Part shown: in pieces, positions 1 through 64,000 of the stretch | Position numbering within the stretch: the first letter of the stretch is position 1 | Layout of the letters: the number at the start of each line of letters is the position of its first letter | From: Erythrobacter sp. | GTDB lineage: Bacteria; Pseudomonadota; Alphaproteobacteria; Sphingomonadales; Sphingomonadaceae | Length of the DNA: 64,000 nucleotides | NCBI GenBank assembly: GCA_027311945.1 | Contig: DAICXZ010000026.1 | Span: 1-64,000 of the forward strand | Direction of reading: 5' to 3' | Made by a program: the position numbers and the translations under genes | The notes under the pieces: generated by a model | Database searches by the model: none | What the model saw: only the letters and a program-made list of their open reading frames with translations | Told to the model about the DNA's origin: nothing

Positions 1-126
1 ATGCTCCGAAAGATCGGCGAACGAACCGTTAGCGGCCTGTGGGACCTGATCGGCAGGCTCGTCGACATCTTCCAGCCCGATGAATGCGCCAACTACTTCA
101 GCTCTTGCGGATATGACCCGGAATGA
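1..126 (+). CDS. IS630-type transposase, C-terminal tail (partial)
   Basis: Only the last 41 residues are in the window; the gene begins to the left. The reading frame is open from base 1 to the TGA at 124-126. The ending, with the motif ECANYF followed by a Cys-Gly-Tyr-Asp tail, is the characteristic C-terminus of IS630-family (Tc1/mariner-like DDE) transposases of alphaproteobacteria. The ATG at base 1 is an internal Met, not the real start. The catalytic DDE residues lie outside the window, so whether the element is intact cannot be judged. Family assignment is from motif memory. Confidence 0.75.
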   Translation: MLRKIGERTVSGLWDLIGRLVDIFQPDECANYFSSCGYDPE

Positions 127-141
127 TCGAAAACCGCTCTA
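1..141 (+). mobile_element. Right end of an IS630-like insertion sequence
   Basis: The transposase tail is followed directly by a short stretch (127-139) ending in ACCGCTCT and then TA at 140-141. IS630 elements insert at TA, and ends of the form CTAGAGCGGTTTTC are common for this family in alphaproteobacteria, so 127-139 is probably the right terminal inverted repeat. The partner repeat is outside the window, so the boundary is an inference. Confidence 0.5.
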
Positions 142-296
142 GACGAACCCTGTCAGCCCTTGGCAGAGCGATGGATTGCGCCTTTCCGGGGCTCGGGTAT
201 ATGGGCCAGCAAGCAAGAATGGCCCTGTCCGCCCGGACATGCCGCAACCCGGGGAGGTCGCGGCCCTAGCCGTTCCTACGAGGGCTGGTTTAACGC

Positions 297-1505
297 ATGA
301 ACTACGAGACCAAGATGGACCTGTCTCCCGCCGACAAGGGCGCGCTGGATGACGAGCGGGGCGAAGGCGCCGAAGGGTCGTCTTCGCGCAAGCGGCTGTG
401 GGTCATCCTGGCGATTGTGGCGGCGCTCGTGCTGGCGGCTCTGCTGCTGACCGGCGGGGATGAAGCTGAGCCTTTCACCGAAGATCGCACCGGTGAACTG
501 GCAAATGTAACGGTGATAGCTCCAGGCAGCTCCACGATCCAAGGCGAGATCAACGCCACCGGAACTGTGGCAGCGCGGCGCGAGATGCCCGTGGGCGTCA
601 CGGGTGAAGGCGGCCGGGTCCAGTCGGTGCTTGTGGAACCGGGTGACTGGGTAGGCGCCGGGCAGGTGCTTGCCGTGATCGACCGTTCGGTGCAGACGCA
701 GCAAACCGCCAGCCAGTCGGCCCAGATCGAGGTCGCGCAGGCCGATGCCGACCTCGCTCAGGCCAACCTCGATCGCGCGCTGCAGCTGGTGGAGCGCGGC
801 TTCATCAGCCAGGCCGATATTGATCGTCTGACCGCCACCCGCGATGCCGCCGTCGCCCGTGTGCGCGTCGCCCGCGCGCAATTGGGTGAGCGGCAGGCGC
901 GCAATGCCCAGCTCAATATCGTCGCTCCGGCAGCGGGGCTCGTGCTCGAACGCAATGTCGAGCCCGGACAGGTCGTGAGCACCGGTTCGGGTGTGCTGTT
1001 CCGCCTGGCCCGTGGCGGCGAGATGGAAGTGTTGGCGCAGGTCGGCGAGGGCGAGCTGGCGCAGATCCCCGTCGGCGCGACCGGCACGGTCACGCCGGTG
1101 GGCAGCGACAAGACGCTGACCTGCCAGGTCTGGCAGAAGGCCCCGATCATCAACCGCGAGACCCGTCAGGGCACGGTGCGCTGCGCGATGAGCTATGACG
1201 AGGCTCTGCGGCCCGGTGGCTTTGCCATGGTCGAGCTGGCCAGCGGCACGGTGGATTCCCCGCGCCTGCCCGAAAGCGCGATCCTGTCCGACGACAAGGG
1301 CAGCTATGTCTATATCGTGGATGGCGACAACACCGTGCAGCGGCGCGATGTACAGATCGGCATGATCTCGGACGACGGCATCGCGGTTGCCAGCGGCATC
1401 GACGGCAGCGAGCGGGTGGTGCTGCGCGCCGGCGGCTTCCTAAACCCGGGCGAGCAGGTGCGCCCGGTCACGGCCAAGGCCGCAGACGCGTCAAAGTCTC
1501 AGTGA
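297..1505 (+). CDS. RND efflux periplasmic adaptor (membrane fusion protein)
   Basis: This 402-aa protein is the adaptor that links an inner-membrane RND pump to an outer-membrane channel. A charged cytoplasmic N-terminus (1-33) precedes one membrane anchor (about 34-53). Two half-lipoyl segments (about 101-130 and 206-230) flank an alpha-helical hairpin (131-205) rich in Ala, Gln and Leu. A beta-barrel and a membrane-proximal domain follow. There is no lipobox, so it is anchored by the N-terminal helix. The GTG start of the pump gene lies 10 bp downstream, so the two form an operon. No TolC-type outer-membrane gene is nearby, so the channel must be supplied from elsewhere. The substrate cannot be told from sequence. 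Confidence 0.93.
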   Translation: MNYETKMDLSPADKGALDDERGEGAEGSSSRKRLWVILAIVAALVLAALLLTGGDEAEPFTEDRTGELANVTVIAPGSSTIQGEINATGTVAARREMPVGVTGEGGRVQSVLVEPGDWVGAGQVLAVIDRSVQTQQTASQSAQIEVAQADADLAQANLDRALQLVERGFISQADIDRLTATRDAAVARVRVARAQLGERQARNAQLNIVAPAAGLVLERNVEPGQVVSTGSGVLFRLARGGEMEVLAQVGEGELAQIPVGATGTVTPVGSDKTLTCQVWQKAPIINRETRQGTVRCAMSYDEALRPGGFAMVELASGTVDSPRLPESAILSDDKGSYVYIVDGDNTVQRRDVQIGMISDDGIAVASGIDGSERVVLRAGGFLNPGEQVRPVTAKAADASKSQ

Positions 1506-1515
1506 GGCGCGCGCT

Positions 1516-4500
1516 GTGAACTTCCGCAACATCTCGGCCTGGTCGATCCGCAACCCGATCGTCCCCATCCTTGCCTTCATCGCGCTGGTGGTGGCCGGAC
1601 TGATGAGCTTCCAGTCGATGGATGTTCAGGACCAGCCCGATATCGAGTTCCCGCTGGTCAACGTGGACATCTCGCAGCCCGGCGCCGCGCCGAGCGAGAT
1701 CGAGAACCAGATCACCCAGCGCGTCGAAGCGGCAGTGCAGACGCTCGACGGGGTGAAGAACATCAATTCGACCGCATCCGAAGGTTCAAGCCGGACCAGC
1801 GTCGAATTTGAGCTCGGCACCGACATCAATGCTGCGGTGAATGAGGTCGAATCGGCGATCTCGCAGATTCGCGGCGAACTGCCCGACGGCATCCTCGAAC
1901 CGCGCATCGCCAAGCAGCAGACCAGCTCGCAGCCGATCGTGTTCTTCGGTGTCGAGGCCGACGACATGACGATCGAGCAGCTCTCGTGGTTCATCGACGA
2001 TACGCTTACCAAGCGGCTGTTGTCGGTCGAGGGGCTGGCCGAGGTTAACCGCAACGGCGGGGTGGACCGCGAGATCCTCGTGATCCTCGACCCGGCCAAG
2101 ATGCAGTCGTTTGGCGTCACCGCCAGCCAGATCAACTCGGCCCTGCGGCAGGTTAACGTCAATGCCGCGGGTGGACGGGCGGAAATCGCCGGCTCGCGCC
2201 AGTCGGTGCGGGTGCTCGGCAATGCCGAGACGGCCTACGAGCTGAGCCAGACGCAGGTCTCGCTCGGCGGCGGGCGCACGGTCAAGCTGTCCGAGATCGC
2301 TTCGGTCAAGGACTCCTATGGCGAAGTGACCTCGATCGCCAAGATCAACGGCAAGCCCGTGATCACCTTCGGCATCAGCCGTGCGCGCGGCGAATCCGAC
2401 GTCACCGTCTATGACGAGGCGGTCAAGGTGTTGCAGCAGCTGGAGAAGGAAAACCCCGGCATCCGCTTCACGCGGCTGTTCACCGAGGTCGACTACACCA
2501 AGGCCCAGTACGAAAGCTCGATGGCCGCGATGGTCGAGGGTGCGGTGCTGGCGGTGATCGTGGTGTTCCTGTTCCTGCGTGACTGGCGCGCGACCATCAT
2601 TGCCGCGCTGGCGATCCCGCTTTCGGCGCTGCCGACCTTCTTCTTCATGGATCTGATGGGCTTCACGCTCAACACGCTGTCGCTGTTGGCGCTGGGCCTG
2701 GTGGCGGGCGTGCTGGTCGACGATGCGATTGTCGAGATCGAGAACATCGTCAGACACATGCGCATGGGCAAGAGCGCCTATCAGGCCTCGATCGACGCGG
2801 CGGACGAGATCGGCCTTGCCGTGGTCGCCACCACGCTGTGCATCGTCGCCGTGTTCTTCCCTGTCGGCATGATGCCGGGTGTGTCGGGCCAGTTCTTCAA
2901 GAATTTCGGCCTCACCGTGGTCGCCTCGGTGCTGATGAGCTTGCTCGTGGCGCGCATGATCACACCGATGGCAGCCGCCTATTTCCTCAAGGCGCACGGC
3001 CATGCCGAGCATGGCGGCGGCCGGATGATGGACCGCTACATGCAAGTGCTGCGCTGGTCGCTCGACAAGAGCGCCTTCCTGCGCATGCGCGAGCGCACCG
3101 GGGTGGTGGCCACCAAGGGGAGCTATCACCTGTTTGCGCTGGCGATGGGCTACATCATCGTCGCGCTGGTGATGGGCCTTGCGATGCCGGGCGAGAATGG
3201 CCGCGTCGAGGGACTCGCCGCCTTTGTCACGCTCGGTCGTTCGATCTTCGATCTGTCGGTGCTGATGATACCCTTTGCGCTGCTTGGCCTCTATCTGCTG
3301 GGTGGCATCGTAAACTTCCTGATCGCCATGCTGATTGGCCTGCTGGTGGGCTACGATTCGACGGACTTTCTGGCCCGCGCGCGATACCTTTCCGCGAGGT
3401 TCCTCGATCACCGCGTGTGGATGATGATGCTTGGCGTTGCCGCGCTTGGCCTCACCGGAATTATTGCCAGCAGCCTGCCGCAGCAGTTCTTCCCCAACAA
3501 CGATAGCGACTTCTCCCGAGTACGGATCTCGATGGTGCCCGGCACCACGCTCGAGCAAACCGAAAGGGTGGTCGACGCGCTGGCCGACCGCCTGAGCGAG
3601 GAGCAGGAGGTCGAACTGGCGCTTGGCATCTCGTTCGAAGGGTCTGGTGTGATCCGCCTGGTCATGAAGAAGGACCGGGAGCGCGACACCAAGACCTTCG
3701 AGCAGGAGCTGACGCCCTACCTCCAGAGTGTGCCCGATGTGCGAGCCAGCTTCGAAGACCAGCAGGGTGGCGGTGGCGGCACCGGCCGGGCGATTTCGAT
3801 CATGCTCGCCGGGTCCGATCCCGAGCTGCTGAACAGCACGGCCAACACTCTGGTGGAGCAGATGGCCTCGGTGCCAGGCGCGGTCGCGCCGCGGATCGAC
3901 TACGATCTGCAGCGGCCCGAACTGCTGATCGAGCCGCGCCTTGATCTGGCAGCCAGCCTTGGCGTCACCACCTCGGCGCTGAGCCAGGCGATCCGCATCG
4001 CCACGCTTGGCGATATCGACCAGAACGCGGCCAAGTTCAGCCTGTCCGACCGGCAGATCCCGATCCGGGTCCGCCTCGCCGAGGGAGACAGGCGCGACAT
4101 CGCCACGGTCGAGAACCTTCCGGTGCCGACCTCGGCGGGCGGCTCCGTGCCGCTGAGCCGGGTTGCGGAAATCCGTTTCGGCATGGGGCCCACCTCGATC
4201 GAGCGTTACAACCAGAGCCGCCGCATCTTTGTCGGCGTGGATCTGGCTCCCGGCGTTGCGCGTGGCGACGTGATGAGCGCGATCAACCGCCTGCCGATCA
4301 TGCAGGACCTTCCCTCGGGCGTGTCGAACCAGCCGGTCGGCTCGGACGAATGGCAGGGCGAATTGCAGGAAAGCTTCGGCATCGCCATCGTGACCGGACT
4401 GTTCCTCGTCTTCGCGGTGCTGGTGCTGCTTTATCGCCGGATCGTGTCGCCACTGGTCAACATGGGCTCGCTGTTCCTCGCGCCGCTGGGCGGGTTCATT

Positions 4501-4947
4501 GCGCTGTGGTTGGTGGGTCAGCCCATTTCGCTGCCGGTGTTCATCGGGATGCTGATGCTGCTTGGCATCGTGGCCAAGAACTCGATCCTGCTGATCGACT
4601 TCGCGCTTGAGGAAATGGAGACCGGACAGAACAAGTTCGAGGCCATCATCGAGGCCGGGCACAAGCGTGCCCAGCCGATCGTGATGACCACCGTCGCCAT
4701 GACTGCGGGCATGGTACCGACCGCGCTTTCGCTGGCAGGCGATTCTGCCTGGCGCGCGCCAATGGGCACCGTGGTGATCGGGGGCTTGTTGCTCTCGACC
4801 ATACTCACGCTGCTGATCGTTCCGGCGGGCTTCAGTCTGGCTGACGGGCTCGAAAAGCGCCTCGGCCCATGGGCGCGCGACAAGTTCCTGACCTACAAGC
4901 CGGGCGACGACCACGGTTCCTCGCCCCAGCCGAGGCCAGCGGAATAA
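1516..4947 (+). CDS. RND multidrug efflux permease (AcrB/HAE1 type) with an extra hydrophobic block
   Basis: This 1143-aa inner-membrane proton/drug antiporter starts at GTG. It has the AcrB-like N-terminus with TM1, two large porter-domain loops, the paired TM4 aspartates (D402, D403 in LVDDAIVEIEN) and the TM10 lysine (K1021 in GIVAKNSILLIDF) of the proton relay. AcrB-type pumps are usually about 1030-1050 aa. The excess lies at about residues 519-629, between the TM6 region and the central TM7 region (the FLDHRVWMMMLG stretch). That block contains about three additional hydrophobic spans separated by short charged loops. The flanking domains look intact and the reading frame is continuous, so this appears to be a real insertion rather than a frameshift. 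Substrate is unknown. Confidence 0.93.
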   Translation: MNFRNISAWSIRNPIVPILAFIALVVAGLMSFQSMDVQDQPDIEFPLVNVDISQPGAAPSEIENQITQRVEAAVQTLDGVKNINSTASEGSSRTSVEFELGTDINAAVNEVESAISQIRGELPDGILEPRIAKQQTSSQPIVFFGVEADDMTIEQLSWFIDDTLTKRLLSVEGLAEVNRNGGVDREILVILDPAKMQSFGVTASQINSALRQVNVNAAGGRAEIAGSRQSVRVLGNAETAYELSQTQVSLGGGRTVKLSEIASVKDSYGEVTSIAKINGKPVITFGISRARGESDVTVYDEAVKVLQQLEKENPGIRFTRLFTEVDYTKAQYESSMAAMVEGAVLAVIVVFLFLRDWRATIIAALAIPLSALPTFFFMDLMGFTLNTLSLLALGLVAGVLVDDAIVEIENIVRHMRMGKSAYQASIDAADEIGLAVVATTLCIVAVFFPVGMMPGVSGQFFKNFGLTVVASVLMSLLVARMITPMAAAYFLKAHGHAEHGGGRMMDRYMQVLRWSLDKSAFLRMRERTGVVATKGSYHLFALAMGYIIVALVMGLAMPGENGRVEGLAAFVTLGRSIFDLSVLMIPFALLGLYLLGGIVNFLIAMLIGLLVGYDSTDFLARARYLSARFLDHRVWMMMLGVAALGLTGIIASSLPQQFFPNNDSDFSRVRISMVPGTTLEQTERVVDALADRLSEEQEVELALGISFEGSGVIRLVMKKDRERDTKTFEQELTPYLQSVPDVRASFEDQQGGGGGTGRAISIMLAGSDPELLNSTANTLVEQMASVPGAVAPRIDYDLQRPELLIEPRLDLAASLGVTTSALSQAIRIATLGDIDQNAAKFSLSDRQIPIRVRLAEGDRRDIATVENLPVPTSAGGSVPLSRVAEIRFGMGPTSIERYNQSRRIFVGVDLAPGVARGDVMSAINRLPIMQDLPSGVSNQPVGSDEWQGELQESFGIAIVTGLFLVFAVLVLLYRRIVSPLVNMGSLFLAPLGGFIALWLVGQPISLPVFIGMLMLLGIVAKNSILLIDFALEEMETGQNKFEAIIEAGHKRAQPIVMTTVAMTAGMVPTALSLAGDSAWRAPMGTVVIGGLLLSTILTLLIVPAGFSLADGLEKRLGPWARDKFLTYKPGDDHGSSPQPRPAE

Positions 4948-5005
4948 GGCCGCCCCGCGCAATCTGGGGCAGTGCGGGGCGCAAGCATTTGCTAGTGCTG
5001 GGCAA

Positions 5006-6256
5006 ATGAGCACGGTGCCGACCATTCCGCCCGACAAGGCCAAGGCTATGCGCCGCGCGGCAAGCCTGCTGCTGGTGGCGATGGCGGCCCTGTTCCTGGT
5101 GGCGCACAACCATGCCGACAGCCATCCCGCCTGGCCCTACGTGCTGGCCTTTGCCGAAGCGGCGATGGTTGGCGGGCTGGCCGACTGGTTTGCCGTTACC
5201 GCGCTGTTTCGCCACCCGCTTGGCATCCCCATTCCGCACACCGCGATCATCCCGCAGAACAAGGATCGCATCGCCGACACGATGGCGAGCTTCCTGCGCA
5301 GCAACTTCCTCACCCCCGCCGTGGTGGCTCGCCGACTTCACAGCCTCAACGTGGCGCAGGCAGCGGGCGACTTCCTCGTGGCGCGCGGCCTCAGCGGCAC
5401 GGGCCGCTTGCGGGCAGGCGCGGGCGAACTGCTGATCGAGCTGCTCGAAACGCTCGATCCCGAGCGCCTCGGGCTGCAAGCCAAGGCGGGCCTCGCGCGG
5501 GCGCTTGGGCGGGTCGAGGTGTCGCCGGTGCTGGGCCGGATGCTCGAAGCGGCAATTGCTGACGGGCGCCATCGCCCGGTGATCGACGGGATGGTGCGCT
5601 GGGCCGGCCTAGCGCTGGAGGGTAACGAAGAGCTGGTGCGCGACATGGTGCAGAGCCGCGCCAACGCCGTGCTGCGGTGGACCGGTCTCGACGACCGCCT
5701 GGCGAACTCGGTGCTCGACGGGCTGTACAAGCTGTTGGCCGAGATACTGGTGCGGCCCGATCACCCGATCCGCATCAAGGTCGAGGAGGGGCTGAAGACT
5801 CTTGCCCACGACCTACAACACGATCCTGCCACCCGCGCGAAGGTGGAGCAGACGAAGCTCGACCTCTTGGCCAACCCTGCGCTGGGCGACTGGTGGATGG
5901 GCATGTGGGAGCGCCTGCGCCACGCGCTGATCGAGCAACTGCGCAGCCCCAATGGCGCGCTGTCCGCGCAGTTCGGCGAGACTTTGGCCGAACTGGGCGA
6001 GGCTCTGCGCAGCCAGCCCGCCTTGCAGAAGCAGGTCAACCGCTTCGCCCGCCGTACTCTGACGGGCATGGCCAATCGCTATGGCGACGAGATCGTACGG
6101 TTGGTGTCGGAAACGGTGAAGCGGTGGGACGCACGCACGATCACCTCACGGGTGGAAAACGCGGTGGGGCGCGACCTGCAGTTCATCCGCATCAACGGCA
6201 CATTGGTGGGCGGGCTGGTGGGGGTGACGATCCACGCGGTGGAGCAGTTCTTGTAA
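5006..6256 (+). CDS. DUF445 family membrane protein
   Basis: The 416-aa protein belongs to the DUF445 (YjiN-like) family of unknown function. An N-terminal hydrophobic stretch (about 13-33) is followed by the family hallmark region AEAAMVGGLADWFAVTALF (about 51-69) and the motif HPLGIPIPHTAIIPQNKDR. The long amphipathic, charged helical part resembles a membrane-tethered coiled domain. A second hydrophobic stretch, with GGLVGVTIHAVEQFL, ends the protein. The gene follows the efflux operon by 58 bp on the same strand, but nothing ties it functionally to efflux. The ATG at 5006 gives the usual family N-terminus. Confidence 0.88.
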   Translation: MSTVPTIPPDKAKAMRRAASLLLVAMAALFLVAHNHADSHPAWPYVLAFAEAAMVGGLADWFAVTALFRHPLGIPIPHTAIIPQNKDRIADTMASFLRSNFLTPAVVARRLHSLNVAQAAGDFLVARGLSGTGRLRAGAGELLIELLETLDPERLGLQAKAGLARALGRVEVSPVLGRMLEAAIADGRHRPVIDGMVRWAGLALEGNEELVRDMVQSRANAVLRWTGLDDRLANSVLDGLYKLLAEILVRPDHPIRIKVEEGLKTLAHDLQHDPATRAKVEQTKLDLLANPALGDWWMGMWERLRHALIEQLRSPNGALSAQFGETLAELGEALRSQPALQKQVNRFARRTLTGMANRYGDEIVRLVSETVKRWDARTITSRVENAVGRDLQFIRINGTLVGGLVGVTIHAVEQFL

Positions 6257-6277
6257 GGCAGCGGAGATAAAAGGCCG

Positions 6278-7165
6278 TCAATTGATCCGGTAGCCAATAG
6301 TTGCTGCGTAATAGGACTTAATTGGCTTGCCATTCGCATCTTCGGCGGGCGCAAACATCGCGCGATCACCGAATTCGTCGCAAGCGGGCGAACGGAGATA
6401 GCGCGTCGAGGTGATCTCGTTGACCTGGCATTCTTCGATCGACCCATCGGCATCGACGATGATACGCAGCGCCAGCGTTGCCTGCTCGCCTTCGTGGAAT
6501 GCCCGCGAAGGATAACTGTTCGAAATTCGTTCGGCGATTTCCTGAAAGTTGATGGGTTCTGCCTTCCGGCGCATCCTGTCTTGGCTGTCGAGGTCGAGGC
6601 CCCACGAATAGACCAGATCGCGCGTACAGTCGTTGAGCGCGTTTAACGCCGCCGCCAGCCCGGGCAGCTCAAAGGTGATCGACCCGCTGCGCCTGCTGAA
6701 CTTCAGCGCAGCGTCACCCTCCAACGCGCTTGCGTTGATGTGGGGCAAACCAGATACGTCATAACGAGAATGTTCAGGCTCGCCATCGTGTTTGGGTGCT
6801 ATCGTCAGTCCCAAAAAAATGGCTGTCCGGAAATCGCCGAAGCTTACGGAGTCGGCGTAAACGCTCAAGTTGCTGAATAGGGGGCTCAATTCAAGCTGGA
6901 CATTGTCTCGCTCGGCATAACGCCACATCTCATCGCCAGCTACGGTGAGGGTCACGTGGGTTCCCGGTTGGAACTGATCCAACATCATCAGGTAGCGGTC
7001 GTCCTCCTCACCGAAATACCGCGCGAGGCGGCATTTCTGCTCGGCATAGTTGAGAATCCACTTGTCCTCGCTGGAGGGGGCTAGCCTGATATCTTCGGCG
7101 CGCGTTGGCGCGGCCAGTGTCGCGGCTGCGGTGGCAAAAACAAGACCTGCGCGAACCAATTTCAT
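6278..7165 (-). CDS. Secreted protein with a TonB-like C-terminal domain
   Basis: The protein has 295 aa. Residues 1-23 form a typical Sec signal peptide ending ...APTRA. The middle part (about 30-200) is not recognisable. Residues about 215-295 resemble a TonB C-terminal domain: YPSRA, then a beta-strand with VDADGSIEECQV, and FAPA near the end. The TonB encoded at 53138-53806 has the same landmarks (YPSRA, INAEGRVSSCRV, YEPA). There is no N-terminal membrane anchor and no proline-rich spacer, so this is not a classical energy transducer. It could be a periplasmic protein that uses the fold for protein contact. It is convergent with the DUF445 gene. Confidence 0.7.
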   Translation of the reverse strand: MKLVRAGLVFATAAATLAAPTRAEDIRLAPSSEDKWILNYAEQKCRLARYFGEEDDRYLMMLDQFQPGTHVTLTVAGDEMWRYAERDNVQLELSPLFSNLSVYADSVSFGDFRTAIFLGLTIAPKHDGEPEHSRYDVSGLPHINASALEGDAALKFSRRSGSITFELPGLAAALNALNDCTRDLVYSWGLDLDSQDRMRRKAEPINFQEIAERISNSYPSRAFHEGEQATLALRIIVDADGSIEECQVNEITSTRYLRSPACDEFGDRAMFAPAEDANGKPIKSYYAATIGYRIN

Positions 7166-7217
7166 GACGAGTCTCCTCGCCTGCGCGATTATCCCGGCAA
7201 ATTTGCAGCGACAACAA

Positions 7218-8156
7218 TCAAAGCTTCGCTGTCAACTCCGGGACCGCTTCGAACAGATCGGCCACCAGCCCCAGGTCCGCGACCTGGAAGATCGGCGCAT
7301 CGGGATCCTTGTTGATCGCCACGATCACCTTCGAATCCTTCATCCCCGCAAGGTGCTGGATCGCGCCCGAAATACCGATGGCGACATACAGCTCCGGCGC
7401 GACAATCTTGCCCGTCTGGCCGACCTGATAGTCGTTGGGCACATAGCCAGCATCGACCGCCGCGCGGCTCGCGCCGATGGCGGCACCGAGCTTGTCGGCC
7501 AGCGGGGTGATGATCTGCTGGAACGTCTCGCCGTCCTTCAGCGCACGGCCGCCAGAAACGATGGTCCCGGCGCTGGTCAGCTCGGGGCGGTCGCTCTTCA
7601 CCGCTTCGAGGCCGACGAAGCTCGACAGGCCCGCATCGCCGGGGCCACTCACGGCCTCGACGCTGGCCGAGCCGCCCTCTGCATCAGCCTTGTCGAAGGC
7701 GGTGGTGCGCACGGTGATCACCAGTTTCGCATCGCTCGATTCGACCGTGGCAATGGCGTTGCCGGCGTAGATCGGGCGGGTGAAGCTCTTCGGCCCTTCG
7801 ACCGAGAGAATGTCCGACACCTGCATCACGTCAAGCAGCGCGGCCACACGCGGGGCGACGTTCTTGCCGGTGGTGGTGGCAGGGGCAAGGAAGGCGTCAT
7901 AGCCTGCGCCGTCCTTGGCCATCAGCCCGGCCACGAGCGGCGCGATGTTCTCGGCCAGCATGTCGGCATAGGCGGCATCGGCGGCGAGCAGCACCTTTTC
8001 GACACCGGCGATCTTGGCCGCTTCGTCAGCCGCGCCTTGCGCTCCGGCAACGAGCACGTGCACAGGGCCGCCAAGCTGCACGGCGGCGGTGACGGCGGAA
8101 AGCGTGGCGGGCGCGATCGCGCCATCCGAAAGTTCAGCGAGGACTAAAGCGGTCAT
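7218..8156 (-). CDS. etfA: Electron transfer flavoprotein subunit alpha
   Basis: This 312-aa FAD-binding subunit of the heterodimeric ETF takes electrons from acyl-CoA and other dehydrogenases and passes them to ETF-ubiquinone oxidoreductase. The N-terminal alpha/beta domain starts with [10 protein letters not shown]. The C-terminal FAD domain contains [12 protein letters not shown] (about 195), the [19 protein letters not shown] stretch (about 247-265) and [19 protein letters not shown] near the end. Length and motifs are normal. It lies downstream of etfB on the same strand, with a 122-bp gap that holds an inverted repeat. Confidence 0.97.
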
Positions 8157-8177
8157 TGTTCACAAACCTCGAAATCC

Positions 8178-8262
8178 GTTCGCCCTGAGCTTGTCGAAGG
8201 GCTGTTCTTTCATTTCCGCTCCCCGGTCCCGAAGCAAGGACGGTCCTTCGACAAGCTCAGGA
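8178..8262. repeat. REP-like inverted repeat between etfB and etfA
   Basis: Two perfectly complementary 17-bp arms, CCTGAGCTTGTCGAAGG at 8184-8200 and CCTTCGACAAGCTCAGG at 8245-8261, are separated by 44 bp. The arm resembles a dispersed palindromic sequence that I recall as common between genes in sphingomonads. In the etfBA transcript it can form a long hairpin. Only this copy pair is present in the window. Confidence 0.75.
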
Positions 8263-8278
8263 CGCTCGGGGATGTGTC

Positions 8279-9025
8279 TTAGGCCACCCCGAGCGCTTTG
8301 AGCTTGGCAACCAGCGTATCGACATCGGGGACGATCTCGCCCGCCTGTCGCACCGGCGGCTCGGCCACATGCGTGGTTTTGAGGCGCGGGGTGACGTCGA
8401 CGCCGAAATCGTCGGGCGTCTTGGTGTCGAGCGGCTTCTTCTTTGCCTTCATGATGTTGGGCAGCGAGGCATAGCGCGGCTCGTTGAGGCGCAGGTCGGT
8501 GGTGACGATCGCCGGCAGGGCCAGCTTCACCGTCTCCAGACCGCCATCGACCTCGCGGGTGACGCTGACATGGTCGCCGTCGATGGCAACCTTGCTGGCA
8601 AAGGTGCCCTGCGGACGGCCCATGAGGGCTGCAAGCATCTGGCCGGTCTGGTTCGAATCGTCGTCAATCGCCTGCTTGCCGAGCATCACGATGCCCGGTT
8701 CCTCCGCCTCGGCAATCGCCTTGAGGATCTTGGCCACGGCCAGCGGTTCGACCTCGGCATCGGTTTCGACGAGGATCGCGCGGTCGGCGCCCATGGCGAG
8801 CGCGGTGCGGAGCGTTTCCTGCGCCTTGGCCGGGCCGATGGAGACGGCGATTACTTCTTCGGCAGGGCCCGCTTCCTTGAGCCGGATCGCCTCTTCCACG
8901 GCGATCTCGTCAAACGGGTTCATGCTCATCTTGACGTTGGCTAGGTCCACCCCGGAGCCATCCGCCTTCACGCGGGGCTTCACGTTGTAGTCGATCACCC
9001 GCTTAACGGGCACGAGGATTTTCAT
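8279..9025 (-). CDS. etfB: Electron transfer flavoprotein subunit beta
   Basis: The 248-aa AMP-binding ETF subunit starts [20 protein letters not shown], typical of the family. It contains the [10 protein letters not shown] helix (about 44-53) and the signature region [21 protein letters not shown] (about 155-175). It partners the alpha subunit to form the soluble electron carrier for beta-oxidation and branched-chain amino acid catabolism. It is the first gene of etfBA; a 16-bp palindromic operator and candidate promoter lie 43 bp upstream of its start. Confidence 0.97.
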
Positions 9026-9044
9026 AGCTGTCCTCTCTCAAAGC

Positions 9045-9083
9045 TAGATGCCGAATATGTAAACGCGTTGACGTATACGTCAA
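9045..9083 (-). promoter_or_regulatory. Candidate etfBA promoter with palindromic operator
   Basis: The perfect 16-bp palindrome TTGACGTATACGTCAA occupies 9068-9083. Read on the minus strand its first half provides a -35-like TTGACG, and 17 nt further on is ACATAT, so an operator would overlap the promoter core. The sequence resembles boxes of MerR-type regulators of branched-chain amino acid and fatty acid catabolism (LiuR-like), which often control etf genes. The regulator is not in the window and the family assignment is inference. Confidence 0.6.
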
Positions 9084-9101
9084 GTGCGTGGGATAAGCTC
9101 C

Positions 9102-9127
9102 GCCGTCGGGGCATGAACCCCGACGGC
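9102..9127 (-). terminator. Hairpin downstream of sucC
   Basis: A perfect 10-bp stem (GCCGTCGGGG at 9102-9111 with CCCCGACGGC at 9118-9127) and a 6-nt loop lie 30 bp past the sucC stop, before the etfB promoter. There is no T-run after the stem, so it may be a weak or Rho-assisted terminator. Confidence 0.5.
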
Positions 9128-9157
9128 AGTAGGTATTATGGGTGAGGAGCCGGCGGC

Positions 9158-10357
<1,200 letters not shown>

Positions 10358-10405
10358 GGGCGGTGCCTGTTCTCTTGCATATGGGAGAGGAAAGGGTTTG
10401 CATGC

Positions 10406-10433
10406 GCCTTAGGCACTATCGTGGCGCTTGCAA
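10406..10433 (-). promoter_or_regulatory. Candidate sucC promoter
   Basis: On the minus strand TTGCAA (10433-10428) is followed after 16 nt by TAAGGC (10411-10406), a spacing and composition seen in front of housekeeping genes of this group. It lies about 50 bp upstream of the sucC ATG. Assignment is by eye. Confidence 0.4.
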
Positions 10434-10466
10434 AGCCTTCGCACGTGCATCATCTGCGGCGCACCC

Positions 10467-11252
10467 ATGATCGATATCGACCGACTAGAGCTGATCTGCC
10501 GCGAGGCGGCCCGGATGGCGCTGCTGCTGTGGCCGGGGCAGGGGCATGATCTGTCGAGCTGGGACAAGCTGCCGGGCAACCCGGTGAGCGAGGCAGACCT
10601 TGCCGTCGATGCTTTCCTGAAGCGTGAACTGGGCAAATTGCTGCCTGCCGCAGGCTGGTTGTCGGAAGAAACGGTCGATTCGGACCATCGGCTGGAGCGC
10701 GACCTGATCTGGCTGGTCGACCCCATCGACGGCACGCGCGACTTCATCCGCGGCCGCACCGGCTGGGCGGTGTCGGTGGCGTTGATCAGCGCTGGCCGAC
10801 CGCTGATCGGGATGCTGGTCGCTCCTGCGCGCGGCGAGGTCTGGACCGCCGCCGCCGGGAACGGCGCGTTGCGCAATGGCGAGAAGCTGGTTGCGAGTCG
10901 CTGCACGCGATTTGCCGGGGCGCGGGTGCCCGCCGATTCGCTGGAGCATGAGGATCGCGACCTGACCATGGTCGACAAGCCCAACTCGATTGCGCTGCGC
11001 ATTGCCATGGTTGGCGCAAGCGAGGCCGATCTGGTGGCTACCCTGCGCTGGGGCTACGAGTGGGACATCGCCGCTGCCACACTGATCGCACGCGAAGCGG
11101 GTGCGCAGGTGAGCGATGCCTTTGGTCAGCCGCTCGTGTTCAACAAGCGCGATCCTAGAGCCTTTGGCCTCTTGGTGAGCGCGCCCGCGATCCACGAGGA
11201 GGCGGTGAAGAGGCTGGCGGATCGCGCCAAGGCGATTGCCAGGCCGAAATAG
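10467..11252 (+). CDS. Inositol monophosphatase family protein (CysQ-like 3'(2'),5'-bisphosphate nucleotidase)
   Basis: The 261-aa Mg-dependent phosphatase shows the family metal-binding motifs in order: LSEE, DPIDGTRDFIRG and, near the C-terminus, YEWDIAAATLIAREAG. The N-terminal SWDKLPGNPVSEADLAVD favours the CysQ branch, which recycles adenosine 3',5'-bisphosphate from sulfate assimilation; substrate is inferred. I chose the ATG at 10467, because the TTG at 10428 would add 13 residues without family resemblance. It is divergent from sucC. A second member of the same superfamily (hisN) lies at 59232. Confidence 0.85.
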   Translation: MIDIDRLELICREAARMALLLWPGQGHDLSSWDKLPGNPVSEADLAVDAFLKRELGKLLPAAGWLSEETVDSDHRLERDLIWLVDPIDGTRDFIRGRTGWAVSVALISAGRPLIGMLVAPARGEVWTAAAGNGALRNGEKLVASRCTRFAGARVPADSLEHEDRDLTMVDKPNSIALRIAMVGASEADLVATLRWGYEWDIAAATLIAREAGAQVSDAFGQPLVFNKRDPRAFGLLVSAPAIHEEAVKRLADRAKAIARPK

Positions 11253-11287
11253 GTCAACCGCTTCAAATCCAATATCCTTCTCGCACA

Positions 11288-11312
11288 CGAAAACGGCCTC
11301 CCAAAGGAGGCC
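11288..11312 (-). terminator. Intrinsic terminator of the OmpA lipoprotein gene
   Basis: On the minus strand GGCCTCC, a 4-nt loop and GGAGGCC (11312-11295) are followed by GTTTTC. It lies about 96 bp after the stop of the gene at 11409-12089 and could also stop transcripts of the convergent phosphatase gene. Confidence 0.6.
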
Positions 11313-11408
11313 GCAAGGGCGACTGCCCGCCCCGCAGCTGCCCCGCAGCCCTGAAAGGAGGGAGGGAACAGCAGCGGGGACGCCGACCCGGATGGGCCGG
11401 CGCGACAA

Positions 11409-12089
11409 TCAGTAGGCCGAGTTAACGTCAGACTCGGTGATCGGGGTGATGCGGATTTCCACGCGGCGGTTCTGCGCGCGGCCCGCTTCGGTGGTGTTGT
11501 CGGCCACCGGATACTGCTCACCGTAGCCGATCGATTCCATACGCGCACGGGCAACACCGCGCGACGCGAGGTAGTTGGCCACGGAATCGGCACGGCGACG
11601 CGAGAGATCGAGGTTGTACTGGTCGGAGCCGGTCGAATCGGTGTGGCCCATCACGTCGATCAGCGAATTCGGATAGTTCACCATGCTCTGCGCCACACCA
11701 TCGAGCGTCTGCCGCATCGAGGGCGAAATGGTGGACGAGTCGACCGCGAATGTAACGTCGGGCAGGTTGACCAGAATGCCATCGCCATTCGGGGTCTGCG
11801 ACACGTCGACGCCGGTGCCTGCGGTGGCTTCTTCCAGTTCCTTGATCTGCTCGTCCATGCGATAACCGACATAGCCGCCAGCAGCCGCGCCAATACCCGC
11901 GCCCACGATACGGGCGGTCTTGCCGCCGATCAGGCCGCCGAGCAGATAGCCCAGACCGGCGCCGCCGACGCCGCCGATGGCGGTGCGCGAGGCATAGCGC
12001 TGGCCGGTGTTGGGGTCGGTCACACAGGCGCTGACGGTGAGAAGCGAAAGAACTGCGCCCGAGGCGACGAGAATCTTCTTGTTTTTCAT
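11409..12089 (-). CDS. OmpA family lipoprotein with glycine-zipper segment
   Basis: The protein has 226 aa. A lipoprotein signal ends LLTVSAC (Cys22 is the lipidation site). A glycine-rich segment (about 37-76, GGVGGAGLGYLLGGLIGG and repeats) can insert in or span a membrane. The C-terminal OmpA domain (about 105-220) carries the peptidoglycan-binding landmarks GHTDSTGS, NLDLSRRRADSV and the final RAQNRRVEI. It probably links the outer membrane to peptidoglycan, like YiaD/Pal-type proteins. It is a single gene with a terminator behind and a leader inverted repeat in front. Confidence 0.93.
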   Translation of the reverse strand: MKNKKILVASGAVLSLLTVSACVTDPNTGQRYASRTAIGGVGGAGLGYLLGGLIGGKTARIVGAGIGAAAGGYVGYRMDEQIKELEEATAGTGVDVSQTPNGDGILVNLPDVTFAVDSSTISPSMRQTLDGVAQSMVNYPNSLIDVMGHTDSTGSDQYNLDLSRRRADSVANYLASRGVARARMESIGYGEQYPVADNTTEAGRAQNRRVEIRITPITESDVNSAY

Positions 12090-12106
12090 GAATGTCCCTC
12101 TCTGAT

Positions 12107-12132
12107 GTCGACCGCCTTTAAGGTCGGTCGAC
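12107..12132. repeat. Inverted repeat in the ompA-lipoprotein leader
   Basis: The arms GTCGACCGCCTT and AAGGTCGGTCGAC are complementary apart from one extra base and are nearly contiguous around TTTAAG. The element begins 18 bp upstream of the ATG of the minus-strand lipoprotein gene, so it falls in the 5' leader or the promoter-proximal region. It may be an operator or an mRNA hairpin. Confidence 0.6.
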
Positions 12133-12249
12133 AGATAACCTATGGGTGCTCAACGCCCCGTGTGCCAGTCCGTTCCTGAATGAGAGTCGTCCAAACTCTG
12201 CGCTTGGGCATTCGCCTTTGCCGCGCAATCTGCTAGCGGGCGAAGTCTG

Positions 12250-13548
12250 ATGTCACCATTTCCCTGGGATTCGCTCGCCTATCTTTCCGCACTGATCGTG
12301 CTCAACGGTGTTTTCGCCATGTCCGAACTGGCGATCGTGTCGGCGCGCACCTCCAAGCTGCGCCAGTCCGCCGAGACAGGCAGCAAGAGCGCACAGATCG
12401 CCATGAAACTGGCGGCGGACCCCGGCAAGTTCCTCAGCACCGTGCAGATCGGCATCACGCTGGTCGGAATCATCAACGGCGCGGTGTCGGGCGCGGCGCT
12501 GGGCGGCCCGGTGGGCGAACGGTTGGTCCTGCTGGGCCTCGATCCCGAGAATGCACCCGAGGTCGGCTTTGCCGTCGCCATTGTTGTAACGACTTATCTT
12601 AGTCTGGTGATTGGCGAGCTGGTGCCGAAGCAGATTGCACTGCGTTCGGCTGAGCGGATCGCCATCGTGATGGCTCTGCCGATGGACCTGCTGGCGCGCC
12701 TGGCCGCGCCGTTTGTCTGGTTGCTCGACAACAGCTCCAGCCTGCTGCTGCGCCTGATGCGGGTGCAGCATCGCGGCGAGGATACGATCACCGCGCAGGA
12801 ACTGCAGATGATCTTTGCCGAGGCCACCCGCAGCGGCGTGATCGAGGAGGGCGAACGCGCGATCCTGTCGGGTGTCATGCGGCTGGCGAGCCGCCCCGTG
12901 CGCGAGTTGATGACGCCGCGCACCGAACTCGAATGGCTCGACGTCAACGCCAGCGAGGATGAGATTCGCGATCGGATCGCCAGCACCAGCCATTCACTTC
13001 TGCCTCTTGCCGAGGGCGCGCCAGACGACAAGGTGCTGGGCGTGATCAAGGTTCGCGAGGTGCTCGCGCTGCTGGTCGCGGGCAAGCCGGTGGTGCTGTC
13101 GCAGCTGGTGCGCAAGAGCGAGGTCGTGCCCGACCAGCTTGACGCGATCGACGCGATGCGTGCGCTGCAGCAATCGGGCACGGCCATGGCCATGGTGCAC
13201 GACGAATATGGCCACCTCGACGGCGTCGTGACCTCGGCCGATCTGCTGGCGGCGATTGCCGGCGATTTCGCCAGCCACCAGGACGAGGGCGACAGCCCGA
13301 TGGTGGCCGAGCGCGAAGATGGCTCGCTCCTGATTTCGGGCGCGCTGTCAGCCGATGCGCTGGCTGAAACGCTCGAACTCGAACTGCCTGAGCAGCGCGA
13401 TTTCGCCACGGCGGCAGGCTATGTGCTCGACGTTCTGAAGAAGCTGCCGACCGAGGGCGAGCACTTTACCGAGCAGGGCTGGCGGTTCGAGGTCGTCGAC
13501 ATGGACGGCCGCCGGATCGACAAGCTGCTGGTGAGCCGGGTCGGCTGA
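12250..13548 (+). CDS. CNNM/CBS-domain transporter (HlyC/CorC, hemolysin-like family)
   Basis: The 432-aa protein has an N-terminal CNNM transmembrane domain (about 1-185, with hydrophobic spans at about 8-25, 60-85, 98-120 and 130-155). The basic SELAIVSARTSKLRQSAETG stretch is typical of the family. A CBS pair (about 205-335, starting RPVRELMTPRTELEWLD) and a C-terminal CorC/HlyC domain (about 345-430) follow. Proteins of this build are linked to Mg or Co efflux; the name hemolysin is historical. The ATG follows the sequence GCGGGCGAAGTCTG with no clear Shine-Dalgarno. It stands alone between the OmpA gene and a convergent lipoprotein gene. Confidence 0.92.
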   Translation: MSPFPWDSLAYLSALIVLNGVFAMSELAIVSARTSKLRQSAETGSKSAQIAMKLAADPGKFLSTVQIGITLVGIINGAVSGAALGGPVGERLVLLGLDPENAPEVGFAVAIVVTTYLSLVIGELVPKQIALRSAERIAIVMALPMDLLARLAAPFVWLLDNSSSLLLRLMRVQHRGEDTITAQELQMIFAEATRSGVIEEGERAILSGVMRLASRPVRELMTPRTELEWLDVNASEDEIRDRIASTSHSLLPLAEGAPDDKVLGVIKVREVLALLVAGKPVVLSQLVRKSEVVPDQLDAIDAMRALQQSGTAMAMVHDEYGHLDGVVTSADLLAAIAGDFASHQDEGDSPMVAEREDGSLLISGALSADALAETLELELPEQRDFATAAGYVLDVLKKLPTEGEHFTEQGWRFEVVDMDGRRIDKLLVSRVG

Positions 13549-13567
13549 CCCGGACCCAGTTAAAACC

Positions 13568-13975
13568 TCAGGAAGGAATGGCGACGCGCGCGGCCTGCCC
13601 GTCACCCTCGGGTGCGACGATGATCGTGCGCGTGGCGTCGCCCTTGTCGACCGTATAGGTCTGCGGATCGCCCACCGTGGTGCGGATGCCGACATCGGCG
13701 TCGCCCGCCCTGCGCAGGGCGCTGGTCTCGATGGCGCTTCGAGCAGATTCACCGCCGAACAGCGTTTCGAGCGCCTGTTGTGCAGCCGTGCCCTCGGTGG
13801 GACGCGGGGCGCCCGGATCGGGCGGGGTGAGGTCGAAATCGGGGGGGATCACCAGCGGAGCCTGCCGCTGCACGGCGAATTCGTCGGGCCGGTCACGGTC
13901 GATCTTGAGGCCGCCACAGGCGGTTGCGCCCAGGGCGGCGGCAACGATGATCGCGGTGCGGATGGAATTACGCAT
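13568..13975 (-). CDS. DUF3035 lipoprotein (BamF-type)
   Basis: The lipoprotein has 135 aa and a signal ending ALGATAC (Cys20), followed by the DUF3035 hallmark FAVQRQAPLVIPPDFDLTPP (about 37-56). The family includes BamF, an alphaproteobacterial accessory subunit of the outer-membrane beta-barrel assembly machine. The C-terminal half has no known fold that I recognise. The start was chosen at MRNSIR (13975), which gives a proper lipoprotein signal; the upstream frame has no such feature. It lies 28 bp behind lspA, the lipoprotein signal peptidase that would process it. Confidence 0.85.
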   Translation of the reverse strand: MRNSIRTAIIVAAALGATACGGLKIDRDRPDEFAVQRQAPLVIPPDFDLTPPDPGAPRPTEGTAAQQALETLFGGESARSAIETSALRRAGDADVGIRTTVGDPQTYTVDKGDATRTIIVAPEGDGQAARVAIPS

Positions 13976-14003
13976 AAAATCTCTCTTGGCCGTTGGCGCC
14001 ATG

Positions 14004-14516
14004 TCAGATGGCGCTCTGCTCGTCGTCGGGTTTCTCGCGCATGAACAAGGCGCGGGCAAGGATAATCACCACGCCGATGCTGATGGCAGCGTCGGCGACG
14101 TTGAAAATGAGGAAGGGGCGGAAGGTGCCGATGTGGAAATCGGCAAAGTCGATCACGTAGCCGTAGGCATAGCGGTCACGGATGTTGCCGAGGGCTCCAC
14201 CGAGGATCAGCGCATAGGCGGCGATGTCCCACAGCTTGCGCTCGCGCAGCATCAGATAGAGCACCACGCAGGCGATCAGCCCGGTGACTGCCACCAGCAC
14301 CCAGCGCATTTCCATGCTGGTCGCCTCGAACATGCCGAGCGAGACGCCATAATTGTTGGTGCGGGTGAAGTCGAAGAACGGCAGCAGCGGATAATGATCA
14401 CCGATGGCCGTGAGACCGAGATCCTCGACCACGAAGTTCTTGAGCCACTGGTCTGCAGCGAAGATGAGCGCCGCAATGGCGAGCCCGATGGCGCGGAATT
14501 TGTTGGCGGCGCTCAT
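14004..14516 (-). CDS. lspA: Lipoprotein signal peptidase (signal peptidase II)
   Basis: This 170-aa aspartyl protease of the inner membrane cleaves lipoprotein signal peptides after diacylglyceryl transfer. Four hydrophobic segments are visible. The conserved motifs are ADQWLKNF (about 19), NNYGVSLGMF (about 55), GGALGNIRDR (about 109) and VIDFADFHI (about 123), which contain the two catalytic aspartates. Its ATG overlaps the ileS stop (ATGA), so it is translationally coupled. ileS-lspA is a widely conserved pair. Confidence 0.96.
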   Translation of the reverse strand: MSAANKFRAIGLAIAALIFAADQWLKNFVVEDLGLTAIGDHYPLLPFFDFTRTNNYGVSLGMFEATSMEMRWVLVAVTGLIACVVLYLMLRERKLWDIAAYALILGGALGNIRDRYAYGYVIDFADFHIGTFRPFLIFNVADAAISIGVVIILARALFMREKPDDEQSAI

Positions 14517-17500
14517 GCCTTGGCGTCCAGTTCGGCCACGACGGTTTCGCAGCGGCCGCACAGGTCGCCGTCCTCGGTGACTTCGGGGAGGTGCCGCCAG
14601 CAGCGGCCGCATTTGTGGTGCTCGGTTTTGGAAATTGCGATTCGAACGTGCTCGCCAAGCTTAAAATCAGCAGGGCCACTTAAAATGTCAGCCGCGGAAG
14701 CATCGTCGATTGCGCCTGACCAAGCTTTCGAAACAATTAACAAGTCGGCCCAATTGAGGTCGGCAAGATCTTCCATGCCGGGCTCAAGCGCCAATCCGAC
14801 ATTGGCTTCTAATGATGATCTGATAAGTTTGTCTCGCCTGAGCGGTTCAATGCGTTCCAATACTTGATTGCGGACTGACCTAATGCGTGACCACCGTGAC
14901 ATGAAGCTCTTAAAGGCATCCTCTGCACCGGCAGGCACCTCGGGCCACTCCAGCAAGTGCACCGAGCCACCCTCGGGATAGCGCGTACCCCAGACTTCCT
15001 CCGCCGTGAACACCAGCACCGGCGCGGCATAGCGTACCAGCGCGTGGAACAGCATATCGAGCGCGGTGCGGTAGGCGCGGCGTTCCAGCCCATCGGGCGC
15101 GTCGCAATAGAGCCGATCCTTGCGGATATCGAAGAAGAAGGCCGAGAGGTCTTCGTTGGCGAAGTCGGTCAGCGCGCGGGTATAGGCGTTGAAGTCGTAG
15201 TCGGCGATCGCCTGCCGCAGCTTGCCGTCGAGTTCGCCGAGCAGCGCCAGAACATAGCGCTCCAGCTCGGGCATGTCGGCTACCGCCACCTTCTCCGCAT
15301 CGGTAAACCCGTCCAGCGCGCCGAGCAGATAGCGGAAGGTGTTGCGCAGCTTGCGATAGCTGTCGCCCACGCCTTTCAGGATTTCGGGGCCGATCCGGTG
15401 ATCCTCGGTAAAATCGACCGAGAGCGCCCACAGGCGGATGATGTCGGCGCCATATTCCTCCATCACCTTGATCGGGTCGATGGTGTTGCCGAGGCTCTTC
15501 GACATCTTGCGCCCGTCCGACGCCATGGTGAAGCCGTGGGTCAGCACGGCCTTGTATGGCGCGCGGCCACGGGTGGCACAGCTTTCGAGCAGTGAGCTCT
15601 GGAACCAGCCGCGATGCTGGTCGCTGCCTTCGAGATAGAGGTCGGCGGGCGTTTCGTCGGCGGGGCGCACCAGATCGGGCCAGCGACCCGATTCGAGCAC
15701 GAAGGCGTGGGTGCTGCCCGAATCGAACCACACGTCGAGAATGTCGGCCACCATCTCGTAGTCGTCGGGATCGTAATCGGGGCCGAGCAAGTGCGCGGCA
15801 TTGTCCGCGTCCCAGCCGTCGACGCCCTGCTCGCGGATCGCCTCGATGATGCGGCGGTTCACTTGCGGATCGACGAGATATTCGCCGCTTTTGCGGTCAA
15901 CGAACAGCGTGATCGGCACGCCCCAGGCGCGCTGGCGCGAGAGCACCCAGTCAGGGCGGCCCTCGACCATCGAGCGGATGCGGTTCTGCCCCTTGGCGGG
16001 GACGAACCGGGTCTTTTCGATTTCCGCCAGCGCGGTTTCGCGCAGGGTAGCGGTGTGATCGGCCTGCACGCCCAGCGCCACGGCCGCGCCGAGCGCGTCG
16101 GGCACGGCGGTGGGGAAGTCGAAGGGCTTCACCGGCTTGTCCATCGGCACGAACCACTGCGGGGTGCAGCGGTAGATCACCTTGGCCTTCGAGCGCCACG
16201 AGTGTGGATAAGAGTGTTGATAGTCTGCGGATGCGCTGAGGAGAGCGCCCGCCGCGCGCAGGTCCGAACAGATCGGGCCATCGGGCGCGCTGAAGCCGGG
16301 GTTGATCACGCTGCGGCGGCGCGGCTTGCCCTCGGCGTCGAGATCGTCAGCGCCGAGCCAGAGCCAGTCGTCCTTGTAGACGCCGCCTGCGTCGACCACG
16401 AACTTGGGGCCGATGCCGTGGGCCTTGCACAACAGGAAATCGTCCTCGCCGTGGTCGGGTGACATGTGGACGAGGCCGGTGCCGCTGTCGGTGGTGACGA
16501 AGTCACCGGGCAGCAGCGGGCGCGGCTCGGCATAGAACCCGCCGAGGTGGTGCATCGGGTGGCGGGTGATGGTTCCAGCGAGTTCGGAGCCTTTGATTTT
16601 CGGCCCAAGTTCCAGCGGTGGGGCGTCGTTATACTCGATAACTTCAAGGTATGGCCCCGTATCGTCTGACACAGTGCTGTATTTCTTCCACCCCCTGAGT
16701 CTCTGCCAAAGCCCGGATACAAGGGGATCGGCAACTAGGAGCTTCTTCCCCTCCCACTCAATCAAGCGATAATCAACCTCCGGCCCATAAGCCAAAGCCT
16801 GGTTCACCGGGATCGTCCACGGCGTGGTCGTCCAGATCACCGCATGCGCACCGACCAGTTCTTCAACGGGCGAGTCAACAATCTCGAACGCCACGTCGAT
16901 CTGGGTCGAGGTGATGTCCTCGTATTCGACCTCGGCCTCGGCCAGCGCGGTTTTCTCAACCGGCGACCACATCACCGGCTTCGCGCCGCGATAGAGCTGG
17001 CCGCTTTCCGCAAACTTCAGCAGCTCGGTGACGATCCCCGCCTCGCTGTCGAACTGCATCGTGAGATAGGGATTGTCCCAGTCGCCATTGATGCCGAGGC
17101 GCTTCAATTGGCTGCGCTGCGTGTCGACCCAGTGTTGCGCATAGTCGCGGCATTCCTGGCGGAATTCGCGCGGCGGCACCTCGTCCTTGTTCAGCTTCTT
17201 CTTGCGGTATTTCTCCTCGACCTTCCACTCGATCGGCAGGCCGTGGCAGTCCCAGCCGGGAACATAGGGCGCATCCTTGCCGAGCAACGACTGGCTGCGG
17301 CACACCATGTCCTTGAGGATATGGTTCAGCGCATGACCGATATGCATATCGCCATTGGCATAGGGCGGGCCGTCGTGGAGGATGAATTTTTCGCGGCCCT
17401 CGCGCGCGGCGCGGACCTGCTGATAAATCCCTTCCTCTTCCCAGCGTGCGCAAATGGCGGGCTCCTTCTGGGGGAGCCCGGCCTTCATGGGGAAATCGGT

Positions 17501-17545
17501 CTTCGGCAGGAAGACGGTGTCTCGGTAGTCGCGCTTTTCGGTCAT
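14513..17545 (-). CDS. ileS: Isoleucine--tRNA ligase
   Basis: This 1010-aa class I synthetase has the HIGH motif at about residues 68-71 (NGDMHIGHALN), the editing domain (about 190-420), KMSKS at about residue 680 and the C-terminal zinc-binding module CGRCWRHLPE...CGRC (about 978-1000). At 1010 aa it is longer than the roughly 940 aa of the E. coli enzyme, with loops spread through the editing and anticodon-binding parts. It is followed by an overlapping lspA. Confidence 0.98.
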   Translation of the reverse strand: MTEKRDYRDTVFLPKTDFPMKAGLPQKEPAICARWEEEGIYQQVRAAREGREKFILHDGPPYANGDMHIGHALNHILKDMVCRSQSLLGKDAPYVPGWDCHGLPIEWKVEEKYRKKKLNKDEVPPREFRQECRDYAQHWVDTQRSQLKRLGINGDWDNPYLTMQFDSEAGIVTELLKFAESGQLYRGAKPVMWSPVEKTALAEAEVEYEDITSTQIDVAFEIVDSPVEELVGAHAVIWTTTPWTIPVNQALAYGPEVDYRLIEWEGKKLLVADPLVSGLWQRLRGWKKYSTVSDDTGPYLEVIEYNDAPPLELGPKIKGSELAGTITRHPMHHLGGFYAEPRPLLPGDFVTTDSGTGLVHMSPDHGEDDFLLCKAHGIGPKFVVDAGGVYKDDWLWLGADDLDAEGKPRRRSVINPGFSAPDGPICSDLRAAGALLSASADYQHSYPHSWRSKAKVIYRCTPQWFVPMDKPVKPFDFPTAVPDALGAAVALGVQADHTATLRETALAEIEKTRFVPAKGQNRIRSMVEGRPDWVLSRQRAWGVPITLFVDRKSGEYLVDPQVNRRIIEAIREQGVDGWDADNAAHLLGPDYDPDDYEMVADILDVWFDSGSTHAFVLESGRWPDLVRPADETPADLYLEGSDQHRGWFQSSLLESCATRGRAPYKAVLTHGFTMASDGRKMSKSLGNTIDPIKVMEEYGADIIRLWALSVDFTEDHRIGPEILKGVGDSYRKLRNTFRYLLGALDGFTDAEKVAVADMPELERYVLALLGELDGKLRQAIADYDFNAYTRALTDFANEDLSAFFFDIRKDRLYCDAPDGLERRAYRTALDMLFHALVRYAAPVLVFTAEEVWGTRYPEGGSVHLLEWPEVPAGAEDAFKSFMSRWSRIRSVRNQVLERIEPLRRDKLIRSSLEANVGLALEPGMEDLADLNWADLLIVSKAWSGAIDDASAADILSGPADFKLGEHVRIAISKTEHHKCGRCWRHLPEVTEDGDLCGRCETVVAELDAKA

Positions 17546-17631
17546 TGGCCCGGGGCCTTAGCGGGGGCGGGGGCTTTGGGCAATTTTGATTCGCTTTGCC
17601 GCAGGTATGGATTGCTTGCGGCGCTTGCGAC

Positions 17632-20104
<2,473 letters not shown>

Positions 20105-20109
20105 CCGCG

Positions 20110-20595
20110 TCAGTCGACCGGCTTTTCAGCGACCGCTTCGGTCTGCGCGGCGCGCCAGTCGATCAGGCGCTGGCGCAGGCCATCATCGGTCAACGCCAGG
20201 ATCGAAGCCGCCATCAGGCCGGCATTGGTCGCGCCCGCCTCGCCGATAGCCAGTGTGCCGACCGGAACGCCGGCGGGCATCTGGACGATCGACAGCAGGC
20301 TGTCCTGCCCCGACAAGGCACGCGATTTTACGGGGACGCCCAGCACCGGCAGGTGCGTGAGCGCGGCCACCATGCCGGGCAGGTGCGCAGCGCCTCCGGC
20401 CCCGGCGATCACGACCTCGAAGCCTTCATCCGCCGCGCCCTTGCCGAAGGCGTGGAGCCGATCGGGCGTACGGTGTGCCGAGACAATCCGCGCCTCATAG
20501 GAGACGCCGAGCTGGTCAAGCACATTGGCGGCACACTGCATGGTCGGCCAGTCGGACTGGCTGCCCATTACGATTGCGACTTTGGGTGTGGCCAT
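20110..20595 (-). CDS. purE: N5-carboxyaminoimidazole ribonucleotide mutase
   Basis: The class I PurE of 161 aa converts N5-CAIR to CAIR. The signature [14 protein letters not shown] (about 5-18) and the catalytic SAHRTPDRL motif are intact, as is [17 protein letters not shown] chose the ATG at 20595. A TTG at 20604 would overlap the gpmA stop and add three residues, and is a possible alternative. Confidence 0.96.
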
Positions 20596-20600
20596 CGACC

Positions 20601-21287
20601 TCAAGCGTCCTTCAGGTAGTAGTATTCGCCGGGATTCAACTCGGCGTCGAACTCGTAAACGAGCGGCTGGCCGGTCGGGATTTCCAGCCCGGTGATCTCA
20701 TCGTCGGGAATGTTTGAAAGGTGCTTCACCAGCGCACGCAAGCTGTTGCCATGCGCGGAAATAATCACCGTTTCGCCCTTTGCCAGCTCGGGGAGGATTT
20801 CGGCTTCCCAATAGGGGAGAACGCGCTCGATAGTGAGCTTCAGGCTCTCTGTATTGGGGACATCGATCCCGGCATAGCGCGGGTCATCGGCGAGATCGAA
20901 CTCGCTGCCCGCTTCGAGCGGCGGCGGCGGCACATCGAAGCTGCGGCGCCAGATCTTGACCTGCTCTTCACCATGCTTCTCGGCCGTCTCGGCCTTGTTG
21001 AGCCCGGTCAGCCCGCCATAGTGGCGCTCGTTCAGGCGCCAGTCCTTGGTTTCGGGAATCCACAGGCGGCCGCACTCTTCGAGCGCCAGATGCAGCGTCT
21101 TGATCGCGCGCTTCTGCACCGAAGTGAAAGCGCGCGTGGGCAGCATGCCCTTTTCCTTCAGCAACTGGCCTGCCGCGCGCGCTTCGGCCACGCCCTTTTC
21201 GGTCACGTCGACGTCCCACCAGCCGGTGAAGCGGTTTTCCAGGTTCCACTGGCTCTGGCCATGGCGGACGAGGATCAGAGTGGGCAC
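20601..21287 (-). CDS. gpmA: 2,3-bisphosphoglycerate-dependent phosphoglycerate mutase
   Basis: The 228-aa glycolytic enzyme has [18 protein letters not shown] at its N-terminus (phospho-histidine in RHGQS), [15 protein letters not shown] (about 86), and [15 protein letters not shown] (about 177) with the second active-site His. Length fits the dPGM family. It is the first gene of the minus-strand run leading to purEK-folA-ribF; the connection to purine genes is positional only. Confidence 0.97.
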
Positions 21288-21331
21288 GGGCGCTGTTCTC
21301 CTGCGGGGACTAAATTAGCGAAGGCAGGGCG

Positions 21332-21490
21332 TTAGCGGGCCGCGCCATCGTTTGGAAGGGGGCTGTCGGTCTCTGTCCCCTCGCGAATCGCGCTGGCGCG
21401 CGCCTGGGCCTTGCCCTGCGTCTTGCGACGCCGCAAATTTTCGCGCAGTTTTTCCGCGAGCCGTTCCTCGCGCGTTTGTTTACCACTCAT
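21332..21490 (-). CDS. Small basic protein (52 aa), unknown function
   Basis: The frame ATG 21490 to TAA 21332 encodes 52 residues: MSGKQTREERLAEKLREN, then an Arg/Lys-rich stretch, and an acidic-polar tail. It is highly charged, has no membrane segment and looks like a single amphipathic helix. I recall similar short proteins with TREERLAEKLRENLRRRK in sphingomonads, which suggests a real conserved gene. It lies 42 bp upstream of gpmA on the same strand, so it may be the first gene of that operon. Function is unknown; an RNA-binding role would fit the composition but is a guess. Confidence 0.65.
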   Translation of the reverse strand: MSGKQTREERLAEKLRENLRRRKTQGKAQARASAIREGTETDSPLPNDGAAR

Positions 21491-21533
21491 GGCCTATCTC
21501 ATGGCGTGATTGCAGCGCGGGCTCAAGCTTGCC

Positions 21534-21562
21534 TTGACATTCGTCGCGCCCACGACAATAGG
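21534..21562 (+). promoter_or_regulatory. Candidate tRNA-Thr promoter
   Basis: A perfect -35 TTGACA (21534-21539) is followed after 16 nt by CAATAG (21556-21561), about 27 bp before the tRNA. The -10 match is weak but the position is right. Confidence 0.55.
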
Positions 21563-21588
21563 GCCCGCCTGCTTCGCATGATGGCGAC

Positions 21589-21663
21589 GCTGCTGTAGCT
21601 CAGTGGTAGAGCGCACCCTTGGTAAGGGTGAGGCCGGGAGTTCAATCCTCCCCAGCAGCACCA
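21589..21663 (+). tRNA. tRNA-Thr (anticodon GGT)
   Basis: The 7-bp acceptor stem GCTGCTG / CAGCAGC, discriminator A and encoded CCA (21661-21663) are all present. The D arm contains AGCTCAGTGGTAGAGC. The anticodon stem-loop CACCC-TTGGTAA-GGGTG places GGT at 21621-21623. The T arm GGGAGTTCAATCCTCCC completes the cloverleaf. Confidence 0.95.
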
Positions 21664-21682
21664 TCGCGAAGACAGTTTCCCG

Positions 21683-21988
21683 TCATTCCGGAATTGCCGC
21701 CCGCACATCGGCCCAATCCGCGTGCTTGCGGAACTGCGCCTCGACATAGGGGCACTGCGGCTCGATCGTGAAGCCATGCTCGCGAGCATCGGCGACCATC
21801 TCCTTCACCAGCGCAAGCGCAATGCCCTTTCCGCGCGCTTCAGGCGGAGTGAAGGTGTGTTCGGCGATTCGCGCCTCGCCGCGCGCGGTCCAGGTGAGGA
21901 CGGCGGGCTTGTCTGCGCCTTCGACCGGGGCCGAATAGGTGCCGTGGGTGGTCTGGTCGTCGTGGGTGATTGCGATGCTGTCGCTCAT
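21683..21988 (-). CDS. Small GNAT N-acetyltransferase (YjdJ-like)
   Basis: The 101-aa protein corresponds to the minimal GNAT domain of the COG2388 type. It has a beta-rich N-terminus, EHTFTPPEARGKGIALALVK (about 43-62) with the acetyl-CoA pyrophosphate loop RGKGIA, and IEPQCPYVEAQFRKHADWAD (about 75-94), whose CPYV and F-x-K-H are hallmarks of the family. The acyl acceptor is unknown. The start at 21988 gives the standard short N-terminus. It converges on tRNA-Thr and is divergent from the aldolase gene. Confidence 0.85.
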   Translation of the reverse strand: MSDSIAITHDDQTTHGTYSAPVEGADKPAVLTWTARGEARIAEHTFTPPEARGKGIALALVKEMVADAREHGFTIEPQCPYVEAQFRKHADWADVRAAIPE

Positions 21989-22039
21989 GGCCTCAATGCT
22001 CCTTCTTGCGTCCAACGGGCGGAGGCCTATGGGCGTTCC

Positions 22040-23035
22040 ATGCAGTTCCTCTCCGACAATACCGCGCGCGTCCACCCGCAGGTCTGGGCGGCGATGCAGG
22101 CTGCCGACGCGCCCGACGCACCCTATGATAACGACGCGCTGAGCCAGCGCCTCGATTCGGCATTCTCCGAGCTGTTCGGGCGCGACTGTGCGGCGCTGTG
22201 GGTGGGCACGGGCACGGCGGCCAATTGCCTGTCGCTGGCCACGCTGGTGGAGCCGCACGGCGGGGTGATCTGCGAGGAGAACGCCCATATCGAGCGCGAC
22301 GAATGCGGTGCTCCGGGATTTTACCTGCACGGGGCCAAGCTGCTGCTGGCCAAGGGCCAAGGCGCGAAGCTGACCCCGGAGGCGATCGAGGCCATTGCGG
22401 CTGGCATCACGCGCGGCGTGCATCAGGTGCCGGCGCAGGCGGTGTCGATCACACAGGTGAGCGAATATGGGCTGGCCTATAGTCCCGACGATCTGGCCGC
22501 CATCGGCGCAGCCACCGCGCGACTTGGCCTCGGCTTGCACATGGACGGCGCGCGATTCGGCAATGCAGGGGCCTTTCTCGGCTGCACTCCGGCCGAGGCG
22601 GCAGGTCCGGCTGACGTGCTCAGCTTTGGCTTCACCAAGAACGGCGCGATGGACACCGACGCTATCGTGCTGTTCGATCCGGCGCAGGCCGACCTCGTGC
22701 GCTGGCGGCGCAAGCGAGCAGGGCATCTGCATTCCAAGGGCCGCTTCATGGCTGCGCAGCTGCTGGCCATGCTGGAGGGCGACCTGTGGCTGGACCTTGC
22801 CCGCGCGGCCAACGCGGCGGCGGGGCTCGTGGCAGAGGGCGCGCGCGAGCGGCTGCTTTATCCGCACCAGTCGAACGAGCTGTTCGTGCGCCTCAACACC
22901 GAAGAACGCGCCGCGCTGCGTGCCGAGGGCTTTGCCTTCTATGACTGGGACGATGCGCACGTGCGTATCGTCGCCGCGTGGGACACCCGGCCCGAACACG
23001 CCGAGGCGCTTGGCCGCGCCATCGCCCGTCTATGA
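22040..23035 (+). CDS. Threonine aldolase family PLP enzyme (beta-eliminating lyase)
   Basis: The 331-aa fold-type I PLP enzyme starts MQFLSDNTARVHPQVWAAM. It has HMDGARFGNA (about 171), with the PLP-contacting Asp, and SFGFTKNGAMDTDAIVLF (about 195), whose Lys forms the Schiff base. This TKNGA form is typical of the low-specificity L-threonine aldolase branch that cleaves threonine or allo-threonine to glycine and acetaldehyde. The precise substrate is inferred. It ends overlapping the start of the EamA gene (ATGA), suggesting co-transcription with the exporter. Confidence 0.9.
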   Translation: MQFLSDNTARVHPQVWAAMQAADAPDAPYDNDALSQRLDSAFSELFGRDCAALWVGTGTAANCLSLATLVEPHGGVICEENAHIERDECGAPGFYLHGAKLLLAKGQGAKLTPEAIEAIAAGITRGVHQVPAQAVSITQVSEYGLAYSPDDLAAIGAATARLGLGLHMDGARFGNAGAFLGCTPAEAAGPADVLSFGFTKNGAMDTDAIVLFDPAQADLVRWRRKRAGHLHSKGRFMAAQLLAMLEGDLWLDLARAANAAAGLVAEGARERLLYPHQSNELFVRLNTEERAALRAEGFAFYDWDDAHVRIVAAWDTRPEHAEALGRAIARL

Positions 23036-23952
23036 GCGAGACCCCGCCGCACACCCTGCTGCGCCCCGCGATCGCGCTGCCCTTCGTGCTGGTGGCGCTG
23101 ATCTGGGGCTCGACCTGGTTCGTGATCACCACCCAGATTGCCGAAGTGCCGCCGGCTTGGTCGGTGACATGGCGCTTCGTGCTGGCGACCCCGGCCATGT
23201 TCTTGTTGGCGCTCGCTATGAGGAAGCGGCTCGCCATGCCGGGGCGCGCGCATCGGCTGGCCGTGCTGATGGGGCTCTTCCAGTTCTGCGGCAATTACAT
23301 GTTCGTCTACTGGTCGGAGCTGCACCTGACCTCGGGCATCGTGGCGCTGCTGATCGGAATGATGCTGGTGCCGAACGCGGTGCTGGGCCGCGTGCTGCTG
23401 GGACAGGCGATCACCGCGCGGTTTATGGTCGGCAGTGTGATCGCGCTGGCGGGAATTGCGCTGCTGCTGCTGAACGAGGCGCGCACTGCGCCGCTTGGCG
23501 GCAATGTCGCGCTGGGGGCGGCGCTGGCATTGACCGCGATGCTTTCCGCCTCGATTGCCAATGTGATCCAGGCTGGCCCCGCGGGCAAGGATGTGCCGCT
23601 GGTGAGCCTGCTCGCATGGTCGATGCTCTATGGCGTGCTGTTCGACGCGGCCATCGCGCTGGCGCTGTTCGGTGTGCCGGAAGTGCCGCGCGATCCGGTC
23701 TATTGGCTGGGCACGGCGTGGCTGGCGCTGGTCGGTTCGGTCGTCACCTTCCCGCTTTACTATGATCTTGTGCGCAAGCTCGGCGCGGGCCGCGCGGCCT
23801 ATAACGGCGTGCTGGTGATCGTGGTCGCGATGGCGGTTTCGACTGTGCTGGAAGGCTACCATTGGTCGGCGCTGGCGATTGCGGGCGGGGCGCTGGCGAT
23901 GGTGGGGCTGCTGGTGGCGCTGCGCGGACGGCAAGTCAGAGCAGGCTCCTAA
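23032..23952 (+). CDS. EamA/DMT family transporter
   Basis: The 306-aa protein has ten hydrophobic segments arranged as two EamA repeats, typical of drug/metabolite exporters of the DMT superfamily. The N-terminal VALIWGSTWFVI and the repeat-two features GSVVTFPLYYDLVRKLG and GVLVIVVAMAVSTVLEGY are visible. Its ATG overlaps the aldolase stop, so a role in exporting an amino acid or related metabolite is possible but not shown. Its last 17 bp overlap the end of the convergent epimerase gene. Confidence 0.88.
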   Translation: MSETPPHTLLRPAIALPFVLVALIWGSTWFVITTQIAEVPPAWSVTWRFVLATPAMFLLALAMRKRLAMPGRAHRLAVLMGLFQFCGNYMFVYWSELHLTSGIVALLIGMMLVPNAVLGRVLLGQAITARFMVGSVIALAGIALLLLNEARTAPLGGNVALGAALALTAMLSASIANVIQAGPAGKDVPLVSLLAWSMLYGVLFDAAIALALFGVPEVPRDPVYWLGTAWLALVGSVVTFPLYYDLVRKLGAGRAAYNGVLVIVVAMAVSTVLEGYHWSALAIAGGALAMVGLLVALRGRQVRAGS

Positions 23953-24706
23953 GCCCCTCGCGATAGGTCGGGTAGCGTGGCTGGAACCCCAGCACCCGCC
24001 TGGCCTTGCCGTTCGCGACCCGGCGGTTCTCGGCATAGAACCCGCGCGCCATCGGTGACAGGCCCGCCTCGTCAAGAGATACGAGCGGCGGCGGTTCGCA
24101 GCCCATCAGGCGGCAGGCCTCCTCGATCACCAAGTTCTGGCTGGTGGGCAGGTCGTCGGCAAGGTTGTAAGCACCCGGCGCGGCTTGCCATCCGGCCATC
24201 ACGCCTTGGGCGATATCCTCGACATGGACCCGGCTGAACACCTGCCCCGGAAGGTCGATCCGGTGCGCCTTGCCGCTGGCGACCCGCTCGAAGGCGCTGC
24301 GGCCCGGACCGTATATTCCCGGCAGGCGGAACACCCGTGCGCCCAGCGCGAGCCAGCGTGAATCGGCCTCGGCGCGGCTCGTGCGGCGGCCCGTGCCGAT
24401 GGGCGCGCTTTCGTCGACCCAGGCCCCGCCGGTGTCGCCATAAACTCCGGTCGAGGACAGATAGGCGAGGCGTTTTCCTTCCAGCGCCTCGGCATAGCGG
24501 GCGAGCACCGGGTCGCCCTCGTCGCCCGGCGGGATGGATGACAGCACCAGATCCGCCTCGCGCAGGGCGGCCAGCACCGCATCGGCATCGCCGAAAGCGA
24601 TATCGCCATCGCGCCCTGTCGCTCTCACCGAAAAACCGGCGGAAACCGCAAGGTCGGCGATGCGTTTCGCACTGTAGCCGAGTCCAAATACAAGCAATCG
24701 GGTCAT
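23936..24706 (-). CDS. SDR-type NAD(P)-dependent epimerase/dehydratase-like protein
   Basis: The 256-aa protein has an N-terminal Rossmann fold with RLLVFGLGYSAKRIADLA (GxGxxA variant), LAYLSSTGVYGDTGG (about 84-98) and FRLPGIYGPGRS (about 131). It resembles the atypical extended SDR group (YeeZ/SDR_a5 type). The canonical YxxxK catalytic pair is not obvious; RAEADSRW occupies that position, so catalysis may be altered. It is divergent from pepN. Confidence 0.78.
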   Translation of the reverse strand: MTRLLVFGLGYSAKRIADLAVSAGFSVRATGRDGDIAFGDADAVLAALREADLVLSSIPPGDEGDPVLARYAEALEGKRLAYLSSTGVYGDTGGAWVDESAPIGTGRRTSRAEADSRWLALGARVFRLPGIYGPGRSAFERVASGKAHRIDLPGQVFSRVHVEDIAQGVMAGWQAAPGAYNLADDLPTSQNLVIEEACRLMGCEPPPLVSLDEAGLSPMARGFYAENRRVANGKARRVLGFQPRYPTYREGLRSLL

Positions 24707-24757
24707 TCGACCCTCATACCCCCTCGACCTCGCAGCGAAAGTGCCTAGATCATCCCC

Positions 24758-27391
24758 ATGGATATAGCCCGCAACCCCGAGATGGCTGACGCCGCTCCCG
24801 AACCTCATGACCCCGTGACGATCCGCCGGGAGGACTATCAGCCCTTCGGCTGGCTGGTGCCCGAGGTTGCGCTCGACTTCGATCTGGGACTTGAATCGAC
24901 CCAAGTGACCGCGCGTCTCACTCTGGCCCGCAATGCCAAGGCCCCGCGGGCCGATGCCATCCGCCTCAATGGCGACGAGCTGGAGCCGACCAGCGTCAAG
25001 GTCGATGGCGAGTTCGTCAACGATTGGCACCGCGATGGCGATGATCTGATCGTGCCGCTCACCGGCGACGCGCATGAGCTGGAAGTGGTCACGCAGGTCG
25101 CCCCGGCCAAGAATACCAAGTTGATGGGGCTCTATGCCTCGTCGGGGATGCTCTGCACCCAGTGCGAGGCCGAGGGTTTTCGCCGCATCACCTTCTTCCC
25201 CGACCGGCCCGATGTCCTCTCGACCTATCGGGTGCGGATGAGCGGCGACAAGGCGACTTTCCCCGTGCTGCTTTCCAACGGCAACCCGGAGGCGAGCGGC
25301 GAAGGTGAGAATGGCACCCACTGGGCCGAATGGCACGACCCCTGGCCCAAGCCCAGCTACCTGTTTGCGCTGGTGGCGGGCGATCTGGTCGCCAATTCCA
25401 GCAGCTTCACCACGATGAGCGGGCGCGAGGTCGCGCTCAACATCTACGTGCGCGAGGGCGACCTGCCGCGCACCGGCCACGCGATGGAATCGCTCAAGGC
25501 CTCGATGGCCTGGGATGAGGAAACCTTCGGCCGCGAATACGATCTCGACGTGTTCAACATTGTCGCCGTTTCGGACTTCAACATGGGGGCGATGGAGAAC
25601 AAGGGCCTCAACGTCTTCAATACGAAATATGTGCTGGCCGACCCTGAAACCGCGACCGACGCCGATTTCGACGCCGTGGCGGGGGTGATCGCGCACGAAT
25701 ACTTCCACAACTGGTCGGGCAACCGTGTGACCTGCCGCGACTGGTTCCAGCTCTCGCTGAAAGAGGGCTTCACCGTCCTGCGTGATCAGCTGTTCAGCCA
25801 GCATATGGGCTCAGAAGCGGTCAAGCGGATCGAGGACGTGCGGGTGCTGCGCGCGGCGCAGTTCCCCGAGGATTCCGGCCCGCTGGCGCATCCGATCCGG
25901 CCCGATTCCTATCGCGAGATCTCGAACTTCTACACCGCCACCGTCTATAACAAGGGCGCCGAAGTGATCCGCATGATGCGGACGATGGCGGGCGAAGAGG
26001 CGTTCCGAAAGGCCTGCGACCTCTATTTCGACCGCCACGACGGCGAGGCGGCCACCTGCGAGGACTTCGTTCGCGCGATGGAGGATGGCGCCGGGCTGGA
26101 CTTGAAGCAGTTCCGGCTGTGGTATTCGCAGGCGGGCACCCCCAAGGTCCGCGCACATCTTGTGCATGAAGGCGAGACAGCGACCCTGCACCTGTCGCAG
26201 ATCGTTCCGCCCACGCCAGGCCAGCCCGACAAGCAGCCGATGCCGATCCCCCTCAAGGTCGCGCTGTTCGACCGCGCCACCGGCGAGCGCGGCGAAGAAC
26301 GTCTGCTGGTGCTCGACACGGAAGAGGCGAGCTTTGTCTTCAACGGCTTCGCCACCGCGCCTGCGCTCTCTATCAATCGCGGCTTTTCCGCGCCCGTTTC
26401 GATCGAACGCGAAGTCGCGCGCGACGAACTGGTGTTCCTTGCAGCGCACGACGACGATCCCTTCGCTCGCTACGAAGCGATGCAGGACCTGATCGTCGGC
26501 CATCTGGTCGACGCGATCGAGGGCAGGCTCGACGAGGCGCAGCGCGCTGCGGGCCGCGCCGACATTGCAGGGGCGCTGGGCGCAGTGCTGCGCGACGAGG
26601 CGCTCGATGATCTGATGCGCGGCGAACTGCTGGTGCTGCCGGGCGAAGGCTATCTGGCCGAGCAGCAGACCGTGGCCGATCCGGGCGCGATCCATGCCGA
26701 GCGGCGGGCCCTGCGCGGCTATCTAGGCGCCGAACTGGCGAGCGATTTCGCCGCGCTTTATGAGCGTGCCGCCAAGGTGCCCTTCACTCTCGACGCGGAG
26801 GCCAGCGGTGCGCGCAAGGTCAAGACCCAGGTGCTCGTCTATCTTGCTGCGAGCGATCCGGCCAAGGCCGCCGAGCTTGCCGCACAGCAGTACGATGCAG
26901 CCGACAACATGACCGACCGGCAGGGCGCGCTGATGGTGCTGGCCGGGCTCGACAGCCCGGAACGTACGCACAAGCTGCTCGATTTCTACAACCGCTATCA
27001 GGGCAATGCGCTGGTGATCGACAAGTGGTTCGCGCTGCAGGCGGGTTCGCTTCACCCCAATGTGCTTGAACACGTGCGGGCGCTTGCCAAGCATCCCGAC
27101 TTCACCCTGTCGAACCCCAACCGGGTGCGCTCGCTCTATATGGCGATGGCGGTTAACCCGCTGGCATTCCACGCCGCCGACGGTGCGGGCTACGCGATGA
27201 TTGCCGATCTGATCCTGGCGCTCGACCCGATCAATCCGCAGACGGCAGCGCGATTCGTGCCGCCGCTGGGGCGCTGGCGTCGGATCGAACCTGCACGCGC
27301 CGAGCAGATGCGCGCGCAGCTGGAGCGAATCGCGGCGGCGGGCAACTTGTCGCGCGACACGCAGGAACAGGTGGCGCGCAGCCTTGGCTGA
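24758..27391 (+). CDS. pepN: Aminopeptidase N (M1 family)
   Basis: The 877-aa zinc metallopeptidase has GAMENKGLNVFNTKY at about residue 278, the zinc site HEYFHNWSGN at about 313 and the third ligand in LKEGFTVLRDQLFS about 20 residues on. The N-terminal VTIRREDYQPFGWLVPEVAL is the bacterial PepN beta-domain start, and the helical C-terminal DUF3458 region runs to the end. It removes N-terminal residues from peptides in the cytoplasm. Its last bases overlap the next gene. Confidence 0.97.
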   Translation: MDIARNPEMADAAPEPHDPVTIRREDYQPFGWLVPEVALDFDLGLESTQVTARLTLARNAKAPRADAIRLNGDELEPTSVKVDGEFVNDWHRDGDDLIVPLTGDAHELEVVTQVAPAKNTKLMGLYASSGMLCTQCEAEGFRRITFFPDRPDVLSTYRVRMSGDKATFPVLLSNGNPEASGEGENGTHWAEWHDPWPKPSYLFALVAGDLVANSSSFTTMSGREVALNIYVREGDLPRTGHAMESLKASMAWDEETFGREYDLDVFNIVAVSDFNMGAMENKGLNVFNTKYVLADPETATDADFDAVAGVIAHEYFHNWSGNRVTCRDWFQLSLKEGFTVLRDQLFSQHMGSEAVKRIEDVRVLRAAQFPEDSGPLAHPIRPDSYREISNFYTATVYNKGAEVIRMMRTMAGEEAFRKACDLYFDRHDGEAATCEDFVRAMEDGAGLDLKQFRLWYSQAGTPKVRAHLVHEGETATLHLSQIVPPTPGQPDKQPMPIPLKVALFDRATGERGEERLLVLDTEEASFVFNGFATAPALSINRGFSAPVSIEREVARDELVFLAAHDDDPFARYEAMQDLIVGHLVDAIEGRLDEAQRAAGRADIAGALGAVLRDEALDDLMRGELLVLPGEGYLAEQQTVADPGAIHAERRALRGYLGAELASDFAALYERAAKVPFTLDAEASGARKVKTQVLVYLAASDPAKAAELAAQQYDAADNMTDRQGALMVLAGLDSPERTHKLLDFYNRYQGNALVIDKWFALQAGSLHPNVLEHVRALAKHPDFTLSNPNRVRSLYMAMAVNPLAFHAADGAGYAMIADLILALDPINPQTAARFVPPLGRWRRIEPARAEQMRAQLERIAAAGNLSRDTQEQVARSLG

Positions 27392-28082
27392 TCCGCGCGA
27401 AATCCTGCGCTCCGATGCGCTTGATGGGGTGTCGCACGGGTTCCTCACCGGAATCGGCCACGAAGGGGAGCCCGACCCCGCCCGAATCGCGGCTGGGGCA
27501 AAGCTGGTGCGCGTGAAACAGGTGCACTCACCGCGGGTGGTCTTTGTGGAGGCGCCCTTCTCCGGAGACGAGCTGCCCGAAGCAGATGCGCTGGTGACTG
27601 ACCGGCCCGGTCTGGTGCTTGCCGTAGTCACCGCCGATTGCGCGCCGGTGTTGCTGGCCGACCGCGCGGCTGGCATCGTCGGGGCGGCCCATGCGGGCTG
27701 GCGTGGCGCCTTCGGCGGTGTGCTCGAGGCCACAATCACGGCGATGATCGACGCAGGCGCGAGGCGGGAGGCTATCGTCGCAGCAATCGGGCCAACCATC
27801 GCGCAGGCGAGCTATGAGGTCGACCGGGCCTTCCGCGAGCGTCTGGTCGAGCACGATGCGGCCACCGCAGCGCTGTTTACGCCGGGCGCACCCCATCACT
27901 ACCAGTTCGATCTTCCCGCCTATGTGCGGGCGCGGCTGGAATCGGCAGGCATAGGGCAAATCGACGATCTCGCGCGCGATACTTATGCCGAGGAAACGCT
28001 TTTTCACTCGTTCCGCCGCGCCACCCACCGGAGCGAACCGACCTACGGGCGGCAGTTCTCGCTGATCGCCTGCCCGGCCTGA
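27384..28082 (+). CDS. pgeF: Peptidoglycan editing factor PgeF (laccase-domain, YfiH family)
   Basis: The 232-aa Cu/Zn multicopper-oxidoreductase-like protein carries the three family metal-ligand motifs: VKQVHSPRV (about 44), VTADCAPVLLAD (about 84) and GAAHAGWRGAFGG (about 100). PgeF removes mis-incorporated L-Ser from peptidoglycan precursors in E. coli; homologues have also been described as purine nucleoside phosphorylases. The start is a TTG at 27384, 8 bp inside pepN; no better in-frame start gives the expected N-terminus DGVSHGFLTG. Confidence 0.9.
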   Translation: MADPREILRSDALDGVSHGFLTGIGHEGEPDPARIAAGAKLVRVKQVHSPRVVFVEAPFSGDELPEADALVTDRPGLVLAVVTADCAPVLLADRAAGIVGAAHAGWRGAFGGVLEATITAMIDAGARREAIVAAIGPTIAQASYEVDRAFRERLVEHDAATAALFTPGAPHHYQFDLPAYVRARLESAGIGQIDDLARDTYAEETLFHSFRRATHRSEPTYGRQFSLIACPA

Positions 28083-28301
28083 CCCTCGGCAAAATCGGCT
28101 TATTGCGAAAGCCTCGCAATTCTGCGGCTTTGGCGGCCAAATTTGGTCCAAATCGCGGCTTGGCAGGCGCGTCTTGCTAGTCTATCAGCCGCGCCAAGTC
28201 GCATCCGGGGCACATCTGGTCGCGTGCGGCTTCAGGGTTATGTTTCGGTTCGCAAGCTCGGCACAAGGCTGGTGGGGCGGACCGGCAGGCAAGGCAGGGT
28301 A

Positions 28302-28880
28302 ATGGCTAGCACTGGCACCGCAGACGCGCACTCAGAAGAAGTTGGGGTCGCAAGCGAAGACGGCGTTCGTCGCCGCGATTTTATCGAGATTGCCGCCGTT
28401 TCCGCGGCTGGTGTAGGCGGACTCGCCTGCCTTCTTCCGCTGGTTTCCCAAATGGCGCCCAGCGCCGACGTGCTGGCCGAAAGCTCGACCGAACTGGATA
28501 TCTCGGCGCTCGAGGAAGGCCAGTCGATCAAGGCCGTGTTTCGCAAGCAACCGGTCTTTGTCCGCCACCTGACGCCTGCCGAGATCGAGGCGGCCGACGC
28601 CGTTGATGTCGGCAGCCTACGCGATCCGCAGACCCTGCAGGAGCGCACCGAAGACGGGCATCACAACATCCTCGTCGTCATGGGTGTCTGCACCCACCTC
28701 GGCTGCGTGCCGCTGGGCGCTGCCGAGGGCGAGAACAAGGGCGAGTTCGGCGGCTATTTCTGCCCCTGCCACGGCTCGCACTACGACACCGCCGCGCGCA
28801 TTCGCAAAGGCCCTGCACCGAAGAACCTTGAGGTGCCGACCTATGAGTTCACCACCGACACGACCATCGTGATCGGCTGA
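28302..28880 (+). CDS. petA: Cytochrome bc1 Rieske iron-sulfur subunit
   Basis: The 192-aa subunit carries the 2Fe-2S cluster with ligand motifs CTHLGC (about 127) and CPCHGS (about 151). A twin-arginine-type N-terminus [18 protein letters not shown] (about 24-41) forms the membrane anchor. It passes electrons from ubiquinol to cytochrome c1. The ATG at 28302 was chosen because it gives the standard short N-terminus; earlier in-frame codons would add more than 50 residues. It is first in petABC, 17 bp before petB. The 219-bp leader upstream holds two short palindromes but no clear promoter. Confidence 0.95.
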
Positions 28881-28897
28881 GGCAAGAGAGACTGACC

Positions 28898-30190
28898 ATG
28901 AGTTTCCCCTGGGCCAAGAATTACGAGCCGGTAAATCCGGTGATGAAGTTCATGGACGAAAAGCTGCCCTTGCCGCGGCTCGTCTACAATGCGGTCGGCG
29001 CTGGCTATCCCGTGCCGCGCAACCTCTCTTATTTCTGGAATTTCGGCATTCTTGCCGGCTTCTGCCTTGTGTTGCAGATCGTCACCGGCGTGGTGTTGGC
29101 GATGCACTATGCCGCCAACTCGGGCATCGCCTTCAATTCGGTCGAGCACATCATGCGCGACGTGAACTGGGGCTGGATGCTGCGCTACATGCACGCCAAC
29201 GGGGCAAGCTTCTTCTTCCTCGTGATCTACATCCACATCTTCCGCGGCTTCTTCTACTCCTCGTACAAGGCCCCGCGCGAGATGATCTGGCTGCTCGGCG
29301 TGGTGATCTTCCTGCTCACCATGGCGACCGCATTCATGGGTTACGTGCTGCCCTGGGGCCAGATGAGCTTCTGGGGTGCCAAGGTGATCACCGGCCTGTT
29401 CTCGGCGATCCCGCTCGTGGGTGAGCCGATCCAGATCTGGCTGCTGGGCGGCTTTGCGCCCGATAACGCCGCGCTGAACCGCTTCTTCTCGCTGCACTTC
29501 ATGTTGCCCTTCGTGATCCTGGGCGTCGTGATTCTGCACATCTGGGCGCTGCACATCCCCGGCTCGTCGAACCCGACCGGCGTGGAAGTGAAGCAGGAAA
29601 GCGATACCGTTCCGTTCCACCCCTATTACACGGCGAAGGATGGCTTCGGGCTGGGCGTGTTCCTGCTGATCTACTTCGCCTTCGTGTTCTTCTTCCCGAA
29701 CACGCTGGGCCACCCGGACAACTACATCGAGGCGAACCCGCTCTCCACCCCGGCGCACATCGTGCCCGAATGGTACTTCTATCCGTTCTACGCGATCCTG
29801 CGTGCCTTCACCTTTGACTTCATCATCGAAGCCAAGCTGTGGGGCGTGCTGGCGATGTTCTCATCGATCCTGGTGTGGTTCTTCCTGCCCTGGCTCGACA
29901 AGAGCCCGGTCCGCTCGGGTCACTATCGCCCGATGTTCCGCAAGTTCTTCTGGTTCGGCCTGATCCCCTGCATGGCCGTGCTGTTCTACTGCGGCGGTGC
30001 CCCGGCCGAAGAGCCCTACGTGATGATCTCACAGATCGCGACCGCGTACTACTTCCTGCACTTCCTGGTGATCCTGCCGATCATCTCCTCGATCGAACGG
30101 CCCGAACCGCTGCCGTTCTCGATTACCGAGGCAGTGCTGGGCAGCGATGACAGCGCCGTGATCGAACCCGCCGCCAAGGCAGCCGAATAA
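28898..30190 (+). CDS. petB: Cytochrome b (complex III)
   Basis: The 430-aa polytopic subunit holds hemes bL and bH and the Qo/Qi sites. Paired His ligands lie in the second helix, in [17 protein letters not shown], and in the fourth, [15 protein letters not shown]. The Qo-site PEWY motif appears as [14 protein letters not shown] (about 288). Eight transmembrane spans are visible. It follows petA and precedes petC in the usual order. Confidence 0.98.
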
Positions 30191-30217
30191 GCCCGGACCC
30201 AGAGGAAAGACGAAACG

Positions 30218-31066
30218 ATGATCCGCCTTGTTGGAATTCTGGTCGGCCTGGGCTTCACCTTCGTGGTGCTGCTCACCTTCCTTGTCGGCGCCTATACTGC
30301 CGCGACGGAACCTGCGGCCGAGACCGCCGAACACGCCTTCCACCTCACGCCGAAGGAAGACGTCCACTTCTCGTTTGAAGGCCCCGTCGGCCATTGGGAC
30401 ATTGCCCAGCTGCAGCGCGGCTACAAGGTCTACAAGGAAGTGTGCTCGGCCTGTCACTCGCTGAAGCAGGTCGCGTTCCGCAACCTCGCCGATCTCGGCT
30501 ACAGCGAAGCTCAGGTGAAGGCAGAGGCCGCCGCATGGCGCGTTCCCGGCATCGATCCGAACACCGGTGAGGCGACCACGCGTCCGGGCCTGCCGACCGA
30601 CGCCTTCCCGTCGCCCTATCCGAACTCGGTGGCTGCGGCTGCTGCCAACAACAACGCCATCCCGCCGGATCTCTCGCTGATGACGAAGGCGCGCCATGAA
30701 GGTTCGCACTACGTCTATTCGCTGCTGACCGGCTATCAGGAGCCTTCGGCCGAGCTGGCTGAGCGCTTCCCAGAATCGCTGCCGGGTCCGGGCCTGCACC
30801 ACAACCCGTACTTCGCCAACCTCAACCTCGCGATGGCTCCGCCGCTGACCACCGAGGGCCAGGTGACCTACGACGACGGTACCGTCGCCACGGTCGACCA
30901 GATGTCACAGGACGTTGCTGCCTTCCTGACCTGGACGGCAGAGCCCAAGCTGGTGAAGCGCAAGCAAACCGGCTGGCCGGTGCTCGGCTTCCTGCTGTTC
31001 GCGACGATCCTGGCGTGGTTTGCCAAAAAGTCGGTCTGGGCGAACGCCAAGCGCCGCGAGGACTGA
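30218..31066 (+). CDS. petC: Cytochrome c1 (complex III)
   Basis: The 282-aa membrane-anchored c-type cytochrome starts with a hydrophobic signal (about 5-27). The heme site CSACHS lies at about residues 81-86. The axial-Met region includes NLNLAMAPPLT near residue 204, and a C-terminal anchor helix (GWPVLGFLLFATILAWFA) lies at about 252-269. It receives electrons from the Rieske protein and passes them to soluble cytochrome c or an oxidase. Confidence 0.97.
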   Translation: MIRLVGILVGLGFTFVVLLTFLVGAYTAATEPAAETAEHAFHLTPKEDVHFSFEGPVGHWDIAQLQRGYKVYKEVCSACHSLKQVAFRNLADLGYSEAQVKAEAAAWRVPGIDPNTGEATTRPGLPTDAFPSPYPNSVAAAAANNNAIPPDLSLMTKARHEGSHYVYSLLTGYQEPSAELAERFPESLPGPGLHHNPYFANLNLAMAPPLTTEGQVTYDDGTVATVDQMSQDVAAFLTWTAEPKLVKRKQTGWPVLGFLLFATILAWFAKKSVWANAKRRED

Positions 31067-31078
31067 GCGGGCGGGGGA

Positions 31079-31630
31079 ATGCCTCCCGCCACGCCACCGG
31101 CGCCTGATCTGAAGGCGCTGGTCCGCACGGTGCCGGACTTTCCGGCCAGCGGAATCCTGTTTCGGGATGTCACCACCTTGATGGCCGATGGCGCTGGCCT
31201 TGCTGGCGCCATCGACGCTTTGGCCGATCTGGCCGCTGGCCTTGCCGTTGATGCCGTGGCCGGGATCGAGGCGCGCGGTTTCATTTTTGGCGCTGCATTG
31301 GCCCAGCGGCTCGGCACCGGATTCGTGCCGTTACGCAAGGCGGGCAAGCTGCCCGTGCCCACCATGGGCGAAGACTATGCTCTCGAATATGGCGAAGCGC
31401 GGCTTGAGTTGGACCCCGCCATCATACCTGCGGGCCAGTCGGTTCTGCTGGTCGACGATCTGCTCGCAACCGGCGGCACCGCACTTGCCGGAGCCAGGCT
31501 CCTGCGCCGCGCGGGCGCGCAATGCACCCATGCCATGTTCGTGGTCGATCTGCCCGATCTCGGCGGCATGTCTGCCCTGCGCGAACAGGGCATCGAAGGG
31601 CGGGCGGTAATGGCCTTCGACGGCCATTAG
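31079..31630 (+). CDS. apt: Adenine phosphoribosyltransferase
   Basis: The 183-aa purine-salvage enzyme makes AMP from adenine and PRPP. It contains the APT signature AGIEARGFIFGAALAQRLG (about 61) and the PRPP-binding VLLVDDLLATGGTA (about 122). The N-terminal FPASGILFRDVTTLM is typical. The ATG at 31079 lies 12 bp after petC behind GGGGGA, so it may be read through from the pet operon; a functional link is not implied. Confidence 0.95.
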   Translation: MPPATPPAPDLKALVRTVPDFPASGILFRDVTTLMADGAGLAGAIDALADLAAGLAVDAVAGIEARGFIFGAALAQRLGTGFVPLRKAGKLPVPTMGEDYALEYGEARLELDPAIIPAGQSVLLVDDLLATGGTALAGARLLRRAGAQCTHAMFVVDLPDLGGMSALREQGIEGRAVMAFDGH

Positions 31631-31729
31631 CGAGCTCGGCGCAAACTGGCGCGCCGGAACCTTCCGTGTGCTATGGGATTGGCTAAATGCCAGCTTCGCG
31701 CGATCGGAGCGGCATCAACAAGGGGGCCC

Positions 31730-33571
31730 ATGGAAGAGCAGGCAATTGTAATCGCGCTGGTTGGCGTGCTCGGTATCGGGGCCCAGTGGGTGGCCTGGCG
31801 CACGGGCTGGCCCGCGATCGTACTGATGCTGGTGGCTGGCTTTCTGGTCGGCCCCGTGCTTGGCATCATCAATCCCGAGCGTGCTTTTGGCGACCTGCTT
31901 GATCCGATGATCTCGATTGGCGTCGCGCTGATCCTGTTCGAAGGCGGCTTGAGCCTGGACTTCCGCGAACTGCGCCAGAGCGGCAGCGGCATCGGGCGGA
32001 TGGTCTTTCTCGGCGTGCCGCTCGGGTGGCTGTTTGGAGCGCTTGCCTGCTATTACGTGGCGGGCCTTGTCTGGCCGGTAGCCATCCTGTTCGCGGGCAT
32101 TCTCGTAGTAACGGGACCGACCGTGGTCATTCCGCTGTTGCGCCAGTCGGCGATCAAGCAGCGGCCTGCGACTCTGCTCAAGTGGGAATCTATCGTCAAC
32201 GACCCCATCGGCGCCCTGTGCGCGGTGCTCGCCTACGAGTACTTGCGTATTTCGCAGGTCGATGGCGGCTTGGCGGTCGAAGTGATTCCCCAGATCGTCG
32301 CCGCCGGTTTGCTGGCAGGCGGGCTAGGCTATGTCGCTGCCTTGCTGATCGCCTGGAGCTTCCCGCGAGGTTATGTGCCCGAATTCCTCAAGGTGCCCGT
32401 GCTGCTCGTGGCTGTGATCGGCACCTTCGTGATCAGCAACATGATCGAGCACGAGGCAGGCCTGGTCGCCGTCACCGTGATGGGTGTGGCGCTTGCCAAC
32501 ATGCAGGTCTCCAGCCTGCGCTCGATCCATCCGTTCAAGCAGAACGTTGCAGTGCTGCTGGTGTCGGGCATCTTCATCCTGCTTTCGGCGGGTCTCGAGT
32601 TCTCGGACCTTCGCTTCTTCGACTGGCGTGCGGGGCTGTTCCTGCTCGTGCTGATCCTGCTGGTGCGCCCGGCCACCGTGCTCATCAGCCTTCTGTTCAG
32701 CGACGTGCCGTGGAACGAGCGCCTGTTCCTCGCCTGGATCGCGCCGCGCGGCATCGTGCTGGTGGCGATCTCGGGCCTGTTTGCGCTGCGGCTTGGCGAG
32801 TTGGGTTTCGAAGACGGTTCGATCCTGATCGGGCTGAGCTTCAGCGTGGTGGTGGCCACCATCGTCACCTCGGGCTTCACGCTGAACCTCGCCGCGCGCC
32901 TGCTAAAGGTGAAGGGCGCCGAGAGGCCCGGCCTGCTGATCGTCGGCGCAACGCCGTGGACGATCTCGCTGGGCAAGATGATGCATGAACTGAAGACGCC
33001 GGTGCTGGTCGTAGATCCGAGTTGGACCCGGCTCAAGCCTGCACGCGCTGCGGGCCTCGACACTTACAATGGCGAGATCCTCAACGAGGCGACCGAGCAC
33101 AATCTCGATCTCACCCCGTTCCAGGTGCTTGTCGCGGCGACCGACAACGAGGCTTACAACGCCCTTGTCTGCTCCGAATTCGCGCCCGAAATCGGCACCG
33201 ACAAAGTTTACCAGCTCGGCGATGGCGTGGATGACGAGAAATACGCCTTGCCCTCGTCGTTGCGCGGCCGCTCGCTGTTCGCCTCGGGCTATGCGGTTGA
33301 GGATGTGCACCAGCGTCAGCTTGACGGTTGGGTGTTCCGCCGCACCAAGCTTTCCGAACAGTACGACCTCGAAGATGCGCGCGAGAATCTCCCGGATTCC
33401 GCCAATATGCTCCTGCTGATACGTCCCAGCGGCGAATTGCAGTTCTTCACCCATGCCCGCGCGCCCGAACCGGCGGCGGGTGATATCATCGTCTCGTTCT
33501 CGCCGCCGCGTGATCAGGTCGCCGACGCCGAAGCGCGCCGGAAGCCCACACGCAAGACGGCGCCTGCCTGA
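31730..33571 (+). CDS. CPA1-type cation:proton antiporter with C-terminal nucleotide-binding-like domain
   Basis: The 613-aa protein has about 12-13 hydrophobic segments in residues 1-400, with the NhaP/CPA1 landmarks FEGGLSLDF (about 65) and VVTGPTVVIPLL (about 122). A TrkA-N-like Rossmann region (about 402-500, starting GLLIVGATPWTISLG) and a further soluble tail follow. It probably exchanges Na+ or K+ for H+ across the inner membrane and may be gated by a nucleotide through its soluble domain. The ATG at 31730 places the first helix at the N-terminus; an upstream in-frame start would add 19 polar residues. Confidence 0.88.
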   Translation: MEEQAIVIALVGVLGIGAQWVAWRTGWPAIVLMLVAGFLVGPVLGIINPERAFGDLLDPMISIGVALILFEGGLSLDFRELRQSGSGIGRMVFLGVPLGWLFGALACYYVAGLVWPVAILFAGILVVTGPTVVIPLLRQSAIKQRPATLLKWESIVNDPIGALCAVLAYEYLRISQVDGGLAVEVIPQIVAAGLLAGGLGYVAALLIAWSFPRGYVPEFLKVPVLLVAVIGTFVISNMIEHEAGLVAVTVMGVALANMQVSSLRSIHPFKQNVAVLLVSGIFILLSAGLEFSDLRFFDWRAGLFLLVLILLVRPATVLISLLFSDVPWNERLFLAWIAPRGIVLVAISGLFALRLGELGFEDGSILIGLSFSVVVATIVTSGFTLNLAARLLKVKGAERPGLLIVGATPWTISLGKMMHELKTPVLVVDPSWTRLKPARAAGLDTYNGEILNEATEHNLDLTPFQVLVAATDNEAYNALVCSEFAPEIGTDKVYQLGDGVDDEKYALPSSLRGRSLFASGYAVEDVHQRQLDGWVFRRTKLSEQYDLEDARENLPDSANMLLLIRPSGELQFFTHARAPEPAAGDIIVSFSPPRDQVADAEARRKPTRKTAPA

Positions 33572-33592
33572 GGCCCAGCCAAGGATGCAGCC

Positions 33593-34228
33593 ATGACCAG
33601 ACCGATCAAGCCCGCTTATTCCGCCCGAGTTATTGCAGCCGTGCTGCTGGCCTCGGCGCTGGGTGCCTGCGAAGTGCGCCGCGACGGAGCAGAGGAGGGC
33701 GAGCCCGCGCCGACCGACACCGCCACCACCAGCGAATCGCCACCTGCAACGCCAAGCCCCGGCGGGGTCTCGATCATCCGCGAGGAGATCGCCGAAACGC
33801 CTTCCCCCGCGCCTACGCCTCCCGAGCCACTCGATGTGGTGCTGCCCTTCCCGGAGGGGACAGACATATCCCCCGATGCCGAAGAACTGCTCGAGCTGGT
33901 ATTACAAAGCGATGCGGTTCGCGCGGGCTGGCCAATCACTCTTGGCGGACATACCGACAGCGTGGGCAACGATCAGGCCAACCTGCGTGCATCGCGTTCG
34001 CGGGCGGAAAACGTCGCCGCCTGGCTGATCGAGCGCGGAATCGCCAACGAACGCATCAGGGTGATCGCTTTTGGCGAGCAAAACCCTCTCGTGCCCAATG
34101 CCCAGCAGGATGGCTCGCCCGACGAACTGGCCCGCCGCCGCAACCGCCGGGTGGAACTCACGGTCGCGCCCCCTGTCGAAGATGCGAAGCCGGGCGAGAA
34201 CAAGGGTGATACTACAGAGTCACCTTGA
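33593..34228 (+). CDS. OmpA family lipoprotein
   Basis: The 211-aa lipoprotein has a signal ending ASALGAC (Cys26), a Pro/Ala/Thr/Glu-rich linker (about 35-80) and a C-terminal OmpA domain with LGGHTDSVGNDQANLRASRS (about 122-141) and ARRRNRRVELTV (about 181). It is a second peptidoglycan-binding OmpA lipoprotein in the window, without the glycine zipper of the one at 11409. It sits 21 bp behind the antiporter gene and 40 bp before tRNA-Gly. Confidence 0.92.
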   Translation: MTRPIKPAYSARVIAAVLLASALGACEVRRDGAEEGEPAPTDTATTSESPPATPSPGGVSIIREEIAETPSPAPTPPEPLDVVLPFPEGTDISPDAEELLELVLQSDAVRAGWPITLGGHTDSVGNDQANLRASRSRAENVAAWLIERGIANERIRVIAFGEQNPLVPNAQQDGSPDELARRRNRRVELTVAPPVEDAKPGENKGDTTESP

Positions 34229-34268
34229 CTAGCCCCACTTGCTGGTGGCAAGCGCGCATACGGCCTGA

Positions 34269-34342
<74 letters not shown>

Positions 34343-34437
34343 ACACCTTCTCCGACACCTCCCCCTCTTGTTGGATCGCCGAAGATCCGGTCGGTCTGGC
34401 TTGCCTTGGCCGATGAGCAGGGGTGCTGAAAGCCTCT

Positions 34438-34477
34438 CACTCGCTGCGAGTGAAGTGCTATTGCGAATTATTCCTAA
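34438..34477 (+). promoter_or_regulatory. Palindrome and Fur-like site upstream of the TonB-dependent receptor
   Basis: A perfect 15-bp palindrome (CACTCGC T GCGAGTG, 34438-34452) is followed by the AT-rich TTGCGAATTATTCCTAA (34461-34477), which resembles an imperfect Fur box. It lies about 40 bp before the receptor ATG. Iron regulation is inferred from this and from the gene pair downstream. Confidence 0.4.
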
Positions 34478-34515
34478 AACCGATATGCGGCGGCAAATCT
34501 TCAGGGAGTTGCCTA

Positions 34516-36639
34516 ATGTATCGCTATCTCGTCGGCGCGCTTGCGCTGGCTCCGCTTTCGCCCGCCTTCGGCCAAAGCGCTGACACACCCGCCAGCGGAT
34601 CGACAAGCGACAACGCCATCGTCGTGTCCGCCGCGCGCACGCAGCTGCCGGCCAGTGCGCTGCCGCTGACGGTGGATGTGATCGATAGCGAGGCGCTCGA
34701 GCGGCAGGTGCTGATCTCAGGCTCCACCGTGGATGCCGTTTCCGCCCTGCTGCCCTCGTTCTCGCCCACCCGCGAAAAGCTCTCCGGCGCAGGTGAGAGC
34801 CTGCGCGGCCGCGCGCCGCTCTATGCGATCAACGGCATTGCGCAGTCGACCCCGGTGCGCGACGGTTCGCGCGACGGCTATACGATCGATCCGTTCTTCA
34901 TCGACCGGGTGGAAGTGATCTATGGCTCCAATGCGCTGCAGGGGATCGGGGCCACGGGCGGCGTTCTCAATCAGGTTACGGTGGGGGCTCCGAGCCGCGA
35001 TGGCCTCTCGATGCGCACCTTGTTACAGCTTACCTTTCCGAACGGATTTGAAGGCGAGGGCATCGGCGCCAAGGCTGGCGGGCTTGCAGGCTATCGTGCC
35101 GGGGCATTCGATGCGACCGTAGGCGGCACCTTCGAGAAGCGCGGGGCTTTCTTTGATGGGGCGGGCAACCGCGTCGGCGTCGATGGCACACAGGGCGAAA
35201 TCCAGGACAGCGACAGCTGGTCGGTGTTCGGCCGCTTTGGCTATGATCTGGCGAGCGGTGCCCGCCTTGAAGTCGTGGCAAACCGGTTCGAGCTGAAGGG
35301 CAACGCCAATTACGTGCAGGTTGCGGGTAATCGTGCCACAGGCGTGCCGTCCACCAGCGAGCGCGGCACCACTCCGGGCGATCCGCCTTCCAACACGGCC
35401 GAGCTGCTGTCATTCTCGCTGACCGATCCTGATCTCGGCGGCGGCACCTTCGCCCTGCAGGGCTTCTACAGCCGCACCGATGATGTGTTTGGCGGCGGCG
35501 TGTTCGATACCTTCCAGGACCCGGCCATCGACCCCAGCGGCACCCTCTTCGACCAGTCGGCGAACCGCTCGCGCAAGCTCGGCGGCAAGGTCAGTTACGA
35601 GCGCGCCATGCCGGGCTTCGAAGACCTCGTGCTGATCGCGGGCTTCGATGCGCTGTTCGACCGCACCGCTCAGAGGCTGGCGCAGACCGGCCGAGCGTGG
35701 GTGCCCGAAAGCGACTTCCGCAGCCTCGCCCCGTTCCTGCAGGGCAATCTCGCGCTGGCTGACGGGCTGGTTCGTCTGGCCGGCGGCCTGCGCTATGAGA
35801 ACGTGCAGCTCAAGGTCGACGACTTCACGACGCTGGCAAGCTACGGCGCGGTCGATGTCGCTGGCGGATCGCCCTCGTTTGAAGACTTGCTGCTGAACGG
35901 CGGCGTGGTCGTCGAGCCGTTCGACGGACTGCGGGCCTATGGCAGCTATGCTGAGGGCTTCACCATTGCCGATGTCGGCCGCATCCTGCGCGGGATTACC
36001 CAGACGGGCGTGGATATTGACGATTATCTTTCGCTTGAGCCGGTGATTTCCAACAACCGCGAACTCGGCCTCGAATGGGACCGCGACGGGCTGAAGGCAT
36101 CGGCCAGCTACTTCTGGTCGTCGAGCGATTTCGGATCGCTGCTCGTCCTTCGCAACGACGTGTTCGAGGTGGAGCGCCAGCCGATCCAGATCGAAGGCTT
36201 CGAAGCGAGCCTTGCCTGGCAAACCCCTGTTCCCGGCCTGTCGCTCAGCGGCGGCTATGCCGCGCTCAAGGGAAAGACCGATGGCGATGATGATGGAGAG
36301 GTCGACGAGGATCTCGACGGCGCGAACATCTCGCCTGACCGTGTCAACCTCGCGGCGGACTTCAGCACAGGCCGGTTCAGCGCGCGGACGCAGGCGCGCT
36401 TCTACCTCGCGCGCGAATTCAATGATGCTTCCACCGCGACAGACTTCGAAGGCTACACGCTGCTTGACGCCTTCCTTTCCTATCGCGCCGATTTCGGCGA
36501 GATCTCGCTGGCGGTCCAGAACCTGACCGACGAGTTCTACATCAGCTATGACAGCGACACTGTCCGGGTGACCGACAGCAGCCGCTTCTTCTCAGGGCGT
36601 GGCCGTACCTTCACCGTGAGCCTGCGCAGCGAATTTTGA
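34516..36639 (+). CDS. TonB-dependent outer-membrane receptor
   Basis: The 707-aa receptor starts with a signal peptide (about 1-20, cleaved after AFGQ or near it), then a TonB-box-like NAIVVSAAR (about 35-43), a plug domain (about 50-170, with IDRVEVIYGSNALQGIGATG) and a 22-strand-type barrel. It ends in Phe (SLRSEF), the outer-membrane insertion signal. The start was chosen at 34516 behind CAGGGAG. With the PepSY protein behind it, iron-siderophore uptake is the most likely role; the ligand is unknown. Energy would come from the TonB system encoded at about 50-54 kb. Confidence 0.92.
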   Translation: MYRYLVGALALAPLSPAFGQSADTPASGSTSDNAIVVSAARTQLPASALPLTVDVIDSEALERQVLISGSTVDAVSALLPSFSPTREKLSGAGESLRGRAPLYAINGIAQSTPVRDGSRDGYTIDPFFIDRVEVIYGSNALQGIGATGGVLNQVTVGAPSRDGLSMRTLLQLTFPNGFEGEGIGAKAGGLAGYRAGAFDATVGGTFEKRGAFFDGAGNRVGVDGTQGEIQDSDSWSVFGRFGYDLASGARLEVVANRFELKGNANYVQVAGNRATGVPSTSERGTTPGDPPSNTAELLSFSLTDPDLGGGTFALQGFYSRTDDVFGGGVFDTFQDPAIDPSGTLFDQSANRSRKLGGKVSYERAMPGFEDLVLIAGFDALFDRTAQRLAQTGRAWVPESDFRSLAPFLQGNLALADGLVRLAGGLRYENVQLKVDDFTTLASYGAVDVAGGSPSFEDLLLNGGVVVEPFDGLRAYGSYAEGFTIADVGRILRGITQTGVDIDDYLSLEPVISNNRELGLEWDRDGLKASASYFWSSSDFGSLLVLRNDVFEVERQPIQIEGFEASLAWQTPVPGLSLSGGYAALKGKTDGDDDGEVDEDLDGANISPDRVNLAADFSTGRFSARTQARFYLAREFNDASTATDFEGYTLLDAFLSYRADFGEISLAVQNLTDEFYISYDSDTVRVTDSSRFFSGRGRTFTVSLRSEF

Positions 36640-37715
36640 TGAAGGTGCTCTCGCTCCTGCATCGCTGGACAGGCGGCTTCGTCGGCCTTTTGCTGGCCGT
36701 GATCGGCCTGTCCGGCATTGCGCTCCTGTGGGAGGATAGCTGGATCATGCTCGATGGCGCAGGTGATGCGCCGATCAGCGGTCCGGCGGAGTTGGGCAAG
36801 GCCGTCGAAGTGGCGATGGAGACTGCGCCGGGATTATCGCGCATTACCTTCGCGGGCGAGGATATGGGGCTGCATCAGGCGGTCTATGCCGATGGCAGCG
36901 GCGCCTACATCGCGCAGGACGGGACCGTGGTGGAGCGGTGGTCGGGCATGTGGGAGCGGCCCGAACTCTGGCTGTTCGACCTCCATCACTATCTGCTGCT
37001 GGGCGAAACCGGGAAGACCATTACCGGCATTCTGGGCATTGTGCTGCTGGCTTTCACCATCACCGGGATCATCCTGTGGTGGCGCACGCGCAAGACCTTC
37101 CGCTTTCGCCTCTGGCCGCCGCGCTACACCGCCAGCGCGATCGTGCGGCAGCATCGCGACCTTGGTGTGGTGGCTTCGCCCTTGCTGCTCCTCGCGGCAG
37201 CCACCGGCACACTGATGGTCTTTCCGGCGATCTCGTCGTTTCTGCTGGCACCGCTGTCGGAGGAACGTGCGAAGCCTGCCTTGCCGAGCGATCTTGCTCC
37301 CGTGGCCGAGACGACCGACTGGGCGCGCGTAATGGGCAATGCCCAGGCGGCCTATCCTGAGGCGGCGGCGCGCCGGTTGATGATGCCCGTCACACCCGGC
37401 GAACCGATTGCGATCCGGTTGCGTCAAGGCTTCGAATGGACGCCGAACGGGCGCAGCTACGTCTGGATCGCGCCGGACACTGGGGCCGTTGTGGCCAGGG
37501 ACGATCCGGCAGAGCGCGACATGGCCACTGCCATCACCGAGAAGTACTACCCGATCCATGCGGCCAAGGTTGGCGGACTTCTCTGGCGGATCGTCATGAC
37601 CTTCGCGGGCTTTGCCCTCGTCGTGCTCGGTTCGCTCGCCACCTGGAGCTTCTGGCGCGCGAGGGTCGGCAGGCGGTCAGGGGCTCTCGTCCAACCCAGA
37701 AGAGCGACCAGCTAG
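36639..37715 (+). CDS. PepSY-associated membrane protein (putative siderophore-iron reductase type)
   Basis: The 358-aa protein shows the PepSY_TM layout: an N-terminal helix LLHRWTGGFVGLLLAVIGLS, a periplasmic PepSY-like region, a helix pair around residue 130 (GIVLLAFTITGIILWW), another at about 180, and a last helix near 325. Members of this family reduce or release iron from siderophores after receptor uptake. Its ATG overlaps the receptor stop, so the two are one operon. Conserved His residues (LLHRW, DLHHYLLLG, RQHRDLG) could bind heme or metal. Confidence 0.85.
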   Translation: MKVLSLLHRWTGGFVGLLLAVIGLSGIALLWEDSWIMLDGAGDAPISGPAELGKAVEVAMETAPGLSRITFAGEDMGLHQAVYADGSGAYIAQDGTVVERWSGMWERPELWLFDLHHYLLLGETGKTITGILGIVLLAFTITGIILWWRTRKTFRFRLWPPRYTASAIVRQHRDLGVVASPLLLLAAATGTLMVFPAISSFLLAPLSEERAKPALPSDLAPVAETTDWARVMGNAQAAYPEAAARRLMMPVTPGEPIAIRLRQGFEWTPNGRSYVWIAPDTGAVVARDDPAERDMATAITEKYYPIHAAKVGGLLWRIVMTFAGFALVVLGSLATWSFWRARVGRRSGALVQPRRATS

Positions 37716-37821
37716 CTTTTCCGAGGCGGCTGAACCGGGTGGCAAAGGGATCATCGGCACTGCCGGTGTTGGTTGTCCTCGGCGAGGCCGCGAGCGCGAT
37801 AACGCGCCGGGCTTGAGCGGG

Positions 37822-38979
37822 TCAGGCAGGGGTGGGCGTCGTCGGCAGTGACGGCTGCTTGTCCTTCGGACCAAACCGACGGGCCAGCTTGGCGGCCCGC
37901 TTGCCGAGCTTCATCACCGCCTGATCGAGCGCGCCCGTTCCCGCGCGGTGCTGCCACCACAAGAGCAGCGCCACGACCAGCACCCAGCCAGCCAGAACCA
38001 GCAGTGCCATCGGTGCCGGGCTACCCCCGCTGGCCGTTTCCACCAGGCTGATCGACTTGAGGAACGACACCAGCAGCGCCAGCCCCGCGATCAGCCCGAT
38101 CGGGCTCGACGAGCGCATCGGCGGACGCGCCAGCGCATAGGCCAGCGCCGGGCTTGCCAGCGCCAGCGCCACCCATAGCAGCCGCCCGTAGGCCACCGCC
38201 CGCGCGCCGGGATCGTCCGCAAAGATCAGCTCCTCCAGCGGCACTTTCTTGTAGCTCTTTACCTCGGGCGGGGGCGTGGTGCTGACCCCCTCGCCGGTGA
38301 GATAAAACGACATCTGGCTGAAGTTCAGCACCCCGCCATCGGTGCCGACGATGGTCTGACCATTGATCAGCGTGACCTTGCCTTCGCCCTCGCGCGACAG
38401 CGAAAGCGTGCCGCTGGCGGCGTTGTAGACATTCTCGCCATCGACGAAGATCAGGCCAGCCAGCAGGCCCTTGTGCTTGTCCACGCTATCGAAATAGAGC
38501 GAGAAGCCCGAGCCCAGATCGGTGAATTCACCGCTCGCCAGCCGGTAGCCGAACTCGCCGCGCTCCATCTTCTGGTAAATCTCGTCGAAACGCTTCTCGC
38601 CCGCAGGCAGCAGCCAGCCCTGGTTGGCGAAGACGAACAGCGCCCCCAGCGCACTCAACAGCAGCGGCATCCGCATCCAGCGCGCGGGCGAGGTGCCGGT
38701 CGCCTCGATCACGGCCAGCTCGCCGCGGGTGGAGAGCTTGCGGATGGCCATGGCGACCGCGAAATAGAGCCCCACCACCATGCCGATCCCGGCATATTCG
38801 GGCAGCAGGCCAAGGATCGTCTGCCCGAGGATATAGCCCCGCTCGCCCGAAAGCCGGGTGACTTCGACCAGCCGGGGAATGTTCTCCAGCACCATCAGCG
38901 ACATCAGCACGCCAATGACTGCGCCGAGCGTGCCGATGCTCAGTTCGAGCAGATAGCGGTCAAGTCGGCCGAGCCGCAC
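37822..38979 (-). CDS. LptF/LptG family permease (YjgP/YjgQ)
   Basis: The 385-aa inner-membrane protein has three N-terminal helices (about 15-35, 55-78, 100-122), a large periplasmic beta-jellyroll region (about 125-265) and three C-terminal helices (about 270-345). The N-terminal LDRYLLELSIGTLGAVIGVL and the ATGTSPARWM coupling-helix region match LptF/LptG, which drive lipopolysaccharide transport with LptB. Here it stands alone, 12 bp behind a glycosyltransferase gene. It may therefore be a paralogue exporting another glycolipid rather than the housekeeping LptF or LptG; which one it is cannot be decided from sequence. Confidence 0.88.
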   Translation of the reverse strand: MRLGRLDRYLLELSIGTLGAVIGVLMSLMVLENIPRLVEVTRLSGERGYILGQTILGLLPEYAGIGMVVGLYFAVAMAIRKLSTRGELAVIEATGTSPARWMRMPLLLSALGALFVFANQGWLLPAGEKRFDEIYQKMERGEFGYRLASGEFTDLGSGFSLYFDSVDKHKGLLAGLIFVDGENVYNAASGTLSLSREGEGKVTLINGQTIVGTDGGVLNFSQMSFYLTGEGVSTTPPPEVKSYKKVPLEELIFADDPGARAVAYGRLLWVALALASPALAYALARPPMRSSSPIGLIAGLALLVSFLKSISLVETASGGSPAPMALLVLAGWVLVVALLLWWQHRAGTGALDQAVMKLGKRAAKLARRFGPKDKQPSLPTTPTPA

Positions 38980-38990
38980 GGCAGTCCTGC

Positions 38991-40166
38991 TCAGGCCGCC
39001 ACGGATGCGCGCCGCGACTGCTGCTCGTACAGCGCAAACAGTTCGCGGAAGTGCACTTCCATGCTGCGCGGCACGGGGGCCGGCAGTTCGGGGCGGCTGC
39101 CTTCCGGCAGGGCCAGGATTGCGCGCACGGCATCGGCGGTGTCGGTCGGGCGGAAGCCATACTGCGGGTGATGGCGCACGAAGTCGCTCGCGCCGCCGCC
39201 TACGGGGGCCACCACCGGGATGCCGCTGGCATAGGCTTCGGCCGCCGCCATGCCGAAGGTCTCGGCCTCGCAGCCGTGCAACAGCGCGTCGGCGCTGGCG
39301 AGGATGGTGGCGAAGTGTTCGCGGTCGTTGATCGGCCGCAGGAGGCGGATGTGCGGGTTACCGTCTATCGCCTTCATGATCTTCTTGTGGCTGCGCCCTT
39401 CGCCGAAGATCACCAGCCCGATCGGGCGGCTGTGCCCGGCAATGGTGGCGGCTTCGACCAGCATCGGATAGCGCTTTTCGGTTGCCAATCGCCCCGCGCT
39501 GACGAGCAGTGTGGCATCCTCGCCCAGATCGCAGGTGGCGAGCAGGGTGGCGCGCAGCGCTTCCGACCGCAGCTCGGGCGAGAAGCGGCCCGGCTCGATC
39601 CCCATCGGCACGGTGACGCCTTCGGCAAGGCCGGGACCGTTGACGGCGCCGCCGTTGGTGAGGCGGTCGGTCAGGCTCGAATTGGCCGAGACCACCAGAT
39701 CGAACCGGCGGCCATGGCGGCGCAGGCGCTGCCAGAACCAGTCGAACGCCTTGTCGACCGAGGAGGGCTGGGCGATTCCTTCGAACCAGCGATAGGCGTG
39801 GGCGGCCAGCGGATCGGAGTGCATGACCAGCGCGCGCGGGATGGGTGGCGCATATTCGCCCACGAAATCCGCGCTTTTCCACGGCGAGCTGGCCTCGATG
39901 AAATCGGGCTTCAGTTCGTCCAGAGCCTCATGAACCGCCTCCTTGTCAACAAAGGAAAAGTACTTCTTGTCGAGCGGGAAGGGCGGCTGTTCGAGCGTGA
40001 CGATGCGCGCCTGCGAGGAAATCTCGCGGGTGCCTGCTTCGGCGCCGGGGGCCAGCACGGTGATGTCGTGACCGAGCCGCTCGGCCATTTGCAGCTTCTG
40101 ATCGACATAGGTGCGGATGCCGCCCCCATGCGGAGTGTAGAAGCCGCAAACGTCGACGATCCGCAT
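38991..40166 (-). CDS. GT4-type glycosyltransferase
   Basis: The 391-aa GT-B protein opens with MRIVDVCGFYTPHGGGIRTY, the donor-site glycine loop common to GT4 enzymes. The C-terminal half has LVSAGRLATEKRYPMLVEA (about 236-254) and the E-x7-E-type motif CEAETFGMAAAEAYASGIPV (about 314-333). There is no signal or membrane span, so it acts at the cytoplasmic face. Acceptor and sugar are unknown. It lies between the DUF2141 gene (3 bp gap) and the permease gene (11 bp gap), so a lipid-linked glycan acceptor is plausible. Confidence 0.9.
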   Translation of the reverse strand: MRIVDVCGFYTPHGGGIRTYVDQKLQMAERLGHDITVLAPGAEAGTREISSQARIVTLEQPPFPLDKKYFSFVDKEAVHEALDELKPDFIEASSPWKSADFVGEYAPPIPRALVMHSDPLAAHAYRWFEGIAQPSSVDKAFDWFWQRLRRHGRRFDLVVSANSSLTDRLTNGGAVNGPGLAEGVTVPMGIEPGRFSPELRSEALRATLLATCDLGEDATLLVSAGRLATEKRYPMLVEAATIAGHSRPIGLVIFGEGRSHKKIMKAIDGNPHIRLLRPINDREHFATILASADALLHGCEAETFGMAAAEAYASGIPVVAPVGGGASDFVRHHPQYGFRPTDTADAVRAILALPEGSRPELPAPVPRSMEVHFRELFALYEQQSRRASVAA

Positions 40167-40169
40167 GGC

Positions 40170-40688
40170 CTAGTTCAGCGGCTGCATGCCGCGCAGGCCG
40201 CGCAGATAGTTGAGCGTGATCGAAATGCGCGTGCGTCCGCTGCCCGCGGTGGCGACGGTCTGGTGCCATTCCGGCTGGCTCATGCCCAGGCTCGGGTTGC
40301 TGGCAAAGCCCACGCCGTCACGCTGCCAGTTGAAGCGGTGGTTCCGATCGCGGTCGTGCAGCAGCACCACCGAATAGCGGCCCGGTCCGGGCACGCGAAT
40401 GCACAGCTCAGGCGTTTCCCCGGCGGGCACGGGCACTTCCACGCGGCGGAACGTCTTGCCAGCGTTGAGCAGGACGTTGTCGTCAGCCAGATAGTCCTGC
40501 TCGTTGGCGGGATAGACTTCGAGCTTCAGATTGCCCGTCCGGTCCTTCAGCCCTACCGCCGAAACGATGAAGGCAGGGCCTTGCTCGTTGGCGCGGCAAC
40601 GGCCTTCGGCCTTGCCCAGGTCCGGGCCGGTCTGAAGCGTTCCCTGCGCGAGCAACGGCAGGATGGCGAGGCTAGTCAATAGCGTCAT
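40170..40688 (-). CDS. DUF2141 secreted protein
   Basis: The 172-aa protein has a short hydrophobic N-terminus (about 1-15) and a beta-sandwich-like body with the DUF2141 hallmarks GRYSVVLLHDRDRNHRFNW (about 103-121) and the later FASNPSLGM. Family function is unknown; DUF2141 proteins are usually periplasmic or outer-membrane associated. It overlaps the upstream membrane-protein gene by 17 bp and is followed after 3 bp by the glycosyltransferase, so the three are translationally linked. Confidence 0.85.
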   Translation of the reverse strand: MTLLTSLAILPLLAQGTLQTGPDLGKAEGRCRANEQGPAFIVSAVGLKDRTGNLKLEVYPANEQDYLADDNVLLNAGKTFRRVEVPVPAGETPELCIRVPGPGRYSVVLLHDRDRNHRFNWQRDGVGFASNPSLGMSQPEWHQTVATAGSGRTRISITLNYLRGLRGMQPLN

Positions 40689-41688
40689 TGCGTGTCACTC
40701 CTTTCAGCAAGTCGTAGAGCGCGAGTCCTGAACCGACGATGAGGTTGGTCGCAAGGATGAGTCCAGCCATCATCGCCAGCAGCTCGTCGATCTGCAATTC
40801 GGGGCCGACCGTCAGCGCGGCGACACCGGCGAAGACGATATCCTTGTTGGGAACGAAGGGCAGGCGGCTGATCAGCAGCCGGATCGCGGCCAGCAGCAGC
40901 CAGTAGCCGATCGGCGTATCGGGCAGCACGAAGGCCCACAGCAGGCCCGAGATCGAGGTGGTCACCACGATGCGGCCCATGTGCACCCAGAATACCATGT
41001 ACAGCTCGCTGCGGGTGAGCGAGAACAGCGACTTGCGCCAAAACATGATGATCAGCGAGGTGCCGACCACAAAGGCGAGCGACCAGGCGACCGCATCGGT
41101 GTGCGCGCCAAGGTCGAGCATGCCGATGAAGGGCGCGGCTACGGCCATCAGCACCAGCGTCATCAGGTTGCCCGACATCGCCGAGAGCACGGCCACGTCC
41201 TTCACCGCGCCGAAGGGCGCCGTCTTGATTTCCGAATTCTTGCGCGCCCAAGCATAGAACCAGGCTTCGCCGAGATAGCCCAGCAGCAGTTCGTTGTAGA
41301 TCAGCTTGCGCGTCAGCGCGCCGAGCGCGGGCAGCCCCACGCCCCACAGCCGCTTGAAGATGAAATATTCGGACAGAGGCCCTGCCATGAAGCCAAAGGC
41401 AAACAGCAGCCAGAAGGCGGGCGAGACCGGCAGCATGCCGAGAATGGCGCGCGGATCGATTTCGCGCAGCGAATACAGCGAGGCGGCGATGACCAGCAGC
41501 GACAGCACGAGGCTGATCGCCTTGGTCCAGCTGAACGGCTTTTTCTGATCCTGCGGTTGCAGGGCAATCATGTCTCCGCCTACCGGAGCTAGGATCGGCT
41601 GTTGCATGGTTGGGCCTTCGTTCGGTTGGTCACTCTCGGGCCGTTGCCGTTCGGGCCGATCCTCGGACGGGCTGCGCAGATCGGTCAT
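40672..41688 (-). CDS. Polytopic membrane protein, possible flippase/LPG-synthase-TM-like
   Basis: The 338-aa protein has a polar, Pro/Glu-rich N-terminus of about 50 residues and then about eight hydrophobic segments (from about 57 to 325). It looks broadly like the multi-helix membrane domains of the lysylphosphatidylglycerol synthase/UPF0104 group, but no diagnostic motif is visible and I do not recognise the family with certainty. The start is ambiguous: ATG 41688, ATG 41703 or ATG 41607. Position in an operon with a glycosyltransferase and an LptF/G-type permease suggests handling of a lipid-linked intermediate. Confidence 0.7.
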   Translation of the reverse strand: MTDLRSPSEDRPERQRPESDQPNEGPTMQQPILAPVGGDMIALQPQDQKKPFSWTKAISLVLSLLVIAASLYSLREIDPRAILGMLPVSPAFWLLFAFGFMAGPLSEYFIFKRLWGVGLPALGALTRKLIYNELLLGYLGEAWFYAWARKNSEIKTAPFGAVKDVAVLSAMSGNLMTLVLMAVAAPFIGMLDLGAHTDAVAWSLAFVVGTSLIIMFWRKSLFSLTRSELYMVFWVHMGRIVVTTSISGLLWAFVLPDTPIGYWLLLAAIRLLISRLPFVPNKDIVFAGVAALTVGPELQIDELLAMMAGLILATNLIVGSGLALYDLLKGVTRNDAID

Positions 41689-41826
41689 GCAGCAGCCCTC
41701 CATCTGGCGCGGGCCTGTAGCTCAACTCGTGTATTTTCGCAAGCAAGAGGCCTCGTAGTGGCAGCGCCCTTGCGGGTGCGCGGATGAACGGCGCGTGACT
41801 GGCCTATGCGGTTTGTCATGGTCGGC

Positions 41827-42570
41827 TTAACCCAGCAGCTCGGCATAGCGGCCTGCACGGCGGCGGGCGGCGAAGCTGGCCAGTGTCGCCTCGATGCTCG
41901 CGAGGATGGACGCCTTGGTGGTGTCGCCGGGGTGGACCGCCACCCGCACCACGTCGAGTGGATGCAGCGCGGCGCGGGCCAGCGCGGCAAAGGCGAGCGA
42001 GGAGGCGGTGCGCATGGCGGAACGGCTGGCCCAGGTGATCACCGGGCCGCGCGCCAGCTGCCGGTCAGTGCCGGGTTGCCACACGCGCATATGGTCTTCG
42101 GCCATGGCAAAGCCGCATTCGGCCAGCGCTGAGTGCGCGCCTTCGCCATAGAGCCATGCAGGGGCGATGAACCCGGCCACTTCGCGCCCGGTAATGTCCT
42201 CGATCAGCGCACGTCCTTCGCGCATCCGGCGCGCGGCTTCGTCCTGATTCAGCCCGAGGAATTCGCCTTCGCCCGCGGTCATGTGCTTGGCCTTGAAGCT
42301 CGCCAGCCCTGCGTGCTGCAACTGGTCGCGGTGATACCAGCCGTGGACGAACATCTCGACACCGCTGTCGGCCCAGTCACGCAGGCGCGTAGCAAAGGCG
42401 CTGCCGGGCGTGAGGCGATGGGCGCCGTGGTGCTCGGGCACCACCAGCATGGCGAAGCGCGCGCTGCCGAGCTGCTTCTCCATCAGCGTGGCCAACTGGT
42501 CCACCTGCCGTTCCGAACCCGGACCGACATCGTGGATCGAGGCCAGCAGAAGCTTGCGCTCAGCCTTCAC
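41827..42570 (-). CDS. DUF2334 polysaccharide deacetylase family protein
   Basis: The 247-aa protein has the NodB-like layout of DUF2334: LLASIHDVGPGSERQVDQL at the N-terminus (catalytic/metal Asp in HDV), EMFVHGWYHRDQ (about 71-82) with the His-x3-His metal pair, IAPAWLYGEG (about 134-143) and RVAVHPGD near the end. It has no signal peptide, so it would act in the cytoplasm. The likely reaction is N-deacetylation of a sugar. It lies 138 bp upstream of the membrane-protein gene on the same strand; that spacer shows a weak hairpin but no clear terminator. Confidence 0.87.
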   Translation of the reverse strand: MKAERKLLLASIHDVGPGSERQVDQLATLMEKQLGSARFAMLVVPEHHGAHRLTPGSAFATRLRDWADSGVEMFVHGWYHRDQLQHAGLASFKAKHMTAGEGEFLGLNQDEAARRMREGRALIEDITGREVAGFIAPAWLYGEGAHSALAECGFAMAEDHMRVWQPGTDRQLARGPVITWASRSAMRTASSLAFAALARAALHPLDVVRVAVHPGDTTKASILASIEATLASFAARRRAGRYAELLG

Positions 42571-42647
42571 CGGGAGATCCCGTCAGCCGCATGGGATGGT
42601 GCAATGAGCGCATGGTCGCGACCATATAGGTAGCCATTTGCAATTCG

Positions 42648-43025
42648 TCACGGTTTGAACCGTCCGCCGCGAATATGGGTGAAGCGCGCGCCGTCGTGTT
42701 CATACCAGGCGATGGTCTCGACCACGCGGGTGTCGCCCGCCTTGGTGGGCCACACTTCGAAGTTGGGCCAGTCGACGCGGGTTATGAAGGTGGTGCGGCA
42801 ATACATCGCCACATTGCCCGGCCCCACGAGCACGCCGAGCGGCACGACTTCCTCGTCGATATGCGCGGCCACCTCGCGATAGAAATCGAGGACGGCGTTC
42901 CGGCCGACGATTCGCTTCATCGAGCCCAGCTCGAACACCACGTCTTCGGCGTAGAACTGGCCGAAGCCCTCGAAGTCATTGGCGTTGAACGCGCCGATAT
43001 AGCGCAGGAAGTCGGCCTCGGTCAT
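42648..43025 (-). CDS. NTF2-like (SnoaL-type) protein
   Basis: The 125-aa protein has the cone-shaped alpha+beta NTF2-like fold pattern: MTEADFLRYIGAFNANDFEG, then FYAEDVVFEL, GRNAVLDFYREV and C-terminal strands with HIRGGRF. Members include isomerases, dehydratases and ligand-binding proteins, and no catalytic residues are diagnostic here. The ATG at 43025 overlaps the panC stop (ATGA), which settles the start and suggests co-expression, though no link to pantothenate synthesis is known. Confidence 0.8.
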   Translation of the reverse strand: MTEADFLRYIGAFNANDFEGFGQFYAEDVVFELGSMKRIVGRNAVLDFYREVAAHIDEEVVPLGVLVGPGNVAMYCRTTFITRVDWPNFEVWPTKAGDTRVVETIAWYEHDGARFTHIRGGRFKP

Positions 43026-43882
43026 GGTTTCGGATCCACCGGCATATTGTCTATGAGGCGCGTGCTGCCGATCCGCGCCGCGACCAGCAGCCGGGCCGGA
43101 CCCTGCGGAGTTTCTGCCAGGGGCACAAGGCTCTGCGCGTCGGCCAGTGTCACATAGTCGATGGGGCCGAAGCCCGCCCCGGCCAGCGCCGCGCGCAGCC
43201 GCATCAGCGCGCCCGCCACGTTGTCGCCTGCTTCGATGTCTTCGATGGCGGCGCGCATCGCGCGGGGCAGGGTGACGGCGGCGGCACGCTCGTCGGGCGA
43301 GAGATAGGCGTTGCGGCTGCTCATCGCGAGACCGTCGGCCTCGCGCACCGTGGGAACGCCGTGGATATTGCTCGCCCGCGGAAAGGCCAGATCGAGATCG
43401 CGCGCCATCGCGCTGATCACGGCCAGCTGCTGCCAGTCCTTCTCGCCGAACAGCGCATGATCGGGGCGGACCTGGTTGAACAGCTTGCACACCACCGTCG
43501 CCACACCGTCGAAGTGGCCGGGACGGCTGGCGCCGCACAGGCCTTCACTCACGCCCGACACTTGAATGCTGGTGGCAAAGCCCTGCGGATACATCGCCTC
43601 GACGGTTGGTGCCCACAGCAGCGCCACGCCTTCGGCTTCGAGCAGCGCGGCATCCTCGGCCAGCCGGCGCGGGTAGGCATCGAGATCCTCGTTCGGGCCG
43701 AACTGCGTCGGGTTGACGAAGATCGACGCCACTACGTGATCGGCGTGGCTGCGGGCCTCGCGCATCAGGGTCAGGTGGCCATCATGCAGCGCGCCCATGG
43801 TGGGGACGAGGGCAATCGTGCCAGTTTTGCGCAGGTCATCCACAGCCAAACGAAGGTCTACCAGTGTGCTGACGGTTTGCAT
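43022..43882 (-). CDS. panC: Pantothenate synthetase
   Basis: The 286-aa enzyme joins pantoate and beta-alanine using ATP. It has VPTMGALHDGHLTLM (about 25-39) with the HIGH-like motif, SIFVNPTQFGPNEDL (about 54), FGEKDWQQL (about 142) and the GLAMSSRNAYLSPDER (about 181) signature. The start was set at MQTVST (43882). It is divergent from mipZ with 69 bp between them, a region that must hold both promoters. Confidence 0.96.
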   Translation of the reverse strand: MQTVSTLVDLRLAVDDLRKTGTIALVPTMGALHDGHLTLMREARSHADHVVASIFVNPTQFGPNEDLDAYPRRLAEDAALLEAEGVALLWAPTVEAMYPQGFATSIQVSGVSEGLCGASRPGHFDGVATVVCKLFNQVRPDHALFGEKDWQQLAVISAMARDLDLAFPRASNIHGVPTVREADGLAMSSRNAYLSPDERAAAVTLPRAMRAAIEDIEAGDNVAGALMRLRAALAGAGFGPIDYVTLADAQSLVPLAETPQGPARLLVAARIGSTRLIDNMPVDPKP

Positions 43883-43951
43883 GATCCATGGCCTAAGATA
43901 CAACAGTTAGGCTGGGCCTAGCCGCCCGCAGCGATTTGAGAAAGGCTCACC

Positions 43952-44776
43952 GTGAGCGCACCCCACCGTATCGTCTTCGCCAACGAAAAGGGCGGCACCG
44001 GCAAATCGACCACTGCCGTGCACGTGGCCGTGGCGCTCGCCTATCGCGGCGCCAAGGTTGCCGCGCTCGATCTCGATGTGCGCCAGCGCACGTTTTATCG
44101 CTATTGCGAGAACCGCGCCGCCACGCAGGCGCGCCGCGATGTCGCGCTGCCGGGGCCGAAGTTCGACACCTGCCACGCCAGCACGGTGGATGAGCTGGAG
44201 GCCGAAGCGCAGGCCATCGGCGAGGGGATGGACTTCCTGATCTTCGATACGCCGGGCCGCGACGATCCCTTTGCCCGCCACGCCGCAACTCAGGCCGATA
44301 CGCTCGTCACCCCGATGAACGACAGCTTCGTCGACTTCGACCTCATCGGCCAGGTCGATGCGGAGAGCTTCAAGGTCAGCCGCCTCAGCTTCTATGCCGA
44401 GGCGATCTGGGAGGCGCGCATCAAGCGCAGCCGCGCCACGATCGAGCAGCAGCGCCGCGAGATGGACTGGGTGCTGGTGCGCAACCGCACCGGCTACACC
44501 GACGCGCGCAACCAGCGCCGCATCGAGCAGGCGCTGACCGAGCTTTCAAAGCGGGTGGGCTTCCGCGCGGTGCAGGGCCTGTCCGAACGCGTGGTCTATC
44601 GCGAGCTGTTCCCCTCGGGGCTGACGCTGCTCGACAAGGGGCACCTGGGCGATCTGGGCACCAGCCATCTGGTCGCGCGGCAGGAATTGCGCAGCCTGCT
44701 CGCCAACCTCAACCTGCCGATTCCGCACGCCGAGGGCGACAAAAACATCGCTCCGCCCGTGACCGAAGCGGCCTGA
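43952..44776 (+). CDS. mipZ: Division-plane positioning ATPase MipZ
   Basis: The 274-aa ParA/MinD-type ATPase has the deviant Walker A motif KGGTGKST (about 13-20), DLDVRQRTFYRYCENRA (about 40-56) and FLIFDTPGRDDP (about 95). MipZ forms a polar gradient through ParB and blocks FtsZ assembly, placing the division site in alphaproteobacteria without Min proteins. The start is GTG behind GAGAAAGG. It is followed 4 bp later by a J-domain gene. Confidence 0.94.
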   Translation: MSAPHRIVFANEKGGTGKSTTAVHVAVALAYRGAKVAALDLDVRQRTFYRYCENRAATQARRDVALPGPKFDTCHASTVDELEAEAQAIGEGMDFLIFDTPGRDDPFARHAATQADTLVTPMNDSFVDFDLIGQVDAESFKVSRLSFYAEAIWEARIKRSRATIEQQRREMDWVLVRNRTGYTDARNQRRIEQALTELSKRVGFRAVQGLSERVVYRELFPSGLTLLDKGHLGDLGTSHLVARQELRSLLANLNLPIPHAEGDKNIAPPVTEAA

Positions 44777-44780
44777 TCGC

Positions 44781-45071
44781 GTGACCCGTCTGCTGATCCT
44801 CGCTGCGATAGGCATCATCGCCTATCGCTGGATCACCGGGCGCTGGCCGTGGCAGAAACGCATTTCGACCCGCACGCAGGCCGTGTTCAACGCAAGAAAA
44901 TTGTTGGGCGTGGGCGAAAATGCCAAGAAAACAGACATAATTGCCGCGCATAAGCGGCTGGTCGCCATGGTCCACCCGGATCGTGGCGGCTCGAACAATC
45001 AGGTGCACGAGGCCAATGACGCGCGTGACCTGCTGTTCGAAGAATTGCCGGGCGATAGCGACCCAAGCTGA
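44781..45071 (+). CDS. Membrane-anchored DnaJ-domain protein
   Basis: The 96-aa protein has one N-terminal membrane helix (about 3-17) and a C-terminal J domain (about 40-90) with the essential HPD motif in AMVHPDRGGSNN. The layout resembles the mitochondrial Pam18/Tim14 type: short anchor, then J domain, with no other DnaJ modules. It would recruit DnaK to the membrane. The start is GTG, 4 bp after mipZ, so it is translated together with the division regulator. Confidence 0.85.
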   Translation: MTRLLILAAIGIIAYRWITGRWPWQKRISTRTQAVFNARKLLGVGENAKKTDIIAAHKRLVAMVHPDRGGSNNQVHEANDARDLLFEELPGDSDPS

Positions 45072-45083
45072 AGGAAACCCTTG

Positions 45084-46490
45084 ATGACGTATACGTTCGA
45101 TTCCACCGTCCTGCGCGAATACGACATTCGCGGGATCATCGGAGAGACCCTCGGTGCGGACGATGCGCGGGCCATCGGCAAGGGCTTCGGCACGCTGATC
45201 AGGCGCGCTGGGGGCTCGATGGTGGCGGTGGGCTACGATGGCCGTGTCAGCTCGCCGATGCTCGAACATGCGCTGGTCGAAGGGCTGACCAGCACGGGCG
45301 TGAACGTGCGCAAGGTCGGCATGGGGCCGACCCCGATGCTCTATTACGCCGAGGCTTCAGCCGAAGAGGTGCATGGCGGCATTCAGATAACCGGCAGCCA
45401 TAACCCCGCCAACTACAATGGCTTCAAGATGGTATTCATGGGCCGCCCGTTCTTCGGGGCGGACATCCTGAAGCTCGGCGAGATGGCTGAAGCGGGCGAC
45501 TGGGACGTGGGCGTCGGCGAGGTCGAAACGCTTGATGTCCTCGATGCATACATCGAACGCATGCTGACCGCGCTCGACGGGCTCGACGAAAGTGTGCTTT
45601 CCAAGCTGCGCGTCGGCTGGGACGCGGGCAACGGTGCCGCCGGCCCCGCGCTCGAAAAGCTCGCCGCCCGCCTGCCGGGTGAGCACCACCTGCTCTATAC
45701 CGAAGTCGACGGCAATTTTCCGAACCATCATCCTGACCCCACTGTCGAGGCCAACCTTGAGGATCTTCGCCAGCTTGTCGCGGAGAAGAACCTCGATTTC
45801 GGAATTGCTTTCGATGGCGACGGCGACCGGATTGGCGCTATCGACGGCGAGGGCCGGGTGATCTGGGGCGATCAGCTGCTGATGATCTACGCCGAAGATC
45901 TGCTGAATGAGCGTGCCGGAGCAACGATTATCGCCGATGTGAAGGCCAGCCGCGCGCTGTTCGACAGCGTTTCGGCCAACGGCGGCAAGCCGCTGATGTG
46001 GAAGACCGGGCACTCGCTGATCAAGTCCAAAATGAAGGAAACAGGCTCGCCGCTGGCCGGTGAGATGAGCGGCCACGTGTTCTTCGCGGATACCTACTAT
46101 GGGTTCGACGATGCGCTTTACGCCGGCATCCGCCTGATCGCGGCCTCGGCGCGGTTGGGCAAGTCCGTCACCGAACTGCGCAGCGCCATGCCCGACATGC
46201 TCAACACGCCGGAAATGCGCTTCCAGGTCGATGAAAGCCGCAAGTTCGCCGCCATCGACGAAGTGAAGGAGCGGCTCGCTGCGGCCAGCGGGGTGGAGGT
46301 CAACGCGACCGACGGTGTGCGCGTGAACACGGCTGACGGCTGGTGGCTGCTGCGCGCCTCGAACACGCAGGACGTGCTGGTCGCGCGCGCCGAAAGCGAT
46401 ACGCAGGAAGGCCTCGACCGCCTGATGGCGCAGATCGACGAGCAGCTCGCGGCCTCGGGCCTCGAACGCGGCCCGCAAGCGGGGCACTGA
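45084..46490 (+). CDS. pgmG: Phosphoglucomutase/phosphomannomutase
   Basis: The 468-aa alpha-D-phosphohexomutase has the phosphoserine loop GIQITGSHNPANYNG (about 95-109), the metal loop AFDGDGDRIG (about 245-254), the sugar-specificity loop GEMSGHVFFAD (about 321) and the C-terminal phosphate-binding RASNTQD (about 423). Sphingomonad PgmG is bifunctional and supplies glucose-1-P and mannose-1-P for exopolysaccharide; the same role here is inferred. The ATG at 45084 lies behind AAGGAAA. It would feed nucleotide sugars to envelope glycosyltransferases such as the one at 38991. Confidence 0.93.
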   Translation: MTYTFDSTVLREYDIRGIIGETLGADDARAIGKGFGTLIRRAGGSMVAVGYDGRVSSPMLEHALVEGLTSTGVNVRKVGMGPTPMLYYAEASAEEVHGGIQITGSHNPANYNGFKMVFMGRPFFGADILKLGEMAEAGDWDVGVGEVETLDVLDAYIERMLTALDGLDESVLSKLRVGWDAGNGAAGPALEKLAARLPGEHHLLYTEVDGNFPNHHPDPTVEANLEDLRQLVAEKNLDFGIAFDGDGDRIGAIDGEGRVIWGDQLLMIYAEDLLNERAGATIIADVKASRALFDSVSANGGKPLMWKTGHSLIKSKMKETGSPLAGEMSGHVFFADTYYGFDDALYAGIRLIAASARLGKSVTELRSAMPDMLNTPEMRFQVDESRKFAAIDEVKERLAAASGVEVNATDGVRVNTADGWWLLRASNTQDVLVARAESDTQEGLDRLMAQIDEQLAASGLERGPQAGH

Positions 46491-46501
46491 GGGCGGCGGC
46501 G

Positions 46502-47314
46502 ATGAAGCTGTTCGGCCTGTTCGTTGCGCCGTTCGCCGCACTCGCCTTGCCCGCGCCAGCTCTTGGCCAACCCGCCAACCCCGATGTGACGGCGGAGCGG
46601 GCGGAGGCGCTGGGTGAGATGTTCCCGGTGGAGCCGCTCACCCCTGAACAGGAAGCGCGCCTGCCCGCCGCCACCGCGCTGGTAGAGAAGATCATTCCCC
46701 CCGGCACCATGGGCGAAATGGTGACCGGCATGTTCGACGGGTTTCTGAGCCCGATACGGGCGATAGAGGGGAATGAGGGCAAGCCGCCGCTGGCCAAGCT
46801 GCTGGGCGTTTCGCGCGGCCAGCTCGCGAGCGTCGGCGGCGAGGCCGCCGCCCGTGCGGCCACCATGCTCGACCCCGATTGGCAGCTGCGCGAGGAGCGC
46901 GAGGCCGAGGCCATGCCGCGCGCGATGAATGCGATGATGAGCGCGCTGGAACCGGCGATCAAGAGCGCCATGGCCGAGATGTATGCGATCCATTTCGATG
47001 CCGATGAACTGCGCGATATCGACGTGTTCTTCTCCACCGAAAGCGGCGCGGCCTATGCGCGCAAGAGCTTCGTCATGACTGCAGACCCGCGCTTTGCCGG
47101 GGTGATGATGGAAGCGATGCCGGAAATGATGGCCGGGGTGGCGAACATGCAGGCGGAGCTGCAAGCCGCTACGGCTGACCTTGCGACCCCGCGCAGCTGG
47201 TATGAACTTGAGCCTGCCGAGCAGGACAAGCTGGCCGGTATGCTGGGCATGAGCCGCGAGGAGCTGGAGGCGAGCATGAGCAGCGTCGATGCCGAGGCAG
47301 CCTACGACTATTGA
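46502..47314 (+). CDS. DUF2059 domain secreted protein
   Basis: The 270-aa protein has a signal peptide (about 1-22, ...PAPALGQ). The DUF2059 region is probably at about 140-215, with MAEMYAIHFDADELRDIDVF and FFSTESGAAYARKSF. The family is periplasmic and of unknown function. An acidic, Met- and Ala-rich helical tail continues to the end. The start at 46502, 12 bp after pgmG, gives a clear signal peptide. Confidence 0.82.
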   Translation: MKLFGLFVAPFAALALPAPALGQPANPDVTAERAEALGEMFPVEPLTPEQEARLPAATALVEKIIPPGTMGEMVTGMFDGFLSPIRAIEGNEGKPPLAKLLGVSRGQLASVGGEAAARAATMLDPDWQLREEREAEAMPRAMNAMMSALEPAIKSAMAEMYAIHFDADELRDIDVFFSTESGAAYARKSFVMTADPRFAGVMMEAMPEMMAGVANMQAELQAATADLATPRSWYELEPAEQDKLAGMLGMSREELEASMSSVDAEAAYDY

Positions 47315-47604
47315 TGCGGGTGATGGCTGCGAGGCCTTTCACCGCATCGGGCGAGGCCCCATCTTGGCGGCATGATCACCGCCCCCCTTACACCTGAAGG
47401 CCTTGATCGGATTGCCTGTCGAGGCTCGGCGTGTTCGGGCTTTCCTACGTCGGGCGCGCTGTGCTGTGCTGCGGCCATGGCCTTCCATCACTCCCTCACC
47501 CGCTGCCTTCACCGTGCGCGGCGCGGGGCGAAATTTGGTCCGCAGGATTTTCCTCTCAGGACGGTGTCACACCTGTCACACCTTGTTGGATTGGGGGAGC
47601 GCGC
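47315..47604. other. Spacer before the helicase gene
   Basis: This stretch of 290 bp has no convincing gene. An open frame in phase with the helicase reaches back to 47431, but its Cys/Arg-rich peptide does not resemble the family. It holds the perfect tandem duplication TGTCACACC x2 at 47565-47582, 22 bp before the helicase GTG. No clear promoter or terminator was seen. Confidence 0.5.
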
Positions 47605-50073
47605 GTGAGCGACCCGGTCATCCCGCCCGAGATCGCCGACTGGTTCGCCGGCCGCGGCTGGCGGGTGCGGCGGCATCAGGCCGAGATGCTCACCGCCGCC
47701 GATAGCGGCAGGCACGCGATGCTGGTGGCCGATACCGGCGCGGGCAAGACGCTGGCGGGCTTCCTCCCCACGCTCGCGGCCTTCTGCCCCTCGCGGCTCG
47801 GCGGGGCCAAGCCGCCCGAGGGGCTGCACACGCTCTATGTCTCGCCGCTGAAGGCGCTGGCGCATGACGTGCAGCGCAACCTCATCACCCCGGTTGAGGA
47901 GATGGGGCTCGACATCCGCATCGAGACCCGCAGCGGCGACACCCCCTCCGACCGCAAGAAGCGCCAGCGCGTCCGCCCGCCGCATGCGCTGCTGACCACG
48001 CCCGAGAGCCTGAGCCTGTTGCTCAGCTACCCCGACAGCCTCACGCTGTTCGAAGGCCTGAAACGGGTAGTGATCGACGAGATCCACGCCTTCGCCACCC
48101 AGAAGCGCGGCGACCTGCTGGCGCTGGCGCTCTCGCGCTTGCAGGCAATCGCGCCCGAGATGCAGCGGGTGGGGCTCTCGGCCACGGTGGCGGACCCCGA
48201 GGTCTATCGCGGCTGGCTTGCGCCCTGGGGCGACCTCGATAGCGTGGCCCTGGTCGAGGGCGAGGAGGGGGCCGACCCCGAGCTGGAGATCCTGCTGCCC
48301 GATGGTGAACGGGTGCCCTGGGGCGGCCATGCCGCCACCTGGGCGATCCCGCAGCTCTATCGCCGCATTGCCGCAAACCGCACCACGCTGGTCTTCACCA
48401 ACACCCGCTTCCTCGCCGAGTACGTGTTCCAGCACCTGTGGGACGCGAACGAGGACAACCTGCCGATCGGCATCCACCACGGCTCGCTCTCGAAGGAGGC
48501 ACGGCGCAAGGTGGAAGGCGCGATGGCGCGGGGCGAACTGCGCGCGCTGGTCTGCACCGCCAGCCTCGACCTCGGGGTCGACTGGGGCGATGTCGATCTG
48601 GTGGTGCAGATGGGCGCGCCCAAAGGCTCATCGCGGCTGTTGCAGCGGATCGGGCGGGCGAATCACCGGCTCGACCAGCCCAGCCGCGCGCTGCTGGTGC
48701 CGGGCAACCGGTTCGAGTTCCTCGAAGCGACCGCCGCGCTCGATGCCGTGCATGAAGGGCAGCGCGACGGCGAGGACTTCCGGCCCGGTGGGCTCGACGT
48801 GCTCGCCCAGCATGTGATGGCCCGCGCCTGCGCGGGGCCGTTCGACGAGGCGGCGCTGCTGGCCGAGGTTCGCTCGTCGTTGCCCTATGCGGGGATCGAT
48901 GCCGAGGCCTTCCGCCGGGTCCTGGAGTTCGTCGCTACCGGCGGCTACGCGCTCAAAGCCTATGACCGCTTCCGCCGCATCGTGCGCGAGCGTGCCAAGG
49001 ATGGCTCGTTTACCTGGCGGCTGACTCACCCCGATCAGGCACAGCGGCACCGCCTCAACGCCGGGATCATCGTCGATTCGGAGATGCTCGACGTGCGTTT
49101 CCGCAACGGCCGCTCGCTCGGCAAGGTGGAGGAGCGCTTCGCCGCTTCTCTGCGCGTGGGCGACACGTTCCGCTTTGCCGGGGTTACGGTCGAAGTCGAG
49201 AGCCTGCGCGATATGGAGCTGGTCGTGCGCGCAAGCAGCAGGGGGGCGATGATCCCGAGCTACGGCGGCTTGCGCCTGCCGCTCACCACCCATCTGGCGG
49301 GCCGCGTCCGTGCGCTGCTGACCGACCGTGCAGGTTGGGGCCGCTTCCCTGATGACGTGCGCGAATGGCTCGAAGTGCAGGACTGGCGCAGCCAGCTGCC
49401 GGGGCCGGACAACCTGCTGGTGGAGACCTTCCCCCACGCGGGCCAGCACTATGCGGTCTACTACACCTTCGCCGGATGGAACGCGAACCAGTCGCTGGGG
49501 ATGCTGATCACCGCGCGGATGGAGGCGCGCGGGCTGATGCCGGGCGGCTTCGTGGCGAATGACTACTCGCTGGCGGTCTGGGGCCTGAAACGTGTCGACG
49601 ATCCGGCCCCGTTGCTGTCGCCCGACATCCTCGCCGAGGAGTTCAGTGACTGGGTCACCCAATCGCACCTGCTGCGCCGTGCCTTCCGCGAGGTGGCGGT
49701 GATCGGTGGGCTGGTCGAGCGCCAGCAGCCGGGCAAACGCAAGAGCGGGCGGCAGGTCACCTTCTCGACCGACCTCATCTACGATGTGCTGCGCAAGCAC
49801 GAGCCCGATCACGTGCTGATCGAGGCGGCCTGGGCCGATGCGCGCGCGAAGATGACCGACGTGGCGCGGCTCGCCGAGGTGCTCGATACGGCGGCGGCGC
49901 GCCTGGAGCATGTGGTGCTCGAACGGGTGAGCCCGCTGGCGGTGCCGGTGATGGTGATGATTGGACGCGAAGCCGTGCCGCAAGGGGCGCAGGACGACGA
50001 ACTGTTGCTCGCGGCGGAAAGCTTGGAGGGCGCGGCGATGCGGGTGGAGCCGCTGGATGACGAGCGCGATTGA
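47605..50073 (+). CDS. Lhr-type ligase-associated DEXH-box DNA helicase
   Basis: The 822-aa SF2 helicase has a Q-like N-terminus GWRVRRHQAEML, Walker A ADTGAGKT (about 42-49), Walker B DEIH (about 159), SAT (about 192) and motif VI LQRIGRANHR (about 348). An Lhr winged-helix/beta-barrel core and the C-terminal Lhr-associated domain follow. The family is linked to DNA repair; in many alpha- and betaproteobacteria it sits with an ATP-dependent ligase, an exonuclease and the phosphoesterase PdeM. None of those partners is adjacent here. The start is GTG at 47605, giving the expected length. Confidence 0.92.
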   Translation: MSDPVIPPEIADWFAGRGWRVRRHQAEMLTAADSGRHAMLVADTGAGKTLAGFLPTLAAFCPSRLGGAKPPEGLHTLYVSPLKALAHDVQRNLITPVEEMGLDIRIETRSGDTPSDRKKRQRVRPPHALLTTPESLSLLLSYPDSLTLFEGLKRVVIDEIHAFATQKRGDLLALALSRLQAIAPEMQRVGLSATVADPEVYRGWLAPWGDLDSVALVEGEEGADPELEILLPDGERVPWGGHAATWAIPQLYRRIAANRTTLVFTNTRFLAEYVFQHLWDANEDNLPIGIHHGSLSKEARRKVEGAMARGELRALVCTASLDLGVDWGDVDLVVQMGAPKGSSRLLQRIGRANHRLDQPSRALLVPGNRFEFLEATAALDAVHEGQRDGEDFRPGGLDVLAQHVMARACAGPFDEAALLAEVRSSLPYAGIDAEAFRRVLEFVATGGYALKAYDRFRRIVRERAKDGSFTWRLTHPDQAQRHRLNAGIIVDSEMLDVRFRNGRSLGKVEERFAASLRVGDTFRFAGVTVEVESLRDMELVVRASSRGAMIPSYGGLRLPLTTHLAGRVRALLTDRAGWGRFPDDVREWLEVQDWRSQLPGPDNLLVETFPHAGQHYAVYYTFAGWNANQSLGMLITARMEARGLMPGGFVANDYSLAVWGLKRVDDPAPLLSPDILAEEFSDWVTQSHLLRRAFREVAVIGGLVERQQPGKRKSGRQVTFSTDLIYDVLRKHEPDHVLIEAAWADARAKMTDVARLAEVLDTAAARLEHVVLERVSPLAVPVMVMIGREAVPQGAQDDELLLAAESLEGAAMRVEPLDDERD

Positions 50074-50082
50074 GGTGCAGGG

Positions 50083-50664
50083 TTACGAGCAGGCGTTCGC
50101 AGGGCCAAGATCGGTTTGGTCCCACTCGATAGGTGCGACGGGGGCGATCAGGGTGAGATTAAGGCGATATTGCGGGCTATCCTTGCTGAAGTCTCGGTAG
50201 CGCTCCAGTTCGCCGAAGCACAGCTTGGTCACACCGCTGTTCTTCACGATGTTGAGCACCTTGACCGCCAGATCATAGCTCGCATCGCCATCCGGTGCGA
50301 ATACGATCCTTGGTTCGATGGGCTGCCTCATCCCGTCGTCGAGATGGTGGACGAGTTCGGATGGGGAGACGGTTTCGCCATCCCACTCAATGGTGCCAAA
50401 ACGCGTGGGGGAGAGCCGGTGGGCCTCCTCTTGCGGGGTGCGGGGCAGCGGTTCGGCCGGATCGGCAATGGGTAGATCGAACGTCAAGACGTGGATCGGC
50501 ACCCGTTCGAAGGTCAATCCGACCACCACCAGCGTGGTGAAGAAGAGCAGGATCGGCAGCGAGTTTGCCCGCGACAAGGGTTCGCCATGGACAATCCGTC
50601 GAACCGCGCGCTGGCGCCGGAAGCTAGTCGGCACGGAAACTGCGATACCGCTCGTTTCCGACAA
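50083..50664 (-). CDS. ExbD-like protein lacking the conserved transmembrane Asp (ExbD4)
   Basis: The 193-aa protein is clearly related to the three ExbD proteins next to it. It shares TFDLP after the helix, IEWDGETVSPSELVHHL, FAPDGDASYDLAVKVLNIVK and SGVTKLCFGELERYRDF with exbD2 and exbD3. Aligning on the DLP motif, NTTPLID of ExbD3 becomes NSLPILL here, so the proton-carrying Asp is Leu40. It also has a C-terminal extension of about 30 residues and an N-terminal extension of about 18. Its ATG is 41 bp inside exbD3. It may be a regulatory or scaffold paralogue, or a decaying copy; the intact frame argues against simple decay. Confidence 0.78.
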   Translation of the reverse strand: MSETSGIAVSVPTSFRRQRAVRRIVHGEPLSRANSLPILLFFTTLVVVGLTFERVPIHVLTFDLPIADPAEPLPRTPQEEAHRLSPTRFGTIEWDGETVSPSELVHHLDDGMRQPIEPRIVFAPDGDASYDLAVKVLNIVKNSGVTKLCFGELERYRDFSKDSPQYRLNLTLIAPVAPIEWDQTDLGPANACS

Positions 50665-51049
50665 AGCCGAGCTTCTTTACCCCAGCCTGCCGGATCAGGT
50701 TCAGCACCCGCGCCGATTGGGCATAGGAGGCATTGCCATCGGGCTCGTACTGCAATTGCGGCTCGACCGGCATGGCCTGCGTCTGCCTTAGGAGTTCGCG
50801 CAGGGCGCCTTCGCTCACTGCCTCGCCGTTCCAGCGGATGGTGCCGCTTTGCTGGATCGTAATCTTGTTCTTCACATCGTCGATGCCGGGACAGTCTGTG
50901 CAGGCGCGCGGAAGGTCGACCGTGAGACTGTGCGAGGCGACCGGGATCGTGATGACGAACATCACGAGCAGCACCAAGAGCACGTCGATAAGCGGGGTGG
51001 TGTTGAGCTCGCCCAGCGGGCGGTCGGCACGGGCAACTGCAAAGGCCAT
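50624..51049 (-). CDS. ExbD/TolR family biopolymer transporter (ExbD3)
   Basis: The 141-aa protein has a cytoplasmic N-terminus, one membrane helix with LNTTPLIDVLLVLLVMFVI including the conserved Asp22, and a periplasmic domain ending GFVGNERYRSF. A Cys pair (CTDC, about 49-52) follows the DLP motif. It is closest to ExbD2, so it looks like a tandem duplicate. It has its own near-consensus promoter and is followed by the overlapping exbD4. Confidence 0.9.
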   Translation of the reverse strand: MAFAVARADRPLGELNTTPLIDVLLVLLVMFVITIPVASHSLTVDLPRACTDCPGIDDVKNKITIQQSGTIRWNGEAVSEGALRELLRQTQAMPVEPQLQYEPDGNASYAQSARVLNLIRQAGVKKLGFVGNERYRSFRAD

Positions 51050-51076
51050 CGTCGCTCCCCCAAGCTATGTCATAGT

Positions 51077-51105
51077 ATTACATCACGCTATGGCGCTCCT
51101 GTCAA
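51077..51105 (-). promoter_or_regulatory. Near-consensus sigma70 promoter of exbD3-exbD4
   Basis: On the minus strand TTGACA (51105-51100) is followed after exactly 17 nt by TGTAAT (51082-51077), a perfect -35 and a five-of-six -10. It lies 28 bp before the exbD3 ATG and just downstream of the terminator that ends the tonB-exbB-exbD1-exbD2 unit. Confidence 0.75.
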
Positions 51106-51146
51106 TTGCGGGCATAGCCGACCAGCGCAGGCTGCGTTGCAGGCAC

Positions 51147-51174
51147 AAAAAAAGGGGCCGCCGGAGCAGCCCCT
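51147..51174 (-). terminator. Intrinsic terminator after exbD2
   Basis: On the minus strand AGGGGCTGC (51174-51166), a 4-nt loop and GCGGCCCCT (51161-51153) form a stem followed by a run of seven T. It lies 34 bp after the exbD2 stop and separates exbD2 from exbD3. Confidence 0.85.
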
Positions 51175-51207
51175 TGTTCTTGTCGCATTCGCGCCCGGAA
51201 AGAGCGA

Positions 51208-51645
51208 TCAGCCCTTGCCGAACTGGCGATACTTTTCGTTGCCGACGAAGCCGAACTTGGTCACGCCGCTGGCCTTGATGATGTTCAGCACCTTGGCCGA
51301 CAGATCGTAGCTCGCGTTTGCTTCCGGCTCGAACTGCAGTTCGGGCTCAACCGCGAAACGCAGCGACTGCTGCAGATTGCGAACCAGTTCGCCCTGGTTG
51401 ATCACGGTTCCGTTCCAGAGGATTTGGTTGGTGGGGGTCAGCACGATCTTGTTCTTGATCGGATCGACCTGGTCCGGTGGAGGCGGTTCATTGCTGGCCA
51501 CCGGAAGATCGATATTTACCGCGTGCGTTGCCACGGGGATGGTGATGATGAACATGATGAGGAGCACGAGCAGGACGTCGATCAACGGCGTCATGTTCAT
51601 TTCCATCATCGGGGCGCCATCATCCTTGCCACCTGACATTGCCAT
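51208..51645 (-). CDS. exbD: ExbD/TolR family biopolymer transporter (ExbD2)
   Basis: The 145-aa protein has the helix motif MNMTPLIDVLLVLLIMFII with Asp23, then VNIDLPVASNEPPPPDQV, and the periplasmic region LQFEPEANASYDLSAKVLNI ending FVGNEKYRQFGKG. With ExbB and TonB it would use the proton gradient to energise outer-membrane receptors. It follows exbD1 by 34 bp and is the last gene before the terminator. Confidence 0.93.
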   Translation of the reverse strand: MAMSGGKDDGAPMMEMNMTPLIDVLLVLLIMFIITIPVATHAVNIDLPVASNEPPPPDQVDPIKNKIVLTPTNQILWNGTVINQGELVRNLQQSLRFAVEPELQFEPEANASYDLSAKVLNIIKASGVTKFGFVGNEKYRQFGKG

Positions 51646-51679
51646 AGGTTGTTACTCCTGATTCCTGCCCAGTTCCCGA

Positions 51680-52216
51680 TCAACCGTTCGGGTCGACCGG
51701 GTTGGAGATGAAGCCCACGGTCGGATAGCCGGCCGCCTGGACGTTGAAGATGGTGCCGGCAACGCAGCGCCACGGCGCGTTGACGTCGCCGCGGATGTGC
51801 ACCTGCGGGATCATTTCCGGGTTGGCCATGATCGCGTCGACGCCGCCGGCCTTCTGCACGATGTTGTCGAGCCGCGAGAAGGCACGGTCGTAGAGTTCGC
51901 TCGAATCGACCAGCGTGGTGTTGTTGAAGAACACCCGGCAATCCCCGTTGCGATCGGCACCGGCATAGCTGGTACGCAGCGTGCTGGGGGTGCGGCCCTC
52001 AGCGTCGGTGGTGGTCACCGTGATGAGCAGGTTTTCCACCTTGTCTTGCGATTCGACCGACACGAAGATCGGAACCTCGAGCTTCTCGACCGTCTGAATG
52101 GCCACGGGAACGGCAATCAGGAAGATGATCAGCAACACCAGCATCACGTCCACCAGCGGAGTGGTGTTGATGTCGGCCATCGGCTTGTCGCCACCACCGC
52201 CTGTCGAAATAGCCAT
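51680..52216 (-). CDS. exbD: ExbD/TolR family biopolymer transporter (ExbD1)
   Basis: The 178-aa protein carries [20 protein letters not shown] with Asp23. Its periplasmic domain is longer than in ExbD2 and ExbD3 and contains [13 protein letters not shown] and two Cys (in NGDCRVFF and WRCVAG) that could form a disulfide. It is the more diverged of the functional-looking ExbD copies and not a recent duplicate. It follows exbB with an 87-bp spacer that holds a strong hairpin. Confidence 0.92.
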
Positions 52217-52247
52217 ATGACTTGTCCTATCTCAAAATTGGGACGGA

Positions 52248-52285
52248 GGCGGCGGACCTGTGCGAAGTGCGCAGGGCCCGCCGCC
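52248..52285. repeat. Long imperfect hairpin between exbB and exbD1
   Basis: GGCGGCGG (52248-52255) pairs with CCGCCGCC (52278-52285), and the pairing continues inwards with few mismatches and G-U pairs. On the plus strand it is followed by GTTTTT, so it looks like an intrinsic terminator for antisense transcription. In the operon mRNA (minus strand) no T-run follows, so it would act as a stabilising or processing hairpin. Confidence 0.6.
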
Positions 52286-52303
52286 GTTTTTCCGCGTAAG
52301 CTA

Positions 52304-53092
52304 TCAGGCCTTCTTCGGCGGCACGCCACCGGTGGTGGTGGCGGGCTTGGCAGCAGCAGCAGCCGGCTTGGCGGCAGCCACGGTCACGGCCGGCTTCACG
52401 GCACCGTTCGAGGTGATGTAAGCCTGCAGGTCGGTCGAGAAGGCGCTCATCAGTTCGCCGATCTTCTTGTTGCGGGCCTGCAGCCAGTTGTAGGCGAACA
52501 CGGCCGGCACGGCGACGAGCAGACCGATCGCGGTCATGATCAGCGCTTCACCGACGGGACCGGCGACCTTGTCGATCGAAGCCGAGCCGCTCATGCCGAT
52601 GTTGATCAGCGCGCGGTAGATACCGATAACCGTACCGAGCAGGCCGACGAACGGAGCGGTCGCGCCGACGGTGGCGAGGAACGACAGGCCGCCGTTCAGC
52701 TTCGAGGTGATCGAATCTTCCGAACGGCCCAGCGAACCATGCAGCCAGTCATGCGCTTCGAGGCTGTTGGGCATCTTGTCGTGCTCGGCCTGAGCCTTCA
52801 GGCTGTCGTCGACCAGCTGGCGCCATGCGCTGTTCTTCTCGAGCTTGCCGGCACCTTCGCTCAGCGTGCTGGCGCGCCAGAAGCCCTGACGGACCGCCTT
52901 GTACTGGTTGAGAATCTTCTTCTGTTCCATGAACTTGGTGATCAGGATGTAGAAGGAGCCCACCGACATGATGATCATGATGGCAAGGATCGCCCAAGCG
53001 ACGGGGCCGCCTTCTTCCAGGGCCTGCACGAAGCCGAATTCGGTGGCAGGCGCTGCGGCATCACCGGCGGCGGCAAGAATGTTCATAAGCAT
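52304..53092 (-). CDS. exbB: MotA/TolQ/ExbB proton channel family protein
   Basis: The 262-aa protein has three membrane helices (about 30-50, 140-165, 180-200). The channel motifs LSFLATVGATAPFVGLLGTV (about 136-155) and GPVGEALIMTAIGLLVAVPA (about 178-197) are intact. A C-terminal Ala/Pro/Lys-rich tail (about 230-262) is an extra feature. It forms the pentameric channel that ExbD dimers enter. It is the only exbB seen for four exbD genes. Confidence 0.95.
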   Translation of the reverse strand: MLMNILAAAGDAAAPATEFGFVQALEEGGPVAWAILAIMIIMSVGSFYILITKFMEQKKILNQYKAVRQGFWRASTLSEGAGKLEKNSAWRQLVDDSLKAQAEHDKMPNSLEAHDWLHGSLGRSEDSITSKLNGGLSFLATVGATAPFVGLLGTVIGIYRALINIGMSGSASIDKVAGPVGEALIMTAIGLLVAVPAVFAYNWLQARNKKIGELMSAFSTDLQAYITSNGAVKPAVTVAAAKPAAAAAKPATTTGGVPPKKA

Positions 53093-53137
53093 GCGGATCA
53101 GTCCTCTTCGTAAGAGATGTAAGTTGTAACTTGTGAG

Positions 53138-53806
53138 TTAGCTCAGTCGGTAAACGATCGTCAGCGAATCGCTACCGGTGGTAGGGTTGCCGGCCGCATC
53201 GCGGGCGGGTTCGTAGCGGGCGTACCGCTCCATGCCTTCGCAAGCTGCCGTGTCGAGATCGCTTTCACCGCTCGACGAGGTCACGCGGCACGAAGACACG
53301 CGGCCCTCGGCGTTGATGGTCACCGAAACACCCACGTTGCCTTCGATCTCGCGCCGGATGGCACGCGAAGGATAGGCTTCCTGAATGCGAGCAGCCCAAC
53401 GATTGAAGTTGTCACGCTGGGCAGCACGCGCCTGCGAAGGTGCGGGCGGCGGAGCGGGCGGCGGAGCAGCCGGAGCCGGCGGCGGGATAATGCGCGCAGG
53501 CGGGGCCGGCGGCGGAATCCGCGGCTGAGTCACGATCGGCGGCGGTGCCGGCGCGATATTGATCGGCGGCGGCGGCGCAACCGGCGGCGGCGGCGCCGTA
53601 TCAGGTTCCGGCGGAGGCGGGGGTTCCTCCGACGGCTCGGGTTCGGGCTCTTCAATATCGACCGTGGTCACACGCTCAACCACCGATTTGACCGCCGAAT
53701 AGGCAAGTCCGGTGACCAGCGTATAGCCAATGACGACATGAATGAGGCCAACGATGATAATCGCGACAACGCGACTACCGCTCATTTGTTGGTCAGCGTA
53801 AGCCAT
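53138..53806 (-). CDS. tonB: Energy transducer TonB
   Basis: The 222-aa protein has an N-terminal anchor (about 13-33, VVAIIIVGLIHVVIGYTLVT), an acidic then strongly Pro/Ala-rich periplasmic spacer (about 48-135) and a C-terminal TonB domain (about 140-222) with YPSRAIRREIEGNVGVSVTI. The spacer produces a GGCGGC-rich low-complexity DNA stretch at about 53420-53640. It is first in tonB-exbB-exbD1-exbD2 and would energise receptors such as the one at 34516. Confidence 0.95.
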   Translation of the reverse strand: MAYADQQMSGSRVVAIIIVGLIHVVIGYTLVTGLAYSAVKSVVERVTTVDIEEPEPEPSEEPPPPPEPDTAPPPPVAPPPPINIAPAPPPIVTQPRIPPPAPPARIIPPPAPAAPPPAPPPAPSQARAAQRDNFNRWAARIQEAYPSRAIRREIEGNVGVSVTINAEGRVSSCRVTSSSGESDLDTAACEGMERYARYEPARDAAGNPTTGSDSLTIVYRLS

Positions 53807-54147
53807 CCAGTCCCATCACTCCATCTCAAACACGCCATGCCCACATTGGGGCCTGGCCCTCAGGGCCAGCAACCTTGGTGTGGTATGCTGGCCACGCTCG
53901 TTTCAAAAATGTCCGGCCAAAACCGACACCACTTTCCCCTTTGCAGCAAACCTTGATGGAATGTGCAATGCTAAGGCGCCAGTAATCTTATTTTGTTAGC
54001 CGGGCCGTTTGGCGAGGGTGTAACGGCGATGTCCGGCATGGGCAAACGCTTTATCCGTTCACCTGCGATTCACTCGCGCGTCATTTCTTTATACGAAACT
54101 CGCGGGTTGCTATGCCGCTGAACCATGGCCCGGAAAGGAATGCCTCG
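53807..54147. other. Divergent regulatory region between tonB and a lipoprotein gene
   Basis: This 341-bp stretch has no convincing gene. It must hold the promoters of both flanking genes. A perfect 17-bp palindrome (CTGGCCCT C AGGGCCAG, 53853-53869) lies 47 bp upstream of the tonB start, in its leader or promoter. Composition is more AT-rich at about 53970-54100 than in neighbouring genes. No clear -35/-10 pair was identified. Confidence 0.5.
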
Positions 54148-55035
54148 ATGCCCGCTCACCCCATGATTTTTCCGAAAATTCGTATGGTTAGCGCTATCCT
54201 TACAGCCGCTCTGGCCGTCTCTGGATGCGCGACATCGGGCATGGAAAGAGGCTCTGGCCAGCCCATTTCCGCCGAACTTCCGCCAGAACGCGCGCCGACC
54301 TATGCCGATCTGGTTGATCATGCCCTTCAAGCCGAAATCGTCGGCGTAGTTTTCGTTGATGATCAAGTGGTTGTGCCTACCGAACGCGCGCCCAATCTCG
54401 CGCCGGGGCGGGTCAGATTGTATGTCGAATCGACAATCCAGCGATTATTGAAATCTCCTGTGCCTTTGGGCGAATCGTTGAACTTTCTTGTCGATAAGAT
54501 GCCAAATCAGGACGGAGAATTGCCGCGAATCACCCGCCAGGCGTTCGTTTTCTTCGCGGACCCGGTGCCCGGACAACCCGGTTCGATCCAGTTGCTGTCG
54601 TCTGATTCGCTGATTCCGGCCGGCCCGATGATCGAGGCTCGGCTCGAACAGGTGCTCAATCAGCTCGCTGCGGGTGACGCGTTGCCAGCCATTACCGGCG
54701 TGAAGGATGTGATTTCGGTTGCAGGCAACCTGGCAGGCGAATCGGAAACGCAGATGTTTATCCAGACTTCGACCGGGGCGCCGGTGTCGCTGAGCGTGGT
54801 TCGCCGCCCGGGCATGGAACCTCAGTGGGGCGTATCGTTGGGCGAGATCGTGGATCAGGACGCGCTCCCGCCAGCACCCGAGACGATCGCCTGGTATCGC
54901 TTTGCCTGCGAGCTTCCCGAGCAGCTTCCTGCCGACAGCTATCTCCAGAACGACCGCGCATCGCGGCGGCAGGCACAGGAAGACTATGCCTTCATCAAGC
55001 GCGAATTGGGGCCGTGCGAACGACGTTTGGACTGA
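54148..55035 (+). CDS. Lipoprotein of unknown function
   Basis: The 295-aa protein has a lipoprotein signal (about 10-27) ending LAVSGC (Cys27). The body is not recognised. It contains RVRLYVESTIQRLLKSPVPL and an Asp/Glu-rich C-terminal part with PETIAWYRFACELPEQLP, and ends in a helical segment with a second Cys (LGPCERRLD); these two Cys could pair. Codon choice at its 5' part is more AT-rich than in neighbours. The start at 54148 follows GGAAAGGAATG; 54112 is a less likely alternative. It is divergent from tonB. Confidence 0.75.
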   Translation: MPAHPMIFPKIRMVSAILTAALAVSGCATSGMERGSGQPISAELPPERAPTYADLVDHALQAEIVGVVFVDDQVVVPTERAPNLAPGRVRLYVESTIQRLLKSPVPLGESLNFLVDKMPNQDGELPRITRQAFVFFADPVPGQPGSIQLLSSDSLIPAGPMIEARLEQVLNQLAAGDALPAITGVKDVISVAGNLAGESETQMFIQTSTGAPVSLSVVRRPGMEPQWGVSLGEIVDQDALPPAPETIAWYRFACELPEQLPADSYLQNDRASRRQAQEDYAFIKRELGPCERRLD

Positions 55036-55109
55036 AAACGGTCCATTTGCCGCGATCCGGCCCTAGCCATGGCCCGCGCCGGGCTTTAACGCCCCTGCAC
55101 TGAGACGAA

Positions 55110-55132
55110 GGCCCGGCGTCAGTGCCCGGGCC
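55110..55132. repeat. GC-rich hairpin upstream of hom
   Basis: GGCCCGG (55110-55116) and CCGGGCC (55126-55132) form a 7-bp stem with a 9-nt loop between the lipoprotein stop and the hom ATG. It has no T-run. It may terminate the upstream gene weakly or sit in the hom leader. Confidence 0.45.
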
Positions 55133-55157
55133 GAAGGTTTGCGAAAGAGGGCACTAA

Positions 55158-56465
55158 ATGGCGGACAGCTTGCGGATCGCATTGGCAGGGCTGGGTACGG
55201 TTGGCGCGGGTGTGATCCGCGTCCTCACCGAGAACGGCGACCTTATTGCCAGGCGCGCGGGGCGTCCGATCGAGATCGTGGCCGTGAACGCGCGCGACCG
55301 CAGCAAGGATCGCGGCGTCGACCTGTCGCCCTACGACTGGGAAGACGACATGACCGCCTTTGCGGATCGCGACGATATCGACGTCGTGGTCGAACTGGTT
55401 GGCGGCTCGGATGGCCCGGCTCTGGCGCTGGCCCGCAAGACGCTTGCTGGCGGCAAGGGGTTGGTGACGGCCAACAAGGCGATGATAGCGCACCATGGCA
55501 TGGAACTGGCCGAAGCGGCGGAGCAGGCCGGCGTACCGCTGCGCTATGAGGCCGCCGTGGCGGGCGGCATTCCAGCGATCAAGGGGCTGGGCGAGGGCGC
55601 CGCAGCCAACCGGATCAAGCGCATCTATGGCATCCTCAACGGCACCTGCAATTATATCCTGTCGCAGATGGAAGGCAGCGGCGCCGACTTCGGCGACGTG
55701 CTGAAAGACGCGCAGGAACTTGGCTATGCCGAGGCCGACCCGACCTTCGACGTCGAAGGCGTCGATGCGGCGCACAAGCTATCCATTCTTGCTTCGCTCG
55801 CATTCGGAACGCGGATCGATTTTGGTGCGGTCGATTGCTCGGGCATCAGCGCGATCCGCGCGGCCGACATCGCGCAGGCCGACCAGCTTGGCTTCGTGAT
55901 CCGACTGATCGGCCTCGCCGACTGCACCAATGACGAGCTGGGGTGCCACCTGTTCCAGCGCGTCGCCCCCTGCCTTGTCGCCAAGGATCATGCGCTGGCC
56001 GGGCCGAAGGGGCCGACCAACGCGGTGGTGATCGAGGGCGATCACGTTGGCCAGCTGCTGCTTCAGGGCGCGGGTGCCGGCATGGGGCCGACTGCGAGTG
56101 CCGTGGTGGCCGACCTGATCGACATCGCACGCGGCTTCAACCCGCCGCCGCTCGGCCTGCCCGCCACGATGCTGCAGCCGAGTACTCCGGCCGATCCCGC
56201 TGGCCGCCACAATCGCGCTTACATCCGTTTCACTGTGGCCGATCGGCCCGGCGTGCTGGCCGAGATCACCGCCGCGCTGCGCGATGCCGAAGTCTCGATC
56301 GAGAGCCTGATCCAGCACGGCAAGCCGGGCGAGGATGGCGAGCCGGTGCTGGTGGCCATGGTCACGCACGAGGGGCCGGAAGGCTCGGTCGCCAAGGCGC
56401 TCGACCTGCTGGCGGGCAGCCCGGCGCTAACCGAGGCCCCGCTGGTGATGCGCCTGATCGATTAG
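55158..56465 (+). CDS. hom: Homoserine dehydrogenase
   Basis: The 435-aa enzyme reduces aspartate semialdehyde to homoserine for Thr and Met synthesis. It has an N-terminal Rossmann loop ALAGLGTVGAGV (about 8-19), the catalytic core KRIYGILNGTCNYILSQM (about 155) with ELGYAEADPTFDVEGVDAAHK, and a C-terminal ACT domain (about 355-435, starting IRFTVADRPGVLAEI) for feedback by threonine. It stands upstream of glpX on the same strand. Confidence 0.97.
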   Translation: MADSLRIALAGLGTVGAGVIRVLTENGDLIARRAGRPIEIVAVNARDRSKDRGVDLSPYDWEDDMTAFADRDDIDVVVELVGGSDGPALALARKTLAGGKGLVTANKAMIAHHGMELAEAAEQAGVPLRYEAAVAGGIPAIKGLGEGAAANRIKRIYGILNGTCNYILSQMEGSGADFGDVLKDAQELGYAEADPTFDVEGVDAAHKLSILASLAFGTRIDFGAVDCSGISAIRAADIAQADQLGFVIRLIGLADCTNDELGCHLFQRVAPCLVAKDHALAGPKGPTNAVVIEGDHVGQLLLQGAGAGMGPTASAVVADLIDIARGFNPPPLGLPATMLQPSTPADPAGRHNRAYIRFTVADRPGVLAEITAALRDAEVSIESLIQHGKPGEDGEPVLVAMVTHEGPEGSVAKALDLLAGSPALTEAPLVMRLID

Positions 56466-56755
56466 GGTCAGTCCGCCCCGATACCTTATTATATTGGACG
56501 CACGCGGCGCACGGTCTTCGGGCAGGCAGCTGCCGTGTGTATGGGCGGCGCAGCAGCCAGTTCCCAGCGCGGACGGCGAAGGCCGCGAGCGCGCTAGCCA
56601 GGAGCAGCATCGCGGCGTTTGAGATCGGCGGCGGTGCCAGCGTCCCGTTTGCCGCAATTGCGAAACAGATCGCAGATAGTCCCATGCGCCGGCTCGACAT
56701 AGATTCGATCCCAACCTAAGCGATGCGTAACAAGGGCATAAGGGATGAACCCAGT
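56466..56755. other. Spacer between hom and glpX
   Basis: This stretch of 290 bp contains no gene I can support. A minus-strand frame with a hydrophobic AAMLLLASALAAFAVRAG segment preceded by APPPIS faintly recalls a C-terminal sorting tail, but it runs into hom and lacks a body. The glpX promoter presumably lies here. Confidence 0.4.
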
Positions 56756-57751
56756 ATGACAGACAAGTCCGCCGACATCGAAAGTGTTCTCGACCGGGTC
56801 CTGGTGCTCGAAATGGTCCGTGTGACAGAGGCTGCCGCTATCGCCGCTTCCAAGCTGATCGGTCGCGGCGACGAGAAGGCCGCCGATGCAGCTGCGGTTG
56901 AGGCGATGCGCGAGGCGTTCGACACTCTATATATAGATGGCACCGTGGTGATCGGCGAGGGCGAGCGTGATGAAGCGCCGATGCTCTATATTGGCGAGAA
57001 GGTTGGCGGCGCACCCGGCAAGGGCCCGAAGATCGATATTGCGCTCGATCCGCTCGAGGGCACCACCATCTGCGCGAAGGCCGGGCCGAACTCGCTGGCG
57101 GTGCTGGCGGCGGCGGAAGAGGGCGGCCTGCTCAACGCGCCTGACGTCTACATGCAGAAGCTGGCGGTGGGGCCGGGCTATCCCGAAGGGGTGATCAGCC
57201 TCGAAAAGAGCGTGCGCGAAAATGTCGAGGCAGTGGCTGCGGCGAAGGGCGTGCAGCCGCACGAGATTATCGTCTGCGTGCTCGATCGTCCGCGCCATGC
57301 CGAGCTGATCGCCGAGCTGCGCGAAATCGGCTGCGGCGTCGTGCTGATCGGCGATGGCGATGTTGCCGGGGTGATCGCGACCACCGATCAGGAAACCACC
57401 ATCGATATGTACATGGGCTCGGGCGGCGCGCCCGAGGGTGTGCTGGCGGCGGCGGCGCTGCGGTGCGTGGGCGGTCAGTTCAATGGCAAGCTGCTGTTCC
57501 GCAACGATGACGAGCGGGCCCGCGCGCGCAAGTGGGGCATCGAGGACTTCGACCGGATCTACAAGCTCGAAGACCTTGCCAGCGGTGACTGCATCTTCGC
57601 CGCCACCGGCGTGACCGAAGGTTCGTTGCTGGCGGGCGTGAAGACACTGCGGCGTCCGGCGGGAGGCAGTGTGCTTACCACCGAGAGCGTGGTGATGCGC
57701 GCTTCCTCGGGCACGGTGCGCTGGGTGAAGGGCGAGCATCGGATCGACTGA
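56756..57751 (+). CDS. glpX: Class II fructose-1,6-bisphosphatase
   Basis: The 331-aa gluconeogenic phosphatase has the class II motifs LEMVRVTEAAAIAASKLIGR (about 17-36), GEGERDEAPMLYIGE (about 67), DIALDPLEGTTI (about 91) and the later YMGSGGAPEGVLAAAAL. The ATG at 56756 gives the standard N-terminus; an earlier in-frame start would add 11 residues. In sphingomonads this gene often follows hom. Confidence 0.96.
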   Translation: MTDKSADIESVLDRVLVLEMVRVTEAAAIAASKLIGRGDEKAADAAAVEAMREAFDTLYIDGTVVIGEGERDEAPMLYIGEKVGGAPGKGPKIDIALDPLEGTTICAKAGPNSLAVLAAAEEGGLLNAPDVYMQKLAVGPGYPEGVISLEKSVRENVEAVAAAKGVQPHEIIVCVLDRPRHAELIAELREIGCGVVLIGDGDVAGVIATTDQETTIDMYMGSGGAPEGVLAAAALRCVGGQFNGKLLFRNDDERARARKWGIEDFDRIYKLEDLASGDCIFAATGVTEGSLLAGVKTLRRPAGGSVLTTESVVMRASSGTVRWVKGEHRID

Positions 57752-57803
57752 TCCCGGCTCGGCTTTCCCCGGCCCGGGGCCCTTCGCAGGTTGCAATCAT
57801 GTG

Positions 57804-57827
57804 ACGCGCCGCTAGAGCGTGGCGCGT
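57804..57827. repeat. Inverted repeat upstream of prs
   Basis: ACGCGCC (57804-57810) and GGCGCGT (57821-57827) are complementary with a 10-nt loop, 36 bp before the prs ATG. It may be a leader hairpin or the glpX terminator; no T-run follows. Confidence 0.4.
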
Positions 57828-57863
57828 GAGGAATCGCCTGCGCAATCTCGAGGGTCCTGCATC

Positions 57864-58799
57864 ATGAAAATCATGTCCGGCAACGCCAACCTGCCGCTGG
57901 CACGCGCCATTGCCGGTTATCTGGAAGTGCCGCTGACCGACGCCAGTGTGCGCCGTTTCGCCGATGAAGAGATCTTCATCGAAATCCATGAAAACGTGCG
58001 CGGCGAGGATGTGTTCATCATCCAGTCGACGAGCTTCCCGGCCAACGACAACCTGATGGAACTGCTGATCGGGATCGACGCACTGCGCCGCGCCTCGGCC
58101 CGCCGGATCACCGCCGTGGTGCCCTATTTCGGCTATGCCCGGCAGGATCGGAAGCCCGGCCCGCGCACCCCGATCTCCGCCAAGCTGGTCGCCAACCTGA
58201 TCACCGAGGCAGGCGCCAACCGCGTCCTCTCGGTCGATCTGCACGCCGGCCAGATTCAGGGCTTCTTCGATATCCCGACCGACAACCTCTATGCCGCGCC
58301 CGTCATGGCCGCCGATATTCAGGCGCGTTATGGCAACGAGGATCTGATGGTCGTCTCGCCCGACGTGGGCGGCGTGGTGCGCGCGCGTGCGCTGGCCAAG
58401 CGGCTCGACAACGCGCCGCTCGCCATCGTCGACAAGCGCCGCGAGCGTCCCGGCGAATCCGAAGTGATGAACATCATCGGCAACGTGCAGGGCCGCCACT
58501 GTATCCTGATCGACGACATCATCGATTCGGGCGGCACGCTGTGCAACGCGGCATCCGCGCTGATGGATCAGGGCGCCAAGAGCGTGGCGGCTTATATCAC
58601 CCACGGCGTGCTTTCGGGCGGCGCGGTGGCGCGGGTCAACGGTTCGGCGCTGAAGGAACTGGTGATCACCGATTCGATCCTGCCGACCGAGGCGAGCATG
58701 GCGTCCGAACGCATCCGGGTGCTGAGCGTCGCGCCGCTGGTGGGCGAGGCGATCCGCCGCATTGCCGACGAAAGCAGCGTTTCCAGCCTGTTCGACTAG
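57864..58799 (+). CDS. prs: Ribose-phosphate pyrophosphokinase (PRPP synthetase)
   Basis: The 311-aa enzyme makes PRPP from ribose-5-P and ATP. It shows [19 protein letters not shown] (about 87-105), [11 protein letters not shown] (about 125), and the PRPP loop [16 protein letters not shown] (about 212). The start at [13 protein letters not shown] matches the family. Its product is used by apt and the purE/K pathway encoded elsewhere in the window. Confidence 0.97.
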
Positions 58800-58809
58800 G
58801 AGCAACACG

Positions 58810-59232
58810 ATGACCGCAGCGATCCAGACCCGCCTGAGCCTGCCGCTGCTGGCCGTCGCGCTTGGCGCATGCAGCGCCGGTTTCGCGCAGGAGCCTGCCC
58901 CGCGGGCGGGCTGGACCCCGCCCATCGGGCCAAACCCTGTGTTCGACACTGCGCCTGCCGCCGCGCCGGGGCATCGGCTGATCGTCACCGATCTCAACCT
59001 TGGCCCCGATGCAGTGGGCGATCCCCATTCGCACCCTTGGGAAGAGTTCCTCTATGTGATCGCCGGCGAGGCGCTGGTCGGCCTGCCCGGTGCCGAGCCG
59101 CAGGTGGTCTCGGCCGGTGAGACCTTCACTATCCCGCCCCGCGTAATTCACACTCCCAAGGCCGGACCTGAAGGCGTGCGCGCCATCGTGATCCGTGTGC
59201 ACCTCACGGATGATCCGGTGACCCTGCCCTGA
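58810..59232 (+). CDS. Cupin-domain lipoprotein
   Basis: The 140-aa protein has a short lipoprotein signal ending AVALGAC (Cys21) and a single cupin barrel: GDPHSHPWEEFLYVIAGEAL (about 69-88) with the metal-binding His/His/Glu of motif 1, and FTIPPRVIHTPKA (about 108-120) with the His of motif 2. It probably binds a metal and acts in the periplasm; the ligand is unknown. It follows prs by 10 bp and its stop overlaps the start of hisN. Confidence 0.82.
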   Translation: MTAAIQTRLSLPLLAVALGACSAGFAQEPAPRAGWTPPIGPNPVFDTAPAAAPGHRLIVTDLNLGPDAVGDPHSHPWEEFLYVIAGEALVGLPGAEPQVVSAGETFTIPPRVIHTPKAGPEGVRAIVIRVHLTDDPVTLP

Positions 59233-60026
59233 TGCGACTCGACGCCGAAATTGCCCTCGCTGCCCGTCTGGCAGAGGCCGCGCGCACTGAAATTCGTCCG
59301 CTGTTCCGTACCGCGCTTGATCACGAGGCCAAGGCTGACGCCTCGCCCGTCACCATTGCCGACCGCAATGCCGAGGCGGCGATGCGCAAGCTGATCGAGG
59401 CCGAATATTCCGCTGACGGCATCCACGGCGAGGAATATGGCGTGAAGGAAGGCAAGTCGGGCCGGGTCTGGGTGCTTGATCCGATCGATGGGACCACCGC
59501 CTTCCTCGCCGGCCGCCCGATCTTTGCCACACTGATCGCGCTCTTGGTCGATGGCTTTCCTGTGCTGGGCATGATCGATCAGCCGATCACCGGCGAGCGC
59601 TGGCTCGGCGTGACCGGCAAGCCGACCACTTTCAACGGGGAAGCGGTGGCCACACGGCCCTGCCGCGAGCTTTCGCAGGCTGCGATCGCCACCACCGGGC
59701 CGCACTATTTCAGCCAGGCCGAGGGCGACGTGTTCATGGCGCTTGCCGCCAAGACCAACCACAAGCGCATGGTCATGGGCGGTGACTGCTACAACTATGG
59801 CTGTCTCGCCTCGGGCCAGCTCGACATCGTGTGCGAGGCGGGCCTCAAGCTGCACGACTTTGCAGCCTTGGTGCCCGTCGTCGAGGGCGCGGGCGGCCTG
59901 ATGTGCGATTGGGCTGGCGAACCGCTCCATGCCGGGTCCGATGGGCAAGTGCTTGCGCTGGGCGATCCGGCGCGGCTCGAAGACGTGCTCGAGGCCATGG
60001 CCGGTCACGAGGGCCATCACCACTAA
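59232..60026 (+). CDS. hisN: Histidinol-phosphatase (inositol monophosphatase family)
   Basis: The 264-aa metal-dependent phosphatase has [11 protein letters not shown] (about 64), [18 protein letters not shown] (about 77-94) and the C-terminal [19 protein letters not shown] (about 202-220). The HisN branch, which finishes histidine synthesis in many alphaproteobacteria, is favoured by the HDFAAL form of the last motif. A general inositol phosphatase is the alternative. Its ATG overlaps the cupin stop. Confidence 0.87.
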
Positions 60027-60049
60027 GGCCGCCCCAGCTATCGCGGCGC

Positions 60050-60077
60050 TTGCCTTTTGTCGGCAATTGTCTAAGAG
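60050..60077 (+). promoter_or_regulatory. Candidate rpmI-rplT promoter
   Basis: TTGCCT (60050-60055) and TAAGAG (60072-60077) are separated by 16 nt, about 90 bp upstream of rpmI. In the leader, CCTGGC (60112-60117) and GCCAGG (60128-60133) can pair. Such leaders can bind L20 in other bacteria; that is not shown here. Confidence 0.4.
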
Positions 60078-60169
60078 CGCCCGCTTCACCGACACGTGAT
60101 TCATCTGCCTGCCTGGCGAAAAGGGCTGCCAGGGCCGGTTGGACGTGTCTCTGTTTGAAGGAGATGAAA

Positions 60170-60373
60170 ATGCCCAAGCTGAAGACCAAGAGCGGCGTGA
60201 AAAAGCGCTTCAAGCTCACCGCCACCGGCAAGGTCAAGCATGGTGCCGTTGGCAAGCGTCACCGCCTGATCAGTCACAATGCGAAGTATATTCGCCAGCA
60301 CCGCGGCACCGATGTGCTGTCCGAAGCGGACGTGAAACACATCAAGAAGTGGGCCCCTTACGGCCTTAGCTAA
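60170..60373 (+). CDS. rpmI: Ribosomal protein L35 (bL35)
   Basis: This 67-aa, very basic protein of the large subunit has [20 protein letters not shown] at the N-terminus and [16 protein letters not shown] (about 31-46). Length is normal. A good Shine-Dalgarno, GGAG, lies 9 bp before the ATG. It is followed by rplT after 25 bp; infC is not adjacent. Confidence 0.97.
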
Positions 60374-60398
60374 GCCTGCGCGCTAAAGGAGATATACT

Positions 60399-60758
60399 AT
60401 GCCTCGCATTAAACGCGGTGTAACCACCCGCGCCAAGCACAAGCGGATTCTGGATCAGGCGAAGGGCTATCGCGGCCGTCGCAAGAACACGATTCGCGTC
60501 GCCCGTCAGGCCGTCGAGAAGGCCGGCCAGTACGCCTATCGCGACCGCAAGGTGAACAAGCGGAACTTCCGCGCCCTGTGGATCCAGCGTATCAACGCTG
60601 CGGTGCGCGCCGAAGGCCTTACCTATTCGCAGTTCATCCACGGCACCAAGCTGGCCGGGATCGAGCTTGACCGTAAGGTGATGGCCGACCTCGCGATGAA
60701 CGAGAGCGCCGCTTTCGGCCTCATCATCAAGCAGGCCAAGGAAGCGCTGCCCGCCTGA
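60399..60758 (+). CDS. rplT: Ribosomal protein L20 (bL20)
   Basis: The 119-aa large-subunit protein begins [20 protein letters not shown], with a basic N-terminal tail that threads into 23S r[23 protein letters not shown] and the globular part with [19 protein letters not shown] follow. It is preceded by AAGGAGATA. A strong terminator follows. Confidence 0.98.
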
Positions 60759-60782
60759 TCGGCAGGTTGCATTCCGAGCCAA

Positions 60783-60824
60783 GCAAAGGGGCGCGTTCGG
60801 CTTTGGCCGAGCGCGCCCCTTTGC
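60783..60824 (+). terminator. Intrinsic terminator of rpmI-rplT
   Basis: Two 18-nt arms (60783-60800 and 60807-60824) pair with a single mismatch around a 6-nt loop; the stem includes GGGGCGCG and the 3' side ends CCCCTTTGC then ATTTC. It is one of the strongest hairpins in the window, and being nearly symmetrical it may work in both directions. Confidence 0.85.
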
Positions 60825-60852
60825 ATTTCGGCGTGCCCTAAGTATCCTGAAG

Positions 60853-60881
60853 TTTCAAAGTTTCGGTTGCCAAGGTATTAT
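60853..60881 (+). promoter_or_regulatory. Candidate promoter of the AraC-family gene
   Basis: TTTCAA (60853-60858) and TATTAT (60876-60881) are spaced by 17 nt in a locally AT-rich stretch about 105 bp before the GTG of the regulator. Confidence 0.5.
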
Positions 60882-60986
60882 AAAGCGGAGATTATCGATC
60901 CTAGAGTGAGGGCTGCTACAAGTGGCGATTGTTTGCGGCGATCGGTGTGACTGGGCATCAGCTGGTCCGTTTCGCCTGCCGAGTGA

Positions 60987-61940
60987 GTGAATGGGGTCTG
61001 TGCGTTGGATTATCCTGCGATTCCTTCGTTCACACTGGACGTGCGGTTCTTCCGCCTTTCCGATGTGCTCACGCCCTATTTTACCGCCCTCTACTGCTTT
61101 TCGCTGGTCTGCGAGGATGGCGGGGTCGTCGCAGATGCGCTTCACCCCGAATGGGCGGCCATGCGGTTCACCTACACCGGAACGCCGCCCGCTGCTCGTG
61201 TCATCCCGGCCGGAGCGGAGCCTTGCCCGCCATTCGTTGTCAGCGGCCCGACCAGCCGGGCGATCGACTTTCGGCTCAGCTCCTCGCAGATCTTTGGCCT
61301 CGGTCTCTATCCGGCCGGGTGGGCGCGTTTCGTCGACCAGCCGGCTGCCTCGCTCAAGAACTGCATTATCAACGGAGAAGGCTCTGCCTTCGATAGTTTC
61401 GCTCCGCTGTTGAAGCTGATCGAAGCGGCCGAGGGTGACGATGATGCAGCCGCCGTAGCCATCAACAGCTTCCTGCTCGATCTCGATGCACGCACACCGC
61501 CCGTGCCTTCGCGCGTGCTGGCCTGCCAGGAGGCGCTCAAGGATGCCGATCTCAGCGATGTGAACGATCTGGTTGAGCGGGTTGGCATCAGCCGCCGTTC
61601 GCTCGAGCGCCTCTGCAGCCAGTATTTCGGCTTCCCGCCCAAGACCTTGCTACGCCGCCAGCGTTTTTTGCGCAGCCTGGCGCGGTTCATGCTCGAACCG
61701 CGTGGGAGCTGGAGCGAGGCGCTTGACCGGCACTATTACGACCAGCCCCATTTCGTGCGCGATTTTCGCAGCATCATGGGCATGACCCCCTCGGAATATG
61801 CGGAAATGCCGCATCCGATTCTCGACCGGATTATCGCTCAGCGCATGGTCGATCAGGGCGCTGTCGCGCAGACCGACCTGCCCACGATCCTGCGATATGG
61901 CGGAGGAAAGGCCCTGCGCAACGTCGAGAAGGCGAAATAG
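60987..61940 (+). CDS. AraC-family transcriptional regulator
   Basis: The 317-aa protein has an unrecognised N-terminal sensor-like region (about 1-180) and a C-terminal AraC/XylS double helix-turn-helix (about 190-280). The first HTH is VNDLVERVGISRRSLERLCS; the second includes ALDRHYYDQPHFVRDFRS and ends MGMTPSEYAEM. The signal and targets are unknown. The start is taken as the GTG at 60987, and an unseen upstream start cannot be excluded. It has its own promoter-like region and sits between rplT and pheS, which are often adjacent in bacteria. Confidence 0.85.
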   Translation: MNGVCALDYPAIPSFTLDVRFFRLSDVLTPYFTALYCFSLVCEDGGVVADALHPEWAAMRFTYTGTPPAARVIPAGAEPCPPFVVSGPTSRAIDFRLSSSQIFGLGLYPAGWARFVDQPAASLKNCIINGEGSAFDSFAPLLKLIEAAEGDDDAAAVAINSFLLDLDARTPPVPSRVLACQEALKDADLSDVNDLVERVGISRRSLERLCSQYFGFPPKTLLRRQRFLRSLARFMLEPRGSWSEALDRHYYDQPHFVRDFRSIMGMTPSEYAEMPHPILDRIIAQRMVDQGAVAQTDLPTILRYGGGKALRNVEKAK

Positions 61941-62017
61941 GGCTTGGGGGGCGGGCGCAGGCTCGCTAACAGGCCCGGCTTGTCGGCCAACAAATTGCCA
62001 AAGAATTGCTAGTGAGC

Positions 62018-63118
62018 ATGTCGGAAACACAAACGATCGAACACGACGCGAAAGCGCGCATTGCGGCGGCAGCCGATCTGGCGGCCCTTGAGGCCCTGCG
62101 CGTCGAATTCCTGGGCAAGCAAGGCTCGGTCTCGGCGCTGATGAAAACGCTCGGGAAGATGAGCCCCGAAGAGCGCCAGACCAAGGGGCCGGAAATCCAG
62201 GCCCTGCGCCAGGCTGTCACCGATGAACTGGCCGCGCGCAAGGACGTGCTCGAAGCCGAGGCGCTTGAAGCGAAGCTCGCCGCCGAGACGCTCGACCTGA
62301 CATTGCCCGCACCCGAGGGTCCGCGCGGTTCGGTCCACCCGGTCAGCCAGGTGATGGACGAACTGGCCGAGATCTTCGCCGACCTCGGCTTTGCCGTCGC
62401 TACCGGCCCCGAGATCGAGGACGACTGGTACAACTTCACCGCGCTCAACATGCCCGAAAGCCACCCGGCGCGGGCGATGCACGATACGTTCTATTTCCCT
62501 GACGTTGCGCCAAAAGGCGGCAAGATGCTGCTCAGGACGCACACGTCGCCGGTGCAGGTGCGCACGATGCTTGCGGAAGGTGCGCCGCTGCGTATCATCG
62601 CGCCGGGCCGCGTCTATCGCAGCGACAGCGACGCCACTCACACCCCGATGTTTCACCAGATCGAAGGTCTGGTGATCGACAAGGGCATTCACCTCGGCCA
62701 CCTCAAGTGGACGCTGGAGACCTTCCTCAAGGCCTTCTTCGAGAACGAGGACATCGTGCTGCGGCTGCGTCCGAGCTACTTCCCCTTCACCGAACCCTCG
62801 GTCGAGGTCGATGTCGGCTTCGAACTGGTCGACGGCAAGCGTGTGCTGGGCGGCAGCGGCGATGCGCCGGGCCACGGCTGGATGGAGCTGCTCGGCAGCG
62901 GCATGGTCAACCGCCGGGTGATCGAAATGAGCGGGCTCGATCCCGATGAATGGCAGGGCTTTGCCTTCGGCGTCGGCGTCGACCGGCTCGCGATGCTCAA
63001 ATACGGGATGGACGACCTGCGCGCCTTCTTCGACGGCGATGCCCGCTGGCTGTCGCACTATGGTTTCTCGGCGCTGGCCCAGCCGACGCTTTCTGCTGGT
63101 GTGGGAGAACGCGCATGA
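62018..63118 (+). CDS. pheS: Phenylalanine--tRNA ligase alpha subunit
   Basis: This 366-aa class II synthetase subunit has an N-terminal coiled-coil (about 5-95), then motif 1 in [21 protein letters not shown], motif 2 in [21 protein letters not shown] (about 196) and motif 3 in [19 protein letters not shown] (about 323). The ATG at 62018 was chosen; a TTG four codons upstream is in frame. Its stop overlaps the pheT start. Confidence 0.97.
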
Positions 63119-64000
63119 AGTTCTCGCTCGAATGGCTGAACTACTTCCTCGACACCGAGGCAAGCCTTGCCGACATCGCCGCCAAGCTGAACGCCATCGG
63201 CATCGAGGTCGAAGGGATCGAAGACCCGGCCGAGGCGCTTGCCGGTTTCCGCGTGGCCAAGGTGCTCACCGCCAAGCCGCACCCTGATGCGGACAAGCTG
63301 CAGGTGCTGACGGTCGACAACGGCTCGGGCGAGATTCAGCAGGTCGTCTGCGGCGCGCCCAATGCGCGTGCGGGCCTTGTTGGCGTGCTCGGTTCGCCGG
63401 GTGCGGTGGTTCCGGCCAACGGCATGGTGCTGCGCAAGGCGGCGATCCGCGGCGTCGAATCGTCGGGCATGATGTGCTCGACCCGCGAGCTGGAACTGGG
63501 CGAGGATCACGACGGTATCATCGAGCTGCCCGAGGATGCGCCCATCGGCACCGACTTTGCCGAGTATCACGGCGCATCGCCGGTGCTCGACGTGGCGATC
63601 ACGCCCAACCGGCCCGATTGCATGGGCGTCTACGGCATTGCCCGCGATCTGGCGGCAGCAGGCCTCGGCACGCTCAAGCCGCTGAAGAGCCTCGCGATCG
63701 AAGAGGCGTTCGACTGCCCCATCGAGATCCGTACCGACGATCCCGAAGGTTGCCCTGCTTTCTATGCCCGCGTGGTACGCGGCGTGACCAACGGCGCGTC
63801 GCCCGACTGGATGCAGGCGCGGCTCAAGGCGGCGGGCCAGCGGCCGATTTCGGCGCTGGTGGACATCACCAACTACATATCGCTCGCTTTCGGGCGCCCG
63901 GCGCATGTGTACGATCTGGCCAAGCTGACCGGCCCGGTTGTCGCCCGCCGCGCGCAGGATGGCGAACAGGTCGTGGCGCTTAACGACAAGACCTACACGC
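63115..64000 (+). CDS. pheT: Phenylalanine--tRNA ligase beta subunit (partial, cut by window end)
   Basis: The first 295 residues are present. They begin [20 protein letters not shown]. The OB-fold tRNA-binding domain (about 43-150) includes [12 protein letters not shown] and [12 protein letters not shown]. The B3/B4 region starts after [20 protein letters not shown] (about 162-181), and [10 protein letters not shown] appears near the window end. The ATG overlaps the pheS stop (ATGA), so pheST is an operon. The rest of the roughly 800-aa protein lies outside the window. Confidence 0.97.

Follow-up and report, generated by a model that had tools for sequence, protein, structure and literature searches.

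The last gene of a Ton operon in an Erythrobacter genome, named exbD4 here, was found to belong to a conserved and selected subfamily of ExbD proteins that lack the proton-binding aspartate of the membrane helix; it is not a product of local decay. In a joint alignment, Asp fills this column in 160 of 161 ExbD2, 92 of 93 ExbD3 and 1 of 39 ExbD4 sequences. Judged from these sequences, it is quite possible, if short of probable, that ExbD4 serves as a maintained, proton-inert accessory ExbD of its own operon's Ton motor, with its helix in the ExbB pore. A subunit that carries no protons may thus form part of some Ton motors.

The window (the whole stretch of 64,000 nucleotides that was analysed) carries on its minus strand the order tonB-exbB-exbD1-exbD2-exbD3, followed by exbD4 as the last gene. 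Four ExbD-type genes thus stand in tandem, and exbD4 is co-encoded with tonB and exbB. The features are as follows.

53138..53806, minus strand: tonB (Pfam).
52304..53092, minus strand: exbB, MotA_ExbB family (Pfam).
51680..52216, minus strand: exbD1, Asp kept (NTTPLVD); PF02472 at 47.6 bits.
51208..51645, minus strand: exbD2, Asp kept (NMTPLID); PF02472 at 76.7 bits.
50624..51049, minus strand: exbD3, Asp kept (NTTPLID); PF02472 at 78.4 bits.
50083-50664, minus strand: exbD4 as given in the list of open reading frames, TTG start.
50083..50634, minus strand: exbD4, Asp-less ExbD-type gene of 183 aa with the probable GTG start (Pfam PF02472).
50509..50559, minus strand: predicted membrane helix of exbD4, residues 26-42 (AlphaFold2 model).
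50545..50547, minus strand: codon of Leu30 (CTC), where the proton-binding Asp would sit (alignments).
50185..50424, minus strand: predicted ExbD-type periplasmic domain of exbD4, residues 71-150 (AlphaFold2 model; best Foldseek match 8p9r).
50218..50220, minus strand: Cys139 of exbD4, first of two periplasmic cysteines (two in 38 of 38 intact relatives).
50089..50091, minus strand: Cys182 of exbD4, cysteine of the tail at the C-terminus (the same in all 24 sequences aligned).

A long open reading frame on the plus strand (window 47431-50073), presumably helicase-like, ends 9 bases short of the end of exbD4, so that the two genes are convergent and almost without a gap.

The original prediction described an ExbD-type reading frame with the transmembrane Asp replaced by Leu, and this was confirmed. 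Counted from the DLP motif, NTTPLID of ExbD3 and NSLPILL of ExbD4 match without a gap, and since both lie at the same distance from DLP, it is Leu that takes the place of the Asp. The same residues are paired when the ExbD of 7ajq is aligned with the window ExbD4 (phmmer, E 0.2, weak alone). The additional 30 or so residues that had been noted at the C-terminus are real as well. The number given to the leucine, Leu40, needs revision, as it is probably Leu30 of a 183-aa protein starting at GTG 50634 rather than at TTG 50664. Among the 24 relatives with a start measurable against an exbD3, the exbD4 start precedes the last sense base of that gene in 16 and coincides with it in two more (starts picked by eye), which makes GTG 50634 the probable start. 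This codon gives an overlap of 11 bases with the end of exbD3 and lies at offset -7 to its last sense base (-10 to the last stop base), -7 being the most frequent offset among the relatives, with starts again picked by eye.

The window ExbD4 matches PF02472 (ExbD/TolR) with 33.6 bits, the cut-off being 25.4. In the numbering of the TTG form the match starts at residue 50, past the Asp motif, which therefore adds nothing to the score. A PF02472 match alone is no warrant for annotation as a proton-driven ExbD. Both NCBIfam equivalogs were missed, TIGR02803 (ExbD) with 13.8 against 152.95 and TIGR02801 (TolR) with 14.1 against 127.3, but this is uninformative because ExbD1, ExbD2 and ExbD3 of the window fall below both cut-offs too.

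Relatives were collected from several sources. A search of 199 genomes of its family with the window protein gave a match in 195, mainly to ExbD2 or ExbD3, and loci were taken from 60 of the 199, selected for strong or multiple matches. Further loci came from 36 more genomes of the genus, 12 genomes of a search of the order and 80 named loci. A scan of the named genomes with the window ExbD4 alone as the query found no relatives; with the neighbouring ExbD2, relatives were found in 561 stretches, and 8 of the best 80 of these 561 carry ExbD4. In total 189 loci, the window included, were sorted by profiles of the four ExbD kinds and left 162 distinct clusters after removal of duplicates: 63 of type ExbD1-D2, 50 of D1-D2-D3, 35 of D1-D2-D3-D4 and 14 others, counts that are not frequencies because the sample was steered to matches. 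Among the 14 others are D1-D2-D4 (L036), a broken exbD3 ahead of exbD4 (L121), D3-D4 at a contig end (L127), an exbD4 that is interrupted by an in-frame stop (L057) and an exbD4 remnant (L116). Rows below 90 bits for ExbD4, or below 120 bits for ExbD2 and ExbD3, were dropped ahead of the counts. This removed the remnants found in L114 and L116, the exbD3 genes of L121 (broken) and L067 (short), a second piece each in L057 and L065, and the lipoprotein of L212. Thirty-nine distinct exbD4 genes remained, 38 of them intact.

An intact exbD4 was present in 16 of 40 genomes of the genus; among 396 genomes from the order, no fewer than 26 have one, all in the window's own family. For the other 24 genus genomes the stretch fetched, in some cases at a contig end, held no intact ExbD4, which suggests that the protein is probably dispensable. 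Named carriers include Aurantiacibacter luteus KA37, Alteraurantiacibacter aquimixticola, Qipengyuania proteolytica 6B39 and Porphyrobacter sp. AAP82; Q. proteolytica, Porphyrobacter sp. AAP82 and two uncultured Erythrobacter are labelled as Erythrobacteraceae. In a weak comparison by eye, no link was seen across the 40 genus genomes between ExbD4 and the number of TonB-dependent receptors among the matches listed (up to about 32). ExbD4 is maintained in L036, which lacks exbD3, and in L121, whose exbD3 is broken; ExbD3 is therefore no obligate partner.

At the Asp column the 39 ExbD4 proteins hold Gly (14), Ala (9), Leu (7), Ser (4), Val (2) and Asp, Phe and Ile (one each). The column is mixed, with Gly the commonest state, and the check for a conserved Leu came out negative. 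The single ExbD2 without Asp is a sequence truncated by a contig end; the second ExbD2 copies of L045 and L049 have the Asp as well and stand outside the alignment count. In the exbD3 of L206 Gly occupies the Asp site (MNITPLIG), the sole case in 93 ExbD3, and this gene adjoins an Asp-less ExbD4. It had been proposed that orthologues with Asp or with disrupted frames would point to a locally decaying copy. Asp was found in L265 only and is lacking from the other 38, and an in-frame stop was found in L057 with 38 of 39 genes intact. The Asp codon of L265 is GAC, and its neighbours in the tree have Gly (L044, GGC; L039, GGT). Lying beside Gly relatives and one base from the codon of L044, this Asp looks like a later single-base change, and its presence indicates that Asp is not forbidden at the site.

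Other features of an ExbD protein are retained. Of 38 ExbD4, 28 have the canonical spacing of 22 between the Asp column and DLP and 10 have another, the Pro column holds Pro in 29 and another residue in nine, the juxtamembrane His column holds His in 35 of 38, and in an N-terminal HGEP-type motif the His is found in 31 of 38 and the Gly in 30 of 38. These counts exclude L263, which had been given a late start codon and is included in the Asp column (n = 39). In the AlphaFold2 model of the window ExbD4 a single N-terminal helix (residues 26-42) is followed by the ExbD-type periplasmic domain (71-150). The mean pLDDT is 79, with block means of 94-98 for residues 71-140, and the tail after residue 150 is at low confidence with block means of 52-56, both in this model and in that of the L158 ExbD4. 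The best Foldseek match was 8p9r, the periplasmic domain of E. coli ExbD with TonB (E 4.5e-6, TM-score by target 0.81). All six matches at E up to 0.001 were periplasmic domains of ExbD or TolR, and four of the top five were E. coli ExbD with TonB or a D-box peptide (TM-scores by target 0.79-0.82).

Every intact ExbD4 (38 of 38) has exactly two periplasmic cysteines, the first near the last strand, the second in the tail. Periplasmic cysteines are absent from 158 of 162 ExbD2, the other four having two; among 93 ExbD3, 60 have none, 30 have two and three have one, and no association was found between cysteines in ExbD3 and the presence of ExbD4 (Fisher p 0.51). A disulfide between the two cysteines of ExbD4 would be the natural reading of this pattern.

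The suggestion that this open frame is not a dead gene was upheld by 38 of 39 relatives without Asp and by the rejection of omega = 1 in all three ExbD4 sets of the dN/dS check. In the codon models, which leave out the first five of the kept codon columns, omega was 0.139 for a clade of four Erythrobacter sequences (L206, L220, L268 and L269; 2dlnL 142, or 71 log units, against omega = 1) and 0.115 for nine sequences (2dlnL 383), likelihood differences that are approximate since the fits with omega = 1 used a fixed kappa of 2.0 and the others a free one. Fifteen genus sequences gave omega 0.05 (2dlnL 581) at a tree length of 93, which is saturated, and this value was not relied on. Pairwise estimates by NG86 were 0.11-0.34 (six pairs, dS 0.6-1.3); the closest pair, L220 and L269, gave 0.46-0.50 at dS 0.07, a weaker constraint.

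By region, the four-sequence clade gave rough values of 0.126 for the N-terminus with the helix (45 codons), 0.137 for the core (90) and 0.093 for the tail (31). Eight sequences gave 0.089, 0.121 and 0.136 in the same order, also rough, on much longer trees. Selective retention of the periplasmic domain, as first put forward, thus holds in that the domain is constrained and is too narrow in the word 'selective': in the four-sequence clade the helix is as constrained as the periplasmic core and so seems functional too. Within this clade ExbD4 is less constrained than its neighbours, with omega 0.139 against 0.104 for ExbD3 and 0.001 for ExbD2. The ExbD2 protein is identical among the four members, and ExbD4 evolves faster.

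All 38 intact ExbD4 fall on one branch with a long stem (SH-aLRT 100) in a quick tree, in which long branches leave the inner placements unsure. The slot after exbD3 can have other occupants. In 2 of 40 genus genomes (G103 and G221) the fourth gene, in the exbD4 slot, is ExbD1-like and lacks the Asp motif, and an uncultured Erythrobacter genome (MAG) has a short lipoprotein-like gene there.

L035:3719-4303, plus strand: Asp-less ExbD1-like gene, genome G103, 32% identity to the window ExbD1.
L134:2504-3076, minus strand: Asp-less ExbD1-like gene, genome G221, 32% identity to the window ExbD1.
L212:5666-6025, plus strand: 120-aa lipoprotein-like gene after exbD3, with an ExbD periplasmic domain and no ExbD helix.

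The start of the L212 protein is lipobox-like (ALSSC). Together these three genes suggest that the slot was filled by Asp-less relatives of ExbD more than once.

Several explanations other than an accessory motor subunit were weighed. A slowly decaying exbD duplicate, kept by chance or by its overlap with exbD3, would fit the in-frame stop in L057, the bare remnant in L116, the many genus genomes without such a gene and the rapid divergence, the other 23 rows of the alignment having 23-37% identity to the window ExbD4. This explanation is largely refuted by the omega values and has very little left in its favour: neutrality is strongly rejected, all distinct genes except one are intact, two cysteines are fixed, and the overlap with exbD3 covers just a few codons, with the first five kept codon columns outside the models. 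The proton relay might also have moved instead of being lost, with another acidic residue taking over. Six genus relatives (L115, L125, L127, L130, L131 and L135) do have an Asp four positions ahead of the canonical site (YDVVA or YDVIA), one helical turn towards the cytoplasm, and L265 has its Asp at the site itself. However, the 39 ExbD4 have no acidic residue within the helix core of 17 residues (-3 to +13) other than the Asp of L265 and residues at +13. The window copy has a Glu at +13 and nothing acidic earlier, and a moved relay appears improbable.

A periplasmic adaptor is a possible but somewhat doubtful reading. The helix would then be a mere anchor, and the ExbD-type domain would act from outside the pore, be it on TonB, on another ExbD or on the cell wall, as a tether, sensor or competitor. 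The predicted ExbD periplasmic fold is consistent with it, and the L212 protein, a lipobox-like start with an ExbD periplasmic domain and without the ExbD helix, indicates that such a form exists. A Glu or Asp precedes the helix in 158 of 161 ExbD2 and 81 of 93 ExbD3, and 22 of 39 ExbD4 have Arg there, which would also suit an adaptor. A mere anchor, however, need not be constrained as strongly as the domain, nor need it keep the ExbD helix spacing, as 28 of 38 do.

The ExbD helix geometry and the overlap with exbD3 would most simply make ExbD4 an axle subunit of the Ton motor. ExbB is described as a ring of five encircling two ExbD helices (PMC9389320). In the proposed accessory role the ExbD4 helix would enter the central pore of this ring as half of the two-helix axle, and its likeliest partner would be a proton-competent ExbD, either ExbD3, which the exbD4 start codon overlaps, or ExbD2. 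A mixed axle of ExbD3/ExbD4 or ExbD2/ExbD4 would have one Asp in place of two, and such motors might be slower, gated or specialised. The periplasmic domain would still contact TonB or the cell wall, and the disulfide would staple it to its tail. Alternatively, ExbD4 might cap idle ExbB rings against proton leak, a self-pair of ExbD4 giving a capped ring. A non-conducting partner (inhibitor, scaffold or sensor), as originally predicted, is plausible. The more specific picture of mixed 5:2 Ton motors with one proton-carrying ExbD and one inert ExbD4 helix, acting as a natural one-Asp gear or clutch with a possibly redox-sensitive lock formed by the tail disulfide, seems rather unlikely on what the sequences offer.

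With an axle protein that lacks the Asp by nature and is under selection, in an otherwise ordinary Ton operon of named strains, the need for both Asp residues would become testable, and likewise the sharing of one ring by two different axle proteins. No account of an Asp-less ExbD was found in searches of an open-access library; most subscription papers and preprints lie outside this scope, so that novelty is unproven.

Tandem exbD genes, on the other hand, are already known. Xanthomonas campestris has, like the window, a tandem accessory exbD in its Ton operon (tonB-exbB-exbD1-exbD2); according to PMC3551730, its exbD2 is dispensable for iron uptake and the mutant is without pectate lyase activity. 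Sphingobium SYK-6 shares the operon plan of the window with tonB1-exbB1-exbD1-exbD2, an operon that resisted disruption (PMC8599685). That paper describes only exbD1 and exbD2 in the operon, its exbD3 being a tolR elsewhere in the genome, and names X. campestris ExbD2 as the Swiss-Prot entry nearest to Sphingobium ExbD1; the ExbD1 of the window keeps its Asp.

Two different axle proteins per ring protein, as proposed for ExbD4, are also described for AglQ and AglS of Myxococcus gliding, although PMC9389320 treats AglQ/AglS heterodimers as not yet established. TPH-vWA genes occur mostly in heterologous pairs, and their helices are described with the Asp, unlike that of ExbD4, in PMC12204202. 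A further comparison is with E. coli ExbD, which shares with ExbD4 the Pfam match (PF02472), one membrane helix with the ExbD periplasmic fold (predicted for ExbD4) and a tonB-exbB-exbD operon. The exchange D25N is described as giving an inactive E. coli mutant (PMC11658791). In contrast to the E. coli protein, ExbD4 is without the proton-binding Asp (Asp25 in E. coli) and has a cysteine-bearing tail and the HGEP-type N-terminal motif.
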